Origin: Pseudomonas nitroreducens TX1 | Lineage (GTDB): Bacteria; Pseudomonadota; Gammaproteobacteria; Pseudomonadales; Pseudomonadaceae | DNA length: 64,000 nt | Assembly: GCF_000313755.1 (NCBI RefSeq) | Contig: NZ_AMZB01000118.1 | Location: 1 to 64,000, forward strand | Reading direction: 5' to 3' | Part shown: one piece after another, positions 1 to 64,000 of the stretch | Layout: the number at the start of each line of letters is the position of its first letter | Position numbering within the stretch: position 1 is the first letter of the stretch | The notes under the pieces: model-generated | Seen by the model: only the letters and a program-made list of their open reading frames with translations | Told to the model about the DNA's origin: nothing | Databases searched by the model: none | Program-made: the position numbers and the translations under genes

Positions 1-48
1 TTCGAAGAACTTCTGGATGTCGGCAGTCTGGAAAATCTTCACGGTCAT
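1..48 (-). CDS. catA: Catechol 1,2-dioxygenase, N-terminal fragment cut by the window edge
   Basis: Only the first 16 codons are inside the window (MTVKIFQTADIQKFFE on the minus strand). They match the typical CatA N-terminus (MTVKI..TA..Q.FFE), and the gene follows catB and catC in the order known from P. aeruginosa. CatA is the non-haem Fe(III) intradiol dioxygenase that turns catechol into cis,cis-muconate, the substrate of CatB. A GAGG ribosome-binding site lies 8 bases upstream of the ATG. The 3' part, with the iron ligands, lies outside the window, so identity rests on the N-terminus plus context. Confidence 0.85.
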   Translation of the reverse strand, partial: MTVKIFQTADIQKFFE

Positions 49-95
49 GGTGCGATCCTCAAGTCTTGTTCTTGTTGAGTCGTACGGAACGACAA

Positions 96-386
96 TCAGC
101 GGTCGTCGGAATGGATCGAGGACGGATGGCGGCAGAGTCCGTCGACCTCGATGTCCATGTAGGGGAACAGCGGCAGCTGCATCAGGGTGTCGTGCAGCTC
201 CTCGACACTGGCGAGGTCGAACACGCTGTAGTTGGCGTAGTGCCCGGCAATGCGCCACAGGTGGCGCCATTTGCCTTCGCGCTGCAGGCGCTGGGCCAGT
301 TCCTTCTCGTCGGCCTTGAGCTGGGCGGCTTTCGCCGGGTCCATGTCGACCGGCAATTTCACGGTCATCTTCACGTGGAACAGCAT
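96..386 (-). CDS. catC: Muconolactone delta-isomerase
   Basis: 96-residue protein beginning MLFHVKMTVKLP, the usual length and N-terminus of CatC. It isomerises (+)-muconolactone to 3-oxoadipate enol-lactone in the catechol branch of the beta-ketoadipate pathway, in the cytoplasm, as a large homo-oligomer. Family features visible are the E-K-E-L-A-Q-R-L-Q stretch, the W-R-H-L-W-R-I-AG-HYANYSVFD segment and the LPLFPYM motif near the C-terminus. A strong GAGGAG ribosome-binding site precedes the ATG. It lies 42 bp downstream of catB and 47 bp upstream of catA, so the three genes form one operon. Confidence 0.95.
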   Translation of the reverse strand: MLFHVKMTVKLPVDMDPAKAAQLKADEKELAQRLQREGKWRHLWRIAGHYANYSVFDLASVEELHDTLMQLPLFPYMDIEVDGLCRHPSSIHSDDR

Positions 387-428
387 CGGGGGCTTCTCCT
401 CTATCGGGCAGTCGGGAAAGGTTGCAAA

Positions 429-1550
429 TCAGGTGCGGCGGAAGCGCGCCAGGCGCTCTTCGTCCAGGGTCAGGCCCAGGCCGGGGGTACGCGGTACGTG
501 CAGTTGGAAGTCGCGGTACACCGGCGGATCGGTGACGATTTCCTCGGTGAGCAGCAGCGGACCGAACAGCTCGGTGGCCCAGGTCAGCTTTTCCAGGGTG
601 AGGAAGGCGTGGGCCGAGGCCAGGGTCCCGACCGCACCTTCGAGCATGGTCCCGCCGTACAGCGCGATGCCGGCGGCTTCGGCGATCTGCGCGGTGCGCA
701 GCACGGCGCGCGGGCCGCCGTTCTTGGCGATCTTCAGGGCGAAGATGCTGGCCGCGCCGTCAGCGGCGAGGCTGAAGGCATCGGCCACGCCCTCGATGGA
801 TTCGTCGGCCATGATCGGTGCCGGGCTGCGCTGGTTCAGGCGCACCTGGCCGCTGCGGTTGATCCGCGAGATGGGCTGCTCGATCAGGTCGATGCCATTC
901 TCGCCGAGCACCTGGCAGCCACGGATAGCCTGGGATTCGTCCCAGCCCTGGTTGACGTCCACACGCACGCTGGCGCGCTCGCCCAGGGCCTGCTTGATCG
1001 CCACCACGTGCTTGAGGTCCTGCTCCAGCGGGTTGGCGCCGATCTTCAGCTTGAAGATGCGGTGACGACGGATGTCCAGCATCTGCTCGGCTTCGGCGAT
1101 GTCGCGGGCGGTATCGCCGGAGGCCAGGGTCCAGGCCACTTCGAGGCTGTCGCGCACGCGACCGCCGAGCAGTTCGCTGACCGGCAGGCCGAGGCGCTTG
1201 CCCTGGGCGTCCAGCAGCGCACTCTCGATGCCCGAACGGGCGAAGGTGTTGCCCTTGATCGCCTTGTCCAGGCGCTGCATGCAGGCGTTGATGTTGCTCG
1301 CGTCCTGGCCCTTGAGCAGCGGCGCGAAGTGCGCGTCGAGGTTGGCCTTGATGCTTTCCGGGCTCTCGTTGCCGTAGGCCAGGCCGCCGATGGTGGTGGC
1401 TTCACCGATGCCCTCGACGCCGTCGGAGCAGCGCAGGCGGATGATTACCAGCGTCTGCTGCTGCATGGTGTGCATGGCCAGCTTGTGCGGGCGGATGGTC
1501 GGCAGGTCGACGATGATCGACTCGATGCGTTCGATGACGGGGCTACTCAT
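429..1550 (-). CDS. catB: Muconate cycloisomerase
   Basis: 373-residue enolase-superfamily enzyme that converts cis,cis-muconate to muconolactone. The start is set at MSSPVIERIES because the following IIVDLPTIRPHKLAMHTMQQQ matches CatB N-termini; an in-frame ATG nine codons upstream (MKPQTG) is possible but has no better ribosome-binding site. Visible family features are the catalytic-Lys motif FKLKIGAN (K-x-K), the metal-ligand segments RVDVNQGWD, LIEQPI and MADES, and the C-terminal catalytic region FALKIAKNGG. First gene of catBCA, divergent from catR, so very likely activated by CatR with muconate. The reading frame stays open far upstream through catR; that extension is a shadow. Confidence 0.95.
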   Translation of the reverse strand: MSSPVIERIESIIVDLPTIRPHKLAMHTMQQQTLVIIRLRCSDGVEGIGEATTIGGLAYGNESPESIKANLDAHFAPLLKGQDASNINACMQRLDKAIKGNTFARSGIESALLDAQGKRLGLPVSELLGGRVRDSLEVAWTLASGDTARDIAEAEQMLDIRRHRIFKLKIGANPLEQDLKHVVAIKQALGERASVRVDVNQGWDESQAIRGCQVLGENGIDLIEQPISRINRSGQVRLNQRSPAPIMADESIEGVADAFSLAADGAASIFALKIAKNGGPRAVLRTAQIAEAAGIALYGGTMLEGAVGTLASAHAFLTLEKLTWATELFGPLLLTEEIVTDPPVYRDFQLHVPRTPGLGLTLDEERLARFRRT

Positions 1551-1594
1551 GGACGGCGTTCCGGTCTGGGGTTTCATGGGGTGGGTGTCTTTCG

Positions 1595-1609
1595 ATACCC
1601 AACAGGTCT
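1595..1609. promoter_or_regulatory. Imperfect CatR-like site upstream of catB
   Basis: ATACC-CAACA-GGTCT, sharing the ATACC-N5-GGT core with the perfect palindrome at 1676-1690. It lies 45 bp upstream of the catB start. LysR-type regulators bind an upstream recognition site plus a weaker activation site nearer the promoter; this would suit the weaker one. Assignment is inference. Confidence 0.45.
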
Positions 1610-1675
1610 TTTCACGGATACAGAAGGATTGCTTCGGGGCCTGCGGAGAGTCCAATATCGTTGCCATCTTGTTGC

Positions 1676-1690
1676 ATACCTTGGAGGTAT
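1676..1690. promoter_or_regulatory. CatR-type palindrome (T-N11-A) touching the catR start
   Basis: Perfect inverted repeat ATACC-TTGGA-GGTAT with the T-N11-A geometry of LysR-family boxes. It overlaps the catR ribosome-binding site (GGAGG at 1683-1687) and ends one base before the catR ATG, so CatR bound here could repress its own expression. The longer form TGCATACC-N5-GGTAT also occurs at 4816-4833, before the ben transporter. Confidence 0.65.
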
Positions 1691-1691
1691 C

Positions 1692-2564
1692 ATGGAGCTG
1701 AGACACCTGCGCTACTTCCGCGAAGTGGCCGGCACCCTCAACTTCACCCGCGCTGCCGAGCGCCTGCACATCGCCCAGCCACCGCTGAGCCGGCAGATCC
1801 AGCAGCTCGAGGAACTGCTCGGCGTACCCTTGCTGGAACGCGGCCGGCCGTTGCGCCTGACCGATGCCGGGCGCTACTTCCATGAGCAGACCGGCACCCT
1901 GCTTTCGCAGCTGGAAAGCATCTGCGAGAGCACCCGGCGCATCGGCCGTGGCGAGCGCCAGTGGTTCGGCATCGGCTTCGCACCCTCGACGCTGTATGAC
2001 GGGCTGCCCGAATTGATCCGCGAACTGCGCGGCGACGCCGGGCTGGAGCTGGGCCTGCAGGAAATGACCACGGTGCAACAGGTCGAGGCACTGAAAAGCG
2101 GGCGCATCGACATTGGATTCGGGCGCATCCGCATCGACGATGCGGCCATTACCCAGCAGGTATTGCGCGAGGAGCCCATGGTTGCCGTGCTCCCGGCCGG
2201 GCATCGCCTGCTCGGCGCGCCGCTGAGCCTTGGGCAACTGGCCGGCGAGGACTTCGTGCTCTACCCCGCCAACCCGCGTCCCAGCTACGCCGACCATGTG
2301 CTGGCGCTGTTCGCCAATCACGGCCTGAGCGTGCGCGTGACCCAGTGGACCAACGAGCTGCAGACCGCCATCGGGCTGGTCGCCGCCGGCCTGGGCGTGG
2401 CGCTGGTGCCGGCATCGGTGCAGCAACAGCACCGCGCCGACATCGGCTACGCCACGCTGACCGACGCCGAGGCGGTCTCGCCGATCATCCTCAGCCAGCG
2501 CCGCGGCGACGTCAGCGCGCCGCTGCAACACTGCCTGAGACTGATCGGCGCGCAGCTGCCGTAA
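1692..2564 (+). CDS. catR: LysR-family activator of the catechol genes
   Basis: 290-residue LysR regulator, the length of CatR/CatM. The N-terminal helix-turn-helix spans about residues 18-37 (FTRAAERLHIAQPPLSRQI) inside the MELRHLRYFREVAGTLNF context typical of CatR/BenM, followed by an effector-binding domain at about 90-290. CatR binds cis,cis-muconate and activates catBCA. The ATG is chosen because GGAGG lies 5 bases upstream; the frame is open much further upstream but only antisense to catB. Divergent from catB with 141 bp between starts, and convergent with benD, whose stop is 18 bp away. Confidence 0.93.
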   Translation: MELRHLRYFREVAGTLNFTRAAERLHIAQPPLSRQIQQLEELLGVPLLERGRPLRLTDAGRYFHEQTGTLLSQLESICESTRRIGRGERQWFGIGFAPSTLYDGLPELIRELRGDAGLELGLQEMTTVQQVEALKSGRIDIGFGRIRIDDAAITQQVLREEPMVAVLPAGHRLLGAPLSLGQLAGEDFVLYPANPRPSYADHVLALFANHGLSVRVTQWTNELQTAIGLVAAGLGVALVPASVQQQHRADIGYATLTDAEAVSPIILSQRRGDVSAPLQHCLRLIGAQLP

Positions 2565-2582
2565 GGGCATCATCGCGGCGCC

Positions 2583-3356
2583 TCAGCCCAGGTCGCCGCC
2601 ACCCACCGGCAGGGTCACACCGGTGATGTAGCTGGCCTCGTCGGAAGCGAGGAAGAGGATCGCGCCGACCTGTTCGTCGATGCTGCCGTAGCGCTTCATC
2701 AGGCTGCTGTCGATGGTCTGGTCGACGATCTGCTGGTACCAGAGCTTCTCCTGCTCGCTCTGCTGCGCCGCGTTGCGCGGGATGCGCCGTGGCGGCGCTT
2801 CGGTGCCGCCGGGTGCGGTGGCGTTCACCCGTACGCCGCGCTCGGCGGTCTCGAAGGCCAGGCAGGCTGTCAGCGCGTTCACCCCGCCCTTCGCCGCACC
2901 GTAGGGCACGCGGTTAACGCCACGGGTGGCGATGGACGAAACGTTGACGATGGCACCGGCGCCCTGCTCCAGCATCGGCACCAGTGCCGCGCGGCAGCAC
3001 CAGAGCGTGGGGAACAGCGAGCGCCGCACCTCGGCCTCGATCTCCTCTTCGGCGTAGTGCTCGAAGGGTTTCGCCCAGATGGTGCCACCGACGTTGTTGA
3101 TGAGGATATCGAGGCGGCCGAAGCGCGCGAGCGCCTGGTCGACCACGCGCTGGCAGTCGGCGAAACGCTCCAGGTCGGCAGTCAGGGTCAGCACCTCGCC
3201 GTGCTGGCCGAGGGCGTCCTGCAGTTCGTGGACGATCTCGGAGCGGTCCACGGCGATGACCCTGGCACCCTCTTCCACCAACCGCTCGGCGACGCGCCGA
3301 CCGATACCCTGGGCGGCGCCGGTGACGAGGGCGATCTTGTTGTCGAAACGGGACAT
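2583..3356 (-). CDS. benD: 1,6-dihydroxycyclohexa-2,4-diene-1-carboxylate (benzoate cis-diol) dehydrogenase
   Basis: 257-residue short-chain dehydrogenase. It oxidises and decarboxylates the benzoate cis-dihydrodiol made by BenABC to catechol with NAD+. Visible are the TGAAQGIG cofactor loop (residues 12-19), the NNVGG motif, the catalytic Ser region (NVSSIATRG) and Y-x3-K (YGAAKGG). The segment EAPPRRIPR after the APGGT loop is characteristic of BenD/XylL. It lies 12 bp downstream of the MFS transporter gene, so the two are co-transcribed and probably also read from benABC. Confidence 0.93.
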   Translation of the reverse strand: MSRFDNKIALVTGAAQGIGRRVAERLVEEGARVIAVDRSEIVHELQDALGQHGEVLTLTADLERFADCQRVVDQALARFGRLDILINNVGGTIWAKPFEHYAEEEIEAEVRRSLFPTLWCCRAALVPMLEQGAGAIVNVSSIATRGVNRVPYGAAKGGVNALTACLAFETAERGVRVNATAPGGTEAPPRRIPRNAAQQSEQEKLWYQQIVDQTIDSSLMKRYGSIDEQVGAILFLASDEASYITGVTLPVGGGDLG

Positions 3357-3368
3357 GACGTTCTCCTG

Positions 3369-4697
3369 TCAGTGCGCGGCCACGAGCCCGCCCGAAGGCT
3401 TCTCGCTGCCGCGGATGAGGGCCACGGCGACCAGCGCCAGCAGCAGGGGAGCGGCCAGCGCCAGGTAGAAACCGGCAACGCCGCCCCATTCGAGGAAGGT
3501 TCCGCCCAGGGCCGAACCGATGATGGCGCCCACCCGGCCCAGGCCGATGGCCCAGCCGGTGGCGGTGGCGCGCAGGCGGGTCGGGTAGGCGGAAACCACC
3601 AGGTAGTTGAGGGCGATCTGTTGCCCGCCGATACCCAGGCCCGCGGCCCCTACCAGCAGGAACACCAGCACCCAGTTGTCACCACTGAGCGACAGGCCGA
3701 GGCTGACCAGCACGCCCAGCGCAAACAGGCCGAGCAGCACGTTGCGGGTATTCAGGCGCGGCAGCAGGATCGACAGCGGGATGGCGCAAAGGATGAACAC
3801 CGCGTTGACCGTGACGGTGCCCAGCGGCGCCTGCTCCACCGGCAGGCCGGCGGTCTTCAGCACGGTGGGCAGCCAGGAGAGGAACATGAACCAGGCCACC
3901 CAGTTGAACAGGTAGGTCAGCCAGACCGCGAGGGTGTTGCGCGCCAGCCCAGGGCCGAAAAGAGCGCGAACGCTGGTGCGGGTAGCGGCTTCCGGTACGC
4001 TGAAGCGCACGTCGTCGGCGAGCGCCCGCGAACTGATCCGCGCAAGAATGCGGCGTACCTGCGCCGTCTCGCCCGAGCGGGTGGCGAGGAACTGCAGCGA
4101 CTCAGGTAGTGCAAAGTACAGCCCCACCAGCAGCACCAGCGGCAGCAGCCCACCGGCAAGGAAAATGCCCTGCCAGCCGATCAGCGGCATGACCTGGGCG
4201 GCGAGCAACCCGCCCAGCATGGCACCCGCCGGCAGGCCCAGCAGGATGCCGGTGACGATGGCACCGCGCAGGCGCGCCGGGCCGTACTCGGAGGCCAGCG
4301 CCAGCAGTACGGGCGTGGCACCGCCCATGCCGAGGCCGGCCAGGAAGCGCAGCACGAGGATCTGCTCGGCAGTGGTGGCGAAGGCCGTGGCCAGCGTGGC
4401 GAGGGCGAACAGCGCAACCGCGCCCATGACAGTGGGACGACGGCCGAAGCGGTCGCCGAACAGGCCCAGCGCCATGGCACCCAGGGCCATGCCGACGATG
4501 CCGGCGCTGAGGATGGGCGCCAGGCCGCCGGCAGACAGCTTCAGGCTCTCGATGATCGCCGGCCCCGTGTAGGCAATGGCCTGGGTATCGAAGCCATCGA
4601 AGATGGCGACCAGGAAACACAGGGCGAATACGCGCCATTGGAAGGAACTCAAGGCAGCGTGATCTATCACGTCGGGTATGTTGCACGTCTGGCTCAT
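3369..4697 (-). CDS. benK: MFS aromatic acid transporter, probably benzoate uptake (BenK-like)
   Basis: 442-residue major facilitator of the aromatic acid:H+ symporter type with about 12 membrane segments. The first segment carries the D-GFDTQAIAY motif (DGxD) needed in this family, and the loop 2-3 motif GLFGDRFGRRPT is present. Placement between benC and benD supports benzoate as substrate; the symbol rests mainly on context. The start MSQTCNIPDV is chosen because GGAG lies 7 bases upstream; a longer frame upstream has no such site. Position is odd: in P. putida the transporter follows benD, and in P. aeruginosa xylX-xylL has none in between. A 153-bp gap with its own motifs separates it from benC, so it may have its own promoter. 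Confidence 0.8.
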   Translation of the reverse strand: MSQTCNIPDVIDHAALSSFQWRVFALCFLVAIFDGFDTQAIAYTGPAIIESLKLSAGGLAPILSAGIVGMALGAMALGLFGDRFGRRPTVMGAVALFALATLATAFATTAEQILVLRFLAGLGMGGATPVLLALASEYGPARLRGAIVTGILLGLPAGAMLGGLLAAQVMPLIGWQGIFLAGGLLPLVLLVGLYFALPESLQFLATRSGETAQVRRILARISSRALADDVRFSVPEAATRTSVRALFGPGLARNTLAVWLTYLFNWVAWFMFLSWLPTVLKTAGLPVEQAPLGTVTVNAVFILCAIPLSILLPRLNTRNVLLGLFALGVLVSLGLSLSGDNWVLVFLLVGAAGLGIGGQQIALNYLVVSAYPTRLRATATGWAIGLGRVGAIIGSALGGTFLEWGGVAGFYLALAAPLLLALVAVALIRGSEKPSGGLVAAH

Positions 4698-4731
4698 GTG
4701 GGTCTCCGCTGCGAGGACTACCCCTCGCTGA

Positions 4732-4739
4732 TTGTTGTT
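4732..4739 (-). promoter_or_regulatory. Hfq/Crc catabolite-activity (AANAANAA) motif in the ben transporter leader
   Basis: AACAACAA on the minus strand, 35 nt upstream of the transporter ATG. It matches the AANAANAA consensus bound by Hfq/Crc in Pseudomonas catabolite repression. benK is a recognised Crc target in P. putida, so the motif fits. Confidence 0.6.
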
Positions 4740-4812
4740 ATGCAGGCCCTGCCAGGGGCCCTGCCCGGAGGCTAGGGCGCGGTGGCGCAGAGGAAAAATA
4801 CTTTGTCGGCAT

Positions 4813-4839
4813 GCCTGCATACCCGCCGGGTATGCAGGC
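4813..4839. promoter_or_regulatory. Perfect 12-bp inverted repeat with a CatR-like core between benC and the transporter
   Basis: Arms GCCTGCATACCC and GGGTATGCAGGC around a 3-base loop. The inner part TGCATACC-N5-GGTATGCA (4816-4836) repeats the palindrome at catR (1673-1690), which suggests a LysR/CatR operator. It lies 116-142 bp upstream of the transporter ATG and just after the benC stop. As RNA it would also form a strong hairpin, so partial termination after benC is a second reading; a T-rich stretch follows only about 12 bases later. Confidence 0.55.
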
Positions 4840-4850
4840 GTGATCCGGGC

Positions 4851-5864
4851 TCAGGCGGCGCTCGCCGCAAACTTCTCGTAATAGAAATTCGCCGGGGTGA
4901 TGCCCTGCGCGCGGATGTACTGGCTGACCGCCTCGACCATCGGCGGCGGGCCGCAGAGGTAGAGGTCCACCTCGCCGTCGTTCAGGTGCGCGGGCTCGAT
5001 GTGCTGGGTGACATAGCCCTTGCGCGGGTAATTGCTCTCCGGGCTGGCCACGCAGGCGCTCCAGGTGAAGTTGGGAATGCGCGCGGCGAAGGCTTCCAAG
5101 CGATCCATTTCCACCAGGTCGAAGTCGTGGGTGACGCCGTAGATCAGGTGCAGCGGATGCTCGCTGCCCCGTTCGGCGATCTGCTCCAGCATCGCTGTGA
5201 AGGGCGCCAGGCCCGTACCGCCGGCCAGCAGCAACAGCGGCCGCTTGATCTCGCGCAGGTAGAAGCTGCCCAGCGGGCCGGCCAGGGTCATGGCGTCGCC
5301 GGCCTTGGCCAGGCCGGTGAGGAAGCTGCTCATCAGCCCGCCCGGAACGTTGCGGATCAGGAAGCTGACTTCGCCGCCCTTCTGCAGCGAGCTGAAGGAA
5401 TAGGCGCGGGTCTGTTCGCTGCCGGGCACCTGCAGATTGACGTACTGCCCGGGCAGGAAGGCCAGCTTGCTCAGGGCTTCGCCCTTGATCGACAACGAAA
5501 TGGTGCTCTCGGACAGCTGGCGCACCGCGCTGATGCTGGCCTCGAAACTGGCCTGGGCGGTCTTGCAGACCTGCGAGGACGCCGGCACGCGCACCACGCA
5601 GTCGCTCTGCGCGCGCATCTGGCAGGTGAGCACGTAGCCCTGCGCGGCTTCATCTTCGGTCAGCGCGTCCTCGATGTAGTCCTGGCCCAGGTCGTAGCGA
5701 CCGGCTTCGGCGAAGCACTTGCAGGTGCCGCAGGCGCCATCGCGGCAATCCAGCGGGATATTGATGCCCTGGCGGTAGGCGGCGTCGGCCACGGTCTCGC
5801 TGGGGCTGGCGTCGATGAAGCGGGTAACGCCGTCTTCGAAGTTGAGGGCGATCTTGTGGTTCAT
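4851..5864 (-). CDS. benC: Benzoate 1,2-dioxygenase electron-transfer component (reductase)
   Basis: 337-residue reductase that passes electrons from NADH through FAD and a [2Fe-2S] cluster to the BenAB oxygenase. The N-terminal plant-type ferredoxin has the cluster motif C-RDGA-C-GT-C with the fourth Cys in YVLTCQM. The FAD-binding RAYSFSS and NAD-binding GGTGLAPF and CGPPPM motifs follow. ATG 5864 is preferred because GAGGTG lies 7 bases upstream; a GTG three codons earlier is also open. It follows benB after 69 bp in the benABC transcription unit. Confidence 0.95.
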   Translation of the reverse strand: MNHKIALNFEDGVTRFIDASPSETVADAAYRQGINIPLDCRDGACGTCKCFAEAGRYDLGQDYIEDALTEDEAAQGYVLTCQMRAQSDCVVRVPASSQVCKTAQASFEASISAVRQLSESTISLSIKGEALSKLAFLPGQYVNLQVPGSEQTRAYSFSSLQKGGEVSFLIRNVPGGLMSSFLTGLAKAGDAMTLAGPLGSFYLREIKRPLLLLAGGTGLAPFTAMLEQIAERGSEHPLHLIYGVTHDFDLVEMDRLEAFAARIPNFTWSACVASPESNYPRKGYVTQHIEPAHLNDGEVDLYLCGPPPMVEAVSQYIRAQGITPANFYYEKFAASAA

Positions 5865-5942
5865 GGCGTGCACCTCGGCACCGCGCAGGCGGCGACGCGC
5901 GCGGCGAATCCACGCGCGCGACGCACTGCCCTGCCGGCTTGA

Positions 5943-6431
5943 TCAGATGTGATAGATGTCGATGACTTGCCGTACGTAGTCGTTCTTCAACACGACCTTC
6001 TTCGCCTTCACCAACGGCTGCTCGCCACGCACGTCGAGGGTGTAGAAGCTGGTGCCGAAGTAGCTGTCGACCGTCTTGTAGCGGAAGCTCAGGGTGTGCC
6101 AGTTGAAGCGCACCTGGCACAGGCCGTTTTCCTCGCCCAGCACCTCGATGTTGCTCAGGTTGTGCGAGGTGCGGGTGTCCGGGAGAGTCGCGCTGGAGCG
6201 CTCGGTCTTGATGCGGAACACGCGGTCTTCCAGGCCGCCACGGCTGCCGTACCAGATCAGCGAGATTTCCCGCTGCGGGTCTTCGGTGAGCTGGTCGCGG
6301 TCATCCCAGGCGGGCATCCAGAAGGTGGCGTCGGCGGCGTACAGTTCCAGCCAGGCGTCCCAGTCCTTGTCATCCAGGTAGCGGGCTTCGCGGTAGAGGA
6401 AGTCGCGGACGGTCTCGTAGCGGCTCATCAC
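5943..6431 (-). CDS. benB: Benzoate 1,2-dioxygenase small (beta) subunit
   Basis: 162-residue protein of the ring-hydroxylating dioxygenase beta family, which stabilises the alpha3-beta3 hexamer. The N-terminal [22 protein letters not shown] stretch, the [11 protein letters not shown] segment and the C-terminal [19 protein letters not shown] region match BenB/XylY, and the length is normal. Its ATG overlaps the benA stop (ATGA, 6428-6431), the usual sign of translational coupling for subunits made in equal amounts. Confidence 0.95.
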
Positions 6432-7795
6432 ACGCCCTCCTCTTTCAGCGCGATGCGCTTGGCCTGCTCGGCGGCCAGTGCGTCGATCATCGTTTGTTGC
6501 CAGTACTGGTGCTGCAGTACGAACAGGCCTTCATCCTCGGTGCGCACGCCGGAGAGCGCAGGCGCCAGGTCGATTTCCCGTGCCGCATCGTCGGCGCCCT
6601 GCACCCAGTGCTTCGCCCCGCGCGACATGTCGTTCCAGCCGCCGGCGCTGCCCTGGTAGGCCTGCTGGCAGGAGCGGAATTCCTCCAGGTCGTCCGGCGT
6701 GGCCATGCCGCTGACGTTGAAGAAGTCTTCGTACTGGCGGATACGCTGGGCGCGCGCCTCGCTGCTCTCCCCTTTGGGCGCGATGCAGTAGATGGTGATT
6801 TCGGTGCGGTTGACGTCGATGGGCCGGGCGATGCGGATCTGCGAGCTGAACTGGTCCATCAGGTAGACGTTGGGGTACAGGCAGAGGTTGCGCGAGTTCT
6901 CGATCATCCAGTCGGCGCGGGCCTGGCCATGGTCGCGGGCCAGTTCTTCGCGACGCTCGAAGGCCGGGCGCGCCTCGGGGTTGGCCCAGCGAGTCCAGAG
7001 CAGCAGGTGGCCGTGGTCGAAGGAGTAGAAACCGCCGCCCTGCTTGGCCCAGCCGCCGGCGCTCATGGTCTTCACCTCGCTTCCGGCCTCACGCTGCTGG
7101 CGCTGGTTCTGGGTGGCGGCGTAGTTCCAGTGCACGGAGCTGACGTGGTAGCCGTCGGCACCGTTCTCGGCGGTTAGCTTCCAGTTGCCTTCATAGATGT
7201 AGCTGGAGGAACCGCGCAGCACTTCCAGGCCTTCGGGGGACTGGTCGACGATCATGTCGATGATCTTCGCCGACTCGCCCAGGTGCTCCACCAGCGGCTT
7301 GACGTCGGCCTTCAGGCTGCCGAAGAGGAAGCCGCGATAGGACTCGAAGCGCGCGACTTTCGTGAGGTCGTGGGAGCCTTCGCAGTTGAAGCCTTCCGGG
7401 TAGCCGGCCTCGGCCGGGTCCTTGACCTTGAGCAGCTTGCCGGAGTTGTTGAAGGTCCAGCCGTGGAAGGGGCAGGTATAGCTGGAACGATTGCCGGACT
7501 TGTGCCGGCAGAGCATGGCGCCCTTGTGGCTGCAGGCGTTGAGGAAGGCATTGAGCTGGCCTTCCTTGTTACGCGCGATGAAGGCCGACTGGCGGCCGAT
7601 CATGGTGGTCAGGAAGTCGTTCTTCTCGGGGATCTGGCTTTCATGGGCGAGGTAGACCCAGTTGCCTTCGAAGATGTGTTTCATCTCCAGGTCGAACAGG
7701 CGCGGGTCGGTGAACATCTCCCGCCGGCAGCGGTAGACGCCCTTCTCGGGGTCTTCTTCGAGCAGCGAACGCAAGTAGTCGATACCCAGGGACAT
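6428..7795 (-). CDS. benA: Benzoate 1,2-dioxygenase large (alpha) subunit
   Basis: 455-residue catalytic subunit that dihydroxylates benzoate to the 1,2-cis-diol. The Rieske [2Fe-2S] ligands are visible as C-S-H-KGAMLC and, 18 residues on, C-P-F-H-GW. The mononuclear iron site has the [12 protein letters not shown] motif (two His) with a downstream Asp. Length is normal for BenA/XylX. Start supported by GGAGG 7 bases upstream. It is the first gene of the ben operon. The leader carries tandem BenR sites and overlapping Hfq/Crc motifs directly before the ribosome-binding site. Confidence 0.96.
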
Positions 7796-7809
7796 GGCCG
7801 GGGCCTCCG

Positions 7810-7820
7810 TTGTTATTGTT
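7810..7820 (-). promoter_or_regulatory. Two overlapping Hfq/Crc motifs next to the benA ribosome-binding site
   Basis: On the minus strand AACAATAACAA contains two overlapping AANAANAA matches, immediately upstream of the GGAGG of benA (7804-7808). Binding here would cover the ribosome-binding site, the way Crc/Hfq acts on benA in P. putida. Confidence 0.65.
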
Positions 7821-7858
7821 CAGGCAGGCTCAGGTTATGGCTGGGTTGGCGGGGGCAA

Positions 7859-7894
7859 TATCCGCTTTGTGCAGAGTGCTATCCGTTTTGTGCA
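7859..7894 (-). promoter_or_regulatory. Tandem BenR/XylS operator of the benA promoter
   Basis: Two direct repeats of TGCA-N6-GGATA on the minus strand (7894-7880 and 7873-7859), spaced exactly 21 bp. This matches the TGCA-N6-GGNTA half-sites of the XylS-dependent Pm promoter. The proximal site ends 64 bp before the benA ATG, where it would overlap the -35 region as expected for class II activation by BenR. Confidence 0.85.
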
Positions 7895-8087
7895 GAGGTG
7901 TTGGAGAGACGTTACGGCAGCACGCCTTGCCGGCGTTTTTCTTGCTTGCGCTCAGGTATTTCTGCGCCGCTTCTGCGTATGCGCGGACATCTTGTTTCGC
8001 CCCCTCGGGCGAGTCACTTTCTCAAACGCGAGAAAGTAACCAAAGCGCTTGCCCCTCCATCCGGTTTTTCGCTTAGGCGAAAAATAC

Positions 8088-8196
8088 CCTCGTTGAATCG
8101 AAGTTTCAGGGGCCCGCCGCGAAGGGCCATCCCTGGCCCATCGCGGCTCTCGCGACATCCATGTCGCTCAACCCCCGAAACTCCAATTCAACGAGG
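8088..8196. repeat. Long imperfect inverted repeat between benA and benR
   Basis: Two 25-base arms, 8088-8112 and 8172-8196, are inverted copies with about three mismatches and enclose 59 bases that contain further short inverted segments (GGGCCAT..ATGGCCC-like). Open frames across it look like artefacts. The benA-benR gap (7796-8336) holds the benA promoter, this element and a REP copy, and no supported gene. Confidence 0.6.
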
Positions 8197-8272
8197 CCTC
8201 CTGAAAGGGGCGCTCCGGAGTGCGCTGGGACTTTTCTGGAAATCAGTAAAGCGAAGAGCGTGGCGTGCTCTC

Positions 8273-8295
8273 GTAGGAGCGGACTCCGTCCGCGA
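8273..8295. repeat. REP-like repeat (GTAGGAGCGGACTCC family)
   Basis: Short palindromic unit GTAGGAGCGGACTCCGTCC followed by GCGA. Near-identical copies lie at 20273-20295 and 44846-44868. Confidence 0.7.
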
Positions 8296-8336
8296 TTGAC
8301 TACTCGCCATGCAGGTCTCGGCAGGTCTGAGTCGAC

Positions 8337-9290
8337 TCACCCGCGGCGTTTGAAGGTCTCCGACGGCAGCTCCCCGAACTGCTGCCGATACCCCTCGGCA
8401 AACCGCCCAAGGTGCAGGAAGCCGTAGTCCAGCGCCAGCTCGGTCACGCTGCGGACGTTGCAGGCCGGGTCCGCCAGGCAGGCGCGGATGCGCTCCAGCT
8501 TGAGACGGCGGATGTACTGGCGCGGTGTGGCGCCGGCATGGCGCTCGAACAGCGCATAGAGCGATCGCAGGCTCATGGACGCCTGCCGCGCCAGGGCCTC
8601 GACGTCGATGTCCTCGCGCAGGTGGCCTTCGATGTAGGCTTCGATGCGTTCGAAGGAAGCACTGGCACCCGCGATGGGCTCGCGGCTGACGTTGGTCTTG
8701 AGCAGGGTCAGCAGTTTGCTGGCGACTATCTGCTGGTAGTGCTCGTCTACCCGCGCCAGGCGCTCGCCGGCTTCGGACTCCTGGCAGACCATCGACAGCA
8801 GGTTGACGAAGCCTTCCAGCTCGCCCAGCCGGTAGCGGTTTTCGGTGAAGCGCACACCGGTGCGCGGAGGGTTCCAGCGCTGCTCGGCGCAGATGGCTTC
8901 GAGCAGGGTCACCGGAATCTTCAGGATGAATTTTTCGCAATCGTCCGAGTAGGTCAGGTCGACCGGATCGTCGGGGTTGATCAGCAGCAGCTCGCCCGGT
9001 GCCAGGTAGTGCTCCTGGCGCTGGCCGCGCCAGAGGCAGTGGCCGCTGAGGAGAATCTGCAGGTGGAAGATGCTCTCCAGCGCTGGCGAAGTGACGCGCA
9101 CCGCGCCGCCGTAGCTGATGCGGCACAGGTCGAGGCTGGCGAAACGGCGATGATTGAGGCTGGCCCGGGGATGGCCGTGGGCCGGCAGGCGCAGGTCGTG
9201 GGTGCCTACATGCTGGTTGACGTAGCCGGACACCGCATAAGGGTCGGCGCGCTCGAACACGCGGCTGCGCTCGCTCAGCAGGCTTTGCAT
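8337..9290 (-). CDS. benR: AraC/XylS-family activator of benzoate genes
   Basis: 317-residue AraC-type regulator. The start MQSLLSERSRVFERADPYAVS matches BenR N-termini; the frame stays open 37 codons further upstream but without a family match. The C-terminal two-helix-turn-helix DNA-binding domain is at about residues 215-315, with ARQASMSLRSLYALFERH and the second helix region VTELALDYGFLHLGRFAEGYRQQFG. BenR responds to benzoate and activates benABCD through TGCA-N6-GGNTA repeats, exactly the element found before benA. Same strand as the ben genes and 541 bp upstream of benA. Confidence 0.93.
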   Translation of the reverse strand: MQSLLSERSRVFERADPYAVSGYVNQHVGTHDLRLPAHGHPRASLNHRRFASLDLCRISYGGAVRVTSPALESIFHLQILLSGHCLWRGQRQEHYLAPGELLLINPDDPVDLTYSDDCEKFILKIPVTLLEAICAEQRWNPPRTGVRFTENRYRLGELEGFVNLLSMVCQESEAGERLARVDEHYQQIVASKLLTLLKTNVSREPIAGASASFERIEAYIEGHLREDIDVEALARQASMSLRSLYALFERHAGATPRQYIRRLKLERIRACLADPACNVRSVTELALDYGFLHLGRFAEGYRQQFGELPSETFKRRG

Positions 9291-9511
9291 ACAGGCACTC
9301 ACTCTTGTGTGTGGCCGCGCTCTTCGTCGCGGCTCGTGCGCCCAGTCTATGCCGTGGCCCGGAATACGGGCACGGGCCGGGATGGACGGTCGTGCGGGCA
9401 CTCCGGCTGCAAGGCAGGCCCGCGAATCGACTTCACCCTAGGGGCAGGCAACGGCAGGCGCAATTCGACTTGTGGCTCAGTGTCCGCCAATCGCACGCTT
9501 TCTCTACGCAC

Positions 9512-9928
9512 TCACTGCCAGCAGGTGGTGCCGGTTCCGGTGCCGGTATTGCCACGGGTACCGGCCTGGTCGAGGGTCAGGGTCAGGCACTCCTTGTCGG
9601 CGGCCTGGGCGCCCTTGGCCGTGGCGGTCAGGGTGTAGGTGGTGGCAGTGACGTTGGAGATGGTCAGGCTGTAGTACTGCAGGCCGTTGACGTTACCGGT
9701 CATGTTCAGCGCGGCAGCGGTGCTGGCATAGGCATTGTTCTGCGAATAGTAGCGCTCCTGGCGGGCGGCCGCCTCGCTGAGCAGCGCCTGCGCTTCGACC
9801 CGGTGGCTGCGCAGCACGTAGCGCTGGTAGCTGGGGAATGCGATGGAGGCGAGGATCGCCACTATCACCACCACGATCATCACTTCGATCAGGGTGAAGC
9901 CACGCGGGTGTCGCCGGTTGTGTGTCAT
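9512..9928 (-). CDS. pilE: Minor type IV pilin PilE
   Basis: 138-residue type IV pilin-like protein. The class III signal RG^FTLIEV (PilD cleavage after Gly, Glu at +5) is followed by a hydrophobic helix VMIVVVIVAILASIAFPSYQRYV. The rest has the alpha-beta pilin layout with two Cys near the C-terminus that may form the D-loop. Last gene of the fimU-pilVWXY1-pilE operon, 21 bp after pilY1, the position of pilE in P. aeruginosa. It probably acts with the other minor pilins in priming pilus assembly. Confidence 0.9.
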   Translation of the reverse strand: MTHNRRHPRGFTLIEVMIVVVIVAILASIAFPSYQRYVLRSHRVEAQALLSEAAARQERYYSQNNAYASTAAALNMTGNVNGLQYYSLTISNVTATTYTLTATAKGAQAADKECLTLTLDQAGTRGNTGTGTGTTCWQ

Positions 9929-9949
9929 CGCCTACTCCTTCGCTTGGCG

Positions 9950-12900
9950 TCAGGGGTTGGCCGGCTGCACCTGCCAGGTGCGCCTGCCGCTCACGCTGCC
10001 AAGATTGGTGCTGATGCCGTCCAGTGTGTTGTTGGGGGTGTCCGAGTTGCCCCAGGTGTAGCCGCCGGACAGGGTGATGTCGCCACCACCGGTGATGAAG
10101 CCGGAGAGGCTGTCGAAGCGGCCATCGCCATTGAGGTCGAAGACATTGAAGTCGGTACGCCCGCCGCTTTCCGGATTGACCGCGTAGATAGCGCCGGTCA
10201 GCCCCGCCGTGCAGGTGCCGGTCTGCGGGGTGATGGTGTTGAAGATCAGGCTGGAGCCGTACAGCGTCATGTCGTAGATCATGCGCTCGCCACCCTGGGT
10301 GAAGTCGAAGTACCAGCCCCACTTGGCGACGTTGGCGTCGGCGCTGTTGCCCGAGTTGTCGTACCAGGCCACGGCGCTGGTGCTCAGGTTGTAGGTCGTC
10401 ACCCCGCCCGTGGTCGAGCGGCTGAGGGTTTGCGCCTGCAGGTTGCTGCGGGTGCGCGAACCGGTCAGCGAGGAGCTGGTGGCTTCGCCGGCGGTCTTGC
10501 GATCCCAGATGCCGTAGAGACTCTGCACGCCTGTGGAGGTCTTGTCGGCCGTGACCAGGTAGCGCCCGGTGCCGAAGCTGACGATGTAGCCGATGCCGCT
10601 GGGGTGCTCGAGCAGCGAGGGCGCGGCGGTGATCGGCTGGCGCACCCCGTCCGCGTTGCGCGCCACGTACAGCGGGCTGCCGCCGAAGGACAGGGCATAG
10701 CGCGACTCGGCCGCGCTGGTGTTGAGCGGGTCGGCCGCGCCAGTGTCGATCAGGTCGAAACGCCAGAGGTTGCCCAGCAGGTCGCCGCCATAGGCGTAGT
10801 CGGCAATGCCATCGCTGTTGAGGTCGGCGACGAACAGCCGTGACAGGCCGTTGCCGACGGCATCCAGGCCGCTGGTTTCGGCGGCGGTCAGGCTTGGCGT
10901 AGCGGTGATCTTCCTCAGCAGCGCGCCGGTCTGGATGTCGATGATCAGCAGCGAGGCGGTGCTGCTGCCGGTGTCGTAGCCATTGGGTACAAGCGCCGCC
11001 CACTTGCCGTTGTGCAGGCGAGCGATGGTCGGGCGTGCGGCGGTGTAGCCCAGGCTGCTGTCGTTGTCGCTGGTGAACTCCCACAGCAACCTGGGCGAGG
11101 CCGGGTTGCTGACATCCAGGGCGAAGACCTCGCGCCCGCCGGCGCCCAGGCTGCCGAGCAGGACCTTGTGCCAGTCGGCCCCGTAATAGACATCGGCGAC
11201 CACCGGGCTGCCGTCGACGAAGTAGCGGTGCTCGGTGCCCTGGTTCTGTCCGTAGTCCGAGGCGGTGAGCGCATTGAGAGCGGGAATCACCGCGCTGGGG
11301 ATGAAAGCGAAGAGCTCCGCGCCGGTGCTCGCATTGAACGCGTGCAGCATGCCGTCATTGGCGCCGACATAGACGGCACCGGGCCTGCTGGCCTGGGCCG
11401 CGGCGTAAGCGGCGTACTGCGTTGTGCCTTCCAGGGCATCGGCGCGCGAGGCGAGGTAATCGCCGCCGCTGACCAGTGCTGGCGAGGAATTGATGATGTC
11501 GCCAATGAGCGAGGCTCGGGTGCGGAAGGTGCTGTTCTCTCCGCGCAGGAAGCCGACGCGGACTTGCCCGAGGTTGTCCACCACCCCGGCCACGCTGCGG
11601 TTGAGCTGAGCCTGCTGGGTGCTGGTCAGGTTGGCCCAGTTGAACGGGGTGAGCGCGCCGGCCTTGGCGAACAGGATGTTGCGCGCGCTGGGCGCGCCCA
11701 GTTGCGCCGAGGCGCGCCAGACGACGCTGCTGGTAGCGCCGCTGCCAGTGCGGGATTTCTGCCGCTTGATCACATCGCCGGTCCAGTCACTGGAGGTGAA
11801 GCTGGTGCCGTAGACGTACTGGCCGCTGTCCAGCGATTGCGAGTCGACCGCCACCGCGGTGACCGAACTGTTGAGCTGGAGGATTTCGTCGAACGCCGAT
11901 TTCAGCTGGGCCGCGAGCTGGCTCGGGTCGCTGACCAGGAAGTAATTGTCCGGCACGCCATCGCCGTCGCGGTCCCAGGTGTTGAGATCGGTCTTGCCGT
12001 ACTTGGCGGCGTACCACAGCGGGTCCTGGAGCGTGGTCACGGCGGTGGTCGCCGAAGGCGTGAAGTTGCGCAGGTGATAGGCCGGGCGGCTGCCGCTGAG
12101 CGCTCCGCTGCTGCCATTGAGACCGGGCAACAGCGCGCAGCTGACCGAGGCGCAATCGCCAGGAGACCGGCCCTCGGGCGTGTCGAGGCGGAAGCGGCTG
12201 CTTCCACTGCCGCCCCCGGTGACTTCCAGGTAGACGCCATCCTTGGTGGTACCGGCCATGGTGTAGCCCATGTGCGACTCGTCGCCGGCTACCGAGTATT
12301 CGGTCTGGCTGGTCACGTCCACGGTGCCGTCGCTTTTCGCCGTCACGGTGTAGCGCACGATGGCGTCCATGTCGTAGTCGCGGCCCTGGGCAGAGTCGTC
12401 GTAGACCACGCGGAAGGTGATGGACGTCAGGTTGCCGGCGCTGTCGCGGGTCAGGGTGTCGATGTAGAAGCCGGTGATCTGGCTGACCACGTTCTGGCTG
12501 ACGTTCATGCTGAACGGCACCAGGCGCAGGGTGCCCTTGCTGGTCTTGATGCGGATGTTGGGCAGGGTCGAGGACAGGGCAATGGAGAAACTCTGCACCT
12601 TGTTCGCACCCGCTGTGGTGAGGGCAGTCTGGCTGCCGAAGTAGGACACCGCCGAAGCAGCATAACTGCCCTGCCGGGTCGGCTCCTCTGCCAGGCCGCG
12701 GATGGTCGCGAAGCTGCTGGCGGACTTGGCGGTGGGCGCCGAGTCGTTGGTGCTGCCGGACTGGCCGACGTTCACCGAGGCGGTGCCGCCGACCTCGCGG
12801 CTCCAAAGCGTGGCGCCGATGCTGGCAAAATCGAAGCCGATGTCGGTGGTGGGCCGGCTGTCGGTGCCCAGGCTGCTGCCGGGCACGTCGGAGTCGTAGC

Positions 12901-14266
12901 TGGGGTTGACGTCGCTCATCAGTGTCATGAACGGGCGGGTGCAGGACGGATAGGTGCTGTAGGGGTTGGTCCAGGAGGAGAGGCTGGAAAGGCCCAGGTT
13001 GGTATCGGCAGTGCCGGCGGCATAAGCGCTGTTGGGCGCCTTGCCCGCGTAGTAGCGCAGGGTCTCGTAGCTCATCTCGCCCAGGGGATTGCCCCAGTCG
13101 ACGCACTTGCCGTTGGTCAGCGGGTTGAGGTTGTAGCCGGTGGAGTCGGTGCAGCCGGCGGAGAACACCAGGCGGTCGAGGTTGGCGACTATGCCGCTGT
13201 TGTTCACGTAGCAACGGCCGTTGAAACAGCCGGTGCCGGTGGTGGAGTCGGTCAGGAAGCGGCCCGTGGAGCTGCTGTACTCGTTGCTGAAGGATGCCGC
13301 CGCCTTGCGCACCACGCCGCCGCGCAGGTTGTTGGTGTAGGTGCCGGTGACGAGGCCGAAGTACATCTTGTCCGCCGAGCCATAGTCGTGCAGCACGCCG
13401 GTGGGTTTGTAGGCGCTGCCGTACTGGGTGCAGTTGCTCTCCAGCAGGCCGGCCACGCAGACGCGCACGCGCACGTTGAGGTCGTAGGCCGGGGTGATGC
13501 TCGCATCGCTGTTGGTGGTGCTGGTGAGGGTATTGGTGCCCTGGGCCGACTCCCGCGAGACCCAGCCCCAGATGCGGTAGGTGCCCTGCGTCTGCTGGGT
13601 GCTGGTGATGATGCGCAACCTGGGGGTTGCCGAACTGTTGTAGGCCCCCAGCGTGCCGCTCCCGATGGAGGTATTGGCGAAGAGCACGTACTTGCCGTTG
13701 GTGGGCACGCTGATCGGGGTGTAGTCGGCCAGGCTGTAGCCGTCGCGGGCGACGCTCAGGTACTCCTTGCCCCAGCTGTGCGCATCGTTGGGAATGAAGG
13801 CCCGCTCGAGCACGGTGGAGAGCGCCGTGTCGGTGGAGCGGTAGCCCCCGTAGAGCACCTTGCGCAGCACGTCCTGGCGCGACATGGTCAGGTAGTTGAG
13901 GTAGTCGCCGCTCCAGCGGCCCGTGGCGCTGGTGCACTTCTTGTTCGCCGTGGTGCTGGACGGGGCGAACGCGCCGCTGGAGGCGTCGTAGATGTAGCAC
14001 TTGTAGGAGTCGAAATAGCCTGTGTAGTCGATGCCGGGCTTGTAGTAGGTGTCCAGCTGGCCGTCGCCGTCGATGTCGGAGGCGTCGTTGTAGGCCGGGA
14101 AATACAGCTTCTGGTCGCGGCCGACCACCAGCATGTTCATCGGCGGCGCGATGTTGCTGACGAACAAGGGCGTCTGCGCAAGCGAAGCCCCCCAGGCCTG
14201 GGCACCGGCCAGGCAGGACAACAGCAGGAGCAGCGTCGCGCGCAGCATTCTCATGGAGCAAACCAT
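9950..14266 (-). CDS. pilY1: PilY1-type pilus tip adhesin / assembly factor, large form
   Basis: 1438-residue secreted protein with an N-terminal signal peptide (MLRATLLLLLSCLAGAQAWG). The C-terminal third is the PilY1 beta-propeller, with the calcium site DLNSDGIAD followed by YGGDLLGNLWRFDL, and QPITAAPSL and TGRYL signatures. Other Asp-rich loops are DIDGDGQLD near the N-terminus, DRDGDGVPD mid-protein and DLNGDGRFD near the end. I see no DxSxS metal-ion site of a von Willebrand A domain in the N-terminal half, unlike PAO1 PilY1, and the protein is longer than that 1161-residue homologue. AAGGA lies 10 bases before ATG 14266; ATG 14254 is an alternative. PilY1 works with minor pilins at the pilus tip. 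Confidence 0.92.
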   Translation of the reverse strand: MVCSMRMLRATLLLLLSCLAGAQAWGASLAQTPLFVSNIAPPMNMLVVGRDQKLYFPAYNDASDIDGDGQLDTYYKPGIDYTGYFDSYKCYIYDASSGAFAPSSTTANKKCTSATGRWSGDYLNYLTMSRQDVLRKVLYGGYRSTDTALSTVLERAFIPNDAHSWGKEYLSVARDGYSLADYTPISVPTNGKYVLFANTSIGSGTLGAYNSSATPRLRIITSTQQTQGTYRIWGWVSRESAQGTNTLTSTTNSDASITPAYDLNVRVRVCVAGLLESNCTQYGSAYKPTGVLHDYGSADKMYFGLVTGTYTNNLRGGVVRKAAASFSNEYSSSTGRFLTDSTTGTGCFNGRCYVNNSGIVANLDRLVFSAGCTDSTGYNLNPLTNGKCVDWGNPLGEMSYETLRYYAGKAPNSAYAAGTADTNLGLSSLSSWTNPYSTYPSCTRPFMTLMSDVNPSYDSDVPGSSLGTDSRPTTDIGFDFASIGATLWSREVGGTASVNVGQSGSTNDSAPTAKSASSFATIRGLAEEPTRQGSYAASAVSYFGSQTALTTAGANKVQSFSIALSSTLPNIRIKTSKGTLRLVPFSMNVSQNVVSQITGFYIDTLTRDSAGNLTSITFRVVYDDSAQGRDYDMDAIVRYTVTAKSDGTVDVTSQTEYSVAGDESHMGYTMAGTTKDGVYLEVTGGGSGSSRFRLDTPEGRSPGDCASVSCALLPGLNGSSGALSGSRPAYHLRNFTPSATTAVTTLQDPLWYAAKYGKTDLNTWDRDGDGVPDNYFLVSDPSQLAAQLKSAFDEILQLNSSVTAVAVDSQSLDSGQYVYGTSFTSSDWTGDVIKRQKSRTGSGATSSVVWRASAQLGAPSARNILFAKAGALTPFNWANLTSTQQAQLNRSVAGVVDNLGQVRVGFLRGENSTFRTRASLIGDIINSSPALVSGGDYLASRADALEGTTQYAAYAAAQASRPGAVYVGANDGMLHAFNASTGAELFAFIPSAVIPALNALTASDYGQNQGTEHRYFVDGSPVVADVYYGADWHKVLLGSLGAGGREVFALDVSNPASPRLLWEFTSDNDSSLGYTAARPTIARLHNGKWAALVPNGYDTGSSTASLLIIDIQTGALLRKITATPSLTAAETSGLDAVGNGLSRLFVADLNSDGIADYAYGGDLLGNLWRFDLIDTGAADPLNTSAAESRYALSFGGSPLYVARNADGVRQPITAAPSLLEHPSGIGYIVSFGTGRYLVTADKTSTGVQSLYGIWDRKTAGEATSSSLTGSRTRSNLQAQTLSRSTTGGVTTYNLSTSAVAWYDNSGNSADANVAKWGWYFDFTQGGERMIYDMTLYGSSLIFNTITPQTGTCTAGLTGAIYAVNPESGGRTDFNVFDLNGDGRFDSLSGFITGGGDITLSGGYTWGNSDTPNNTLDGISTNLGSVSGRRTWQVQPANP

Positions 14267-14297
14267 GGCGTCGGCATCCTTGTACGGCCAGAACGAT

Positions 14298-14840
14298 TCA
14301 CGGGATCACCAACCCGAAGGTCGAGCGCAGGCACAGCGCATCGGCGCCGCAGGCTTTGCTGGTGGCGATACCCTTGTAGGCCTGCGAGTTGACCTCGTAG
14401 TAGTAGGTGCAGCCCACCTGCCCCTTCGACAGATACGAGTTGCCACTGCCGCCGGCGCCGCCCTTGCAGTTATTGGCGATGTAGCGCAGGTACCAGCGCG
14501 CGCTGCGCAGCAGGCTGGTATTGCCGTCCATCCCGGAATACAGGTTGGAGCTGCTGAAATTCGTGGTGTAGTTGGTCGCCTGGGCGGTGAAACAGGGCGT
14601 AGTGCCGGACGTGCAATTATCCAGCGCACGGTTGCTCTTGCGCAGGCGCCCTTCCCCTTCGCGCAGGGCGGACTCGGCAGCGCTCATCAATCGCTGCTGC
14701 TCCAGGCGATTGCCGGTCATGCGCCCCTCCAGCTGCATGCCACGCATGCCGCCCACGGCGGCCAGGGTGATGAGCAACAGCATCACCAGCGCGACGAACA
14801 ACACCGCGCCGCGCTGTCGGCGGCAGGACTCCCGGGTCAT
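14298..14840 (-). CDS. pilX: Minor type IV pilin PilX
   Basis: 180-residue protein with the PilX-type N-terminus: a short basic leader, RG^AVLFVALVMLLLITLAAVGG helix lacking the canonical Glu+5, then MRGMQLEGRMTGNRLEQQRLMSAAESALREGE, which is highly typical of PilX. Several Cys in the C-terminal half probably form disulfides. The start ATG overlaps the pilW stop (14837-14840) and has GAGGAA upstream. It lies 31 bp before pilY1; PilX is thought to connect PilY1 to the other minor pilins. Confidence 0.92.
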   Translation of the reverse strand: MTRESCRRQRGAVLFVALVMLLLITLAAVGGMRGMQLEGRMTGNRLEQQRLMSAAESALREGEGRLRKSNRALDNCTSGTTPCFTAQATNYTTNFSSSNLYSGMDGNTSLLRSARWYLRYIANNCKGGAGGSGNSYLSKGQVGCTYYYEVNSQAYKGIATSKACGADALCLRSTFGLVIP

Positions 14841-15613
14841 GGCATCAGATTCCTCAACATGCGGGTGCCGCTGACGATGCGCCGCACAGGGCCATCGCCA
14901 TCGGTGCACACCTGGCTGCCGTACAGGTCCTGCCAACGCTGGCAGGTGGTGGCGGCCAGGCCACCGCTGACCGAGCCGCTACTGGCCAGCAGCAGGGCGT
15001 AGCGCAGGCTGCGCACGGTCTGGCCGCTGGCGGGCGTGGCGACGTACTGCGCAACCTGGCGATTGAACTCGTCGCTGCTGCTGTCCACCCCGAAGTCGAA
15101 GCGCACCGCCACCACGCTATCCACCAGCGTGGCGCCGTTGCAGGTCAGCTGGCCGTTGCTCAGGGTGAGCTTCTCGACCACGTTGTTGTTCGGGCTGTAG
15201 GTGCTGTAGGGCTTGTTCACCCCGGCCTTGGAGCCCAGCGAAGCGCCGGTGCAGTCGACGTCGCTGGTGTCGCGCGGCTGGTAGCGCAGGCAGATCGTGC
15301 TCGCATCGACCCGCACCAGCGCCTGGCCAGCGGCGAAGACGCAGCCGTTGCTGGTCTGCGCGGGAAACGCGGCGGTCATCCGCGAGGACGGCAGGCGCCG
15401 GTAGCCGGCTTTCGACAGGCGCTCGTCGAGCATCTGCCGGGCATAGCGTGCATTGTCCTGGTTCTGCGCCTGGCCATCGAAATACCGCGAGCGGTTCTGG
15501 CCGTCGAGGAACATCTGGGTCACGCCCAGGATCAGGAACAGGCTCAGCCCCATGGCGATCATCAGCTCGATGAGCGTCACACCGCGCTGCCCACCTGCGC
15601 TCGGGCCACGCAT
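14837..15613 (-). CDS. pilW: Minor type IV pilin PilW
   Basis: 258-residue minor pilin with prepilin motif RG^VTLIELMIAMGLSLFLILGVTQMF. The segment DGQNRSRYFDGQAQNQDNARYA matches PilW, as does the large size for a pilin. GGGAGG precedes the ATG, which directly abuts the pilV stop; its own stop overlaps the pilX ATG. Member of the minor pilin priming complex with FimU, PilV, PilX and PilE. Confidence 0.92.
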   Translation of the reverse strand: MRGPSAGGQRGVTLIELMIAMGLSLFLILGVTQMFLDGQNRSRYFDGQAQNQDNARYARQMLDERLSKAGYRRLPSSRMTAAFPAQTSNGCVFAAGQALVRVDASTICLRYQPRDTSDVDCTGASLGSKAGVNKPYSTYSPNNNVVEKLTLSNGQLTCNGATLVDSVVAVRFDFGVDSSSDEFNRQVAQYVATPASGQTVRSLRYALLLASSGSVSGGLAATTCQRWQDLYGSQVCTDGDGPVRRIVSGTRMLRNLMP

Positions 15614-16156
15614 CTAGGGTGCCTCCCGCAGCACGTAACGGCAGATGGTGTCGTCGCCGGTGGCGCTGGCATCCAGGCACTCGCCCGCCTTTACCCGCCA
15701 GGCCAGCTGGATTTCAATGGCCGACCCGCTGCCGCTGCACGTGCTGCTGCCGTTGGTGCGGCAGACATGGAACTCGCTGGCCAGCTCCGCGGCGCCGGGC
15801 AGCGCCTGGTTCACCCGCTGTGCCCAGCACGCCAGGCGCTGGCTGGCCGTCAAGGTCGACAGTGACGCGCAACTGCCCGGAGCCGCAGGAAAGGACGCGC
15901 CGGCGGCCTTGTAGTAACCCCAACTGGCCGGCGGCACGACCTGTGCCGCACTGCCGTCCTGGGTCGAGTAGATATCCGCGCGCATCATTTCCATCAGCTC
16001 GTCCGCCAGTTCCGCGGCGTTGCTTCTGAGCAGGGTGTCCTGTGCGTAGCCGATGGTGCGTGTCTGCATCGCCAGCATGCCAAGCACCCCGACGCAGGTG
16101 ACCAGCAGGGCCACCAGCACTTCGATCAGGCTGAAGCCCGCCGTACGCCGGCTCAT
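15614..16156 (-). CDS. pilV: Minor type IV pilin PilV
   Basis: 180-residue minor pilin. The prepilin motif is AG^FSLIEVLVALLVTCVGVLGMLAMQ, followed by the RTIGYAQDTLLRSNAAELADELMEMMRADI stretch typical of PilV. Cys pairs occur in the globular part. The real start (MSRRTAGFSLIEV) overlaps the fimU stop as ATGA (16153-16156) and has GGGAG 8 bases upstream; the long upstream open frame is a shadow of fimU. Confidence 0.93.
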   Translation of the reverse strand: MSRRTAGFSLIEVLVALLVTCVGVLGMLAMQTRTIGYAQDTLLRSNAAELADELMEMMRADIYSTQDGSAAQVVPPASWGYYKAAGASFPAAPGSCASLSTLTASQRLACWAQRVNQALPGAAELASEFHVCRTNGSSTCSGSGSAIEIQLAWRVKAGECLDASATGDDTICRYVLREAP

Positions 16157-16665
16157 TGCGCAGTCGCTCCCTGCAGGCTGATGTAGCCCGAAGCGGCCAC
16201 CTTGATGTTGAACGCCTTGCTCGTGCCGCTGCTGGAAATGCCCAGGTCGACCGCCGCGGCGGTGCCATCGGGTTTGAACGACAGGGCATTGGCACTGCTG
16301 CTCACGCTGAGGCTGCCGGGCAGGTCCAGGCGCTGGCTCACCGATGTGCTGGTGAGCGAAACACAGGTGCTGGCGCGCACCACCACCCACTGCAGGTTGC
16401 CGCTGCTGGGGCAGAGCGTCAGGGTCTGGCGGCTGTTCACCGCATCGGCGCGGGAGGCCTGCAGCAGGCGGAAAAGCGTGGAGGCGGCACTTTGCACCCG
16501 GCTGGATTCGATCAGGTAGCGAAAGCCGGGCAAGGCCACACCGGCGAAGATCGCCAGCAGCGCAACAACCACCATCAACTCCACCAGGGAAAAGCCTTCC
16601 TGGCGTCCGGGGCCGCGCCGCAGGTTCGGGCGAGAACATGAGCATCCAACTGCACGAAGAAACAT
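16153..16665 (-). CDS. fimU: Minor type IV pilin FimU (GspH/FimT family)
   Basis: 170-residue pseudopilin with leader ending QEG^FSLVELMVVVALLAIFAGVALPGF and the GspH/FimT family segment ASTLFRLLQASRADAVNSRQTLTLCPSS. The start MFLRAVGC is preferred because GGAAAAG lies just upstream; a TTG four codons earlier is also open. First gene of the six-gene pilus operon. In P. aeruginosa this operon is controlled by AlgR. Here it lies directly downstream, on the same strand, of pcaK, with 279 bp between the stop of pcaK and this start. Confidence 0.9.
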   Translation of the reverse strand: MFLRAVGCSCSRPNLRRGPGRQEGFSLVELMVVVALLAIFAGVALPGFRYLIESSRVQSAASTLFRLLQASRADAVNSRQTLTLCPSSGNLQWVVVRASTCVSLTSTSVSQRLDLPGSLSVSSSANALSFKPDGTAAAVDLGISSSGTSKAFNIKVAASGYISLQGATAQ

Positions 16666-16944
16666 GGACTTTTCCAACGATGGTCAGGTGGCCGGGCCCC
16701 GTGTGGAGCCCCCCTTTTGGGGTGCCAGGACAAAGATTGGCTATTGGTCCGACAGCAATTTCTTCTCAGAGTTGAATCAACTTCAGCGAAACGATAGGAA
16801 ATTTCGACCGCTCATTCCCACTCAGCGACCGTTCATCCCATTGACGCCAGAACAACTGACAGTACGTCGTGCTGCATAGCGCCAGAAACGCCCGCTGGCG
16901 GGACAGCCGCGACCCTGCATCGCGGCCCCCATCCGGAACGCGTG
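16666..16944. other. pcaK-fimU intergenic, presumed fimU promoter region
   Basis: No gene seen. After the pcaK stop the minus strand has a GCCGCGA/TCGCGGC hairpin and a second short one but no good T-tract, so termination is weakly supported. GTTGAATCAAC (16771-16781) is a small palindrome. CCGTTCATC (16829-16837) differs by one base from the AlgR site CCGTTCGTC. Confidence 0.4.
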
Positions 16945-18294
16945 TCAGGTGGCGTCCGCGTGGCTCACCAGCCCCTTGATCACCACCGCGGCAGTGGCGA
17001 TGGCGGCGGGCACCATCAGCGCCGTCAGCACCTGCTCGAAATTCCAGCCCAGGCCCAGCAGGGTGGCACCGATCCAGGCACCGAGGATGGCGCCGAAACG
17101 GCCGATACCGAGCATCCAGGACACCCCGGTGGCGCGGCCCTGGGTCGGATAGAAGCGCGCCGCCAGCGACGGCATGGCCGACTGCGCGCCGTTCACGCAC
17201 ATGCCGGCGGCCAGTACCAGCGTCGCCAGCAGCGCCACGGTGCCCAGGCTCTGGCCAACGCAGTAGGCGAATATCCCCGCCAGGCAGTAGAAGATCCCAA
17301 TCACCTTGTGCGGATTGAAGCGGTCCATCGCCCACCCCACCGCCACCGAACTGAGCACCCCGCCAAGCTGGAACAGCGCGCCGATGAAGGCCGCCTGCTC
17401 CATGCTCGCGCCGGCGTCGCGCATCAGGGTCGGCAGCCAGCTGGTGAGCAGGTAGACGATCACCAGGCCCATGAAGTAGGTCAGCCACAGCAGCAGTGTT
17501 CCCGCGCTGTAGGTGCCGGCGAAGATAACCTTGAACACGTTGCGGCTCTGCACCGTCTTCTGCTCCGGCACGCTGAAGTCCCGCGCGGCGACCACCTCGG
17601 CCGGCGCAATGGGCGCCAGCACGCGCTTGACCTTGTCCGCGCCACGATTGCGCACCACCAGGAAACGCGCCGACTCCGGCAGCCAGACCAGCAGCACCAC
17701 CGCCAGTGCCAGCGGCAGCACGCCGCCGAGCAACAGCAGACTGTGCCAGCCGTAGGCCGGAATCAGCTTGGCGGAGACGAAGCCGCCCGAGGCCATGCCC
17801 AGGTTGAAGCCGCAGAACATGCTGGTCACCAGCAGCGACTTGAGGCGCTCGGGGGTGTATTCCGAGAGTAGCGTGGTGGCGTTGGGCATCGCCGCGCCCA
17901 GGCCGATGCCGGTCAACAGGCGCAGCGCCATCAGTTGTTCGAGGTTGCTGCTGTAGGCCGAGAGCAGGCTGAACAGGCCGAAGAGGAACACCGCCACCAC
18001 CAGCACGCCCTTGCGCCCGAAACGGTCCGCCAGCGGGCCGGAACCCAGGGCGCCGAACACCATGCCGATCAGCGCGGCGCTCATCACCGGGCCGAGGCTG
18101 GCGCGGTCGATGCCCCAGTCCTGGGTCAGAGCCGGGGCGATGAAGCCCATGGCAGCGGTATCCAGGCCGTCGAGGAAGACGATGAGGAAGCACAGCAGCA
18201 CGATGCGGTACTGGTACAGCGACAGCGGCTGGGCGTTGATGAAGGACTGAACGTCGAGGGTGCCGGCAGCGGGCACGTATGCGGAACTGGTCAT
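16945..18294 (-). CDS. pcaK: 4-hydroxybenzoate / protocatechuate transporter
   Basis: 449-residue aromatic acid:H+ symporter of the major facilitator family, the length of PcaK (448). The first membrane segment carries DGLDTAAMGFIAPAL, the DGxD motif of the family, and loop 2-3 has GPLADRFGRKG. About 12 membrane segments. The start MTSSAYVPAAG is chosen for AGGAAG 8 bases upstream and PcaK-like N-terminus (D-VQSFINAQPLSLYQYRIV); an ATG 49 codons upstream overlaps a Hfq/Crc-type motif. Upstream lies a PcaR box (18509-18517), so PcaR with beta-ketoadipate probably activates it. PcaK also serves chemotaxis to aromatic acids in P. putida. Confidence 0.88.
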   Translation of the reverse strand: MTSSAYVPAAGTLDVQSFINAQPLSLYQYRIVLLCFLIVFLDGLDTAAMGFIAPALTQDWGIDRASLGPVMSAALIGMVFGALGSGPLADRFGRKGVLVVAVFLFGLFSLLSAYSSNLEQLMALRLLTGIGLGAAMPNATTLLSEYTPERLKSLLVTSMFCGFNLGMASGGFVSAKLIPAYGWHSLLLLGGVLPLALAVVLLVWLPESARFLVVRNRGADKVKRVLAPIAPAEVVAARDFSVPEQKTVQSRNVFKVIFAGTYSAGTLLLWLTYFMGLVIVYLLTSWLPTLMRDAGASMEQAAFIGALFQLGGVLSSVAVGWAMDRFNPHKVIGIFYCLAGIFAYCVGQSLGTVALLATLVLAAGMCVNGAQSAMPSLAARFYPTQGRATGVSWMLGIGRFGAILGAWIGATLLGLGWNFEQVLTALMVPAAIATAAVVIKGLVSHADAT

Positions 18295-18440
18295 GCGAAA
18301 ACTTCCTGCGAAGGCGTCGTCGCGGAAAGGCCGGCTGCATCGCCCTGCACTCCCGCAAGCTGGACAGGAATGAGGCGCGAGCCGATGGTCGCACGGACCG
18401 GCGGATGGGGCAGGCATACAGGGGCCATGGCCGACGCTCA

Positions 18441-18448
18441 TTGTTGTT
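18441..18448 (-). promoter_or_regulatory. Hfq/Crc motif in the pcaK leader
   Basis: AACAACAA on the minus strand, about 150 nt upstream of the chosen pcaK start and immediately before an in-frame ATG at 18441. The distance is long, so either the leader is long or the true start is further upstream than chosen. Confidence 0.5.
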
Positions 18449-18508
18449 ATGGCCCGTCCGGCTGGACGGGTCGAGCCACAGTACGAAGAGACGCTCAGCC
18501 GTTCAATT

Positions 18509-18517
18509 CGATAATCG
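18509..18517. promoter_or_regulatory. PcaR box in the pcaK-kptA intergenic region
   Basis: CGATAATCG inside ATTCGATAATCGCGC, close to the 15-bp PcaR consensus GTTCGATAATCGCAC described for P. putida. It lies 215 bp before pcaK and 89 bp before the divergent kptA, and is the same core as the three copies before pcaR. Confidence 0.75.
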
Positions 18518-18605
18518 CGCCTGTGGGCGGTTAACGAACGGGATTACGGCACCCTGCCCGTCACTGGTTAGAATGCGCGCGCAACCTGCAGATTCAGAGG
18601 AAGAA

Positions 18606-19151
18606 ATGAACGACAACGAACGGAAATCGATCAGCAAATGGTTAGCGCTGATCCTGCGCCACAGCCCGGAAACAGCGGGCCTGACACTGGATGCCAATGG
18701 CTGGGTGACCGTCGACGAGCTCCTGCGCAAATCGGCCGACAAGGGGCATCGCTTCGACCGCGGGATGCTCGAAGAGGTCGTGGTCACCAACGACAAGCAG
18801 CGCTTCGCTTTGAGTGATGACGGCCTGCGCATCCGTGCCAACCAGGGCCATTCGGTCAACGTCGACCTGCAACTGGAACCTTGCGAGCCGCCGGAAGTGC
18901 TCTACCACGGTACGATTCCCGCCTCACTGGCGGCGATCATCCGTGACGGCCTGAAACCGATGAGCCGCCAGCACGTCCACTTGAGCGCCGACCGCGAGAC
19001 AGCCAATCGTGTTGGCTCGCGTCGCGGCAAGCCGACCCTCCTCGTGGTGCGCAGCGGCCAGATGTGGCGCGACGGCCACCGCTTCTATCGCTCGGCCAAT
19101 GGCGTGTGGCTGGCGGACGCCGTACCGCCCGCCTATCTGGAACAGCGCTGA
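18606..19151 (+). CDS. kptA: RNA 2'-phosphotransferase (KptA/Tpt1 family)
   Basis: 181-residue protein of normal KptA length. Tpt1-type enzymes move an internal 2'-phosphate from RNA to NAD+. The N-terminal winged-helix segment has S-K-WLALILRHSPE (the conserved R-H) and the C-terminal ADP-ribosyltransferase fold has YHGT, VHLS and the RR-GKPTLLVV segment with a final FYRS..GVWL region. GAGGAAGAA precedes the ATG. It lies between pcaK and pcaR with no evident metabolic link; its promoter region contains a PcaR box, which may matter only for pcaK. Confidence 0.92.
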   Translation: MNDNERKSISKWLALILRHSPETAGLTLDANGWVTVDELLRKSADKGHRFDRGMLEEVVVTNDKQRFALSDDGLRIRANQGHSVNVDLQLEPCEPPEVLYHGTIPASLAAIIRDGLKPMSRQHVHLSADRETANRVGSRRGKPTLLVVRSGQMWRDGHRFYRSANGVWLADAVPPAYLEQR

Positions 19152-19158
19152 GCGAAGC

Positions 19159-20001
19159 TCAATGGAACAGCCGCGTACCCAGCTCGCGGCTGGCTTCGAG
19201 CAGCACCGGCAGAAAGCGCGTTTCCAGCTCCTGGCGCGACACACGGCCAGCATGGGTGCCGACGTTCAGCGCAGCCAGTACCTGGCCGGCGGAATCCTTC
19301 AGCGGCACGGCGATGGAACGCAGGCCGACCTCCAGCTCCTGGTCGATGATCACCCACCCCTGCTGGCGAATCTCGGCGATGCTTGCACGAAGCATTTCCG
19401 GGGTGTGCACGGTGCGGCTGGTCTTCACCTGCAGGTCGGCGTGGGCCAGGTAGTCCTCGAGCGCGTCGTCGTTCAGCCCCGCGAGCAGGATGCGGCCCAT
19501 GGAGGTGCAGTAGGCCGGCAGGCGGCTGCCGACGCTCAGGTCCACCGAAATCAGGCGCTGCGGCGTGGCCGAACGGGCGATGTAGAGAATCTCGTCGCCT
19601 TCCAGCGTGGCCATCGAGCAGGCCTCGTGCAACTGTTCGCTGAGGCGGTCGAGGATCGGCTGGGCAGTGACCGCCAGCGGTGTCGAGGACAGATAGGCGT
19701 GGCCGAGGGTCAGCACCTTGGGCAGCAGCGAATAAGTGCGGCCATCGGAAGTCACATAGCCGAGCTTCATCAGCGTATGCAGGCAACGGCGCACGGCGGC
19801 GCGGGGGATCTCGGTACGGTGGCTGATCTGCGCAATGGTCAGGTGACGCTTGCGCTCCTGGAACGCGTGGATCACCGCCAGGCCGCGGGCCAGGGAGGTC
19901 ATGAAGTTCGGGTCACCGGTGAACGCCTCGATGCGCTTGGCGGGCGAAGCGATGATTGGCGGCGCGAGGGGTGGCAGGCTGGCACGGGGGGCGTCGGTCA
20001 T
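19159..20001 (-). CDS. pcaR: IclR-family regulator of the beta-ketoadipate pathway
   Basis: 280-residue IclR regulator. The N-terminal winged helix is at about residues 35-100 (SLARGLAVIHAFQERKRHLTIAQISHRTEIPRA as three segments), with the IclR effector domain behind it (R-SVGSRLPAYCTSMGRILLAG). PcaR/PobR-type IclR proteins of this form bind beta-ketoadipate and activate pca genes. The start at ATG 20001 has AGGA 9 bases upstream; its A is the last base of an AACAACAA motif. Three PcaR boxes lie at 20031-20081, implying autoregulation. Convergent with kptA (8 bp). Confidence 0.9.
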   Translation of the reverse strand: MTDAPRASLPPLAPPIIASPAKRIEAFTGDPNFMTSLARGLAVIHAFQERKRHLTIAQISHRTEIPRAAVRRCLHTLMKLGYVTSDGRTYSLLPKVLTLGHAYLSSTPLAVTAQPILDRLSEQLHEACSMATLEGDEILYIARSATPQRLISVDLSVGSRLPAYCTSMGRILLAGLNDDALEDYLAHADLQVKTSRTVHTPEMLRASIAEIRQQGWVIIDQELEVGLRSIAVPLKDSAGQVLAALNVGTHAGRVSRQELETRFLPVLLEASRELGTRLFH

Positions 20002-20008
20002 TGTTGTT
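20001..20008 (-). promoter_or_regulatory. Hfq/Crc motif overlapping the pcaR start codon
   Basis: AACAACAA on the minus strand, the last A being the A of the pcaR ATG. Hfq/Crc binding would block initiation directly. Confidence 0.6.
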
Positions 20009-20030
20009 GTCCTGGCAGGCGAATGCCGGG

Positions 20031-20081
20031 CGATTATCGACACGCACGGGCGATTATCGCAACACGAATGACCGATTATCG
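20031..20081. promoter_or_regulatory. Three PcaR boxes before pcaR
   Basis: Three exact CGATTATCG copies (20031-20039, 20051-20059, 20073-20081), spaced 20 and 22 bp, that is about two helical turns each. The reverse complement CGATAATCG is the core of the P. putida PcaR consensus. Position 30-80 bp before the pcaR ATG fits autorepression. Confidence 0.8.
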
Positions 20082-20124
20082 AACGGAGCTTAGCGCTTGC
20101 CGGGGAGGTCGCCTGCACGGCTCA

Positions 20125-20400
20125 TCCCTCTCCCCCGCCCTGGCTGCGCGCCCCGCTCGGAAGGGAGAGGGAGCCGCCCGTGCCAACGGACGCCATGGTT
20201 TCAGCCGATGCCGATCCAGTCCCCTCTCCCTTCAGGGAGAGGGCAAGCCCCCACAGCAGGCTAACGGACGGCGTAGGAGCGGGCTCCGTCCGCGATGGTT
20301 TTCCACGCGCACAACGGCGTCGAGGATTCGTTCGCGAGCACGCTCGCTCCTACGAAGAGCGCAACGGTGCCGGCCTGCAGGAGCGAGCTTGCTCGCGAAC
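20125..20400. repeat. Cluster of short Pseudomonas repeats
   Basis: The pcaR-zapE gap has no gene but several repeat families: a CTCTCCC..GGGAGAGG inverted pair at 20125-20171, a second CTCTCCCTTCAGGGAGAG hairpin at 20223-20241, a GTAGGAGCGGGCTCC REP at 20273-20295, and two GAGCGAGCTTGCTCGCGAAC-type REPs in opposite orientation at 20330-20353 and 20376-20400. Confidence 0.7.
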
Positions 20401-20419
20401 AACCCAGCACTGGGAATCC

Positions 20420-21517
20420 TCAGAGCGGCTCCAGCTTCAACTGCCGCAACCGGCTCAGCGTGCGCGAGAAGTCCAACGCTGCCCCACCCGCCGCCAGGTC
20501 CTCCAGCGACACCGTGGCGAACAGCTGCAGCTTGAGCTGGCGGTCATAGGCGATGTCGATGAAGTTGAGGAAACGCATGCTCACATCCGGCGGATAGTTC
20601 GCCAACGGGCCGAGGCCGCTCACCGCCATGCGCGGGTAATGCTCGATCAGCCACAGGTAGTCACTGGCCGAGCGCGGGCGTTCGAACATTTCGCTGAAAT
20701 CCATCCACGCACAATGATCGTCGTGGGCGTGCACCTTCAGCGGGTGATGATTGACGCTCAGCACCTCGTCGAACTTCGCGTCCGCCGCCAGTCCCAGCCG
20801 AGAGCCGATCAGATCACGGTCATCGGCGCGCGCGGGCCAGAGGAAGCTGCCCCACTCTTCCAGCGATGTGCTGTGCTCGCGGTAGTCCTGCCCGGCATCC
20901 ACGGAGATCACGTCGAAGCGTTTCTCGATCAGCTCGATGGCCGGGCGGAAGCGCTCGCGGTACAGCGGGTTCGGACAGAGGTTTTCCGGCTCGTAGTTGG
21001 ACGTACAGACCAGGCCTACGCCTTCATCCACCAGCACCCTCAGCATCCGCCCCAGCAGCATGGCGTCGCCGATGTCGTGCACATGGAATTCGTCGAAGCA
21101 CAGCAGCCTGGTTTCTTCGGCGATGGCGCGGGCCACGCGCACCAGTGGGTCGGACTGCCCGGTGATCGCCAGCATGCGCGACTGCAGTTCCTGCAGGAAG
21201 GCATGGAAGTGCACGCGGCGCTTGGCCTGGGTCGGCGCGGCGGCGAAGAACTGGTCCATGACAAAGCTCTTGCCGCGCCCTACCCCACCCCAGAGGTAGA
21301 CGCCCGCCACCGGCTTGCGCAGGAAGCCGTGGCGCCCGGCGAGGAAGTCGTCGAGCCAGGTGGCGAGGTGGCCCACCGCTGTGACCTGTGCATCGTCCGC
21401 CCGATAGCCGCGCTCATCGAGCGCGGCGGCAAAGTGCCGCCGGACGCGGTCGGCGACCGGTTCGGCGGATGTTTCCTGGAGTCGTGTGTCAGAAGTCAAA
21501 GAACACCGTTTCCGCAT
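20420..21517 (-). CDS. zapE: AFG1/ZapE-family ATPase
   Basis: 365-residue AAA-type P-loop ATPase of the AFG1/ZapE family. Walker A is GGVGRGKS (with the GVYLWGG lead typical of the family), Walker B is LLCFDEFHVHD, and the CTSNYEPENL and YREHSTS..W segments are family-specific. In E. coli ZapE interacts with FtsZ; other roles have been proposed, so the symbol marks family only. The start is unclear: ATG 21517 lies inside the 3' end of pcaG; TTG 21499 is another choice. Overlap with pcaG by 11-29 bases suggests translational coupling to pcaHG, an unusual partnership. Confidence 0.82.
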   Translation of the reverse strand: MRKRCSLTSDTRLQETSAEPVADRVRRHFAAALDERGYRADDAQVTAVGHLATWLDDFLAGRHGFLRKPVAGVYLWGGVGRGKSFVMDQFFAAAPTQAKRRVHFHAFLQELQSRMLAITGQSDPLVRVARAIAEETRLLCFDEFHVHDIGDAMLLGRMLRVLVDEGVGLVCTSNYEPENLCPNPLYRERFRPAIELIEKRFDVISVDAGQDYREHSTSLEEWGSFLWPARADDRDLIGSRLGLAADAKFDEVLSVNHHPLKVHAHDDHCAWMDFSEMFERPRSASDYLWLIEHYPRMAVSGLGPLANYPPDVSMRFLNFIDIAYDRQLKLQLFATVSLEDLAAGGAALDFSRTLSRLRQLKLEPL

Positions 21518-22094
21518 TTCCCTGGACGCGGATATCAAACCGATAAGCGAGCCTCCCGTCCACCTCGCAACGCTTTGCAATGAGGGTTTGCCGACGTTCG
21601 GGCTGCTCGATGCGGTTGAGCACCGGGTCCACCGCGTTCGCCTGCGCCTCGTCTTCGAAGTACAGGCGGGTCTGCAGATGAATGTTGATGCCACGGGCAA
21701 ACAGCGAGACGTTGACGTGCGGCGCCATGGGAACGCCCGAGGCGTTCTTTACCACTCCGGGCTTGATGGTCCGCACCTGCCACTCACCGGCGTCGAAGGT
21801 GGTGGCTGTCCGCCCGAAACCGTTGAAGGGCTTTTCCAGGTCGTAGGCAGCGTCATACACGCCTTCGTGATTTGCCTGCCACAGCTCCAGGAACGAATCG
21901 CGGATCAGGTGGCCGTTGCCGTCGTAGACGTGGCCAATCAGCAAAATGTGTTCGCCGGGCGCGCCGGGCTTGGCCATTTCACTCCAGATTTCCTGGTCAC
22001 GGGTCGGGTTGCCGGCGGCCGCCAGCGCAAGGCCGATGTGCACGTAGGGGCCGGCAGTCTGCGAAGGGGTTTCCGACAGCAGTTCAATGGGCAT
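21489..22094 (-). CDS. pcaG: Protocatechuate 3,4-dioxygenase alpha subunit
   Basis: 201-residue alpha subunit, normal length. It lacks the iron ligands, as expected, but contributes to the active-site cavity. Family motifs are the N-terminal ETPSQTAGPYVHIGL, the GHVYDGNG and DSFLELWQANHEG segments and the C-terminal DGRLAYRFDIRVQG. With PcaH it forms the (alpha-beta)n Fe(III) enzyme that cleaves protocatechuate to beta-carboxy-cis,cis-muconate. It follows pcaH by 12 bp and overlaps the zapE-like gene. Confidence 0.96.
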   Translation of the reverse strand: MPIELLSETPSQTAGPYVHIGLALAAAGNPTRDQEIWSEMAKPGAPGEHILLIGHVYDGNGHLIRDSFLELWQANHEGVYDAAYDLEKPFNGFGRTATTFDAGEWQVRTIKPGVVKNASGVPMAPHVNVSLFARGINIHLQTRLYFEDEAQANAVDPVLNRIEQPERRQTLIAKRCEVDGRLAYRFDIRVQGNAETVFFDF

Positions 22095-22106
22095 GGTCGG
22101 TCCTCC

Positions 22107-22826
22107 TCACTTGTTCTCGAAATGGGTCTTGCGCTGGCCGCGCAGCACGATGTCGAAGCGGTAGGCCAGGCAATCCATGGGATTGGCGTTGCCCATGTCC
22201 AGCTTGGCGATCAGGGTTTGCACCGCGTCCGGATTGGCGATGGACTTGACGATGGGGCACATCGGGATCAGCGGGTCACCCTCGAAGTACAGCTGGGTTA
22301 TCAGCCGGGTGGAGATCGACGGGCCGCTGATGGAGAAGTGCACGTGCGCCGGGCGCCAGTCGTTCGGACCGTTGCCCCACGGGTAGGGACCGGGCTTGAT
22401 GGTGCGGAAGATGTAGCGCCCTTCGCTGTCGGTCAGCGCGCGGCCGACACCGCCGAAGTTCGGGTCCAGCGGCGCCAGGTAGCGGTCGTTCTTGTGGCGA
22501 TAGCGGCCGCCGGCGTTGGCCTGCCACATCTCCACCAGGGTATGCGGCACGGGCTTGCCGTACTGGTCCATGACCCGGCCGGAAATCAGGATGCGCTCGC
22601 CGATCGGCAGGCCACCGTTGTTGAAGTTGAGCAGCAGGTCGTTGTCGTGCTCGCCCATCTTCAGGTGCGAGAAGTCCGGGCCGCTGGTTTCGGAGATCGA
22701 CTGCGGAATGCTCACCAGCGCCTGGCGCGGGGAGCGGGTGATAGACGTCTTGTAGTCGGGCGTGAGGGCTTTGGGGTGCCAGTTTCGGTCACGAATGACG
22801 AAGCGGCTGTTCTCCGCGTCGGACAT
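22107..22826 (-). CDS. pcaH: Protocatechuate 3,4-dioxygenase beta subunit
   Basis: 239-residue catalytic subunit. The four iron ligands are recognisable: Tyr in [14 protein letters not shown], Tyr in GPYPWGN, and the two His in AHVHFSI. First gene of pcaHG with a start ATG preceded by GAGGAG. The promoter region carries a perfect PcaQ-type palindrome 105 bp upstream. The gene follows pcaQ on the same strand, 118 bp after its stop. Confidence 0.96.
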
Positions 22827-22930
22827 GTCGGTCTCCTCTTGTTGGATTTATCGGAGCCTGTTGCATCAGGCAGTGCGACGGAGTGTCGCCCGCCCCCGCC
22901 CACGCCGAAAATTGAAAAGATGCCCGAAAA

Positions 22931-22950
22931 CCATAACCAAATGGTTATGG
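22931..22950. promoter_or_regulatory. PcaQ operator before pcaH
   Basis: Palindrome CCATAACC-AAAT-GGTTATGG with perfect 8-base arms. It contains ATACC-like LysR geometry and matches the ATAACC-N4-GGTTAA PcaQ box described in rhizobia almost exactly. It overlaps the last codons and stop of pcaQ and lies 105-124 bp before the pcaH ATG. Confidence 0.8.
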
Positions 22951-23874
22951 ATAACTTCCCTCTCGATACGCTTCCCCGACTTCCCGCAGCACCTCCAGGC
23001 ACCAGTGCGCGCCCAGGGAAAGCGGCAGCGTGGAATTGCTGCACACCCCCACTGAACCGCCCGGTTCCTGTACATCCAGCGGCAATTCGACCATCTCGCC
23101 GGAGCGCAGGTCCAGCCGCACCGAATCCAGCGGGGCGATCCACAGCGCATCGCTGCTCAGCACATAACGGCGGCTGAGTACGGTGGACAGGGTTTCCAGG
23201 CGGCGGCGCGGCTGGCCCAGGCCGCTCTGCACCAGCAGGCTGTCGGCGGACTTGCGGATGGTGGTACCGGCCAGCGGCAGCACCAGCGGCCAGTCGTCCA
23301 GCGCCGAGGGAGGCAGCGGACGCCCCACCAGCGGGTGCCCGGCGCGAGCCACCAGGGTCATGGACTCGCTGTACAGGTGCTCGAAGGCCAGGCCCTGGAT
23401 CTGCGGGCTTTCGGTCATGCGGCCGACCACCAGGTCCAGCTCACCCACCCGCAGTTGCGAGAGCAGATGCGCACTTGGCCCGGTGACCACACTGACCACC
23501 AGCGCCGGGTGGCGCTCGTGCAGGCGCCGCACCGTCTCCGGCATCAGCAGGCTTTCCACGGTGGAAAGCACGCCCAGGCGCACCGTACTGGAGGCGTATT
23601 CGCCGCCACGCAGGCTGTTCACCCCGTCACGCAGCGCCTGCACGCACGGGCCGGCATAACGCAGGAAGGCCACCCCCGCCTCGGTCAGGCTGGAGCCGCT
23701 CTTGCCGCGCTCGAACAAGCTGGCTTCAAGCAGGTCCTCCAGCTCCCGGAGCGTCTTCGAGATGGCCGGCTGGCTCACCGCCAGGGCGTCCGCCGCGCGG
23801 GCCAGGCTGCCCTGCCGCGCCACTTCGAGGAAACACACCAGGTGACGGAACTTGATACGCGAATCGATATTCAT
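22945..23874 (-). CDS. pcaQ: LysR-family regulator of protocatechuate genes
   Basis: 309-residue LysR regulator of PcaQ length. Starts MNIDSRIKFRHLVCFLEVARQGS, with the helix-turn-helix at about 22-42 (LARAADALAVSQPAISKTLRELE) and an FERGKSGSSLTEAG segment typical of PcaQ. PcaQ activates protocatechuate genes with beta-carboxymuconate as co-inducer. It lies directly upstream of pcaHG with the matching operator between, and 6 bp downstream of pobR, so pobR-pcaQ may be one unit. Unlike many LysR genes it is not divergent from its target. Confidence 0.9.
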   Translation of the reverse strand: MNIDSRIKFRHLVCFLEVARQGSLARAADALAVSQPAISKTLRELEDLLEASLFERGKSGSSLTEAGVAFLRYAGPCVQALRDGVNSLRGGEYASSTVRLGVLSTVESLLMPETVRRLHERHPALVVSVVTGPSAHLLSQLRVGELDLVVGRMTESPQIQGLAFEHLYSESMTLVARAGHPLVGRPLPPSALDDWPLVLPLAGTTIRKSADSLLVQSGLGQPRRRLETLSTVLSRRYVLSSDALWIAPLDSVRLDLRSGEMVELPLDVQEPGGSVGVCSNSTLPLSLGAHWCLEVLREVGEAYREGSYP

Positions 23875-23880
23875 GGCAGC

Positions 23881-24777
23881 TCAGCGCGGCTCGCGGAACG
23901 CGCGGGGCGAAACCCCGGCGTAGCGCTTGAAGAATCGGGAAAAGTAGGCCGGTTCGGAGAAGCCCAGGCTGTCCGACACCTGCTGGATGGTCATGGCTGT
24001 GTACACCAGGTTGCGCTTGGCCTCCAGCAACAGGCGCTGGTGGATCATCTGCAACGCCGACTGCCCGGCCAGGCGCCGGCACAGTGCATTGAGGTGCGCG
24101 GCGCTGATGCCCAGCGCCGCCGCGTAATGCTCGATGGGGCGGTGTTCGCGGAAATCCTGCTCCAGCAGACGGGAGAACGCATGCACATGCTCGACGCCGC
24201 GGTCCAACTGGCTGGCTTGCGCACGGGACAACTCGAGCGCCCGGCGGTTGAGCCAGACCAGCAGCATATTGAGCAGCGAGTGCAGCATCAGGTCCCGCCC
24301 CGGCGCCTGCTGGGCGTACTCGCGCTCGATGGACTCGAACAACGCATCCAGCTGGCCCTTGCCCGCGCCCACGGTGAAGCACGCCGGCTGCTCCAGTACC
24401 GGGCTCTGCAGCAGTCCGCCGAGTTGCTCGGCCAGCGGCAGGCCCATGCTCAGCACCCAGCCCTGCACATCCTCGGCAAAGCGAAAGCCATGCACCGCCA
24501 GCGCCGGCGTGACCTGCAGCGAAGCCTCGCGGACCGGCGTTACCCGCCCCTCGACTTCCAGCTCCGCTGCGCCGGACTGCACATAGAGCAGCTGCACCAG
24601 ATCGCCATGCCGATGCGGGCGGATTTCCCAGTCATGCAGGCGGCTGCGCGAGGCGATGGATTCGCAGTGGATCAGGTCCGGCGTCGGCCATACCGCCGTT
24701 TCGCCATACAGGCGGAACACCGGGACCGGCGTGTCAGCTTGTTGTTCGATCACCGCCCACATCCATGAAAAGTCCAA
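23881..24777 (-). CDS. pobR: AraC-family activator of pobA
   Basis: 298-residue AraC/XylS-type regulator. The N-terminal cupin-like effector domain has PHRHGDLVQLLYVQSG, and the C-terminal DNA-binding domain at about 195-295 has LGISAAHLNALCRRLAGQSA and IQQVSDSLGFSEPAYFSRFFKRYAGVSPRAFR. Divergent from pobA with 90 bp between starts, so it is very likely the 4-hydroxybenzoate-responsive PobR/PobC of pseudomonads. ATG 24777 is used; ATG 24762 is possible, and neither has a clear ribosome-binding site. Confidence 0.88.
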   Translation of the reverse strand: MDFSWMWAVIEQQADTPVPVFRLYGETAVWPTPDLIHCESIASRSRLHDWEIRPHRHGDLVQLLYVQSGAAELEVEGRVTPVREASLQVTPALAVHGFRFAEDVQGWVLSMGLPLAEQLGGLLQSPVLEQPACFTVGAGKGQLDALFESIEREYAQQAPGRDLMLHSLLNMLLVWLNRRALELSRAQASQLDRGVEHVHAFSRLLEQDFREHRPIEHYAAALGISAAHLNALCRRLAGQSALQMIHQRLLLEAKRNLVYTAMTIQQVSDSLGFSEPAYFSRFFKRYAGVSPRAFREPR

Positions 24778-24834
24778 GAAGACTGTTGGAAATTACCTTC
24801 AAAGGCCCTGCTCATCCACAAAAAATGCAGGTGA

Positions 24835-26052
<1,218 letters not shown>

Positions 26053-26070
26053 CGGCGTTTCCGCAAATCC

Positions 26071-26146
26071 GTAGGACGCATAACGCAACGGCGTTATCCG
26101 CCGCTCAGGAGCCGGCGGATCACCTGTTCCAGGTGATTCGCCCTAC
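26071..26146. repeat. Intergenic repeat of the GTAGG..GCATAACGC family
   Basis: GTAGGACGCATAACGC..GCGTTATCCGCC..CCTAC unit. A related copy lies at 31801-31872. Both begin with GTAGG and end with CTAC and carry internal palindromes. Confidence 0.6.
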
Positions 26147-26239
26147 GGATTTGCAGGAGCAAGCTCGCCCCTACGGAAAAGCCGGATCTATCCTTAACCT
26201 CCAGCCACGCCGCTCGCCGCGACACCGCCGGAGGCGACC

Positions 26240-26704
26240 ATCGACCCGGACGAAGCGAACTTCCTCAGCTACCTGCTCGCCGAAGCCGGCGATGGGGACG
26301 CGCGCGCCTTCGCCACGCTGTACCGCTGCACCGCCCCGCGCCTCTACCCACTGGCGCTGAAGCTGAAGACCGACCAGACAGCCGCCGACGCACTGCTGGT
26401 CGACACCTTCCTCCGCGTCTGGACCGATGCCGACCGCTACCACCCCACGCGCATCGCTGCGCTGGACTGGATGGTTGCCCTGCTCTGCCGACTCGCCGGC
26501 CACCCTTCCCCGCCGCCCAGCGACGAACCCTGGCCGGAACTGCCGCCACCGGACGAGCTCTGGCCCGCCATCCACGCGCGCCTCCCCGATGACGAAGACG
26601 ACAGCCCGGGCCTGCGCTGGCCGCTGATCATCGCCAGCGTGGTCGGCCTGCTGATCGGCGCGGCGATCTGCCTGAGCCTGCTGCTGGAACTGCGCCCTGG
26701 GTGA
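26240..26704 (+). CDS. Small sigma-70 region-2-like protein with C-terminal membrane helix; possible ATC start
   Basis: The frame opens after a stop at 26195 and has no ATG, GTG or TTG at a sensible start. ATC 26240 sits 5 bases after a perfect GGAGG, so a rare start codon (as in ATT-started infC) or an ATG-to-ATC change is likely. From there 154 residues follow. Residues about 5-75 resemble region 2 of ECF sigma factors (F-ATLYRCTAPRLYPLALKLK, then FLRVWTDADRYHP, then ALDWMVALLCRLAG), but no region 4 follows. Instead a Pro-rich linker, an LWPAIHARL segment like anti-sigma factors, and a membrane helix (LIIASVVGLLIGAAICLSLLL) end the protein. It may be a fused or degenerate sigma/anti-sigma protein. 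No neighbour explains its role. Confidence 0.6.
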   Translation: MDPDEANFLSYLLAEAGDGDARAFATLYRCTAPRLYPLALKLKTDQTAADALLVDTFLRVWTDADRYHPTRIAALDWMVALLCRLAGHPSPPPSDEPWPELPPPDELWPAIHARLPDDEDDSPGLRWPLIIASVVGLLIGAAICLSLLLELRPG

Positions 26705-26718
26705 TTGCCGAAAAGACG

Positions 26719-26811
26719 ATGGGTATCGCTTCGCTCCACGCCATCCTACAAAGGCGCGTCACTGCGATCCCCGAGGTTTCCGTAGGATGGGTGGAGCGAA
26801 GCGATACCCAT
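26719..26811. repeat. Inverted pair of GTAGGATGG..GATACCCAT repeats
   Basis: Two copies of a roughly 30-base element lie in opposite orientation at 26719-26749 and 26782-26811, forming a long stem-loop. Another member occupies 31893-31975. Confidence 0.7.
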
Positions 26812-26978
26812 GCTGCCGCCGCGCCCATTTTCCGTTAACCCGGAAATCCGGAATCCCCTGCCGCGCCCCGTAGCCCGCCATAAAAACCCTGAATTCCGTA
26901 CGGCATCACCTTGCCAAGCCGCTGCGTACTTGGCATAAACGTCCGATTCTTTTTCGCACATATAACAAGGAAGTTTCG

Positions 26979-28886
26979 ATGCGCATTCTCGGACGCGTCC
27001 TACTTGCAGTCCTGCTGCTCCTCTTGCTCGTCGGCGGCGTCATCGCCTGGTATACCGCGCATCCCAATCTCCCCGAATATTCCAGGCCGGAGAAGATGGT
27101 CCATCTCGACCAGTGGAGCTCGGCGGACCGAGAAACCTACTACTACACGCCCCAGGGCACCCAGGTGAAAGGCCTGCGCTACGACTGGTTCACCCACCTC
27201 GAGCAGCCCTTCAGCAAGGACAAGTTCGCCAGCCCGGAAAACCTCGCGCGCTTCGGCTTCCTCATCGAGCCCGAGCAGATCGGCCGCGACGCCGACGACA
27301 CCCTGGCCACCAGCGCAAGGAATCCTGGCAACCTGCCGGTCGGCTTCGCCCGCCACCAGGACGGCGAGACCGGCGCCTGGTACCTCGACATCACCTGCTC
27401 CGCCTGCCACACCGGAGAGTTGCGCTACAAAGGTGCCGCCGTGCGCATCGACGGTGGCGCGGCCATGCACTCCATCGCCTCGACCGTGCCTACCCTGCGC
27501 GGCGGCGCGTTCGGCCAGGCGCTGGGCGCCAGCCTGGCGTCCACCTACTACGTGCCGTGGAAGTTCGACCGCTTCGCCAAGGGCGTGCTGGGCGACCGCT
27601 ATCCCAAGGGCAAGGCCGCGCTCAAGCGCGACGTGCGCAACGTCCTCGGCACCCTGCTTTCCACCGCCTGGAACGACACCCACCGCGGCCTCTACCCGAC
27701 CCTGGAAGGCCCCGGCCGCGCCGACGCCTTCGGCCGTATCGCCAACAGCGTCTTCGGTGACGGCATCGATGCCTCCAACTACCGCGTCGCCAACGCCCCG
27801 GTGAACTACCCGCAGGTGTGGGACATCTGGAAGTTCGACTGGGTGCAGTGGAACGGCTCCGCCATGCAGCCCATGGCGCGCAACATCGGCGAAGCCCTCG
27901 GCGTCGGCGCCACCCTGCGCCTGTTCGAAAGCGACGGCAAACCGGTGATGGGCGATGAGCGCTACGCCTCCAGCGTGCGCCTGCGCGACCTCTACACCCT
28001 GGAAGAAACCCTCAAGCAACTGAAACCGCCGGCCTGGCCGAAAGCGGTGTTCGGCGACATCGACCTGAAGAAAGCCTCCCAGGGCCGCGCCCTGTTCCAG
28101 GCCAACTGCGTCTACTGCCACGGCCCGCATGTGAAGGAGCCGGGCGCGGCGGACTACATCGCCCCGGCCCGCGTGCCCGAATGGCGCATGAAAATGGTGC
28201 CCACCAGCGAGATCGGTACCGACCCGACCACCGCCGACAACATCGCCGACCACACCTTCGACGTGCGCCCGCTCAAGCTCAAGGTCGAAGAACTCACGGC
28301 CATGAACGTCCATCTCTACCCCAGGAACGACGTGCCGCTGGACCTCTCGAAGATCTCCGCCGCCAAGGGCCTGGCCTACATCACCGCCTTCGTCGAGCAG
28401 CGCGCCTACCGCGACGCGCACATCAGCGAAGCGCAGCAGCAGCAAATGAACGGCTACGGCCTGCCCATCGGCGTACAGGAGCTGCGCGCCTACAAGGCCC
28501 GCCCGCTGGACGGCATCTGGGCCACCCCGCCCTTCCTGCACAACGGCTCGGTGCCCAACCTGTTCCAGATGCTCTCTCCGGTGGCCGAGCGCGACGCGCA
28601 GTTCTGGGTCGGCAGCTTCGAGTACGACCCCAAGTTCGCCGGCTACCGCACCGAGCGCTTCCCCGGCGGCTTCCTCTACAAGACCAGCGTCACCGGCAAC
28701 AGCAACCGCGGGCACGAATTCCGCGACGGCTGCCGCAAGGACGGCGTCATCGGCCGCGCCCTGTCGCCGGAAGAGCGCTGGGCGCTGGTGGAATACCTGA
28801 AGGTGCTGGGCAACGCCGAGTACGAAAACCAGCTCGACCCGAACGTCCCCACCCCGCCGTGGACGCCCGGGCCGAAGTGCGAATGA
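26979..28886 (+). CDS. Membrane-anchored dihaem c-type cytochrome (CCP/MauG/RoxA-like)
   Basis: 635 residues. An uncleaved-looking N-terminal helix (VLLAVLLLLLLVGGVIAWY) would anchor it with the rest in the periplasm. Two haem c motifs: CSACH at about residue 139 and CVYCH at about 377. The C-terminal GIWATPPFLHNGSVPNLFQML is the signature of the dihaem peroxidase/MauG superfamily; the size and the long first domain resemble RoxA-type dihaem oxygenases more than 330-residue CcpA peroxidases. Function is not assigned. The next gene on the strand encodes a membrane-anchored catalase-like protein, suggesting a joint peroxide or oxygen reaction at the membrane. The 262-bp gap between them holds REP repeats. 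Confidence 0.75.
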   Translation: MRILGRVLLAVLLLLLLVGGVIAWYTAHPNLPEYSRPEKMVHLDQWSSADRETYYYTPQGTQVKGLRYDWFTHLEQPFSKDKFASPENLARFGFLIEPEQIGRDADDTLATSARNPGNLPVGFARHQDGETGAWYLDITCSACHTGELRYKGAAVRIDGGAAMHSIASTVPTLRGGAFGQALGASLASTYYVPWKFDRFAKGVLGDRYPKGKAALKRDVRNVLGTLLSTAWNDTHRGLYPTLEGPGRADAFGRIANSVFGDGIDASNYRVANAPVNYPQVWDIWKFDWVQWNGSAMQPMARNIGEALGVGATLRLFESDGKPVMGDERYASSVRLRDLYTLEETLKQLKPPAWPKAVFGDIDLKKASQGRALFQANCVYCHGPHVKEPGAADYIAPARVPEWRMKMVPTSEIGTDPTTADNIADHTFDVRPLKLKVEELTAMNVHLYPRNDVPLDLSKISAAKGLAYITAFVEQRAYRDAHISEAQQQQMNGYGLPIGVQELRAYKARPLDGIWATPPFLHNGSVPNLFQMLSPVAERDAQFWVGSFEYDPKFAGYRTERFPGGFLYKTSVTGNSNRGHEFRDGCRKDGVIGRALSPEERWALVEYLKVLGNAEYENQLDPNVPTPPWTPGPKCE

Positions 28887-28917
28887 CCGGCCAGCGCTGA
28901 ACAGCTTTTCGCTTTTC

Positions 28918-29075
28918 GTAGGAGCGAGCTTGCTCGCGAACGGATTTTCCGTTGACGCCTGAGCTGGGCGGGTTCGCGAGCAAACTCGCTCCTACAGGTA
29001 AAGCTCCGGAGCACCACCGAATCACCGACCCCATCCCCTCTCCCTTCAGGGAGAGGGCTAGGGAGAGGGAAACGC
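28918..29075. repeat. REP pair and CTCTCCCT hairpin between cytochrome and catalase-like genes
   Basis: REP units GTAGGAGCGAGCTTGCTCGC (28918-28941) and its inverted copy (28972-28995) form a BIME-like pair. A CTCTCCCTTCAGGGAGAG hairpin follows at 29038-29056. Confidence 0.75.
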
Positions 29076-29148
29076 CCCACAGCAAGCCCCCACGGGCCAG
29101 GGAACGGAATCCCCTCCACAAAAAGAAAACACCAAAGGACCCCGTGCC

Positions 29149-30303
29149 ATGCGCTCCCTGCTCACCCGAATCTGGCTCTTCCTCGGCAAATGGCTCGGCC
29201 GTCTGCTGCTCGCCATCGCCGCCATCGGCCTGCTCGGCTGGGGCCTCGGCAGCCTCTACTACGCCTGGAAATTCTCCGGCCCCGTTTCCGCCCAGGAAGA
29301 AATCCCGCCGGGTGAAGCGCAGCTCACCCAGGCCATCATCGAAGACGCCGTGCGCATCGTCGAACAGCACCGCGACAACACCCGCGTGCTGCGTGATGCC
29401 CACGCCAAGGCTCACGGCTGCGTGAAGGCCGAAGTCACGGTCGCCAGCGACATTGCCCCCGGCCTGCGCCAGGGCGTGTTCGCCGAGCCCGGCCACAAGT
29501 GGGAGGCCATGGTCCGCTTCTCCAACGGCAACGCCTACCCGCAGTTCGACAGCGCCCGCGACGCCCGCGGCATGGCCATCAAACTGCTCGACGTCCCCGG
29601 CGCCAAGCTGATGCCCGGCAAAGGGCACGACACCGAGCAGGACTTCGTCATGTTCAACCACCCGGTGTTCTTCGTCCGCGACGTCGCCGAATACCGGCAG
29701 AACTTCGCCGCGCAAGCAAGCGGCCAGAAAGTGGCCGCCTTCTTCCCCAGCTGGAAGCCCAGCACCTGGGAAATCCGCCACCTGGTCATCGCCCTGCAGA
29801 CCCTCGCCCCCGCGCCGGACAGCCCCTTCGAAACCGGCTACAACGGCATCGCGCCGTATAAACTGGGCGAGGCCAACAACATCAAGTTCCGCGTCATCCC
29901 GCAGGCCGAAGGCTGCCCGGCTTACCAGCTACCCAAGCTCAACGAGAAGCTGCCCAACTTCCTGCGCACCGCCATGTACCAGCAACTCTCGGTCGACCGC
30001 GTCCCCGCCTGCTTCGCCCTGCAAGTGCAGAAACAGGACCCGAGCAAATACATGCCCATCGAAGACACCAGCGTCGAATGGAGCGAATCCGACGCCCCCT
30101 TCCAGACCGTCGCCACCGTCACCATCCCGCCCCAGGACTTCGACAGCCGCGAGCAGAACCTCGCCTGCGACAACATCTCCTACAACCCGTGGCACGCCCT
30201 GCCGGAGCACCGGCCGATTGGTGGCATTAACCGGTTGCGGAAGGCGGTTTATGAAGCGGTGAGTGTTTATCGGCATCAGAGGAATGGGGTAGGAGGGGAA
30301 TAA
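29149..30303 (+). CDS. Membrane-anchored catalase-family haem protein
   Basis: 384 residues with an N-terminal membrane helix (LGRLLLAIAAIGLLGWGLGSLYYAW). The catalase-like core starts near residue 75: RDAHAKAHGCVKAEVTV aligns with the catalytic-His segment of catalases, VRFSNGNAYPQFDSARDARG with the distal-pocket region, and FVMFNHPVFFVRDVAEY with the DFPVFFIRD family motif. A clear R-x-F-x-Y proximal haem-ligand motif of true catalases is not obvious. Such short catalase-like proteins often act as organic peroxidases. A ribosome-binding site is weak (AAAGGA about 11 bases before the ATG). It probably works with the preceding dihaem cytochrome. Confidence 0.75.
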   Translation: MRSLLTRIWLFLGKWLGRLLLAIAAIGLLGWGLGSLYYAWKFSGPVSAQEEIPPGEAQLTQAIIEDAVRIVEQHRDNTRVLRDAHAKAHGCVKAEVTVASDIAPGLRQGVFAEPGHKWEAMVRFSNGNAYPQFDSARDARGMAIKLLDVPGAKLMPGKGHDTEQDFVMFNHPVFFVRDVAEYRQNFAAQASGQKVAAFFPSWKPSTWEIRHLVIALQTLAPAPDSPFETGYNGIAPYKLGEANNIKFRVIPQAEGCPAYQLPKLNEKLPNFLRTAMYQQLSVDRVPACFALQVQKQDPSKYMPIEDTSVEWSESDAPFQTVATVTIPPQDFDSREQNLACDNISYNPWHALPEHRPIGGINRLRKAVYEAVSVYRHQRNGVGGE

Positions 30304-30371
30304 CGCTGCAAAGAGATACTCCCGATACAAGAATTCCGCCAAAAAGACACAGAGCAGAGATAAGACAACAA

Positions 30372-30388
30372 GCCCGCAACGTGCGGGC
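30372..30388. terminator. Terminator-like hairpin between convergent genes
   Basis: GCCCGCA-ACG-TGCGGGC with AACA/TGTT flanks; lies between the catalase-like gene and the minus-strand gene ending at 30407, and can serve both. Confidence 0.6.
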
Positions 30389-30406
30389 CTGTTGAATCTG
30401 AACCAC

Positions 30407-30694
30407 TTAGAGTTCTTTACAGGCCTCCAATTCGGTCTGCGTTTTCAACTCAGTTTCGATACCTAAGCGATATTTGCAGTAGTCACGTACCACAGCCCGC
30501 TCCAGAGGGCTCAATTGATCAAGATGCTTGTCGTCCGCATCACTGGCAAAGAGATTTACGAACTCAATTCGCAATGAAGGATATTTCTTTACAAAGAAGA
30601 CCCTCCTATTATCTTCGGCCCAACGGGTCTCATAGAAGCCCACATATAGATGAGCCACACACAGCATCACAAGAAAAGCGAAAAGTTTTCTCAT
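30407..30694 (-). CDS. Small hypothetical protein with N-terminal membrane helix
   Basis: 95 residues from MRKLFAFLVMLCVAHLYVGF, a membrane segment or signal anchor, followed by a charged soluble part (FVKKYPSLRIEFVNLFAS..LSPLERAVVRDYCKYRLGIE). Two Cys lie in the C-terminal part. I do not recognise the family. Its ATG overlaps the stop of the gene upstream (ATGA, 30691-30694), so the two are translationally coupled. Base composition is clearly more AT-rich than the neighbours, a sign of transfer. Confidence 0.65.
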   Translation of the reverse strand: MRKLFAFLVMLCVAHLYVGFYETRWAEDNRRVFFVKKYPSLRIEFVNLFASDADDKHLDQLSPLERAVVRDYCKYRLGIETELKTQTELEACKEL

Positions 30695-30921
30695 GATATT
30701 GGCGGAGGAAGTAAATCCATTTTCTTGCGAATATTCTTCACAAGCTCCATAGCGATATTCCCCGGACAAATCTTGCCCTCGGACAGTTGATTAGGGTACT
30801 CCCGGTGACCGCCAAAATTCTTGATGACGAATACACTCTTCAATGCAGATATCAGGATCAGCAGAGAAGCTATTTGCGCACCCGGAATGGCGTTTATTGT
30901 GCTAACACCAAGAAACTCCAA
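30691..30921 (-). CDS. Small hypothetical membrane protein
   Basis: 76 residues if TTG 30921 is the start; a shorter start is possible. One membrane helix near the N-terminus (IASLLILISALKSVFVI), then a short loop and a basic segment KNIRKKMDLLPPPIS. The family is not recognised. The start is uncertain because the A-run and AGG before the TTG are too close for a good ribosome-binding site. Coupled to the next small gene and AT-rich like it. With the Bro-N gene nearby these may be remnants of a mobile element. Confidence 0.5.
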   Translation of the reverse strand: MEFLGVSTINAIPGAQIASLLILISALKSVFVIKNFGGHREYPNQLSEGKICPGNIAMELVKNIRKKMDLLPPPIS

Positions 30922-31297
30922 CCTTTTTTTGCAGTAATCGAGCGGTGACCGTAGCGAAGAGAGTCGCTGGGAGAATGTAGGACTGCTCCGAAATCATGCG
31001 AAGAAGGCTGTTCAAATCAGCTCCAAAATGCGCAAGGAGGAACTCACGCTTCGTACGGCACTCCTCATACGTCCATGGCGAACTCTTGAACGCCTCAACT
31101 CAAGCTCCCTACCCTTCACCTGTTCCGTGAAACCGACGGAGCCGGGATTAGCAGCCCGAAACCCTAGAGACAATCGCCGATCTGTTTCGGCGGCCCAACC
31201 ATTTGGGCCGTCCACCGGAATGCGGCGTGTTGATTCATGTGGCTGCTGATCCAACATCGTCCGTAGGTGGTCTGCCCGCAGTAGAGATGTGACTGCA
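30922..31297. other. 376-bp stretch without a supported gene
   Basis: Intermediate base composition. Short frames on both strands lack ribosome-binding sites and family signatures. No clear promoter or hairpin was recognised. It separates the AT-rich small-gene pair from the Bro-N gene and may be part of the same acquired segment. Confidence 0.4.
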
Positions 31298-31804
31298 ATG
31301 GACGATTCATCCCTGCCAATCCCACTCCCTTTCCTCCGCAATCGCCGCACCCTGCGCGCCCTGCTGATCGACGATCAGGTCTGGTTCCTCCTCCCCGATT
31401 TCTGCCACGTGACGGGTTACCACTACGAAGAACGCCTGGCCATGCGCATGGCCGACGACCAGATTCGCCAGGAGCGGTTGCTGACCGAGGACGGGCTGGA
31501 GCTCGACTACGTGCTGATCAGCGAATCCGCCGTGTACCAGGCGCTGGTGCTGTTCAACGTGCCGGACTTCGGTTCGCTGAGGCGCTGGATCAGCGGCACG
31601 GTGGTGCCGCAGGTGCGCAGCCAGTTCAAGGCCAGCGGCCCGCGCCATGTGCAATTGCAGTTCGAGCGGCACTGCCTGCGGGTGCTGGATTGGCAGGATG
31701 ACCTCTGGGTGAGCTTCGGCGACCTGCCGCGCGTGCTGGGCGGGCGTTCGCCGATTGCCGGGCGCAGAGGCTGGCGCGCCTGGGCGAAGCGGCTGCGGAC
31801 GTAG
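31298..31804 (+). CDS. Bro-N domain protein (phage antirepressor-like), probably truncated
   Basis: 168 residues from ATG 31298; a GTG three codons earlier is also open. Residues about 15-105 look like a Bro-N domain (LIDDQVWFLLPDFCHVTGY, then VLISESAVYQALVLFNVPDFGSLRRWISGTVVPQVR), found in phage antirepressors. A second Bro-N start-like stretch follows (LRVLDWQDDLWVSFGDLPRVLG) but the protein ends soon after. The stop codon TAG is supplied by the first bases of an intergenic repeat (GTAGGGCGC), so a longer gene may have been cut by that repeat. No other phage genes surround it. Confidence 0.75.
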   Translation: MDDSSLPIPLPFLRNRRTLRALLIDDQVWFLLPDFCHVTGYHYEERLAMRMADDQIRQERLLTEDGLELDYVLISESAVYQALVLFNVPDFGSLRRWISGTVVPQVRSQFKASGPRHVQLQFERHCLRVLDWQDDLWVSFGDLPRVLGGRSPIAGRRGWRAWAKRLRT

Positions 31805-31975
31805 GGCGCATAACGCGGCACGCGTTATCCGCCGTGGCGGTGTGGCGGCGGATAACCGCTTCGCGGTTCTACGGCGCCAAAGGGGTTCATTCGTAGGATG
31901 GCGCGGAGCGCAGCGATACCCATCAATAGCCTGCGCACCGGCGGCACGGGTAGCGCTGCGTGCCACCCATCCTAC
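31801..31975. repeat. Two adjacent intergenic repeats
   Basis: 31801-31872 is a GTAGGGCGCATAACGC..CTAC unit related to 26071-26146. 31893-31975 starts GTAGGATGGCGC and ends CCATCCTAC, a palindromic member of the family at 26719-26811. Confidence 0.65.
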
Positions 31976-32007
31976 ATGCGCCAGGGCCATGACCCGGCGC
32001 AGCGGTG

Positions 32008-32565
32008 TCAGAGCTCCCCGCCCAGCTTGAGGAGGGTCACTATCAGCCCGCCGAGGGTCATGAAGGACGCGAGCAGCGTGCCGAGGATCAGCGGGACAAC
32101 GCCGCCCGGCGAGACGTAGGGCGTCACTTCCAGCAGGAAGCCGGGGCGGATGTGATACGGGGTCAGGCAGTTGATCCGGTAATCGCCGGGTTCGCTGCAG
32201 TGGAATTCGCCCAGCGGGTGGCTGGAGTTGCCACCCATGTCGCTGCGCCGCACGGTGAAGACGTTGAAGCGGCTGTACGCCTCGTAGGGCACGGGGTTGC
32301 CGGTGGCACAGGCGGTAATGGCGAAGTCGGCGTCGAAGTGCGCGGTACCGGTGACGACAGTGAAGGGCGGGAAGACGATGTTGACCACGTAGCGACCTGG
32401 TTGCGGCAGCGCCACCACTTCCGCGCGGGCGGGGTCGGCCCAGCGGTAGCAGACGTCGGGTGAGACCACCCGGCGCAGCCCGCCGATACAGCGGAACAGC
32501 AGGTAGCCACCGAGTAGCATGACCAGCGGTGCGCTCCACAGGAGCATCGAGAAATCTAACTTCAT
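32008..32565 (-). CDS. Hypothetical protein with two membrane helices
   Basis: 185 residues. One helix at the N-terminus (LLWSAPLVMLLGGYLLF) and one at the C-terminus (PLILGTLLASFMTLGGLIVTLL) flank a roughly 110-residue beta-rich domain (PGRYVVNIVFPPFTV..PGDYRINCLTPY), most likely periplasmic. Three Cys are in the central domain. I do not recognise the family. ATG 32565 is used; an ATG five codons earlier is also open and neither has a good ribosome-binding site. Transcribed after the thioesterase gene, with a 227-bp gap. Confidence 0.65.
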   Translation of the reverse strand: MKLDFSMLLWSAPLVMLLGGYLLFRCIGGLRRVVSPDVCYRWADPARAEVVALPQPGRYVVNIVFPPFTVVTGTAHFDADFAITACATGNPVPYEAYSRFNVFTVRRSDMGGNSSHPLGEFHCSEPGDYRINCLTPYHIRPGFLLEVTPYVSPGGVVPLILGTLLASFMTLGGLIVTLLKLGGEL

Positions 32566-32792
32566 ATCAGCCGGGGGCATTGGGAGGAGTGGATGCCCTA
32601 CTTCCTCTGCGAGGCCATTGTGGAGGGCAGTTGCACGGTGCGTAGCCTGGCGACGTGAGCGGATCGCGGGCGGCGTGCGCTTCCAACCCGGAAGTTTACT
32701 CCGCGACTCAACCCTCTCACCCGCCCTCTGCGTTCGAGCGGGACGCGCGGCCAGGGCAGCGGCACGAACAGTCACACCGCCAGGCGGTGCGC

Positions 32793-33245
32793 TCAGGCGT
32801 CAGCCAGCGGGCGCGGCTTGTTGACGTACTTGAAGGTGCCCGACGCGGTTGCAACGATCATCCCCTGGCTGTTGCGCAGTTCGCTTTCACAGAAGGCGAT
32901 GGAGCGGGTGTGGTGCTGGACCTTGCCGTGGGCCTCGAGCACCTCGCCAACCTCGCCGCCGGGGCGCAGGAAGCTGGTTTTCATCTCCACGGTCACTACT
33001 CCGCGATGGGTTTCGTCGGCGTCGCTGGCGCTCAGGGCCATGGCGACGTCGAGCAGGGTCATGATCAGCCCGCCATGGGCGTTGGCCCAGCCATTCACAT
33101 GCTGAGGCTCGACACGAACCACCAGACAGCCCGGCCCGTTTCCATCCTCCGCCGGCGCATGGCGGAACTGGAGGAAGTCGAGCATGGGAATGGCGATGCC
33201 GCGGTGGGCGGTGTAGAGCTTGAGCGAGTCGATATCGAGGGGCAT
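32793..33245 (-). CDS. Hotdog-fold acyl-CoA thioesterase (PaaI-like)
   Basis: 150 residues. The 4HBT/PaaI signature is clear: HVNGWANAHGGLIMTLLDVAMALSA, with the H-GG-x-x-x-x-x-L-D pattern, then VTVEMKTSFLRPGGEVGEVLEAHGKV. Such enzymes hydrolyse acyl-CoAs; the substrate cannot be read from sequence. The start MPLDIDSLKL has GGAAAG upstream. Two other genes on the strand flank it without overlap. Confidence 0.85.
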   Translation of the reverse strand: MPLDIDSLKLYTAHRGIAIPMLDFLQFRHAPAEDGNGPGCLVVRVEPQHVNGWANAHGGLIMTLLDVAMALSASDADETHRGVVTVEMKTSFLRPGGEVGEVLEAHGKVQHHTRSIAFCESELRNSQGMIVATASGTFKYVNKPRPLADA

Positions 33246-33377
33246 GGGGCTTTCCGGAAGCTTCGAGTGGGGCCCGGCGATGTTCCCCGTTCCAGCCGGC
33301 GGACTGCAAGCCCGGCGTCGCTTCATGCATGGCGGAAATGCCCACCGATGGCGGCGCTGGGGCTGCCCGACCGATAG

Positions 33378-33770
33378 TCAGCGGGACTTGCGGGTGCCGC
33401 TCTTCTTTTCCGTCTGGCGCTCGACGGCCTGGACGAAGAGTTCCTCCACCAGTAGCGACTGGATGGGAGTTCGGGTTTCCAGCGACAGGCTCATGGCCTC
33501 CAGCTTCTGGTTCACGCCCAGGCGGGCGATGCCGCACAGCAGGATGCGCTGGGCGCCGAAGATGTTGCCTTTGTCGACGACGACTTCCCGAGGCTTTTCG
33601 CCGTCCAGGTAACTGATTTTGAGAGCGATTGCAGTGTCGTCGCGCACGGCCAGGTTGAGCCAGGTGGCGACGTTGAACTCGACCACCCAACCCAGTCCCG
33701 TTTTCTTGGCCACGGCCTCGCGGACCAGATGAGCAGGGACCGGGCCCAGGGGGGTGCTGTGGTTTTCCAT
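33378..33770 (-). CDS. Conserved-looking hypothetical protein
   Basis: 130 residues, soluble, mixed alpha-beta (VREAVAKKTGLGWVVEFNVATWLNLAV, then ALKISYLDGEKPREVVVDKG), with a basic C-terminus (QTEKKSGTRKSR). No family recognised. Codon use and GC match the chromosome. The ATG is the only good start; its ribosome-binding site is weak. 132 bp upstream of the thioesterase gene on the same strand. Confidence 0.65.
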   Translation of the reverse strand: MENHSTPLGPVPAHLVREAVAKKTGLGWVVEFNVATWLNLAVRDDTAIALKISYLDGEKPREVVVDKGNIFGAQRILLCGIARLGVNQKLEAMSLSLETRTPIQSLLVEELFVQAVERQTEKKSGTRKSR

Positions 33771-34108
33771 GGGGCTACTTCTGACTGCTGCGGGTAGAGC
33801 GAAATGCGCTAACGGAAGACCCGATTTTATGTGAAGCAGTTCAAATTTACAGGGGGATATTTGTAAGACGACGGCTACTGGGTATGCCCGACGTTACAGA
33901 AGCGAACCGCTCTGGAATGGCGCTTCTGGCGTGGAAGGCTCTGAAGGAAGCGAAGCGCCAGCGCGAACTATCAGGGACTGGCCGACAAAGTGGGATTACG
34001 GCGGGATTCACCTCACACAAGACCGATCCGGCGGGGTACCGAATCGACCTTGCCGAGTCTCCTTGCCTGGCGCTTGCGCCAGCGAGGCAGGGGCTGCGGC
34101 CCGTGCAC
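33771..34108. other. 338-bp region without a supported gene
   Basis: A plus-strand frame from 33884 runs through here and antisense to the 51-residue gene; its composition and lack of ribosome-binding site argue against coding. The stem-loop CTGGCGC-TT-GCGCCAG (34067-34082) follows the small gene on the minus strand. Confidence 0.45.
34067..34082 (-). terminator. Hairpin downstream of the 51-residue gene
   Basis: CTGGCGC-AA-GCGCCAG on the minus strand, 27 bases after the stop; flanks extend the pairing (TGCCT/AGGCA), but there is no U-tract. Confidence 0.45.
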
Positions 34109-34264
34109 TCATGCCGCGCCAGCGACGCTGCGGAGCCTGTGTTCGCTCGAGCGATTCTTGCGCACTTCCCGGCGCTCTCTGAAATCCAGTTCCTCCAGGG
34201 CGTCCGTGCGGTCCTGCAGGTCTTCGATGACCTGCGGGGTCAACAGCTTGCGATGTCGAGCCAT
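34109..34264 (-). CDS. 51-residue basic, helical hypothetical protein
   Basis: Begins MARHRKLLTPQVIEDLQD and ends RSVAGAA. A perfect AGGAGGT ribosome-binding site lies 4 bases before the ATG, one of the best in the window. The chain is very charged (ALEELDFRERREVRKNRSSE) and is predicted helical, without a membrane segment. Residue pattern and codon bias (GC at third positions) look coding. Family not recognised; small basic proteins of this kind are common in pseudomonads. No operon partner. Confidence 0.75.
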   Translation of the reverse strand: MARHRKLLTPQVIEDLQDRTDALEELDFRERREVRKNRSSEHRLRSVAGAA

Positions 34265-34434
34265 ACGCACCTCCTGCGTGCTGATGCCTCATTAATTGGA
34301 CTAGCACGCGCTGAGGAAGACTCAACAGCCAGGCGGGATGGATTGACCGAGCGGTCAAGCGGGCGGGTGTAGGAAAAGGAGCTAGAAAGTCGCGCGGCCA
34401 GGGAACATCCGCGCGCGGGATCATCTCTCCCCGC

Positions 34435-34482
34435 CCCTGGCTACGCGCCCCGCTCCGAAGGGAGAGACGCGCGTAGCCAGGG
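34435..34482. repeat. Perfect 14-bp inverted repeat (CCCTGGCTACGCGC family)
   Basis: Arms 34435-34448 and 34469-34482 around a CTCCGAAGGGAGAG-type loop, related to 20125-20171. It lies just downstream of the M14 carboxypeptidase stop and may end its transcript. Confidence 0.6.
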
Positions 34483-34506
34483 TTAGTAAAGGACTCATGC
34501 CAGGAT

Positions 34507-35628
34507 TCAACGCAACTCGTCGACCAGACTCGCCACCGTCACCAGCACCGCCCCCGCCAGCGCCTTCGAGCGCGCCCCGCTCCACCCGGTGCGCGCATTG
34601 GGCGCGAGGTTGTGGTCCTTGAACGGCATCTCCAGGGTCAGCGACAGGCAGTCGTAGGTGCGGCCGACATGGTTGCAGGCCAGGGTCAGGTTGGCCTGGC
34701 CCGGCGCATCCTTCGGGTAGCCGTGCACGCTCTGGAATTCGCCGTTGGCTTCCAGGCGCTCGCGGAACAGGCTTTCCAGGCGATCCAGGCGCGGCGTGAA
34801 CTCGGGGTTGCCTTCGCAGCCGGCGGCGAACACGAAGGGAATTTCCTCGTCGCCGTGCACGTCGAGGAACAGGTCCACGCCGTACCGGGCCATCTGCTCC
34901 TGCACGAACAGTACTTCCGGGCTCTCCTCGGCGCTGGGCGCGGCCCAGGCCCGGTTGAGGTCCTTGCCGGCGGCGTTGGTGCGCAGGTGGCCGTGGAAGG
35001 CGCCGTCGGGGTTCATGTTGGGCACCAGGTAGAAGTCGGCACGCTCCAACAGGCGCTGGATGTCAGGGTCGCCGGATTGCAGGCGCTCGATCAGGCCTTC
35101 CATGAACCATTCGGCCATGTGCTCGCCGGGATGCTGCTGGGCGATCAGCCAGATCCTGGACGCCCCTGCCCTGCCATTGCCGATACGCAGCAGCGGCAAT
35201 GCGCGATTCTCCAGGCTGTAGCCGGTGGCGAGCAGTTCGGCACCGTTGGCCAGGGCGCGTTTGACCAGCTCGGCGTGGCGCTCGCGGCTGTAAGGCTCGA
35301 AGTAGGCGAACCAGGCCTGGGGTTGCTCGGCGGTGAGGCTGAAGTGCAGCCCGTTGGAATCGTAGGTGCTGGGCACGCGGAACCAGTCGCGCTGATCGAA
35401 GGAGGCGACAGCGTTGTAGCCCGGCCAGCCGCCGGTGTAGCTGGAGCCGGGGGTATTGGTCAGGCTGAATTGGTAGTGCTGGCCGGGCTGCAGGCCCTCG
35501 GCCTTGAAGTGGAACCACTGGAAGTGCGGGCTTTTCGTGTCCGGGCGCAGAGCCAGGCGCACGTGGCGCGGGTCGCTGTCGTCGATGACCTGGATGTTGC
35601 CGCTGTCGAAATCGCAGTCGATCTTCAT
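34507..35628 (-). CDS. M14 carboxypeptidase of the cytosolic carboxypeptidase (CCP/AGBL) type
   Basis: 373-residue zinc carboxypeptidase. The N-terminal beta-sandwich typical of bacterial CCPs spans about residues 1-120. The catalytic domain has the zinc motif QQHPGEHMAEW (H-x2-E), RTNAAGKDLNRAW with the substrate Arg, DVHGDEE with the third ligand His, and the catalytic Glu in LTLEMPFK. It resembles the P. aeruginosa CCP of about 375 residues, whose natural substrate is not established; eukaryotic relatives remove glutamates from tubulin. Monocistronic and divergent from lpd. Confidence 0.9.
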   Translation of the reverse strand: MKIDCDFDSGNIQVIDDSDPRHVRLALRPDTKSPHFQWFHFKAEGLQPGQHYQFSLTNTPGSSYTGGWPGYNAVASFDQRDWFRVPSTYDSNGLHFSLTAEQPQAWFAYFEPYSRERHAELVKRALANGAELLATGYSLENRALPLLRIGNGRAGASRIWLIAQQHPGEHMAEWFMEGLIERLQSGDPDIQRLLERADFYLVPNMNPDGAFHGHLRTNAAGKDLNRAWAAPSAEESPEVLFVQEQMARYGVDLFLDVHGDEEIPFVFAAGCEGNPEFTPRLDRLESLFRERLEANGEFQSVHGYPKDAPGQANLTLACNHVGRTYDCLSLTLEMPFKDHNLAPNARTGWSGARSKALAGAVLVTVASLVDELR

Positions 35629-35724
35629 GAATTCTCCGTAGACGCACTAACCTGAGGCGCCAAAGCCCTGCATTTTCGCCCTCCTCGCCGCGCCTGTCAT
35701 GTCTGCGTGACTTGCGCGGCAGCA

Positions 35725-35744
35725 TATATTATGTTCGTAATATA
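35725..35744. promoter_or_regulatory. AT-rich palindrome between the M14 gene and lpd
   Basis: TATATTA-TGTTCG-TAATATA, 7-base arms, in the divergent promoter region; a likely repressor operator of unknown owner. Confidence 0.45.
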
Positions 35745-35839
35745 AATTGAGTAACGCTTATCCCGAGCCTTGCGCTGGTGATCCGGCGAGTGCCGACTAA
35801 CCTCGATTCACCCCTTTTTCCTACTGCGGAGAACACTGC

Positions 35840-37240
35840 ATGAGCGCATACGATGTGATCGTCATTGGCGGCGGCCCCGGTGGCTACAACGCGGCCATTC
35901 GCGCGGGCCAGCTCGGCCTGAAGGTGGCCTGCGTGGAGGGCCGCGAAACCCTCGGCGGCACCTGCCTGAACGTGGGCTGCATGCCATCCAAGGCGCTGCT
36001 GCATGCCTCCGAGCTGTATGAAGCGGCTGCCGGCGGCGAGTTCGCCAACCTCGGCATCCAGGTCAAGCCGAAGCTGGACCTGGCGCAGATGATGAAGCAG
36101 AAGGCCGAGAGCGTGACCGCGCTGACCAAGGGCGTGGAGTTCCTGTTCCGCAAGAACAAGGTGGACTGGGTGAAGGGCTGGGGCCGCATCGAAGGGCCGG
36201 GCAAGGTCGAAGTGACCGCCGCCGACGGCAGCAAGACTGCGCTGAGCGCCAAGGACATCATCATCGCCACCGGCTCGGAGCCCTCCCCGCTGCCGGGCGT
36301 GGAAGTTGACAACCAGCGCATCCTCGATTCCACCGGCGCGCTGTCCATCCCGGAAGTGCCCAAGCACCTGGTGGTGATCGGCGCCGGGGTGATCGGCCTG
36401 GAGCTGGGTTCGGTGTGGCGTCGCCTGGGCGCGGAAGTGACGGTGATCGAATACCTCGACCGCATCTGCCCCGGCATGGACCTGGAAACCGCCAAGACCT
36501 TCCAGCGCACGCTGACCAAGCAAGGCATGAGCTTCAAGCTGGGCTCGAAGGTCACCCAGGCCAAGGTCAGCGGCAAGCAGGTGACCCTGAGCGTGGAGCC
36601 GGCCGCCGGCGGCGCGGCGGAGTCGATCCAGGCCGATTACGTCCTGCTCGCCATCGGCCGCCGCCCCTATACCCAGGGCCTGGGGCTGGAGAGCGTGGGA
36701 TTGACCACCGACAAGCGCGGCATGCTGGAGAACCACGAGCACCGCAGCAGCGTACCGGGCATCTGGGTGATCGGCGACGTCACCTCCGGCCCGATGCTCG
36801 CGCACAAGGCCGAAGACGAGGCCATCGCCTGCGTCGAACTGATAGCCGGCAAGGCGGGCGAAGTGAACTACGACGTGATCCCCAGCGTGATCTACACCCA
36901 CCCGGAAGTCGCCACCGTGGGCAGGACCGAGGAGCAACTCAAGGCCGAGGGCCGCGCCTACAAGGTCGGCAAGTTCCCCTTCACCGCCAACAGCCGGGCG
37001 AAGATCAACCACGAGACCGAGGGCTTCGTGAAGGTACTGGCGGACGAGCGCAGCGACGAGATCCTCGGCGTACACATGATCGGCCCGAACGTCGGCGACA
37101 TGATCGCGGAATACTGCGTGGCCATGGAGTTCCGCGGCGCCGCCGAAGACATCGCGCGTACCTGCCACCCTCACCCGACCCGTTCCGAGGCACTGCGCCA
37201 GGCGGCGATGAACGTGGACGGCTGGGCCATGCAGGCCTGA
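35840..37240 (+). CDS. lpd3: Dihydrolipoyl dehydrogenase (Lpd3-like)
   Basis: 466-residue flavoprotein disulfide reductase. FAD fold VIVIGGGPGGYNAAIRA, redox pair GGTCLNVGCMPSK, NAD fold VVIGAGVIGLELGSVW, and C-terminal active-site His in CHPHPTRSE. It reoxidises lipoyl groups of 2-oxoacid dehydrogenase or glycine cleavage complexes. No E1/E2 partner lies nearby, and the gene is followed by a small conserved gene, as at the lpd3 (PA4829) locus of P. aeruginosa, from which the symbol is inferred. GGAG precedes the ATG. Confidence 0.9.
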   Translation: MSAYDVIVIGGGPGGYNAAIRAGQLGLKVACVEGRETLGGTCLNVGCMPSKALLHASELYEAAAGGEFANLGIQVKPKLDLAQMMKQKAESVTALTKGVEFLFRKNKVDWVKGWGRIEGPGKVEVTAADGSKTALSAKDIIIATGSEPSPLPGVEVDNQRILDSTGALSIPEVPKHLVVIGAGVIGLELGSVWRRLGAEVTVIEYLDRICPGMDLETAKTFQRTLTKQGMSFKLGSKVTQAKVSGKQVTLSVEPAAGGAAESIQADYVLLAIGRRPYTQGLGLESVGLTTDKRGMLENHEHRSSVPGIWVIGDVTSGPMLAHKAEDEAIACVELIAGKAGEVNYDVIPSVIYTHPEVATVGRTEEQLKAEGRAYKVGKFPFTANSRAKINHETEGFVKVLADERSDEILGVHMIGPNVGDMIAEYCVAMEFRGAAEDIARTCHPHPTRSEALRQAAMNVDGWAMQA

Positions 37241-37353
37241 CCGCCGGTCGCCTCTGACGAGCGGTAGGTGCGGCGCGACAGCGCACCCGCAACCGCGCTG
37301 CAGGCCACGGATGGCGGGGCCTGCAGCGTTTCACTCGGATTAATTTGCGACTA

Positions 37354-37367
37354 GTTTGTGTACAAAC
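37354..37367. promoter_or_regulatory. Palindrome GTTTGT-GT-ACAAAC
   Basis: Perfect 6-base arms, 117 bp before the next small gene. Looks like an operator; regulator unknown. Confidence 0.4.
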
Positions 37368-37483
37368 GCGACATGGGCTGTGACTTTCTTCGACTCTGAA
37401 ACCATCAATTGCGTGAACGAACACGAAAGTGGATGAACCGCTTTCGCCACTTCGCAATGGATTACCGCAGAGAGATCACAACC

Positions 37484-37753
37484 ATGCATGCGACTCTTCG
37501 TTTCAACGAGGCTCTGCTGATCACCGGACGAGCCTTCCAACCCTTCCACTGCGTGACCTGGGTTGACCAAGGGGGCGACGGCAGCCTCGACCTGTCCGTC
37601 CTCGATCGTACCGGTGCCCGCCTGCTGGGCCTCACCCGCATTCCCAGCTCCGCCTACTCCGACCCGGAGCAGCTCGAGGGCCTGCTGAACCAGGCCCGCG
37701 ACGAGCTGAACCGCGAAGGCTACCGCCTGCAGGAATGGCACATGCCCGCCTGA
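37484..37753 (+). CDS. Small conserved hypothetical protein downstream of lpd3
   Basis: 89 residues from MHATLRFNEALLITGRAFQPF, with an acidic soluble body (DQGGDGSLDLSVLDRTGARLLGL) and a helical C-terminus ending EWHMPA. No membrane segment or signal. Upstream in-frame ATG at 37409 lacks support. A gene of this type follows lpd3 in P. aeruginosa. It ends 24 bp before a strong terminator and has its own upstream palindrome, so it is probably monocistronic. Function unknown. Confidence 0.75.
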   Translation: MHATLRFNEALLITGRAFQPFHCVTWVDQGGDGSLDLSVLDRTGARLLGLTRIPSSAYSDPEQLEGLLNQARDELNREGYRLQEWHMPA

Positions 37754-37777
37754 TCCGCAGACAGGTACCACCGAAAG

Positions 37778-37801
37778 AGCCCGGCCCCCGCCGGGCTTTT
37801 T
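37778..37801 (+). terminator. Rho-independent terminator
   Basis: AGCCCGGC-CCCC-GCCGGGCT followed by T5; ends the small gene at 37753. Confidence 0.9.
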
Positions 37802-38069
37802 CATGGGCGCTGCCAGCCGTCGGCAAGCGCTCAATTTCCCGCCTCCACCGCCGATAGCGCATTATCGGTCACTTCTGCTGCTGCATCGTTTCAGCTTCGA
37901 TTCCGAACCCTGGCTTCCCGCTCGTCCGATTCCACGCGGGTGACGCGGTTTTTGCGGTTCAAGCGACCGACAATGATGGCAATTTGCATCCATCCTGTGC
38001 TCTGCTTCGCACCGACTCATTAGTCACCCCATCCACCGGGCCTTCGGCACGCAGTACGGTCTTCGTTCA

Positions 38070-41000
38070 ATGCTCGATCTGCAGCGATATTTCTACAGTG
38101 GCGACACCCCTTCGCTGTTGGTTTTCGGCGAGCACAACACCGCGCTGGTGCTGCTCTCCGTGCTCATCGCCATTTTTGCCTCGACCATGGCCCTGCAATT
38201 GTCGGGCGTGGCGCGGCTGGCCCGCAGTCCGTACTACCGCCAGTTGGCCATCGGCACTGGCGCCGTGGCGCTGGGCGGCGGCGTGTGGGCGATGCACTTC
38301 ATCGGCATGCTGTCCTTCCAGCTCTGCGCGGCGGTGCGCTATGACCCGCTGGTTACCCTGCTCTCCGGCTTGCCTAGCCTGTTCGCGTCGTGGATTGCCC
38401 TGAATCTGCTGGCCCGGCGCAACGTCAGCCACCTTCAGTTGATCGGCGGGGGCGTGCTGGTCGGCGCCGGGATCGGTGCCATGCACTACAGCGGCATGGC
38501 CGCCATGCAGATGGCCCCGCTGTTGCGCTACAACCCGTGGATGTTCGCCCTGTCGATCCTCGTCGCCGTGGTGCTGGCGGTCATCGCGCTGTGGGTCCGA
38601 TTCGGCCTGCGCGGGCGGATGCGGCCGAACCTGGCAATACTGGTCAGCGGCGTGGTGATGGGCCTGGCCATCGCCGGCATGCATTACACCGGCATGGCCG
38701 CGGCGCGCTTCGTCGGCATGGAGGAGTTCGGCACACCCCAGGGCGTACAGGGCAGCTTCTACCTGGCGCTGGCGGTGTCCATGGCCACCATCAGCCTGAG
38801 CATCTGCGTGGCCGCGGTGAACGGCCTGTTGCGCTACCGCCAGCTGTTCCAGGAACTCCAGCGTCGACGCAAGCACCTGGATTCGCTGCTCGACGCCGCT
38901 GTCGAGGCCATTCTCACCATCGACCACAGCGGCGTGATCCGCTCGGTCAACCACGCCGTACTGCGCCTGTTCGGCTGGGCACCGCACGAGTTGGTCGGGC
39001 AGCCCATGCAAGTACTGATGAACGAGGCCTACGGTGAGCAATTCCGCGTGGCGCTTGAAAACTACAAGCGCAGCGGCGAGCGCCAGTTCCACAACTCCGA
39101 GCTGGAGCTGGAAGGCCTGACCCGCGAGGGTCGCGAATTCCCCGCACGGGTCAGCCTGGGTGTCACCGACCACGACGGCAAGCCCTGGTTCGTCGTGTTC
39201 GTCGCCGACATCAGCGAACGCCGCGAGATGGAGCAGGCCCTGCGCACCCGCGAGGAACAGTACCGCTCGCTGATTCGCAACATGCCCGGCATCGCCTTCC
39301 GCGTCCTGCCGGATGACGTCTGGAGCATCCTGTTCGTCAGCGATGCGGTCGAGGCCGTCACCGGCTGGTCGGCGCAGGATTTCATCGATCAGCGCGTCAC
39401 CTTCAACCAGCTCTACCACCCCGACGACCAGCACGCGGTGAACGAGGAAATCCGCCGCGCCATCGCCGAGGGTTGCAGCTATGTCGTCGAATACCGCCTG
39501 TTCGACCGCACCGGCCGCGAGCGCTGGATCTGGGAAAGCGGCAGCGCCTGCTACGACGAGGCCGGCAAGCCGCAGTGGATCGACGGCGTGCTGCTCGACC
39601 AGACCGAAACCAAGCTGCTGAGCAACGAGTACGAAGGCAAGGTCACCGCCATTGGCCGCGCCATGGCGCTGATCGAATTCGATCTGGACGGCCGCGTGTT
39701 GGCTGCCAACGAAAACATCCTCGAACTCTTCGGCTATACCGAGGCCGAAGTGCTGGGCCAGCACCACAGCCTGTTCTGCCCGCCGGGCACCGCGACCAGC
39801 GCCCAGTACCAGATGTTCTGGCAGGGATTGCGCGAGGGCCAGCACAGCGCCGGCGAATACCGCCGCCTGGCCAAGGACGGCCGCGAAGTGTGGATCCACG
39901 CCACCTACAACCCGATCCTCGACTTCGATGGCAAGCCGGTAAAGGTGGTGAAGCTGGCCACCGACCTCACCCCCCGCCGGGTCATGGAGCAGGAGCTGCG
40001 CAGCGCCCGCGACCGCGCCGAACAGGCCGCCGCCGCTCGCAGCAGCTTCCTCGCCAACATGAGCCACGAGATCCGAACGCCGATGAACGCCATCATGGGC
40101 TTCACCGAACTGCTGCTTGACTCGCCGCTGGAAGACAACCAGCGGCGCTACCTGACCACCGTCCAGAATGCCTCGCGCTCGCTGCTGGGGCTGCTCAACG
40201 ATATCCTCGACACCGCCAAGCTCGACCGTGGCGCCATCGAACTGGAAGCCCTCGACTTCTCCCTGCCGGAGCTGTGCGAGCAGGTCTGCGCGGCGCTGCG
40301 ACTGTCCGCCGAGCGCAAGGGCCTGAACCTGCAGATCGATTACGGCCAGCGCGCCGGCGATTACTTCCGCGGTGACCCGCTGCGCCTGCAGCAGGTGCTG
40401 ACCAACCTGCTGGGCAACGCGGTGAAATTCACCGAGCGCGGCGAAGTGCGGCTGGTCATCAGCGGCGAACCGGGCGCGCTGCGCCTGGCTATCCGCGACA
40501 CCGGGATCGGCATCGCCGCCGACCGCCTGGAGCGCATCTTCGACCCCTTCGCCCAGGCCGACGCCTCCATGAGCCGGCGCTTCGGCGGCACAGGGCTGGG
40601 CACCACCATTTCGCGCCAGCTGGTGGAGCTGATGGGAGGCCGCATCAGCGTGGAAAGCGAAGTGGGCCGCGGCAGCGTGTTCACCGTCGACCTGCCGCTG
40701 CCGGCCGGTCGCAGCGTGCAATCAACCGCCCGCAGCCACGCGCCGAGCCTGCCGCCGCTGCGCATCCTGGTGGCCGACGACGTACCGCAGAACGTCGAGC
40801 TGCTCGAGCTGAACCTGCGCCGCCAGGGCCATCGCCCGCACAGCGTCGGTGATGGCAAGGCCGCCGTGGAAGCCTATAGCGCGCAGGCCTTCGACCTCGT
40901 CCTGATGGATGTGCAGATGCCCGGCATGGATGGCCTCGAAGCCACCCGACAGATTCGCGCCATCGAACAGGAACGCGGCATGGAGGCCGTGCCGATCATC

Positions 41001-41753
41001 GCCCTCACCGCCAGCGTGCTCGACCGCGACCGGCAGAACGCCCTGGATGCCGGCATGAACGGCTTCGCCAGCAAGCCGCTGGATCTTGCCGGCCTGCTCG
41101 ATGAAATGGCCCGACTGCTCGGCGCGGCGCCGGCTGCATGCAGCACGCCAGTCGCCGAAAGCGCACCGCTGGCGACCCTGGATTGGGACACCGGGGCCCG
41201 CCTGTGGGGCGGCCCGTTACCTATGGCACGGGCCGTCCTGCGCTTCCTCAACGAGCAGGAAACCAGTCTGCTCAACTTGGAAAACTCAGTGAAAGAGGGT
41301 GATCGTGCCGCCATCACCGCCCTCAGCCACCGTCTGCGCGGCGCCGCCGCCAACCTTGCCCTGCCGCGCCTGGCCGGCGCCATCGGCGCGCTGGAAGGCG
41401 CCGCCGACCATGGCACGACTGAACAGCTGGGTACTGCGCTGGAACGGGTCCGTGCCGAATTCTCCGCCGTCCGCGAATCGCTGCCACTGGTGCCGGAAGC
41501 CGGCACCGAAGCGGTCAGTGACGTCGTGGGCGAAGTCGCTTCGCAGGACCTGCTCGATGCGCTGCAAGCCCTGCAACTGGCCCTCTCCCGGGGCGGCCTC
41601 GATGACCAGGCGCTGGAGCGTCTGCGCCGGGGTACCGCCCAGGGCGAGCACCGCGAGGCTTTCGAGGCACTGCGCTTTGCCATCGACGATTTCGATTTCG
41701 ATCAAGCCCTCGAATGGGTCCGTACCCTCGGCGCCCGCCTGGAGCAAGCATGA
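38070..41753 (+). CDS. MHYT-PAS hybrid sensor histidine kinase with receiver and Hpt
   Basis: 1227 residues. An N-terminal seven-helix MHYT sensor (about 10-250) has the three repeats MHFIGM, MHYSGM and MHYTGM, thought to bind metal and sense gas ligands. Three PAS domains follow (about 265-385, 395-520, 530-645), then HisKA with MSHEIRTPMNAIMG (His at about 666), HATPase with NLLGNAVKF and DTGIGI, a receiver with phospho-acceptor Asp about 947 in LMDVQMPGMDG, and an Hpt with LSHRLRGAA (His about 1087). This is a full phosphorelay in one chain. The next gene, a response regulator with HD-GYP, overlaps its stop by 4 bases and is the obvious output. Confidence 0.92.
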   Translation: MLDLQRYFYSGDTPSLLVFGEHNTALVLLSVLIAIFASTMALQLSGVARLARSPYYRQLAIGTGAVALGGGVWAMHFIGMLSFQLCAAVRYDPLVTLLSGLPSLFASWIALNLLARRNVSHLQLIGGGVLVGAGIGAMHYSGMAAMQMAPLLRYNPWMFALSILVAVVLAVIALWVRFGLRGRMRPNLAILVSGVVMGLAIAGMHYTGMAAARFVGMEEFGTPQGVQGSFYLALAVSMATISLSICVAAVNGLLRYRQLFQELQRRRKHLDSLLDAAVEAILTIDHSGVIRSVNHAVLRLFGWAPHELVGQPMQVLMNEAYGEQFRVALENYKRSGERQFHNSELELEGLTREGREFPARVSLGVTDHDGKPWFVVFVADISERREMEQALRTREEQYRSLIRNMPGIAFRVLPDDVWSILFVSDAVEAVTGWSAQDFIDQRVTFNQLYHPDDQHAVNEEIRRAIAEGCSYVVEYRLFDRTGRERWIWESGSACYDEAGKPQWIDGVLLDQTETKLLSNEYEGKVTAIGRAMALIEFDLDGRVLAANENILELFGYTEAEVLGQHHSLFCPPGTATSAQYQMFWQGLREGQHSAGEYRRLAKDGREVWIHATYNPILDFDGKPVKVVKLATDLTPRRVMEQELRSARDRAEQAAAARSSFLANMSHEIRTPMNAIMGFTELLLDSPLEDNQRRYLTTVQNASRSLLGLLNDILDTAKLDRGAIELEALDFSLPELCEQVCAALRLSAERKGLNLQIDYGQRAGDYFRGDPLRLQQVLTNLLGNAVKFTERGEVRLVISGEPGALRLAIRDTGIGIAADRLERIFDPFAQADASMSRRFGGTGLGTTISRQLVELMGGRISVESEVGRGSVFTVDLPLPAGRSVQSTARSHAPSLPPLRILVADDVPQNVELLELNLRRQGHRPHSVGDGKAAVEAYSAQAFDLVLMDVQMPGMDGLEATRQIRAIEQERGMEAVPIIALTASVLDRDRQNALDAGMNGFASKPLDLAGLLDEMARLLGAAPAACSTPVAESAPLATLDWDTGARLWGGPLPMARAVLRFLNEQETSLLNLENSVKEGDRAAITALSHRLRGAAANLALPRLAGAIGALEGAADHGTTEQLGTALERVRAEFSAVRESLPLVPEAGTEAVSDVVGEVASQDLLDALQALQLALSRGGLDDQALERLRRGTAQGEHREAFEALRFAIDDFDFDQALEWVRTLGARLEQA

Positions 41754-42751
41754 CGTTCACCACCCAAGATCATCGCCCCTGCCTGCTGCTGGTGGACGAC
41801 GAAGCCACCAACCTCCAGGTGCTGCGCCACATCCTGCAGGACGACTACCGCCTGCTGTTCGCCAAGGACGGCGACAAGGCGCTGGAACTGGCCAACCGCG
41901 AGCGCCCGGACCTGATCCTGCTGGACGTGATGATGCCCGGCATGACCGGCTTCGAGGTCTGCCAGCGGCTCAAGTCCGAGCAGGCCACCGGCAGCATTCC
42001 GGTGATCTTCGTCACCGCCCTGGCCGATGTGCCGGATGAGGCCAGGGGCTTCGAGGTCGGCGCGGTGGACTACATCACCAAGCCGGTCAGCCCGCCCATC
42101 GTCAAGGCTCGGGTGCGCACCCACCTGTCGCTGGTGCGCGTGGAGGAGCTACGCGAGACACGCCTGCAGATCGTCCAGCGCCTGGGCAAGGCATCCGAAT
42201 ACAAGGACAACGAGACCGGCCTGCACGTCATCCGCATGAGCCACTACGCACATATCCTGGCGCGCGCCGCCGGCTACCCGGAGAAAGCCGCCGACGATCT
42301 GCTCAACGCCGCGCCCATGCACGACGTGGGCAAGATCGGCATTCCCGACGCCATCCTGCAGAAGCCCGGCCGGCTCGACGAGCGCGAATGGCAGGTGATG
42401 CGCCAGCACCCGGAGATCGGCGCGCGGATCATCGGCGAGCACGACTCCAACCTGCTGCGCCTGGCCCGCAGCATCGCCCTCACCCACCACGAGCGCTGGG
42501 ACGGCAGCGGTTATCCCAACGGCCTGCGCGGCGAAGAGATTCCGCCCGAGGGCCGCATCGTCGCCATCGCCGACGTGTTCGACGCGCTGACCAGCGTACG
42601 CCCGTACAAACCGGCTTGGAGCATCGAGGAGGCAGTCGAGCTGCTGCGCCGGGAGAAAGGCAGCCAGTTCGACCCGGAGCTGGTGGAGCTGTTCCTCGGC
42701 TGCCTGCCCGACATCCTTGCGGTGCGCGAACGCTGGGCCGACGCCGGCTGA
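41750..42751 (+). CDS. Response regulator with HD-GYP cyclic-di-GMP phosphodiesterase domain
   Basis: 333 residues: receiver domain (DDE region LLVDDEATN, phospho-Asp in LILLDVMMPGMTG) at about 8-125, then a coiled linker and an HD-GYP domain with HxxR..H, MHDVGKIGIPDAILQKPG, HPEIGARI, THHERWDGSGYPNGL and AIADVFDAL. All metal and GYP residues are present, so activity on c-di-GMP is likely. The ATG overlaps the stop of the hybrid kinase (ATGA), so sensor and output are coupled: an MHYT signal would control c-di-GMP breakdown. Confidence 0.93.
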   Translation: MTFTTQDHRPCLLLVDDEATNLQVLRHILQDDYRLLFAKDGDKALELANRERPDLILLDVMMPGMTGFEVCQRLKSEQATGSIPVIFVTALADVPDEARGFEVGAVDYITKPVSPPIVKARVRTHLSLVRVEELRETRLQIVQRLGKASEYKDNETGLHVIRMSHYAHILARAAGYPEKAADDLLNAAPMHDVGKIGIPDAILQKPGRLDEREWQVMRQHPEIGARIIGEHDSNLLRLARSIALTHHERWDGSGYPNGLRGEEIPPEGRIVAIADVFDALTSVRPYKPAWSIEEAVELLRREKGSQFDPELVELFLGCLPDILAVRERWADAG

Positions 42752-42813
42752 GCGGCATCACGCGCGATTCCTGCTTTACTCTCTGACCTCTACCTTTGCC
42801 GAGAGCAAGCAAG

Positions 42814-43359
42814 ATGAATGCGAAACAGCACGATGCCCTGCTGGCGACCTTGCAGGCCCGCTTCGAACAGCATCCCGAGCGCCACCGGGGCATCGACTGG
42901 GCGGACGTCCAGGCACGCCTGAAGGCCGCCCCGGCCAAGCTCAAGGCCCTGGAGCAGATGGAAGCCACCGGTGGCGAGCCCGATGTGGTCGGCCGCGAGA
43001 GCGCCAGCGGCGCCATCCTGTTCTTCGACTGCTCTGCCGAAACCCCGGCCGGGCGCCGCAGCCTGTGCTACGACCGCGAGGCGCTGGACGCGCGCAAGAA
43101 AGACAAGCCCGCCGGCTGCGCCACCGAATTGGCCGCGCAGATCGGCATCGAGCTGCTGGACGAGGCGCAGTACCGCCAATTGCAGGAGCTGGGCAGCTTC
43201 GACCGGAAGACCTCCAGCTGGCTGCGTACACCGGGCTCCATGCGCAAGCTGGAGGGCGCGCTGTTCGGCGACCGCCGCTACGAGCGGGTTTTCACCTACC
43301 ACAACGGTGTGCAGTCCTATTACGCTGCACGGGGCTTTCGCGGCGTGCTGAAGGTCTGA
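42814..43359 (+). CDS. DUF4256 family protein
   Basis: 181 residues, cytoplasmic. The pattern ALLATLQARFEQHPERHRGIDWADVQARL, then the C-terminal SFDRKTSSWLRTP..RKLEGALFGDRRY..VFTYHNGVQSYYAARGFRGVL, is that of DUF4256, a conserved family without known function. Two Cys lie mid-protein (FDCSAETP, GCATEL). ATG 42814 is used; an in-frame TTG six codons earlier is less likely. 62 bp after the HD-GYP gene on the same strand, with no hairpin seen between. Confidence 0.8.
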   Translation: MNAKQHDALLATLQARFEQHPERHRGIDWADVQARLKAAPAKLKALEQMEATGGEPDVVGRESASGAILFFDCSAETPAGRRSLCYDREALDARKKDKPAGCATELAAQIGIELLDEAQYRQLQELGSFDRKTSSWLRTPGSMRKLEGALFGDRRYERVFTYHNGVQSYYAARGFRGVLKV

Positions 43360-43460
43360 CGGCCCGCGGCAGACGACCTGGCAAGATTCGTGGGGCGACA
43401 GACGTTGCCGCCAGCGTCGGTCACCGCCACACTCGTTGCGTCTATCGAACGAGTCTTGCC

Positions 43461-44465
43461 ATGGAACCGCCGCGCCGCATCGCCAGCCTGCTCTACCCCG
43501 AGGTCATGAGCCTGGATATCACCGGGCCGCTGCAGGTTTTCGCCTCCGCCAATGTCGAGCGCGAGCGTCACGGCCTGGCGCCGATTTACGAGCTGCTGGT
43601 GCTGGGTGAACAGGCCGGGCCGGTCGCGACCTCCGCCGGCATCCGCATTTGCGCCGATCAGGCTTGGCGCGAGATCGATCCCACCTCGCTGGACACACTG
43701 CTGGTGCCCGGCGGGCCGGGCGTGCCGACCCAATGCGAGAACATTGAGCTGCTGCACTGGCTGGCGACCGCCGAACCCCAGGTGCGCCGGCTCGGTTCGG
43801 TGTGCTCCGGTGCGCTGATCCTCGCCGCCGCCGGCGTGCTCGATGGCCGCCCGGCCACCACGCACTGGGCGAATGTCGATGAGCTGTGCGCGGGCTTCCC
43901 CGAAGTGCTTGTCCAGGGCGATCGCCTGCATACCTACGATCCGCAGCGCCGGGACGGCGACGATCATGTCTTCACCTCGGCGGGTGTGACCGCCGGCATC
44001 GATCTGGCCCTGGCGCTGGTGGAGGCAGACCTCGGCCGCGCGCTGGCTTTGGCTGTGGCGAGGCGGCTGGTGATGTTCCTCAAGCGCCCCGGCGGGCAGG
44101 CGCAGTTCAGCCACTGGCTGACCCCGGAACCCACCCGCGCGCCACGTCTGGCCGCGCTGCTGGAGTGGATCCCGGCGCACCTGGGCAACGACCTGTCGCT
44201 GGAAGCCCTGGCCGAGCAGGCCTGCATGAGCCCGCGCACACTGTCGCGAGTGTTCATCAGCGAACTGGGCATGGGGCCAGGCCGATATGTCGAACGAGTC
44301 CGGCTGGAGGCGGCGCGCGCACTGCTGCAGGACGCCCAGGCATCGATCAGCACGGTGTCGCGGCTGTGCGGCTTCGGCCATCCGGAAAACCTGCGCCGCA
44401 CCTTCCACAAGCACCTGGCGATCAGCCCCCAGGAATATGCCGAGCGCTTCGGCCAGTTGCACTGA
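43461..44465 (+). CDS. GlxA-family transcriptional regulator (DJ-1/PfpI plus AraC)
   Basis: 334 residues. N-terminal DJ-1/PfpI-like domain (about 8-185) with LLVPGGPGVP and the nucleophile-elbow region GSVCSGALILAAAGVLDGRPATTHW, followed by an AraC DNA-binding domain (about 225-330) with LSLEALAEQACMSPRTLSRVF and ISTVSRLCGFGHPENLRRTFHKH. Proteins of this layout regulate amine or small-molecule catabolism in pseudomonads; the ligand is unknown here. The DUF1272 gene starts 29 bp downstream and is probably co-transcribed. Confidence 0.88.
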   Translation: MEPPRRIASLLYPEVMSLDITGPLQVFASANVERERHGLAPIYELLVLGEQAGPVATSAGIRICADQAWREIDPTSLDTLLVPGGPGVPTQCENIELLHWLATAEPQVRRLGSVCSGALILAAAGVLDGRPATTHWANVDELCAGFPEVLVQGDRLHTYDPQRRDGDDHVFTSAGVTAGIDLALALVEADLGRALALAVARRLVMFLKRPGGQAQFSHWLTPEPTRAPRLAALLEWIPAHLGNDLSLEALAEQACMSPRTLSRVFISELGMGPGRYVERVRLEAARALLQDAQASISTVSRLCGFGHPENLRRTFHKHLAISPQEYAERFGQLH

Positions 44466-44494
44466 CAACCCAAACAACCCAAAGGAACATCGCC

Positions 44495-44737
44495 ATGCTC
44501 GAACTCCGCCCCGGCTGCGAATGCTGTAACCGCGACTTGCCCGGTGACAGCGCCGACGCGCGCATCTGCAGCTTCGAATGCACCTTCTGCAGCGACTGCG
44601 CCGAGCAGGTCTTGCATGGCAAATGCCCGAACTGCGGCGGCGAGCTGGTGCCGCGCCCGCGCCGGCCGCTGTCGAGGCTGACGACCAGTCCGGCCTCGAC
44701 CCATCGGGTGCTCAAGCCTGCCGGGTGCCAGGGCTGA
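44495..44737 (+). CDS. DUF1272 small zinc-ribbon-like protein
   Basis: 80 residues. The Cys pattern C-E-CC near the start, CSFECTFCSDC and CPNCGGELVPRPRRP is the DUF1272 signature (probable double zinc site). AAGGAA lies 9 bases before the ATG. Function unknown. Position right after the GlxA-type regulator suggests they form one operon. Confidence 0.85.
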   Translation: MLELRPGCECCNRDLPGDSADARICSFECTFCSDCAEQVLHGKCPNCGGELVPRPRRPLSRLTTSPASTHRVLKPAGCQG

Positions 44738-44789
44738 TCCCGGCCCGCATTATCCGCCGCGATCGAGTATATGAGGCGCCGGCGTTGCC

Positions 44790-44868
44790 GACGGTTCGCC
44801 AGCAAGCTCGCCCCTGAAGGGGAAGCACCGTGGTGAATCTCCGGGCAGGAGCGGACTCCGTCCGCGAT
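44790..44868. repeat. REP-like remnants between DUF1272 and nfuA
   Basis: A CCAGCAAGCTCGCCCCT half-unit at about 44799-44815 and a GAGCGGACTCCGTCCGCGA unit ending at 44868. The rest of the 44738-44949 gap holds no gene. Confidence 0.55.
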
Positions 44869-44949
44869 GGGTCCGCCTGACGCCGAAGAGCACCAGGGAG
44901 CGATCTCACGCAACAGACGGGGCCCAGCGCCACGCGGCGAACCCAAACG

Positions 44950-44976
44950 AAAAAGGCGGCCCGAAGGTCGCCTTTT
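44950..44976 (-). terminator. Rho-independent terminator of nfuA
   Basis: AAGGCGACC-TTCG-GGCCGCCTT with flanking A and T runs and one mismatch, 20 bases after the nfuA stop. Confidence 0.85.
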
Positions 44977-44996
44977 CGCTGCTCGATCACCTGGGT

Positions 44997-45581
44997 TCAG
45001 TAGTAGGCGTTCTCGCGGTTGCTGTGGTCGGTGACGTCACGCACGCCCTTCAACTCCGGGATGCGCTCGATCAGGGTCTTCTCGACGCCATCCTTCAGGG
45101 TCATCTCGACCGCGCCGCAGCCCTGGCAACCACCGCCAAAACGCAGCACGGCGATATTGTCCTCGACCACGTCCACCAGGCTTACCTGGCCGCCGTGGCT
45201 GGCCAGGCCGGGGTTGATCTCGGTCTGCAGATAGTAGTTGATGCGCTCGTTGAGCGGGCTGTCCTCATTGACCATCGGCACCTTGGCGTTGGGCGCCTTG
45301 ATGGTCAGCTGGCCGCCCATGCGGTCGGTGGCGTAGTCGACCACGGCGTCGTCAAGGAACGGCTCGCTGATGGCGTCGATGTAGGCGGTGAAGGCTTTCA
45401 GGCCGACCGGGGTGTCTTCCGGCTTCTGCTCGCCCGGCTTGCAGTAGGCGATGCAGGTTTCGGCGTACTGGGTGCCCGGCTGGGTGATGAAGATGCGAAT
45501 GCCGATGCCGGGGGTGTCCTGCTTGGACAGCAGCTCGGCCAGGTAATCCTGTGCGGCTTCGGTGATGGTGATAGCGCTCAT
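44997..45581 (-). CDS. nfuA: Fe-S cluster biogenesis / carrier protein NfuA
   Basis: 194 residues, the usual size. N-terminal degenerate A-type domain (about 1-95, [15 protein letters not shown]) and C-terminal Nfu domain with the cluster-binding C-x-x-C in [20 protein letters not shown]. NfuA carries [4Fe-4S] clusters to targets such as aconitase, particularly under stress. The start [10 protein letters not shown] is chosen over an ATG five codons upstream by family match and length. Monocistronic, with a clear terminator. Confidence 0.95.
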
Positions 45582-45686
45582 GGCAACTCCTCGCAAACGT
45601 GGCGCCAGTTTACGCCATTCGGGGGTAAGGGATAAAGCCCTACCGTTTTAGTAGGAATAATTCGCAGCTGGGCAGCGTGGCTTTTC

Positions 45687-45753
45687 GTAGGAGCGAGCTT
45701 GCTCGCGAACCAACCTCCACAGTTGGGCCGTTCGCGAGCAAGCTCGCTCCTAC
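45687..45753. repeat. Head-to-head REP pair (BIME) between nfuA and cti
   Basis: GTAGGAGCGAGCTTGCTCGC at 45687-45710 and its inverted copy at 45730-45753, joined by about 20 bases; lies just after the cti stop and could fold as a long hairpin. Confidence 0.85.
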
Positions 45754-45763
45754 ATGACCTCGG

Positions 45764-48052
45764 TCACAGGTTCTCGTAGCGGTTCATGTCCAGCACGCCC
45801 GCCTCCACCGGCTCGGTTTCACGCAGGTAGGCATCCAGGTCATGGAAGTAGAACCAGAACTGCGGGTGGCTGCGGCGAATCCCCCAGCGGTCGGCAACCT
45901 TCTCGAAGTCCGCGGCACCCTTCGCCTGCTCCAGCGCAGCGACGAAGTCGCCCACCTCGGCGGCTTTCAGGTTGAACATGAAGTTCGGGTAGCTCGACAG
46001 CACGCCAGGGTAGATGGTCAGGGTATCCAACCCGGGCTGGTAGCGCAGCGACTCGCCCATCATGAAGGCAACGTTGCTGTGCGCGCGGTTGCGCAGCACG
46101 GTATAGATCTCGCGCTGGCCGTCCGGCAGTTCCACGCGCAGCAGGGTCGCCTCGGGGAACTGGTCGATGACCGGTAATCCGGCGGCCGGGCGGCTGACCA
46201 GGCGGCTGAAGGCCTGTTCGGCATCCTGCAGCGGCGCAGCCACGGTGTTGCGGTAACAGGCACCGTCCTCGCACAGGTTGATCGGGTCAGGGCGCGCATT
46301 GAGCGCCACGTAGTGCTTCAGCAGTTGCTTGGCGAAGGCCACCTTGGCGCCTTTTTCCGGCAGGAACAGGCCGGTGGGTGCGTCGCTGCCGGAGTTGTAG
46401 TAGTCGGCCCACATCTTCAGCTTGCCGCTGCTCTGGTACCAGTCGTCGAGCAGCTTCTTGCGCTCGCCAACCGGCATCAGGCGCAGGAAGTTCTGCTCGG
46501 CGCCGTTGCGGATCAGGTCGAAATACAGCCGTGTCTGCGCCTGGTGGGCGACGTTGCCGAACACGTCGAAGTTCACCACCAGCCCGTAGTAGGTGCGCTC
46601 CAGCAGTGGGTAGTCCATCCACCAGATAGTCTGCGGCACGCCGCCGATCAACCCCTTGCGCACCGAGGCGCTGTCGTACTGGCGGAAGATGCTCAGCACG
46701 GCGTTGTCGTTGCCGGCCCAGATGTCGGCCCAGGTCGGCGCCGGCGCCTCGTCATAGACGTCCTGGCGCAGCTCTTCGTACTGGTTGCGCTTGTCGCGGT
46801 AGGAACGCCACTGCGACAGCATGGTGCCGACGTCATCAATCTGCCCCGGCAGCGCCAGCAGCGGCGAGGCCTGGCGCTGGAACTTCGGATCGGTGACGTA
46901 GAGATCGTGGTCCGGGTCCTGGAACACTGCCCAGAAATTGTCGCGGATCACGTCGGTGGCAATCTGCCCGCGGCACACCGGCCCGCGAATGAAGGTGCGG
47001 ACGAAATACTCGGCGTTGTCCAGCATGAACTGGTAGCGCGCCCGCGCCGGAATCGCCTCGAAGGTCACGAACGGATTGGCGCGATGCTGCAGGCCGTAGC
47101 CCGGCACCTTGTCGGTGTCCCAGGCGGAGCCGTAGAACAACTCCTGATTACGCCTGAGGCGGGCCTCGTTGAGCGGATAGGTGATGTGCGTCTTGTGCAC
47201 GATCACCCCCTGGATGGGCCAGAGGCGGTAGTAGAAGGTGTTGCCCGGATCGTCATTGGGCCGGCGCGTGGCGATAGGGTCGATGGGTTGGCCGCTGGGC
47301 GTGCGCGAACGTACCAGTTGGAAGAAATGCCCCGGCTCGCCGTGCTCGGTGAAGTACAGATGGGCGAGGTACAAATGTTCGTAAATCCACCGCTGTACCA
47401 GGCTCTGGCGCGCGCCGGCCTGGTTCAGGAAGGCCTCCCATTCGGCGATCTGCCGCGCCTCGCCGCTGCCCGGCTGCCAGGCCTGTTCGTCCACCGGCGC
47501 GCCCTGGGCCAGCCAGGTCTTGATGGTGGACAGCTGCTGGTCGGTCAGACCGGTGACGGCGAAGGGCATGCCGCTGCTCGGATTCTTCGCCACGAAATCG
47601 TCAATGCTGTCGGGGGTCGGGCATTGGTTGGTACGGTTGATCGACAGGTCCAGCCCATCGGGAATCTTCGCGTTGGGCACCAGCGGATGCTGATGGCCCA
47701 GGTCGATCATCCGCGCCATCAGCGCCGCCTGGCTGCCGCGGCCATCGAGCACCGACCAGAAGTCCTTGCGCCGCCAGGCATCCGCGCCGTGAGCATCGAG
47801 GAACAGCCGGGTCGGGTCCTGCGCCCTGGTACGGGCACCGTCATACACCGACAGCTTGTTCGCCCCGCGCTGCGCGCCTTCGGCCGCCGTCAGGTTGAGC
47901 TGGCAGGGCGAGTCGTAGCAGGCGTGGCAGGCCACGCATTTCTCGGTGAAGATCGGCTGGACATCCTTGGTGTAGGACAGCCCTCCCGCCAAGGCCTGCG
48001 CCGAAAACGCCAGGGATGCGATGAGCAACGTGAAACGGGCTCGCAGGGACAT
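45764..48052 (-). CDS. cti: Fatty acid cis/trans isomerase
   Basis: 762-residue periplasmic haem protein with a cleavable signal peptide (RFTLLIASLAFSAQALAG). The mature N-terminus has the cytochrome-c type haem motif CVACHACYDSPCQLNL, and a second region QLSTIKTWLAQGAP typical of Cti. It turns cis-unsaturated membrane fatty acids into trans isomers, a rapid solvent and heat response of pseudomonads. Monocistronic, divergent from metH with 171 bp between. Confidence 0.95.
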   Translation of the reverse strand: MSLRARFTLLIASLAFSAQALAGGLSYTKDVQPIFTEKCVACHACYDSPCQLNLTAAEGAQRGANKLSVYDGARTRAQDPTRLFLDAHGADAWRRKDFWSVLDGRGSQAALMARMIDLGHQHPLVPNAKIPDGLDLSINRTNQCPTPDSIDDFVAKNPSSGMPFAVTGLTDQQLSTIKTWLAQGAPVDEQAWQPGSGEARQIAEWEAFLNQAGARQSLVQRWIYEHLYLAHLYFTEHGEPGHFFQLVRSRTPSGQPIDPIATRRPNDDPGNTFYYRLWPIQGVIVHKTHITYPLNEARLRRNQELFYGSAWDTDKVPGYGLQHRANPFVTFEAIPARARYQFMLDNAEYFVRTFIRGPVCRGQIATDVIRDNFWAVFQDPDHDLYVTDPKFQRQASPLLALPGQIDDVGTMLSQWRSYRDKRNQYEELRQDVYDEAPAPTWADIWAGNDNAVLSIFRQYDSASVRKGLIGGVPQTIWWMDYPLLERTYYGLVVNFDVFGNVAHQAQTRLYFDLIRNGAEQNFLRLMPVGERKKLLDDWYQSSGKLKMWADYYNSGSDAPTGLFLPEKGAKVAFAKQLLKHYVALNARPDPINLCEDGACYRNTVAAPLQDAEQAFSRLVSRPAAGLPVIDQFPEATLLRVELPDGQREIYTVLRNRAHSNVAFMMGESLRYQPGLDTLTIYPGVLSSYPNFMFNLKAAEVGDFVAALEQAKGAADFEKVADRWGIRRSHPQFWFYFHDLDAYLRETEPVEAGVLDMNRYENL

Positions 48053-48223
48053 GAAGGACTCCAGACATCAGCAAGGAGCGGATTCTAACGGGAGTGCCGC
48101 TGCAATGCGCTCCAACCAAAGCCCAAACATGAGTGATTTTCATGCAAAACCTCGCTCGATCAAATTTCCTGCAGCTTTGTTATCATCAGCGACCTTTCGT
48201 CACGCCCTTTTCCAGGTATTCCC

Positions 48224-51916
<3,693 letters not shown>

Positions 51917-51940
51917 GCCGCCCGAGGTTCAGGGCAGAAC

Positions 51941-51985
51941 AAGGCCCGGAGGACAGCGATTTTTACCTGTCCTCCGGGCCTTTTT
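51941..51985 (+). terminator. Strong rho-independent terminator of metH
   Basis: 14-base stem GGCCCGGAGGACAG / CTGTCCTCCGGGCC around a 10-base loop, followed by T5; starts 25 bases after the metH stop. Confidence 0.95.
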
Positions 51986-51989
51986 GCTT

Positions 51990-52540
51990 TGGAACGCCAG
52001 AAAATGCCCCGACTACGACGGCGGACTCGCAAGTCCTTCATCGCCCCCCGTTGAGCGTCCCCCCTCCTAACACCTGCCCCCCATGAATATCCCAAAACGT
52101 CTATGACTCACGCCGAATGTCGTTCGCAATTACTCAATAACCGACACCCCGAAATCTGACACGTTAAAACATGGATCTAATTTTAACTGGACAAATAGAG
52201 TCAGATTATTCCTCGGAACACTCCTACTCAATTAGGAAAACTTTCACCATTGCCAATATAACTTAAAAAAAAGATCATCTCCGCCAATGCATCACCCCAG
52301 TAAATTCGAGCTAAATATTGAGTCCCACTCACCTTCTAGCCACCTGAAACACTATCCATCCCCCACCAATTCAACCCATGCGATACCAACAAACGAAATA
52401 GCGAAAATTGCGCTAACGAGTGGCTGCGTCAAATTCATTCAAAGGTTCCGCGAAACTCATCAGAGCACTGCGGAGCGCAACCGAGCAACACCGCAACACC
52501 CCGATCCAATCGTCATCACTGAAACATCCAGGAAACAGAA
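51990..52540. other. AT-rich leader of the peptide-export island
   Basis: About 550 bp, markedly AT-rich between 52080 and 52440 (for example ATATAACTTAAAAAAAAG near 52260), unlike the surrounding chromosome. It must hold the promoter of the peptide gene at 52541, but I could not identify convincing -35/-10 boxes. A frame from 52287 to 52544 overlaps the peptide start by ATGA but has no ribosome-binding site or coding character. Confidence 0.6.
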
Positions 52541-52684
52541 ATGAAAAAGGTAAATCGCGAAGAACTGATCCGCTCCGAACTGGCTGGCGGCTGCTGCAAG
52601 TCGAAGAAGAAGCCGGCTCCCTGCCCGGCCCCGGTTCCGCCGGCTGGCGGCGGTGACGGCGGTGGCACCAACATCGCTCCGTAA
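52541..52684 (+). CDS. Double-glycine peptide precursor (bacteriocin/RiPP-like)
   Basis: 47 residues. The first 17, MKKVNREELIRSELAGG, form a leader of the double-glycine type: charged, amphipathic, Leu at -4, Gly-Gly at -2/-1 (the usual hydrophobic residues at -7 and -12 are shifted). The 30-residue core starts Cys-Cys, has a KSKKK basic patch, a PAPCPAPVPP stretch with a third Cys, a GGGDGGG run and ends TNIAP. AGGAAACAG precedes the ATG. A C39-peptidase exporter encoded downstream should cut after GG. The core composition does not match microcins I know. Function could be antibacterial, signalling or metal-related; immunity is not evident. Confidence 0.85.
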   Translation: MKKVNREELIRSELAGGCCKSKKKPAPCPAPVPPAGGGDGGGTNIAP

Positions 52685-52692
52685 GCTGGTAG

Positions 52693-52756
52693 ATCACCGA
52701 CGCACATGGGTCGAAATTCGCTCATCGCGATAAAATTTCGATACCTGCGTCGGTGA
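52693..52756 (+). promoter_or_regulatory. Large nested stem-loop after the peptide gene
   Basis: Outer arms ATCACCGACGCA (52693-52704) and TGCGTCGGTGAT (52745-52756) pair perfectly; inner arms TCGAAATT (52711-52718) and AATTTCGA (52734-52741) pair too. It starts 8 bases after the stop and has no T-tract, so it may stabilise the precursor mRNA or process the transcript. Confidence 0.7.
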
Positions 52757-52773
52757 TATCCACTGGGAACAGG

Positions 52774-52805
52774 GCGCTGCCCAATATATAACCGGGCAGC
52801 GCTTT
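52774..52805 (+). terminator. Terminator-like hairpin between peptide and exporter genes
   Basis: GCGCTGCCC / GGGCAGCGC with an 11-base AT-rich loop and following TTTCAATTT. An imperfect terminator would make precursor mRNA more abundant than exporter mRNA. Confidence 0.65.
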
Positions 52806-52885
52806 CAATTTCATCATTCAAAACTCGAGCAACGGCGGCGTTACTCAAATCCTCATAAATTCGCCGTACTCAGCAAGGTCGAACA

Positions 52886-54094
52886 TTGAGTATCCAAGCA
52901 GAAAAGCTGCCACGCTTTTCCGATGTACCGTGGCGCTGGATTGCCTATTTCACCTCTGCCGCAGTGGGCCTGGGTATCTCCTTCGCATTTATCCAGGAGA
53001 TTGAACTCAAGCGCGATGTGCCCTGTGAAATCATTTCGCCCTCTGAGGTCAAGGTCAAAGGCCTGACTGGCATGGTCACTGCAGCCCTCGTTCACGCTGG
53101 CGAGCAGGTTCAACAAGGGCAGCCGCTCTTCCAACTCGCCCGTGACTTCAGTCTATCCAGTGATGGTACACCGCGCCCCGCGTTCGACGAGAAACTGCGC
53201 GACGATCAGATTGCAACGGCTCAAGCTCAACATGAAGGTCGGATTGCCGGCCTTCTCGCCCGCCTTACAGCCAGTGAGCTCAACGGCGCCGCCCGTGAGC
53301 GCGAACTTGCCGCGCTTGGACAGCAGCAAGCGCGTGCCCGACAGATCGCTGCCGACGCTCAGCGAACGCTGCAGCGCGTCCAGGGCATGGCCACATACCT
53401 GACCGCAGATCGAATCGAACAGGCGCGTCTCCAGGCCAACCAGAGCGCAGCCGAAATCGCCCAAGGGGACGTTCGACGCCAATCCCTGCTGGGCGAGATC
53501 GAAACCATCCGAGGAACCCAACAGGAATTGAAGGTGCAACAGCGTGAGCTGGACGCGCAACTCGCACGCGAACTGCAAGATATCAATCTGCGTTACGAAG
53601 CGGCCCGCCAGAACTCCACCATCTTCGCACCGCATACGGGGCTGGTGACATTCTCCAGCCTCGTCCCTGGCCATACATTGGAGGCTGAAGACGTCGCCCT
53701 AGTCATCGACACCGAAGCGGGCAACCCTTTGGTCGCCGCGCTGACAATTCCCTCGCGCCAGCGAGGCTTCATCAAGCCGGGGCAATCCGTCCGCCTCAAG
53801 CTGGACGCCTTTCCCTACGCTCGCTTCGGTGCCGTCCAGGCCCGTATCGACACGATCTCGGATACGGCCATGAACAAGACCGAGGGCGCCACTGGCCCGA
53901 CCGCCACTGCCGGCAAGACCACGGAAATCAACAACTACATGGCCTGGGCAAGCCTTTCCAGCACAACCTTCGGTCCGGTGCACGAGCCACTGCGTATCCT
54001 TCCCGGCATGCGCGGCACCGCCAGCGTGATCATCGAGCGCAGGACCATCGCTGAATGGGTGCTGGAACCCCTCTTCCAGATGATCCGGGGTTGA
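52886..54094 (+). CDS. HlyD-type membrane fusion protein of a type I exporter
   Basis: 402 residues from TTG 52886 (AAGG 8 bases upstream; no ATG nearby). One membrane helix (WIAYFTSAAVGLGISFAFI, about 18-37), a lipoyl half (VKVKGLTGMVTAALVHAGEQVQQGQPLFQL), a long coiled-coil hairpin (about 95-235), then the second lipoyl half (STIFAPHTGLVTFSSLVPGHTL) and a beta-barrel. It resembles adaptors of peptide exporters such as CvaA. It would bridge the C39 ABC transporter in the inner membrane and the TolC-like channel. Its stop overlaps the start region of the transporter gene. Confidence 0.88.
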   Translation: MSIQAEKLPRFSDVPWRWIAYFTSAAVGLGISFAFIQEIELKRDVPCEIISPSEVKVKGLTGMVTAALVHAGEQVQQGQPLFQLARDFSLSSDGTPRPAFDEKLRDDQIATAQAQHEGRIAGLLARLTASELNGAARERELAALGQQQARARQIAADAQRTLQRVQGMATYLTADRIEQARLQANQSAAEIAQGDVRRQSLLGEIETIRGTQQELKVQQRELDAQLARELQDINLRYEAARQNSTIFAPHTGLVTFSSLVPGHTLEAEDVALVIDTEAGNPLVAALTIPSRQRGFIKPGQSVRLKLDAFPYARFGAVQARIDTISDTAMNKTEGATGPTATAGKTTEINNYMAWASLSSTTFGPVHEPLRILPGMRGTASVIIERRTIAEWVLEPLFQMIRG

Positions 54095-54096
54095 TC

Positions 54097-56196
54097 GTGC
54101 GGGTTATCTACCAGAACGAAGTCGCCGACTGCGGCTATGCCTGCCTTGCCATGGTCCTGACCCACCTGGGTCGGGCGACTGAGGTACGTGAAATAACTAC
54201 GCACCGACCGCTGTCCTCCCACGGCCTGACGCTGATGGACCTGTACGACGTGGCTACCGATTTCGGTCTCGCCGTCCAGGCATTCCAGTTCGACGCCAGC
54301 GACCTAGCCAACATCAAACCGGGCTCGATCCTGCATTTCGGCGGAGCCCACTTCGTGGTCTTCGAGAAATGCCGGCGTGGCCATGTGGTCGTCATCGACC
54401 CTGCTTCTGGACGTCGGCGCATGGGGCTGGAAATGTTCCTGGCCAATGTCTCAGGCTACCTGCTCGAGTGCACGCCAACGCCGGAACTGCCTCGAATCCG
54501 TCATCGTTCAAAGGTACCCGGCGCGCTTGCCCAGGTACGGGCGCTGAATCCCCAGTTGCGCAGCCAGATCGCCAAGCTGATGTTCATCGCCGTCGGCAGT
54601 CAGTTCGCCATCCTGGCCATGCCCTACTTCGGTAATCTGGTTCTCGACCATGTCGTCACCAGCGATAACCGAAACCTGCTGCATATCCTGGCGGCCACGT
54701 TCGCAAGCATCTTCGCCATCGGCGCCTTCGGCCGCTTCGTCCAGAGCTACCTGACTGCCCTGGCCAATGCCCTGGTCAGTGTGAACGTGACCCAGGGCCT
54801 GGTCGGGCAGCTGTTGCGCAACTCCATCGCCTACTTCGAGAAGCGCAACGTCGGCGACCTCTTCGCCCGCCTGAAATCCCAGGACGAAATCAACGAGTAC
54901 ACGGTGCGAACAAGCATCACGCTGCGCATCGACATCACCGTGGCCGTGCTGGCGATTGCACTGATGCTGATGCAAAGCGCGCTGCTGGCCTGCATCGCAC
55001 TCGCCATCTTCGTCCTGTACCTGGGGACTGCGTTCGCGCTGTACGTTCCGATGCGCGACGCCCACATGCTGGTACTGGAACGCTCGGCCCAGTGCGACGA
55101 CACGCTGATCGAAACGATTCGCGGCGCCTCGTTGATCAAATTGGCCTGCGGCGAAACACGTCGCACGGCGATTTTCATGTCGAAGTTCCGTGCCAACGCC
55201 GCGGCGACGCTACATAGCGCCAAGTTGACGGCGGGCCGCGACGCCGTTCTGAAACTGGTCGAATACGCTGACGTCATCGTCATTACGTGGATGGCCGCTG
55301 GACTGATGCTCGACGGCAAGATTTCCGTCGGTGTCTTCTATTCCTTCATGATCTACAAATCCCTGGCCTCCGAACGTATGGCCCAGGCCATCAACGCACT
55401 TTTCGGTCGCTTCATGCTGACGGTGCCGGTACAGCGCGTAGCGGACATCGTGGAGCAGGAGCCGGAACGCTACACGTTACCCGCGCAGATCGGCAGAACC
55501 GCTGAATTGCAACGTTTCGCCTCGATCCAGGTACGCGATCTGAGCTTCAGCTACGGCATTTCCGACCGCAACGTCCTGTCAGGCATATCACTGGATATCC
55601 GGCGGGGCGACAAGATCGTCATCGTCGGGCCATCGGGTGTCGGCAAGTCGACGCTCTTCAAGCTTCTGTGTGCCGCGGAGCCCGTACAAGACGGCGAGAT
55701 TCGGCTGAACGGCGTGAGCTACACGAACCTCGCGGTCGACGAAGTCCGGAAGCACATGACTCAGATGCGCCAGGGTGACCTGATTCTCAACGGCAGCATC
55801 GCCGATAACATCTCGCTGTTCAGTGCCAATCCCGACCACCGCCGCATTAACCAATTGCTCGCGGATGTCGGTCTGCTGAACGACGTCATGCAACTGCCCA
55901 TGCGCACCCAGACCGTTATCAGCGACTCCATCGCAAATATCTCCGCGGGCCAGCGCCAGCGGCTACTGCTGGCCCGCGCGCTGTATCAGGAGGCCGAGAT
56001 CCTGCTGCTCGACGAGCCCACCTCCAATCTCGACCCGATATCCGTTGCCGGCATTGCCAGCCTCCTCCAGCAACTGGATCGCACGCTCATCGTCATCACC
56101 CATGACCACTCCCTCGCCTCTCGCTTCGAGCGCAGCTACCAGTTGATCGATGGCGCACTCATACAGCGCACCAACCAGATAGGCGCGTCCGAATGA
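54097..56196 (+). CDS. C39-peptidase-containing ABC transporter (PCAT)
   Basis: 699 residues from GTG 54097 with GGGG 6 bases before; TTG 54091, which overlaps the adaptor stop, is an alternative. N-terminal C39 peptidase (about 1-130): QNEVADCGYACLAMVL with the catalytic Cys, AHFVVFEK with the His and IDPASG with the Asp, all present, so leader cleavage is expected. Six-helix membrane domain (about 160-440), then an ATPase with Walker A GPSGVGKST, signature ISAGQ (normally LSGGQ), Walker B ILLLDEPTSNLD and THDHS switch His. It should process and export the 47-residue peptide. Overlaps the channel gene by ATGA. Confidence 0.93.
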   Translation: MRVIYQNEVADCGYACLAMVLTHLGRATEVREITTHRPLSSHGLTLMDLYDVATDFGLAVQAFQFDASDLANIKPGSILHFGGAHFVVFEKCRRGHVVVIDPASGRRRMGLEMFLANVSGYLLECTPTPELPRIRHRSKVPGALAQVRALNPQLRSQIAKLMFIAVGSQFAILAMPYFGNLVLDHVVTSDNRNLLHILAATFASIFAIGAFGRFVQSYLTALANALVSVNVTQGLVGQLLRNSIAYFEKRNVGDLFARLKSQDEINEYTVRTSITLRIDITVAVLAIALMLMQSALLACIALAIFVLYLGTAFALYVPMRDAHMLVLERSAQCDDTLIETIRGASLIKLACGETRRTAIFMSKFRANAAATLHSAKLTAGRDAVLKLVEYADVIVITWMAAGLMLDGKISVGVFYSFMIYKSLASERMAQAINALFGRFMLTVPVQRVADIVEQEPERYTLPAQIGRTAELQRFASIQVRDLSFSYGISDRNVLSGISLDIRRGDKIVIVGPSGVGKSTLFKLLCAAEPVQDGEIRLNGVSYTNLAVDEVRKHMTQMRQGDLILNGSIADNISLFSANPDHRRINQLLADVGLLNDVMQLPMRTQTVISDSIANISAGQRQRLLLARALYQEAEILLLDEPTSNLDPISVAGIASLLQQLDRTLIVITHDHSLASRFERSYQLIDGALIQRTNQIGASE

Positions 56197-57512
56197 GTAT
56201 CGGAAAGGCCCCGATTCTTCTGGCCATGAGCCTTGCACTTACCTCCCAGGCTGCCTGGTCCGGAGAGCTGTTGTCAGTCGTCAACGACGCCCTGAGCCAC
56301 GACGCCGAACTATCAGCGGCGAATGCCGAAATAGCGGTTGGCCGCGAAGAGATTCCCATTGCGAGGTCAGCTCTTCTGCCTAGGCTCGACGGCGGCTGGG
56401 GACGCACCTACAACCAGATCAAGACAGATAACCAGCCTACAGCCAAGTACTGGCAGAACGGCTGGATGGTGACGCTGAATCAACCCGTGTTCGATTGGCA
56501 ACTCTGGGTGGAGCTGCGCCAGGCGAGCATCGCCAGTGCCAAGGCGGAACTTGAATATGCCAGTGCCTGGCAGGATCTGGTCCTGCGCTCCGCGAATGCC
56601 TACCTCGACCTGCTGGCCGCTTCGCAGGAGCTGTCTCGTGCCACCGACTACCTGCGCGCTGTCACCGATCAGCATGCGCTGACCCAGCGCCTGCAGGCAG
56701 GCGGTGAAGCGACGGTCATCGATGTACAGGAAGCCTTGTCGCGCCTGAGCGAGGCACAACTGCGACAGCAGGAAGCCTCGCGCGAACTGGACTCTCGCCG
56801 CCGCATCCTCGAAACCTTGACCGGGCGTGACATCCCGATACCCAACCCGTCTCACATGGAACGCACCCGCCCTTGGCTGAAGTCCAAAAGCGTCCAGCAA
56901 TGGGTTCGCCAGGCCGAAACGCACAGTTACCCAGTGCAGTTGGGGCAACTGGAGGTCCGCAATGCCGGTGAAGATGCCGCCAAGGCACGCGCCCAGCGCT
57001 ACCCCGTCGTGAGTCTCAGCGCCAGTCACGCCCCCTCCGGCTCCGCCTCGGGCTACTCCGATCCGACCACCACCAATAGCGCCATGCTGACCATATCGGC
57101 GCCGCTGTTTGCCGGCGGCGGCAACCGGGCCCGCATTCGTCAGGCCCTGGCCGGCGAGGAAAAAGCCCAGAGCACTCTGCTGGCAGCACAACGAAAGTCC
57201 GCCGCCAACACCCGCGAATGGTTCCAACGTCTCGATTGGGCCCAGGAAAGAAGCCAGGCGCTACAGGAAGTCGTTCGCCTCAACGAGGAATCGCTGAAGG
57301 CGACCCGCATGGGTTACAAGGCGGGTAGCCGCTCCAACCTGGATGTACTCCGCGCCCAAGAGTCGCTGTTCACCAGCCGAGGCGAGCAGGCGAAGTCGCA
57401 ATATGAAGTGCTGTCGGCCTTCCTGGCGCTCAAGGCTGAAGTTGCGTCGCTCAGCCTGGGCGATATTCAGCTTCTCGACGCATGGCTCGCCTCAGATGCG
57501 AACGCGCACTAA
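56193..57512 (+). CDS. TolC-family outer membrane channel
   Basis: 439 residues with signal peptide (PILLAMSLALTSQAAWSG). Two repeated TolC/OEP domains with long helices: LLSVVNDALSHDAELSAANAEIAV and LQEVVRLNEESLKATRMGYKAGSRSNLDVLRAQESLF, the latter being the clear second OEP signature. Completes a dedicated three-part exporter rather than borrowing the chromosomal TolC. ATG overlaps the transporter stop. Confidence 0.9.
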   Translation: MSIGKAPILLAMSLALTSQAAWSGELLSVVNDALSHDAELSAANAEIAVGREEIPIARSALLPRLDGGWGRTYNQIKTDNQPTAKYWQNGWMVTLNQPVFDWQLWVELRQASIASAKAELEYASAWQDLVLRSANAYLDLLAASQELSRATDYLRAVTDQHALTQRLQAGGEATVIDVQEALSRLSEAQLRQQEASRELDSRRRILETLTGRDIPIPNPSHMERTRPWLKSKSVQQWVRQAETHSYPVQLGQLEVRNAGEDAAKARAQRYPVVSLSASHAPSGSASGYSDPTTTNSAMLTISAPLFAGGGNRARIRQALAGEEKAQSTLLAAQRKSAANTREWFQRLDWAQERSQALQEVVRLNEESLKATRMGYKAGSRSNLDVLRAQESLFTSRGEQAKSQYEVLSAFLALKAEVASLSLGDIQLLDAWLASDANAH

Positions 57513-58413
57513 CGTGACGGGGCTGCGCTGGCGCGACCACTGCCTGCTGAGAATGTCGCTCCCGTGGATTGAACGAGTCGGCCTGATTTTGTGGGGAGTC
57601 CGGAGCATATTCAGCACAGGCAAGCGCTGGAAGGGTAGATTGCGCTACGAGTGGGGCAGCGACAGCGAATCGCTTGGCCGAGCTGACGCCTGGCGCACCA
57701 TGGCGAGCGAAGAGATCGAGAACCTGATCGATCGACGCATGCATCTGGGAAGGCTCTATGGCATTGGCAACTACTGGCCGCAACTCGAGTCGGCCGCGCA
57801 CGAGCTTGCCGCCATCATCTCCGAGCTTCACCGCCAGTTTCCTGCTCGGCCGGTCATTGTTTCGCCGTTTCACTATGTATCCGAGTACGCCAATATCTAC
57901 GTCGTCGATGCGCTGCGCGCCACGCTGAAGCTGAAGGAAATTGCCGTCGTTTCCGGTAGCCCCCGAGAGGCTTACGGAAGTCGAGAAGACATCCTGATTC
58001 CGGGTTTGCGCATACTGCACACCCTCGATAAGGACAATCGCTCGGCCCTGGGGTTGAGGTTGATGCGATCTCTGAAGCAGGACGGCGTGGCAGTCCTGTT
58101 CAGCGACGTCCCGCCCTTCATGATGCAGCGCTACCCCATGGATACTGTCGAAGTATCGCTACTCGGACGACCTGCGCGCCTGCACCGCGGAGTGTTCAGT
58201 ATTGGCAGCCATGCCGACGCCGTGCTTCTGTGCTTCCACCTCACTTTTGGGAAAGGTCGCTTCGGCCACCGGATTTTCCCTGCCATCGAACTACGCCGGC
58301 ACGACGCCCCACAGCAGGTCGCCAATTTCATCGAGCAGGCATACCAGAATGCCTACCCGAACTGGATTCTCGCCGACCACCCATCTCGCTATGGCTTTGC
58401 TCCGGCCAAGTAA
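57496..58413 (+). CDS. LpxL/HtrB-like acyltransferase in the peptide-export operon
   Basis: 305 residues from ATG 57496; GTG 57514 and ATG 57553 are alternatives without better sites. The fold pattern is of LpxL-type lysophospholipid acyltransferases: an N-terminal hydrophobic patch (IERVGLILWGVRSIF), VIVSPFHYVSEYANIY at the catalytic position, GVAVLFSDVPP, then a GRPARLHRGVFSIGSHADAVLL segment. The catalytic motif reads H-x3-E (HYVSE) instead of H-x4-D/E, so activity may differ or be lost. It overlaps the channel gene and so belongs to the operon. It might acylate the peptide or alter the producer envelope; both are inference. Confidence 0.7.
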   Translation: MRTRTNVTGLRWRDHCLLRMSLPWIERVGLILWGVRSIFSTGKRWKGRLRYEWGSDSESLGRADAWRTMASEEIENLIDRRMHLGRLYGIGNYWPQLESAAHELAAIISELHRQFPARPVIVSPFHYVSEYANIYVVDALRATLKLKEIAVVSGSPREAYGSREDILIPGLRILHTLDKDNRSALGLRLMRSLKQDGVAVLFSDVPPFMMQRYPMDTVEVSLLGRPARLHRGVFSIGSHADAVLLCFHLTFGKGRFGHRIFPAIELRRHDAPQQVANFIEQAYQNAYPNWILADHPSRYGFAPAK

Positions 58414-58708
58414 GAATTCGCACAAGCTCCTCGCCTGTTGCCCGACAATCTCCCATTGCCTGGCCTTCAGTCCATTCCTTGAAATAACTAAACCCAGCCC
58501 CTCATCGCACTCGGATCAAGAAATTTCCACAGAAGCAGGTCTTATTCTCGGACAGACCTTAAACGGCTATATCGGCATTAATTATCGACACCAGCGTCCT
58601 ACCCGTGCCCTTTGGCGCACCTTTCATGAACTGGATGCCCCAAGTGACGCATGCGCACAAACAAACACGCACCGGCCATCATCTTATCTTCCGGCACAGG
58701 AGCCCAAC

Positions 58709-59821
58709 ATGGCAATAAACAGCACCAGAAAACGCACATTATCCCGGTCCGTCCAGGCAGTTGCTTTAGGCAACTTGTTTTTAGCGATGGGCGGACTCTG
58801 GAGCGCTGATTCCCATGCAGCAGCGACATGCACTTTCAATGGCGCGGCATCTGAGAGTTTTAGTTTTCCGGGCCCGATCTCAGTTCCTCGCGACAATGCC
58901 ACACCCGTTCCGCTCACTAACTGGGCAATTGGGCAGGCTGTAACAAACATCTACTCCTGCAACATCAATAACGACACCGAAGTGGGTATCGGCATCAAAT
59001 TTCCCACTCTAGAGCAGGCCGGAACATACTCAGAAGGTGGAATCACCTATAAAGTCTTCAAGACAGGCCTGGATGGCGTAGGAATCATTTATGGGTTCCG
59101 TATTTATTCAGGAGGCCAGTATTGCGAAAGGAATGGAGGCGCCAACGGCTGGAACACATATGCCACTGGCTCAGGCACAGTTCCTTATAGCAACCGGTTC
59201 TGCCAGAGCATCGAGTCCAATAGTTATAACTTTGGAGCTCAACTACAGTTCCGTTTGATCAAAACGGGAAAGATCGCCGCCGGTTCTACTCCTCCCCTGA
59301 CACTTACCTTTACAGCACTGGACACAGATACTGTTTTTTCCACCGCCATCGGAAGCAAGACCTACGTCATCAACCCCGTGAATCTCCAGACTCTGGCCTG
59401 CACTGCCGAAGGAGGAGACGTCATTCTGGACGACGTCCACAAGGGCGCCTTCGCCTCGGCTACCACCCTCAAGACGAAACCTTTCCAGTTCACCCTGCGA
59501 AACTGCCCAGCCGGGATGAATACCATCCAGTATCAATTGGATCCTATCGGCACCATCATCAGCGCCGCGAACGGCACCTTCCAGAACGCCACCGGGGATG
59601 AAATGGCCAAAGGCGTCGGGCTGCGCATCACTGATGAAACCAACACCTCGCCCATCCGCTTCGGCGACTCCAGCTATGTGGTGCAGAACTACGATCCGAA
59701 CGCAGAAAACCAGACACTGCCCATCAAGATGAACGTCTCCTACTTCCGCACCGGCACGGCCGAGCAAGTTACCGGCGGACTGGTCAGAGGCGTTGCGCAA
59801 CTGACGCTCTTCTATCTCTGA
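58709..59821 (+). CDS. Orphan fimbrial-type adhesin/pilin
   Basis: 370 residues with a Sec signal (VQAVALGNLFLAMGGLWSADSHAA). AGGAG lies 8 bases before the ATG. Two domains: an N-terminal receptor-like domain (to about 210) with two Cys pairs, and a C-terminal fimbrial (type 1 pilin-like) domain starting LQTLACTAEGGDVILDDV and ending with alternate hydrophobics GVAQLTLFYL, the donor-strand pattern of chaperone-usher pilins. The layout is that of a tip adhesin. No chaperone or usher is nearby. The 295-bp gap before it has no gene, so it may be a separate unit from the exporter operon. Confidence 0.75.
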   Translation: MAINSTRKRTLSRSVQAVALGNLFLAMGGLWSADSHAAATCTFNGAASESFSFPGPISVPRDNATPVPLTNWAIGQAVTNIYSCNINNDTEVGIGIKFPTLEQAGTYSEGGITYKVFKTGLDGVGIIYGFRIYSGGQYCERNGGANGWNTYATGSGTVPYSNRFCQSIESNSYNFGAQLQFRLIKTGKIAAGSTPPLTLTFTALDTDTVFSTAIGSKTYVINPVNLQTLACTAEGGDVILDDVHKGAFASATTLKTKPFQFTLRNCPAGMNTIQYQLDPIGTIISAANGTFQNATGDEMAKGVGLRITDETNTSPIRFGDSSYVVQNYDPNAENQTLPIKMNVSYFRTGTAEQVTGGLVRGVAQLTLFYL

Positions 59822-59957
59822 ATACGAACGCCGCGATGCACTCGCTCTCCATTGTCCTGCTAGCCAGGGCGCCACGACTGATAGGTGATATGATGGCGGG
59901 CTGGCTGTAGCCGATCAGAGCCGCGGCGTCGATTCATTGGACATCAGGGAGCCCCCT

Positions 59958-60308
59958 ATGAAATACCTCACCCCCGAACAAATGGCCAAACCCCGCAAGC
60001 GCCGTCTGCTGAAGAAACTGCGCCTGGGCGAGTTCCAGGAGTTCGGCTTCAGCCTGGAAGTGAACTACAGCGGCGAACTGGACGATGTGCTTGACGAGTG
60101 GATCGCCTTCGTCGAGTCCGAGGGCTGGGTCTTCGTCGGCGGCGCAACCGAAGAGGGCGAGTTCACCGGCTACCTGTGCCTGAACGCCGTCGGCAGCCTG
60201 ACCGAGGCCGACCGCGAAACCACCCGTCTGTGGCTGGAAAAGCAATCCTGGGCCAAGTCCTTCGAGCTGGGCGAACTGAGCGACTGCTGGCACGGCCTGT
60301 TCGAATAA
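59958..60308 (+). CDS. yggL: YggL family (DUF469) protein
   Basis: 116 residues starting MKYLTPEQMAKPRKRRLLKKLRLGEFQEFGF, the characteristic YggL N-terminus; the C-terminus has WLEKQSWAKSFELGELSDCWHG. YggL proteins are reported to bind the 50S ribosomal subunit; role unclear. An upstream in-frame ATG at 59937 is less likely. Start of the core-genome segment right of the island. Confidence 0.88.
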   Translation: MKYLTPEQMAKPRKRRLLKKLRLGEFQEFGFSLEVNYSGELDDVLDEWIAFVESEGWVFVGGATEEGEFTGYLCLNAVGSLTEADRETTRLWLEKQSWAKSFELGELSDCWHGLFE

Positions 60309-60435
60309 GGATTCGATTCATCCGGCGCCAGGCCAGGCGTCAGCGCCGGATGGAATCAACAGCGTCGATTCGCCACTGTTGTCAGCACATCCCTGCTCTG
60401 CGACCCTGCCCCCGTTCAAACATGGAGCAGGTTAC

Positions 60436-61797
60436 ATGGAACACATCGCCATCATCGGTAGCGGATTCTGCGGCACGGCATTGGCTATCCAGTTGCTGCG
60501 TGGCGCCAAGGGGCCGTTGCGCCTGAGCCTGATCAATCGATCAGGGCGCCTCGCCCGCGGCCTGGCCTACGGCACGCGTTCCGTGAGCCACATCCTCAAT
60601 GTGCCTGCCGAGCGCATGAGCCTGTTCCCGGACCAGCCGTCGGACTTTCTCCAGTTCGCCCGCAAGCAGATGCCCGAGGCAAAACCCGGCGACTTCCTGC
60701 CGCGCCGTTTCTACGGGGATTACCTGCAGGACCGGCTCGGCCATGCCATCGCCGAAGCCGCTCCGGGGGTGCGCTTCAGCAGCCTCTGCCAGCAGGTGCT
60801 GGAACTGACCGAGCACGGCGATCGTCTGCGCCTGCTGCTGGATGACGGCCAGTCGCTGGACAGCCAGAAAGTGATCATCGCCACCGGGAACTTCGCACCC
60901 GCGACACCCGGCCCGCTCAAGCTGCTCGAGGACGATACACGTTATCTGCGCGACCCGTGGGCGCCCGGCGCCCTGGAAAGCATCCCGACGCATGCCAATG
61001 TGCTGTTGCTGGGCACCGGACTGACCATGTACGACATGGCCCTCGCCCTGGAGGACCAAGGGCACCGCGGCCCTCTATTGGCGCTGTCGCGCCGCGCACT
61101 ACTGCCACAGGCACACCGGGACAACGCCAGCCATCCCGTGCTGCCCGATCTGCCGCAAGCCTTCCTCCAGGACATGGGCCTGAACGAGCGGCTGCGTGGT
61201 TTGCGCGGGTTGATCCGGCAGGCAGCCGAAGACGGGCACGACTGGCGCGACGTGATCGCCGCGCTACGCCCAATCACCCCGCAGCTCTGGCAATCGCTGA
61301 ACGACACCGAGCGTGGCCGCTTCCTGCGCCACCTGCAAACCTACTGGGACGTCCATCGGCACCGTGCCGCGCCGCCCGTGGCCCAGCGTATCGAAGACTT
61401 GCGCAGCAGCGGCCAGTTGCGCGTACAGGCTGGGCGAGTCCTGGCCGCCACGGCGACAGAGAACGGTATCGACCTGGAAATCCGCCCACGTGGCGCCAGG
61501 CATTCGCAACGCCGGGTCGTCGATTACCTGATCAACTGCACCGGCCCCTGCACCGACCTGCGGACCGTGAACGAGCCGCTGCTTTGCGGCTTGCTCGACC
61601 GCGGCGTCATCCGCCAGGACCGACAAGGCCTGGGACTGGACACGGATGAGGAATTCCGCCTGCTGGACGCCAGCGGCAAGGCCAATCCAGACCTTTATCT
61701 GCTCAGCCCGATGTTGCGCGCCAGTCACTGGGAAGCCACTGCGGTGCCGGAACTGCGCGGCCACGCCGCGCGCCTGGCCGAAGTGCTGCTGGCCTGA
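60436..61797 (+). CDS. FAD/NAD(P)-binding protein
   Basis: 453 residues. N-terminal dinucleotide fold HIAIIGSGFCGTALAIQLL, then YGTRSVSHILNVPAERMSLFPDQPSDF typical of the FAD/NAD(P)-binding family often annotated as hydroxyacylglutathione-associated or ornithine monooxygenase-like, a VIIATGNF motif and a second fold VLLLGTGLTMYDMALAL. Substrate unknown. ATG 60436 has GGAG about 9 bases before. Single gene between yggL and the convergent roadblock operon. Confidence 0.82.
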   Translation: MEHIAIIGSGFCGTALAIQLLRGAKGPLRLSLINRSGRLARGLAYGTRSVSHILNVPAERMSLFPDQPSDFLQFARKQMPEAKPGDFLPRRFYGDYLQDRLGHAIAEAAPGVRFSSLCQQVLELTEHGDRLRLLLDDGQSLDSQKVIIATGNFAPATPGPLKLLEDDTRYLRDPWAPGALESIPTHANVLLLGTGLTMYDMALALEDQGHRGPLLALSRRALLPQAHRDNASHPVLPDLPQAFLQDMGLNERLRGLRGLIRQAAEDGHDWRDVIAALRPITPQLWQSLNDTERGRFLRHLQTYWDVHRHRAAPPVAQRIEDLRSSGQLRVQAGRVLAATATENGIDLEIRPRGARHSQRRVVDYLINCTGPCTDLRTVNEPLLCGLLDRGVIRQDRQGLGLDTDEEFRLLDASGKANPDLYLLSPMLRASHWEATAVPELRGHAARLAEVLLA

Positions 61798-61878
61798 AAC
61801 GAAGCTGGCCCGCAAAGGGCCAGCCAGGATTCGTCGACGAGGGCGAGCCTCCCCGCTCCCCTCGCACTCGGGACATCG

Positions 61879-62238
61879 TCAGATCGCCACCTGTGCCTCC
61901 ACCTCCTGCAGCTTGCGCCGGGCCAACGCCAGGTTGGCTTTCACCTTATCCAGCACGTAATACATGAACACGCCTTCGTGCTTTGCCATGGGACGGATGA
62001 TGTGGTACTGGCGGCCGAGCGTGATGAGAATGTCTTCGATCACATCGTTGAGCGCCAGCGACTTCATGGTCTTGAGTTTGGCGCGGACCACCTCGGTATT
62101 GCCCGCAGCAGCCAGTTCGAGGTCCACGCCGCCGCCGGCCTGCCCGAGCAGCATGCCGCTCTTGGCATCCACCACGGCCGACGCCAGGGCACCATCCAGG
62201 TTCAGCAGTTCGTCCAGCGATTGTTGCAGTGCTGCCAT
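61879..62238 (-). CDS. Roadblock/LC7-like protein 2 (last gene of GTPase operon)
   Basis: 119 residues. Pattern SLDELLNLDGALASAVVDAKSGMLLGQAGGGVDLELAAAGN followed by EDILITLGRQYHIIRPM and FMYYVLDKVKANLALAR is that of bacterial roadblock/LC7-type proteins. Members usually act as dimers that regulate small GTPases. ATG 62238 is chosen by family start and spacing. 71 bp after the first roadblock gene. Confidence 0.75.
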   Translation of the reverse strand: MAALQQSLDELLNLDGALASAVVDAKSGMLLGQAGGGVDLELAAAGNTEVVRAKLKTMKSLALNDVIEDILITLGRQYHIIRPMAKHEGVFMYYVLDKVKANLALARRKLQEVEAQVAI

Positions 62239-62309
62239 AGCGATTACTCCTTGAGTGCGCGTCCTGTTGTAGTGGCTCCGCAACCGCGCGCGCCGCGAAG
62301 CCTTTTGTC

Positions 62310-62720
62310 TCAGCCGGCCAGCGACAGATCCGCCAGCCGTGTTGCGGTTCGTTTTGCCTGGTAGAGCACCTGACCGAGCATCTCCTCGCGGTCGGCGACC
62401 AGGTTTAGGATCATCGGGTGGCTCGGGTGCGGGATGTCGACGATGACGATGTAGCCCTCGCTCGCTTCGACTATCACATTCTGGTGCGGCCCCACTTCGC
62501 TCTCCTGGCCGACCATGGCGCCGAGGGCGGAGATCGAGCAGGCCATTGCAGCCAGCTTGGAAACCTCCAGCCCCTTGCCGGCGCGGGAGGCCACTTCGAA
62601 ACCGTCCGTGGTGGCGATCACCGCCGCGCTCAGCCGGCCCAGGCTGGAGCCGAGTTCGTCCAGCGCCTGTTCAGCGTCCCTGCGCAGTCGTTCCGGCAGG
62701 CTCATCAAGGCGTTTTCCAT
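62310..62720 (-). CDS. Roadblock/LC7 family protein 1 (MglB-like)
   Basis: 136 residues from MENALMSLPERLRRDAEQAL. The roadblock core includes LSAAVIATTDGFEVASRAGKGLEVSKLAAMACSISALGAMVGQE and VIVEASEGYIVIVDIP. Similar proteins (MglB) are GAPs of MglA-like GTPases. It lies 25 bp after the GTPase gene; the open frame upstream is a GTPase shadow. Confidence 0.85.
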   Translation of the reverse strand: MENALMSLPERLRRDAEQALDELGSSLGRLSAAVIATTDGFEVASRAGKGLEVSKLAAMACSISALGAMVGQESEVGPHQNVIVEASEGYIVIVDIPHPSHPMILNLVADREEMLGQVLYQAKRTATRLADLSLAG

Positions 62721-62745
62721 GGTCGACTCCAATGGGTTGTGGGCG

Positions 62746-63276
62746 TCAGGCCGCCGTGCACTCCAGTTGCAGCAGGAGCAGGTCAAGCAACAGGCGCACC
62801 TGCTCCGCTTCACGCACGTCCACCTCAACCACGGGGAAGCTGTATCCGGCTTGCGCCAGGGTGGCGGCGTAGTCGTCCAAGCCGGGATGCGGATGACCGG
62901 GCAGGCGACCGACGCCCACCACGCAGGACGTGCGGCCGATGCAGTCGGCGAAGCCATCGAGGTAAATCCGCAGATCGGCCAGCGGGTCGGGCCGCGAGTT
63001 GTCGATCAGAATCACCAGCCCCAGTGCGCCGCGGGAAAGAATTCCCCACATGAAGGCGAAGCGCGCCTGGCCGGGGGTGCCATAGAGGCGCAGACGCTCG
63101 TCCGGGCCAAGCACCACCTCCCCGTAATCGAGGCCGACCGTGGTGCGCGCCTTGTCCAGGCTGGGGTCGTTGTTCTGCACATCGGTGGTGACCGGCTCGA
63201 TATCGCTGACCGCGGCGATGGCGGTGGTCTTGCCGGCGCCCATGGTGCCAGTGAAGAGAATCTTGTATTCCCTCAT
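62746..63276 (-). CDS. Small Ras-like GTPase (MglA-related group)
   Basis: 176 residues. P-loop GTMGAGKT (10-17), switch region TTVGLDYG, and G3-like LYGTPGQARF in which the usual Asp of DxxG is replaced by Tyr (Y-GTPGQ). A LVILIDNSR segment follows, and I see no NKxD motif, as in several bacterial GTPases of this group. ATGA overlap with the first gene (63273-63276). With the roadblock proteins it forms a typical GTPase switch, possibly for cell polarity or surface behaviour. Confidence 0.85.
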   Translation of the reverse strand: MREYKILFTGTMGAGKTTAIAAVSDIEPVTTDVQNNDPSLDKARTTVGLDYGEVVLGPDERLRLYGTPGQARFAFMWGILSRGALGLVILIDNSRPDPLADLRIYLDGFADCIGRTSCVVGVGRLPGHPHPGLDDYAATLAQAGYSFPVVEVDVREAEQVRLLLDLLLLQLECTAA

Positions 63277-63872
63277 CGGCTGGCCTCCGCCACACCGCCC
63301 AGGCCCAAGTGACGGCGGATACGTGCCAGCAGGCCAAGGGGAGCGGCAGTCTGCTGCGCAGGTGCAACCGGAATGGCCTCACTGTGTTGAAGCATCCCCT
63401 GCGCCTCCATCAGGCGGGCGAAGTTTTCCGCTACCGGGCGCGGCACGCCGGAGCGCTCGCATAGTTCTTCCAGGCTCATGGCCCGGGCACAGAGCAGCGT
63501 GGCCAGGCGTACGTAGCGATGATCGCCCTGGAGCAGAGAAGCCGCTGGCCAGTGCTTCAGGCGTAGCGCAGCGCCAGGTATCTCCACGGGCTGGTGGCCG
63601 ATGGCGCGGGCGGCGCGCTCCAGGCAGTCGAAGACTTCACCGGCACGCAGCGGCCAGTGCACCCAGAGCGACTCACCCTCGGCTGTGCGCAACTGCACCC
63701 TGGGCCCACCTTCCTCACCCTCGACCAGCAAATCGGCCGGGCCGTCGACGTAGGCCCAACTCGCCAATGTGCGGCCGCTTAGCAGGCCGACAATGGACTT
63801 GAAGACCACCTGATCTCGTAACGCCATGCGGGCGAACCCGTAGGTGCAATGAAGCTTGTACGGCTGATTCAT
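63273..63872 (-). CDS. Unknown protein, first gene of the GTPase/roadblock operon
   Basis: 199 residues from MNQPYKLHCTYGFARMAL; an ATG 8 codons earlier is less likely. The middle has VHWPLRAGEVFDCLERAARAIGHQP and a winged-helix-like stretch LATLLCARAMSLEELCERSGVPRPVAENFARLMEAQGML. The C-terminus is basic and amphipathic (LGLLARIRRHLGLGG), a possible membrane-binding helix. Family unknown to me. Coupling with the GTPase gene suggests it is its effector or partner. The 128 bases to the window end hold no visible gene. Confidence 0.7.
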   Translation of the reverse strand: MNQPYKLHCTYGFARMALRDQVVFKSIVGLLSGRTLASWAYVDGPADLLVEGEEGGPRVQLRTAEGESLWVHWPLRAGEVFDCLERAARAIGHQPVEIPGAALRLKHWPAASLLQGDHRYVRLATLLCARAMSLEELCERSGVPRPVAENFARLMEAQGMLQHSEAIPVAPAQQTAAPLGLLARIRRHLGLGGVAEASR

Positions 63873-64000
63873 CGGCGCGCTCCCTTGGGCCAACAAACAC
63901 CATCAACCTGCACGGGTTGATCAGGAGGCTCACCGGGACGTTGAAGGAAGCCGAGCGCACGCTCGCAGAAGGCTCGGACGAACGTCCGGCCTGCTTGGCA

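Follow-up and report, generated by a model that had tools for sequence, protein, structure and literature searches.

In HlyC-activated RTX toxins, the genes of the type I secretion system are accompanied by that of an acyltransferase acting before export, which is the arrangement proposed here for a much smaller substrate, but HlyC has another fold and RTX substrates are large and carry an uncleaved C-terminal signal. Class II microcins, exemplified by MccV (CvaC, CvaB, CvaA and TolC), share with the locus described below a double-glycine leader of 15–18 aa (17 aa here), an adaptor and TolC, and Cys32, His105 and Asp121 of CvaB (passages of PMC10233263) have the same spacing, 73 and 16 residues, as C12, H85 and D101 of the transporter encoded here. 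Unlike these microcins, the present locus has its own TolC gene, a dedicated acyltransferase and no immunity gene that could be found, and its family, spread over Pseudomonas, Burkholderiales and Rhodanobacteraceae, has low-complexity cores mostly starting with CCK. Lipidated RiPPs (lipolanthines, goadvionins, selidamides and nostolysamides) also stem from a ribosomal precursor and bear an acyl chain on the N-terminus or a side chain, as is proposed here, but the enzymes described for them are GNATs acting on lanthipeptides, whereas this cassette has an LPLAT-type enzyme and no lanthionine synthetase (passages of PMC13060382). DAG-RiPPs, products of the lipoprotein pathway, are alike in their mature N-terminal Cys and lipid attachment (the latter proposed here), but use Lgt, LspA and Lnt, in contrast to a GG leader and a C39 exporter (passages of PMC12636315).

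The LPLAT enzymes of known function described in passages of PMC9597891 and PMC4792965 (PatA, LpxM and VexE) acylate sugars or lipids, not peptides. In PatA, the catalytic His has a distant acidic partner, E200 (part of PMC4792965). VexE, an LPLAT co-opted for the glycolipid anchor of Vi antigen, is active although Tyr replaces the acidic residue that the H(X)4D/E motif calls for, the partner of its His being D532 (part of PMC9597891). The enzyme of the present locus resembles it in a fold nearest PatA/LpxM and in this Tyr, and may likewise use a distant Asp as partner of the His. However, the substrate of VexE is UDP-GlcNAc and the protein includes a TPR domain (same source), whereas the enzyme described here has 305 aa and no TPR, and goes with a peptide exporter. 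Searches of open-licence PubMed Central found no paper on the present locus or its relatives, and the main text of PMC11494933 and of PMC13174018 contains no occurrence of Burkholderia.

Organization of the locus

The window, which is the whole 64,000-nucleotide stretch of Pseudomonas nitroreducens TX1 that was analysed, contains an insert of ~8 kb, found in three of the 24 genomes of the genus (this one included) in which both flanks could be paired. Its features are as follows.

52541..52684, + strand: precursor peptide, 47 aa (ORF with a ribosome-binding-like AGGA upstream; orthologues, dN/dS and a family of 92)
52771..52805, + strand: hairpin of 12 consecutive pairs (two G-U) in the precursor–hlyD gap (fold z -4.1)
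52886..54094, + strand: HlyD-type periplasmic adaptor, TTG start (PF13437, 53.8 bits)
54097..56196, + strand: C39-peptidase ABC transporter, most likely with a GTG start (PF03412, 94.9 bits; PF00005; PF00664)
56193..57512, + strand: TolC-family outer-membrane channel (TIGR01844, 253.7 bits, cut-off 225.15; PF02321)
57496..58413, + strand: LPLAT/LpxL-like acyltransferase, 305 aa (weak profile match and predicted fold)
58709..59821, + strand: two-domain fimbrial tip adhesin (PF00419, 47.4 bits; AlphaFold2 pLDDT 81.5)

A first-pass annotation had described five of these genes (precursor, adaptor, transporter, channel and acyltransferase) behind an AT-rich leader between metH and yggL. All five frames are open in the ORF list and in the sequence, the products of the four larger genes are recognized by domain matches or, for the acyltransferase, by fold, and GC is 0.40 at 52125-52374 against about 0.65 upstream. 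The upstream flank is certainly metH, but the downstream product can only be called YggL-like (61.5 bits versus a curated cut-off of 115), and the gene list was incomplete, since it missed both the hairpin and a sixth gene of the insert, the adhesin. An 85-aa ORF directly upstream of the precursor (52287-52544) has no membrane-like stretch (best 19-residue Kyte–Doolittle mean 0.84) and is conserved in neither G003 nor G015, the genomes with orthologous loci L009 and L010; no + strand ORF of at least 30 aa lies wholly inside the precursor–hlyD gap. A search for anti-phage defence returned only generic ATPase matches, to the transporter. Across the family, 23 loci carry a LysR/PBP-like regulator gene.

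The export machinery is readily recognized. The C39, ABC and TolC domains all score above curated cut-offs, as does HlyD_3 in the adaptor (TIGR01843, at 78 bits, is below its cut-off), and the C39 triad C12-H85-D101 is invariant in the four aligned transporters. The transporter scores 309.7 bits against the NHLM bacteriocin exporter TIGR03796, below the cut-off of 853.3, and GTG 54097 is its most likely start because relatives begin with MR[VI]IYQNE. The hairpin has counterparts in G003 (z -2.2) and G015 (z -3.1) with bases changed on both arms, and 53 of 71 loci have a hairpin with z below -2 no further than 150 nt from their last precursor. It is probably an attenuator or 3' stabilizer and, since so strong a structure parts the precursor from the machinery genes, the precursor is probably made in excess.

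The precursor family

The precursor consists of a 17-aa leader ending in GG, MKKVNREELIRSELAGG, and a 30-aa core with three Cys, CCKSKKKPAPCPAPVPPAGGGDGGGTNIAP, just as had been annotated. Its orthologues in G003 and G015 precede the same genes, dN/dS is 0.17-0.39 across three comparisons, and a profile finds 92 related precursors. These are encoded at 71 of 74 loci, counting the window, most of which belong to Paraburkholderia, Caballeronia and Burkholderia, and the gene set is present in dozens of Burkholderia-like species; orthologues, dN/dS and family together reject a chance ORF. A Sec lipoprotein, which the leader end LAGG-C might evoke, was not adopted because no hydrophobic signal could be seen by eye before it.

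Throughout the family the leader is conserved, with GG at positions 16-17 in 85 of 92 precursors, and so is the start of the core: Cys at +1 (69/92), Cys at +2 (56/92) and Lys at +3 (80/92), with at least one precursor carrying the +1 Cys at 67 of 71 loci. Fourteen loci have extra precursors, mostly devoid of Cys, so that Cys cannot be required of every substrate. The cores are otherwise of low complexity and variable, with up to four different ones in a single locus; some loci have cores starting with CCKCCC, many cores contain one Cys or none, and several in Caballeronia end in an alternating strand (e.g. TTVVIYIQGK). For 91 of the 92 precursors no known family was found in NCBIfam, Pfam or PHROGs. 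The matches returned (four NCBIfam families, including listeriolysin S, matched by five members at a best E of 0.0016, and SCIFF, matched by one at E 0.0006; SCIFF again in Pfam, one member, E 0.0045; one member in PHROGs, E 0.0069) are read as low-complexity Cys/Ser matches.

An LPLAT-type enzyme linked to C39 exporters

The acyltransferase most likely starts at ATG 57496 rather than at 57343, as judged from the sequence; residue numbers below begin at codon 2, so that one must be added for the full protein. Its LpxL-like profile match is to NCBIfam PRK07920 alone (E 1.6e-4, 20.9 bits versus a cut-off of 209), PF03279 (Lip_A_acyltrans) does not match it and reaches E <= 0.1 in two of 51 alignment members (best 0.0057), and a PDB sequence search gave no match. 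The predicted fold, however, has PatA and LpxM as best PDB matches and places the protein in the LPLAT superfamily. H125 and D203 are present in all 50 aligned proteins, with counterparts in seven out of seven of a wider set; the H(X)4D/E motif is absent, position 130 being Tyr in 47 of 50. D203 was tentatively paired with PatA E200 from the position of the motif and from a profile comparison with four LpxL-type proteins that gave a weak match (probability 1.8), rather than by residue-level superposition, and the predicted His125-Asp203 pair resembles that of VexE.

The association of this enzyme with C39 transporters, first noted in one genome, is found again in several genera, where the genes are arranged differently: of 74 loci, 71 have the acyltransferase, in one of three gene orders, and the three devoid of it come from two Herbaspirillum genomes, too few to test whether the core motif depends on the enzyme. 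The linkage was also examined starting from the enzyme. Among 299 genomes of one family 38 have a match, and all 30 loci fetched adjoin exporter genes; the gene is split over two matches in G675 and G729, which were set aside, and has an internal stop in G714, where it was matched in pieces; one fetched locus, L156, was left out of the analysis. Thirteen of 15 chosen genomes searched whole encode the enzyme, 12 in single copy and P. dinghuensis in two copies, matching its two C39 loci. A search of genome contigs with this one acyltransferase sequence gave nothing, and a search of 369 genomes of the class found none outside its own genome at E 1e-8.

Three divergent copies belong to MacB-type clusters, in which the acyltransferase gene immediately precedes that of a C39 transporter and a MacB gene comes next. 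On E. coli plasmids, acyltransferase, C39, MacAB and TolC genes are accompanied by genes for a possible source of acyl-ACP (ketoacyl synthase, ACP and SDR); no GG precursor was seen by eye among filtered small ORFs beside two of these clusters (L088 and L015). A non-systematic look at the family loci recognized no private ACP gene, and one is annotated only in the distant E. coli cluster.

The fimbrial tip adhesin

The sixth gene encodes an N-terminal receptor domain followed by a pilin domain, according to PF00419 and structural matches, the top PDB match being the CupB6 tip adhesin and the next FimH (TM only ~0.3 over the whole chain, higher per domain). An assignment to the Csu/SCPU type was rejected, since Pfam gives Fimbrial and relatives have MrkD-like domains. 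The adhesin adjoins the cassette in L009 and L010 as well, so that three Pseudomonas genomes carry it within this insert, and both Burkholderia loci belonging to the same clade have a homologue. No homologue of Caballeronia chaperones or ushers was found in the window by tblastn; four ushers are encoded elsewhere in the genome.

What the locus may make

On balance, we think that a small peptide, probably acylated, is made and exported by this locus, with a core that would be acylated, cleaved after GG and exported, and a role in surface behaviour or attachment. The precursor, encoded first and set apart by the hairpin, would outnumber its machinery. The putatively membrane-associated enzyme, using a VexE-like His125-Asp203 pair, would then transfer a chain from acyl-ACP or acyl-CoA to the core, most likely at its conserved Cys-Cys-Lys start, although Ser/Thr hydroxyls further along are possible sites. 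By analogy with their families, the C39 domain, with its intact Cys-His-Asp triad, would remove the leader behind its GG, and export of the core would run through the ABC transporter, HlyD and TolC. Linkage suggests that the product may have its role on the cell surface, perhaps in concert with the insert's fimbrial adhesin, rather than as a classical killing microcin: fimbrial genes occur at 25 of 74 loci, in separate lineages, although none was seen at the other 49. More tentatively, the loci may stand for a large, unrecognized family of ribosomal lipopeptides. Their double-glycine peptides would be acylated on the Cys-Cys-Lys end by an LPLAT of LpxL/VexE type, reach the surface by C39 type I export and work jointly with a fimbrial tip adhesin of the same mobile cassette.

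The best-surviving alternative, although we consider it unlikely, is a class II microcin-like bacteriocin, in which an unmodified peptide kills neighbours and the LpxL-like enzyme provides immunity by altering lipid A or membrane lipids of the producer. Four of five class II microcin parts are present (as set out in passages of PMC10233263), and the fold relatives of the enzyme acylate lipids. However, a gene for an immunity-like membrane protein (51-216 aa) was looked for beside the precursor and not found there, which makes a classical class II microcin less likely, and neither low-complexity cores, up to four per locus, nor an acyltransferase that tracks C39 transporters of two exporter types fits well with this scenario, all the more so as three Lip_A_acyltrans genes already exist elsewhere in the genome. 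The original description as microcin-like or RiPP-like holds for a self-contained GG-peptide secretion system with a linked acyltransferase, and a RiPP-like product is plausible, but its bacteriocin sense is not supported, given the lack of an immunity-like gene beside the precursor, the variable cores and the hairpin.

Less probable still is an unacylated, fimbria-associated surface peptide that binds or caps subunits or the adhesin, with the enzyme modifying an envelope lipid for fimbrial or exporter assembly. The adhesin shared by the three Pseudomonas inserts and the same-clade Burkholderia loci speaks for it, and the terminal strands of Caballeronia cores are of a kind that a pilin groove could take up, by analogy with donor-strand exchange. 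Nevertheless, the fetched DNA of 49 of the 74 loci shows no fimbrial gene; the core encoded in the window has no such strand, while strand-like cores occur at four loci (L043, L056, L071 and L072) whose fetched DNA shows no fimbrial gene. That the product is a Cys/Lys-rich peptide for sensing or metal capture, to which the acyltransferase is incidental, seems very improbable, for although some other bacteria can use GG peptides as signals, CCKCCC starts exist and the LysR/PBP-like regulator recurs, many cores have one Cys or none, the whole-genome and acyltransferase-first searches show that the enzyme is not incidental and no receptor was recognized among ten annotated neighbour proteins.

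Implications

To our knowledge, the LPLAT superfamily is known only from lipids and glycolipids. If the enzyme of this locus acylates the peptide, which we infer, this would be a new route to ribosomal lipopeptides, widespread in Burkholderiaceae. The precursor family offers 92 natural variants and clearly predicts that a short exported peptide would show an acyl mass shift, and the insert in P. nitroreducens hints that peptide export and pilus-tip adhesins may be linked.

The cassette and its place in the genome

The 6.7-Mb genome that holds the window carries a cassette of six genes flanked by metH and a yggL-like gene:

52541-52684, precursor (double-glycine peptide)
52886-54094, HlyD adaptor
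54097-56196, C39-peptidase ABC transporter
56193-57512, TolC
57496-58413, LPLAT/LpxL-like acyltransferase
58709-59821, fimbrial adhesin

The first-pass annotation had placed five of these genes between metH and yggL, which holds, but it had overlooked the sixth, the adhesin gene; the AT-rich upstream region that it described is indeed there (GC 0.40 at 52125-52374). The cassette is an insert between metH and the yggL-like gene. In the genus set of 25 genomes, our own included, metH is always present, and in 24 a close yggL homologue could be paired with it (G006 has only a weak one). The gap between the two genes is 20 to 569 bp in 21 of these 24 paired genomes and 8.0 to 8.7 kb in the other three (our own, G003 and G015), where it encloses the whole cassette with the adhesin. 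The acyltransferase was found in these same three of the 25 genomes, as were the only strong precursor-profile matches; two weaker ones, in G006 and G018 (E 0.0065 and 0.0070), are probably due to chance. Our genome has four more C39-domain matches elsewhere (L002-L005), two of them weak.

The precursor and its family

The three precursors of the genus set (our genome, G003 and G015) read MKKVNREELIRSELAGG-CCKSKKKPAPCPAPVPPAGGGDGGGTNIAP, MKKVDREELTKSELAGG-CCKAKKKPAPCPAPVPPSGGNTGGTNVVR and MKKVERDALVKSELAGG-CCKSKNQPAPAPTPCPPSGGGSGGTTRAPATT. Translation of the precursor and selection on it are indicated by dN/dS values of 0.17, 0.39 and 0.29 in three comparisons and by the differences, the largest share of which falls at third codon positions. 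A scan of the C39 domain against genome contigs gave 70 loci (64 in Burkholderia, Paraburkholderia and Caballeronia, four in three Herbaspirillum genomes, one each in Rhodanobacter and Dyella), to which the window, G003, G015 and a megaplasmid of Caballeronia were added, 74 in all. A leader profile recognised 92 precursors at 71 of the 74 loci, once matches below 9 bits had been excluded and two above it (one each at L054 and L075) dropped for a misfitting leader shape; none was counted by this profile at L083, L084 and L086.

The leader is 17 residues long in 86 of the 92 precursors, and the core has Cys at +1 in 69, Cys at +2 in 56 and Lys at +3 in 80. Per locus, at least one precursor has Cys at +1 in 67 of 71 and Lys at +3 in 65 of 71. 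Any Cys occurs in 73 of the 92 cores. Beyond its start, the core is mainly Ser, Thr, Pro, Ala, Gly and Val. Two to four precursors are found at 14 loci, mostly one or two Cys-starting peptides with Ser/Thr-rich paralogues. At L061, L043, L056, L014, L050, L052 and L085, which have two to four precursors each, the Ser/Thr-rich cores contain an alternating β-strand-like stretch (e.g. TTVVIYIQGK, NTVNITIGS). The peptide singled out in the first-pass annotation is one of this family of 92. A scan of 91 of the 92 against NCBIfam, Pfam and PHROGs returned weak matches only, most commonly to listeriolysin S (five members, best E 0.0016). Comparison across genomes shows that the locus and its precursor family exist. 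No description of such a system was found in open-licence PubMed Central.

Export, precursor dosage and immunity

The catalytic triad of the window transporter, C12-H85-D101, has the same spacing as the Cys32-His105-Asp121 triad given for CvaB (PMC10233263). The precursor is followed by a hairpin of 12 consecutive pairs (z -4.1); G003 also has one (z -2.2), as does G015, with a different sequence (z -3.1), and a hairpin with z < -2 follows the last precursor at 53 of 71 loci (against 30 mononucleotide shuffles). Such a hairpin would keep the precursor in excess over the machinery.

A microcin-like system had also been proposed. In the strict sense of a class II microcin this is not supported, since no immunity gene was found beside the precursor. 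The window has no plus-strand ORF of at least 30 residues lying wholly between the precursor and hlyD. An 85-residue ORF that ends on the precursor start codon lacks any membrane-like stretch. In G003 the corresponding frame is closed, in G015 it is short, and no counterpart came up by tblastn.

Genomic surroundings and a possible fimbrial link

Fimbrial genes lie near 25 of the 74 loci (adhesin or pilin homologues at 22, an usher only at three), their absence from the other 49 being a weak statement because the fetched flanks are of unequal length. A tree of 70 transporters requires a minimum of seven changes in this trait. Two Burkholderia loci fall into one clade with the window, G003 and G015 (SH-aLRT 100, quick tree, 42 rows) despite the distance between the genera, a sign of transfer. 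Each of the five has an adhesin homologue, and no usher was found in their fetched DNA. The model of the window adhesin (pLDDT 81.5) has structural matches in the CupB6 tip adhesin and in FimH, and four usher loci lie elsewhere in our genome. A second adhesin-like gene on contig C126 of this genome (L106:7877-8983) has an in-frame stop within the match, and the 18 kb of DNA fetched there contain no usher homologue. The link between fimbriae and the cassette is a lead, not a rule.

In 23 Paraburkholderia loci, a LysR/PBP-like regulator gene and formate-dehydrogenase-like genes lie upstream (e.g. L023:5001-6080), probably a common chromosomal neighbourhood. Cassette genes are fragmented at L032, L054, L086 and L155, in symbiont genomes (two Candidatus, one symbiont); this is cassette decay in host-restricted lineages.

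The acyltransferase as partner of the exporter

The survey of transporter neighbourhoods for LpxL-like genes, suggested in the first-pass annotation, bore out the linkage: the acyltransferase is present at 71 of the 74 loci, in pieces only at three (L032, L054 and L086), and absent from L081, L083 and L084, all Herbaspirillum. Several gene orders occur. Most Burkholderiales loci have the acyltransferase first (acyltransferase-HlyD-C39-TolC); it comes last (HlyD-C39-TolC-acyltransferase) in the window, G003, G015, L075 and two loci of Burkholderia; and the order in Rhodanobacter and Dyella is HlyD-C39-acyltransferase. To lessen the bias of starting from the transporter, 299 genomes of one family were searched with an acyltransferase profile, which matched 38; HlyD, C39 or TolC homologues lay within 1.5 kb of the acyltransferase in all 30 loci fetched, and for seven of these no identical run of 100 bases occurs in the first locus set. 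In 15 chosen genomes searched whole, the acyltransferase was found in 13, in single copy in 12; Paraburkholderia dinghuensis has two copies and two C39 loci (L042 and L075), and two Herbaspirillum genomes lacking it locally have none elsewhere. These comparisons show a partnership of the acyltransferase with the exporter locus.

Three divergent acyltransferases from the 299-genome search (G526, G568 and G682) each directly precede a C39-domain transporter, which in all three is followed by a MacB gene; for one of them (L154), a test for a MacA-type adaptor was positive. Small double-glycine ORFs adjoin such clusters (L153:6776-6961; L154:8656-8841, minus strand), and NTTVVNVYV in the L153 core resembles Caballeronia cores; the leaders differ. 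E. coli plasmids carry DsbA, acyltransferase, C39, MacA, MacB, TolC, ketoacyl synthase, ACP and SDR genes, which at L088:4400-15543 (plasmid CP070400), L015 and L016 are consecutive, with a hypothetical gene before ACP. Among 5,426 complete E. coli genomes, megablast finds this cluster in nine, always plasmid-borne, and no double-glycine precursor was recognised beside it by eye among the filtered small ORFs of L088 and L015; the presence of DsbA and of fatty-acid genes hints that its product is acylated and exported. The acyltransferase stays while the exporter type differs, an argument that its role is in serving the peptide. Acylation of the peptide, the position of the acyl group and a function at the surface are all inferred.
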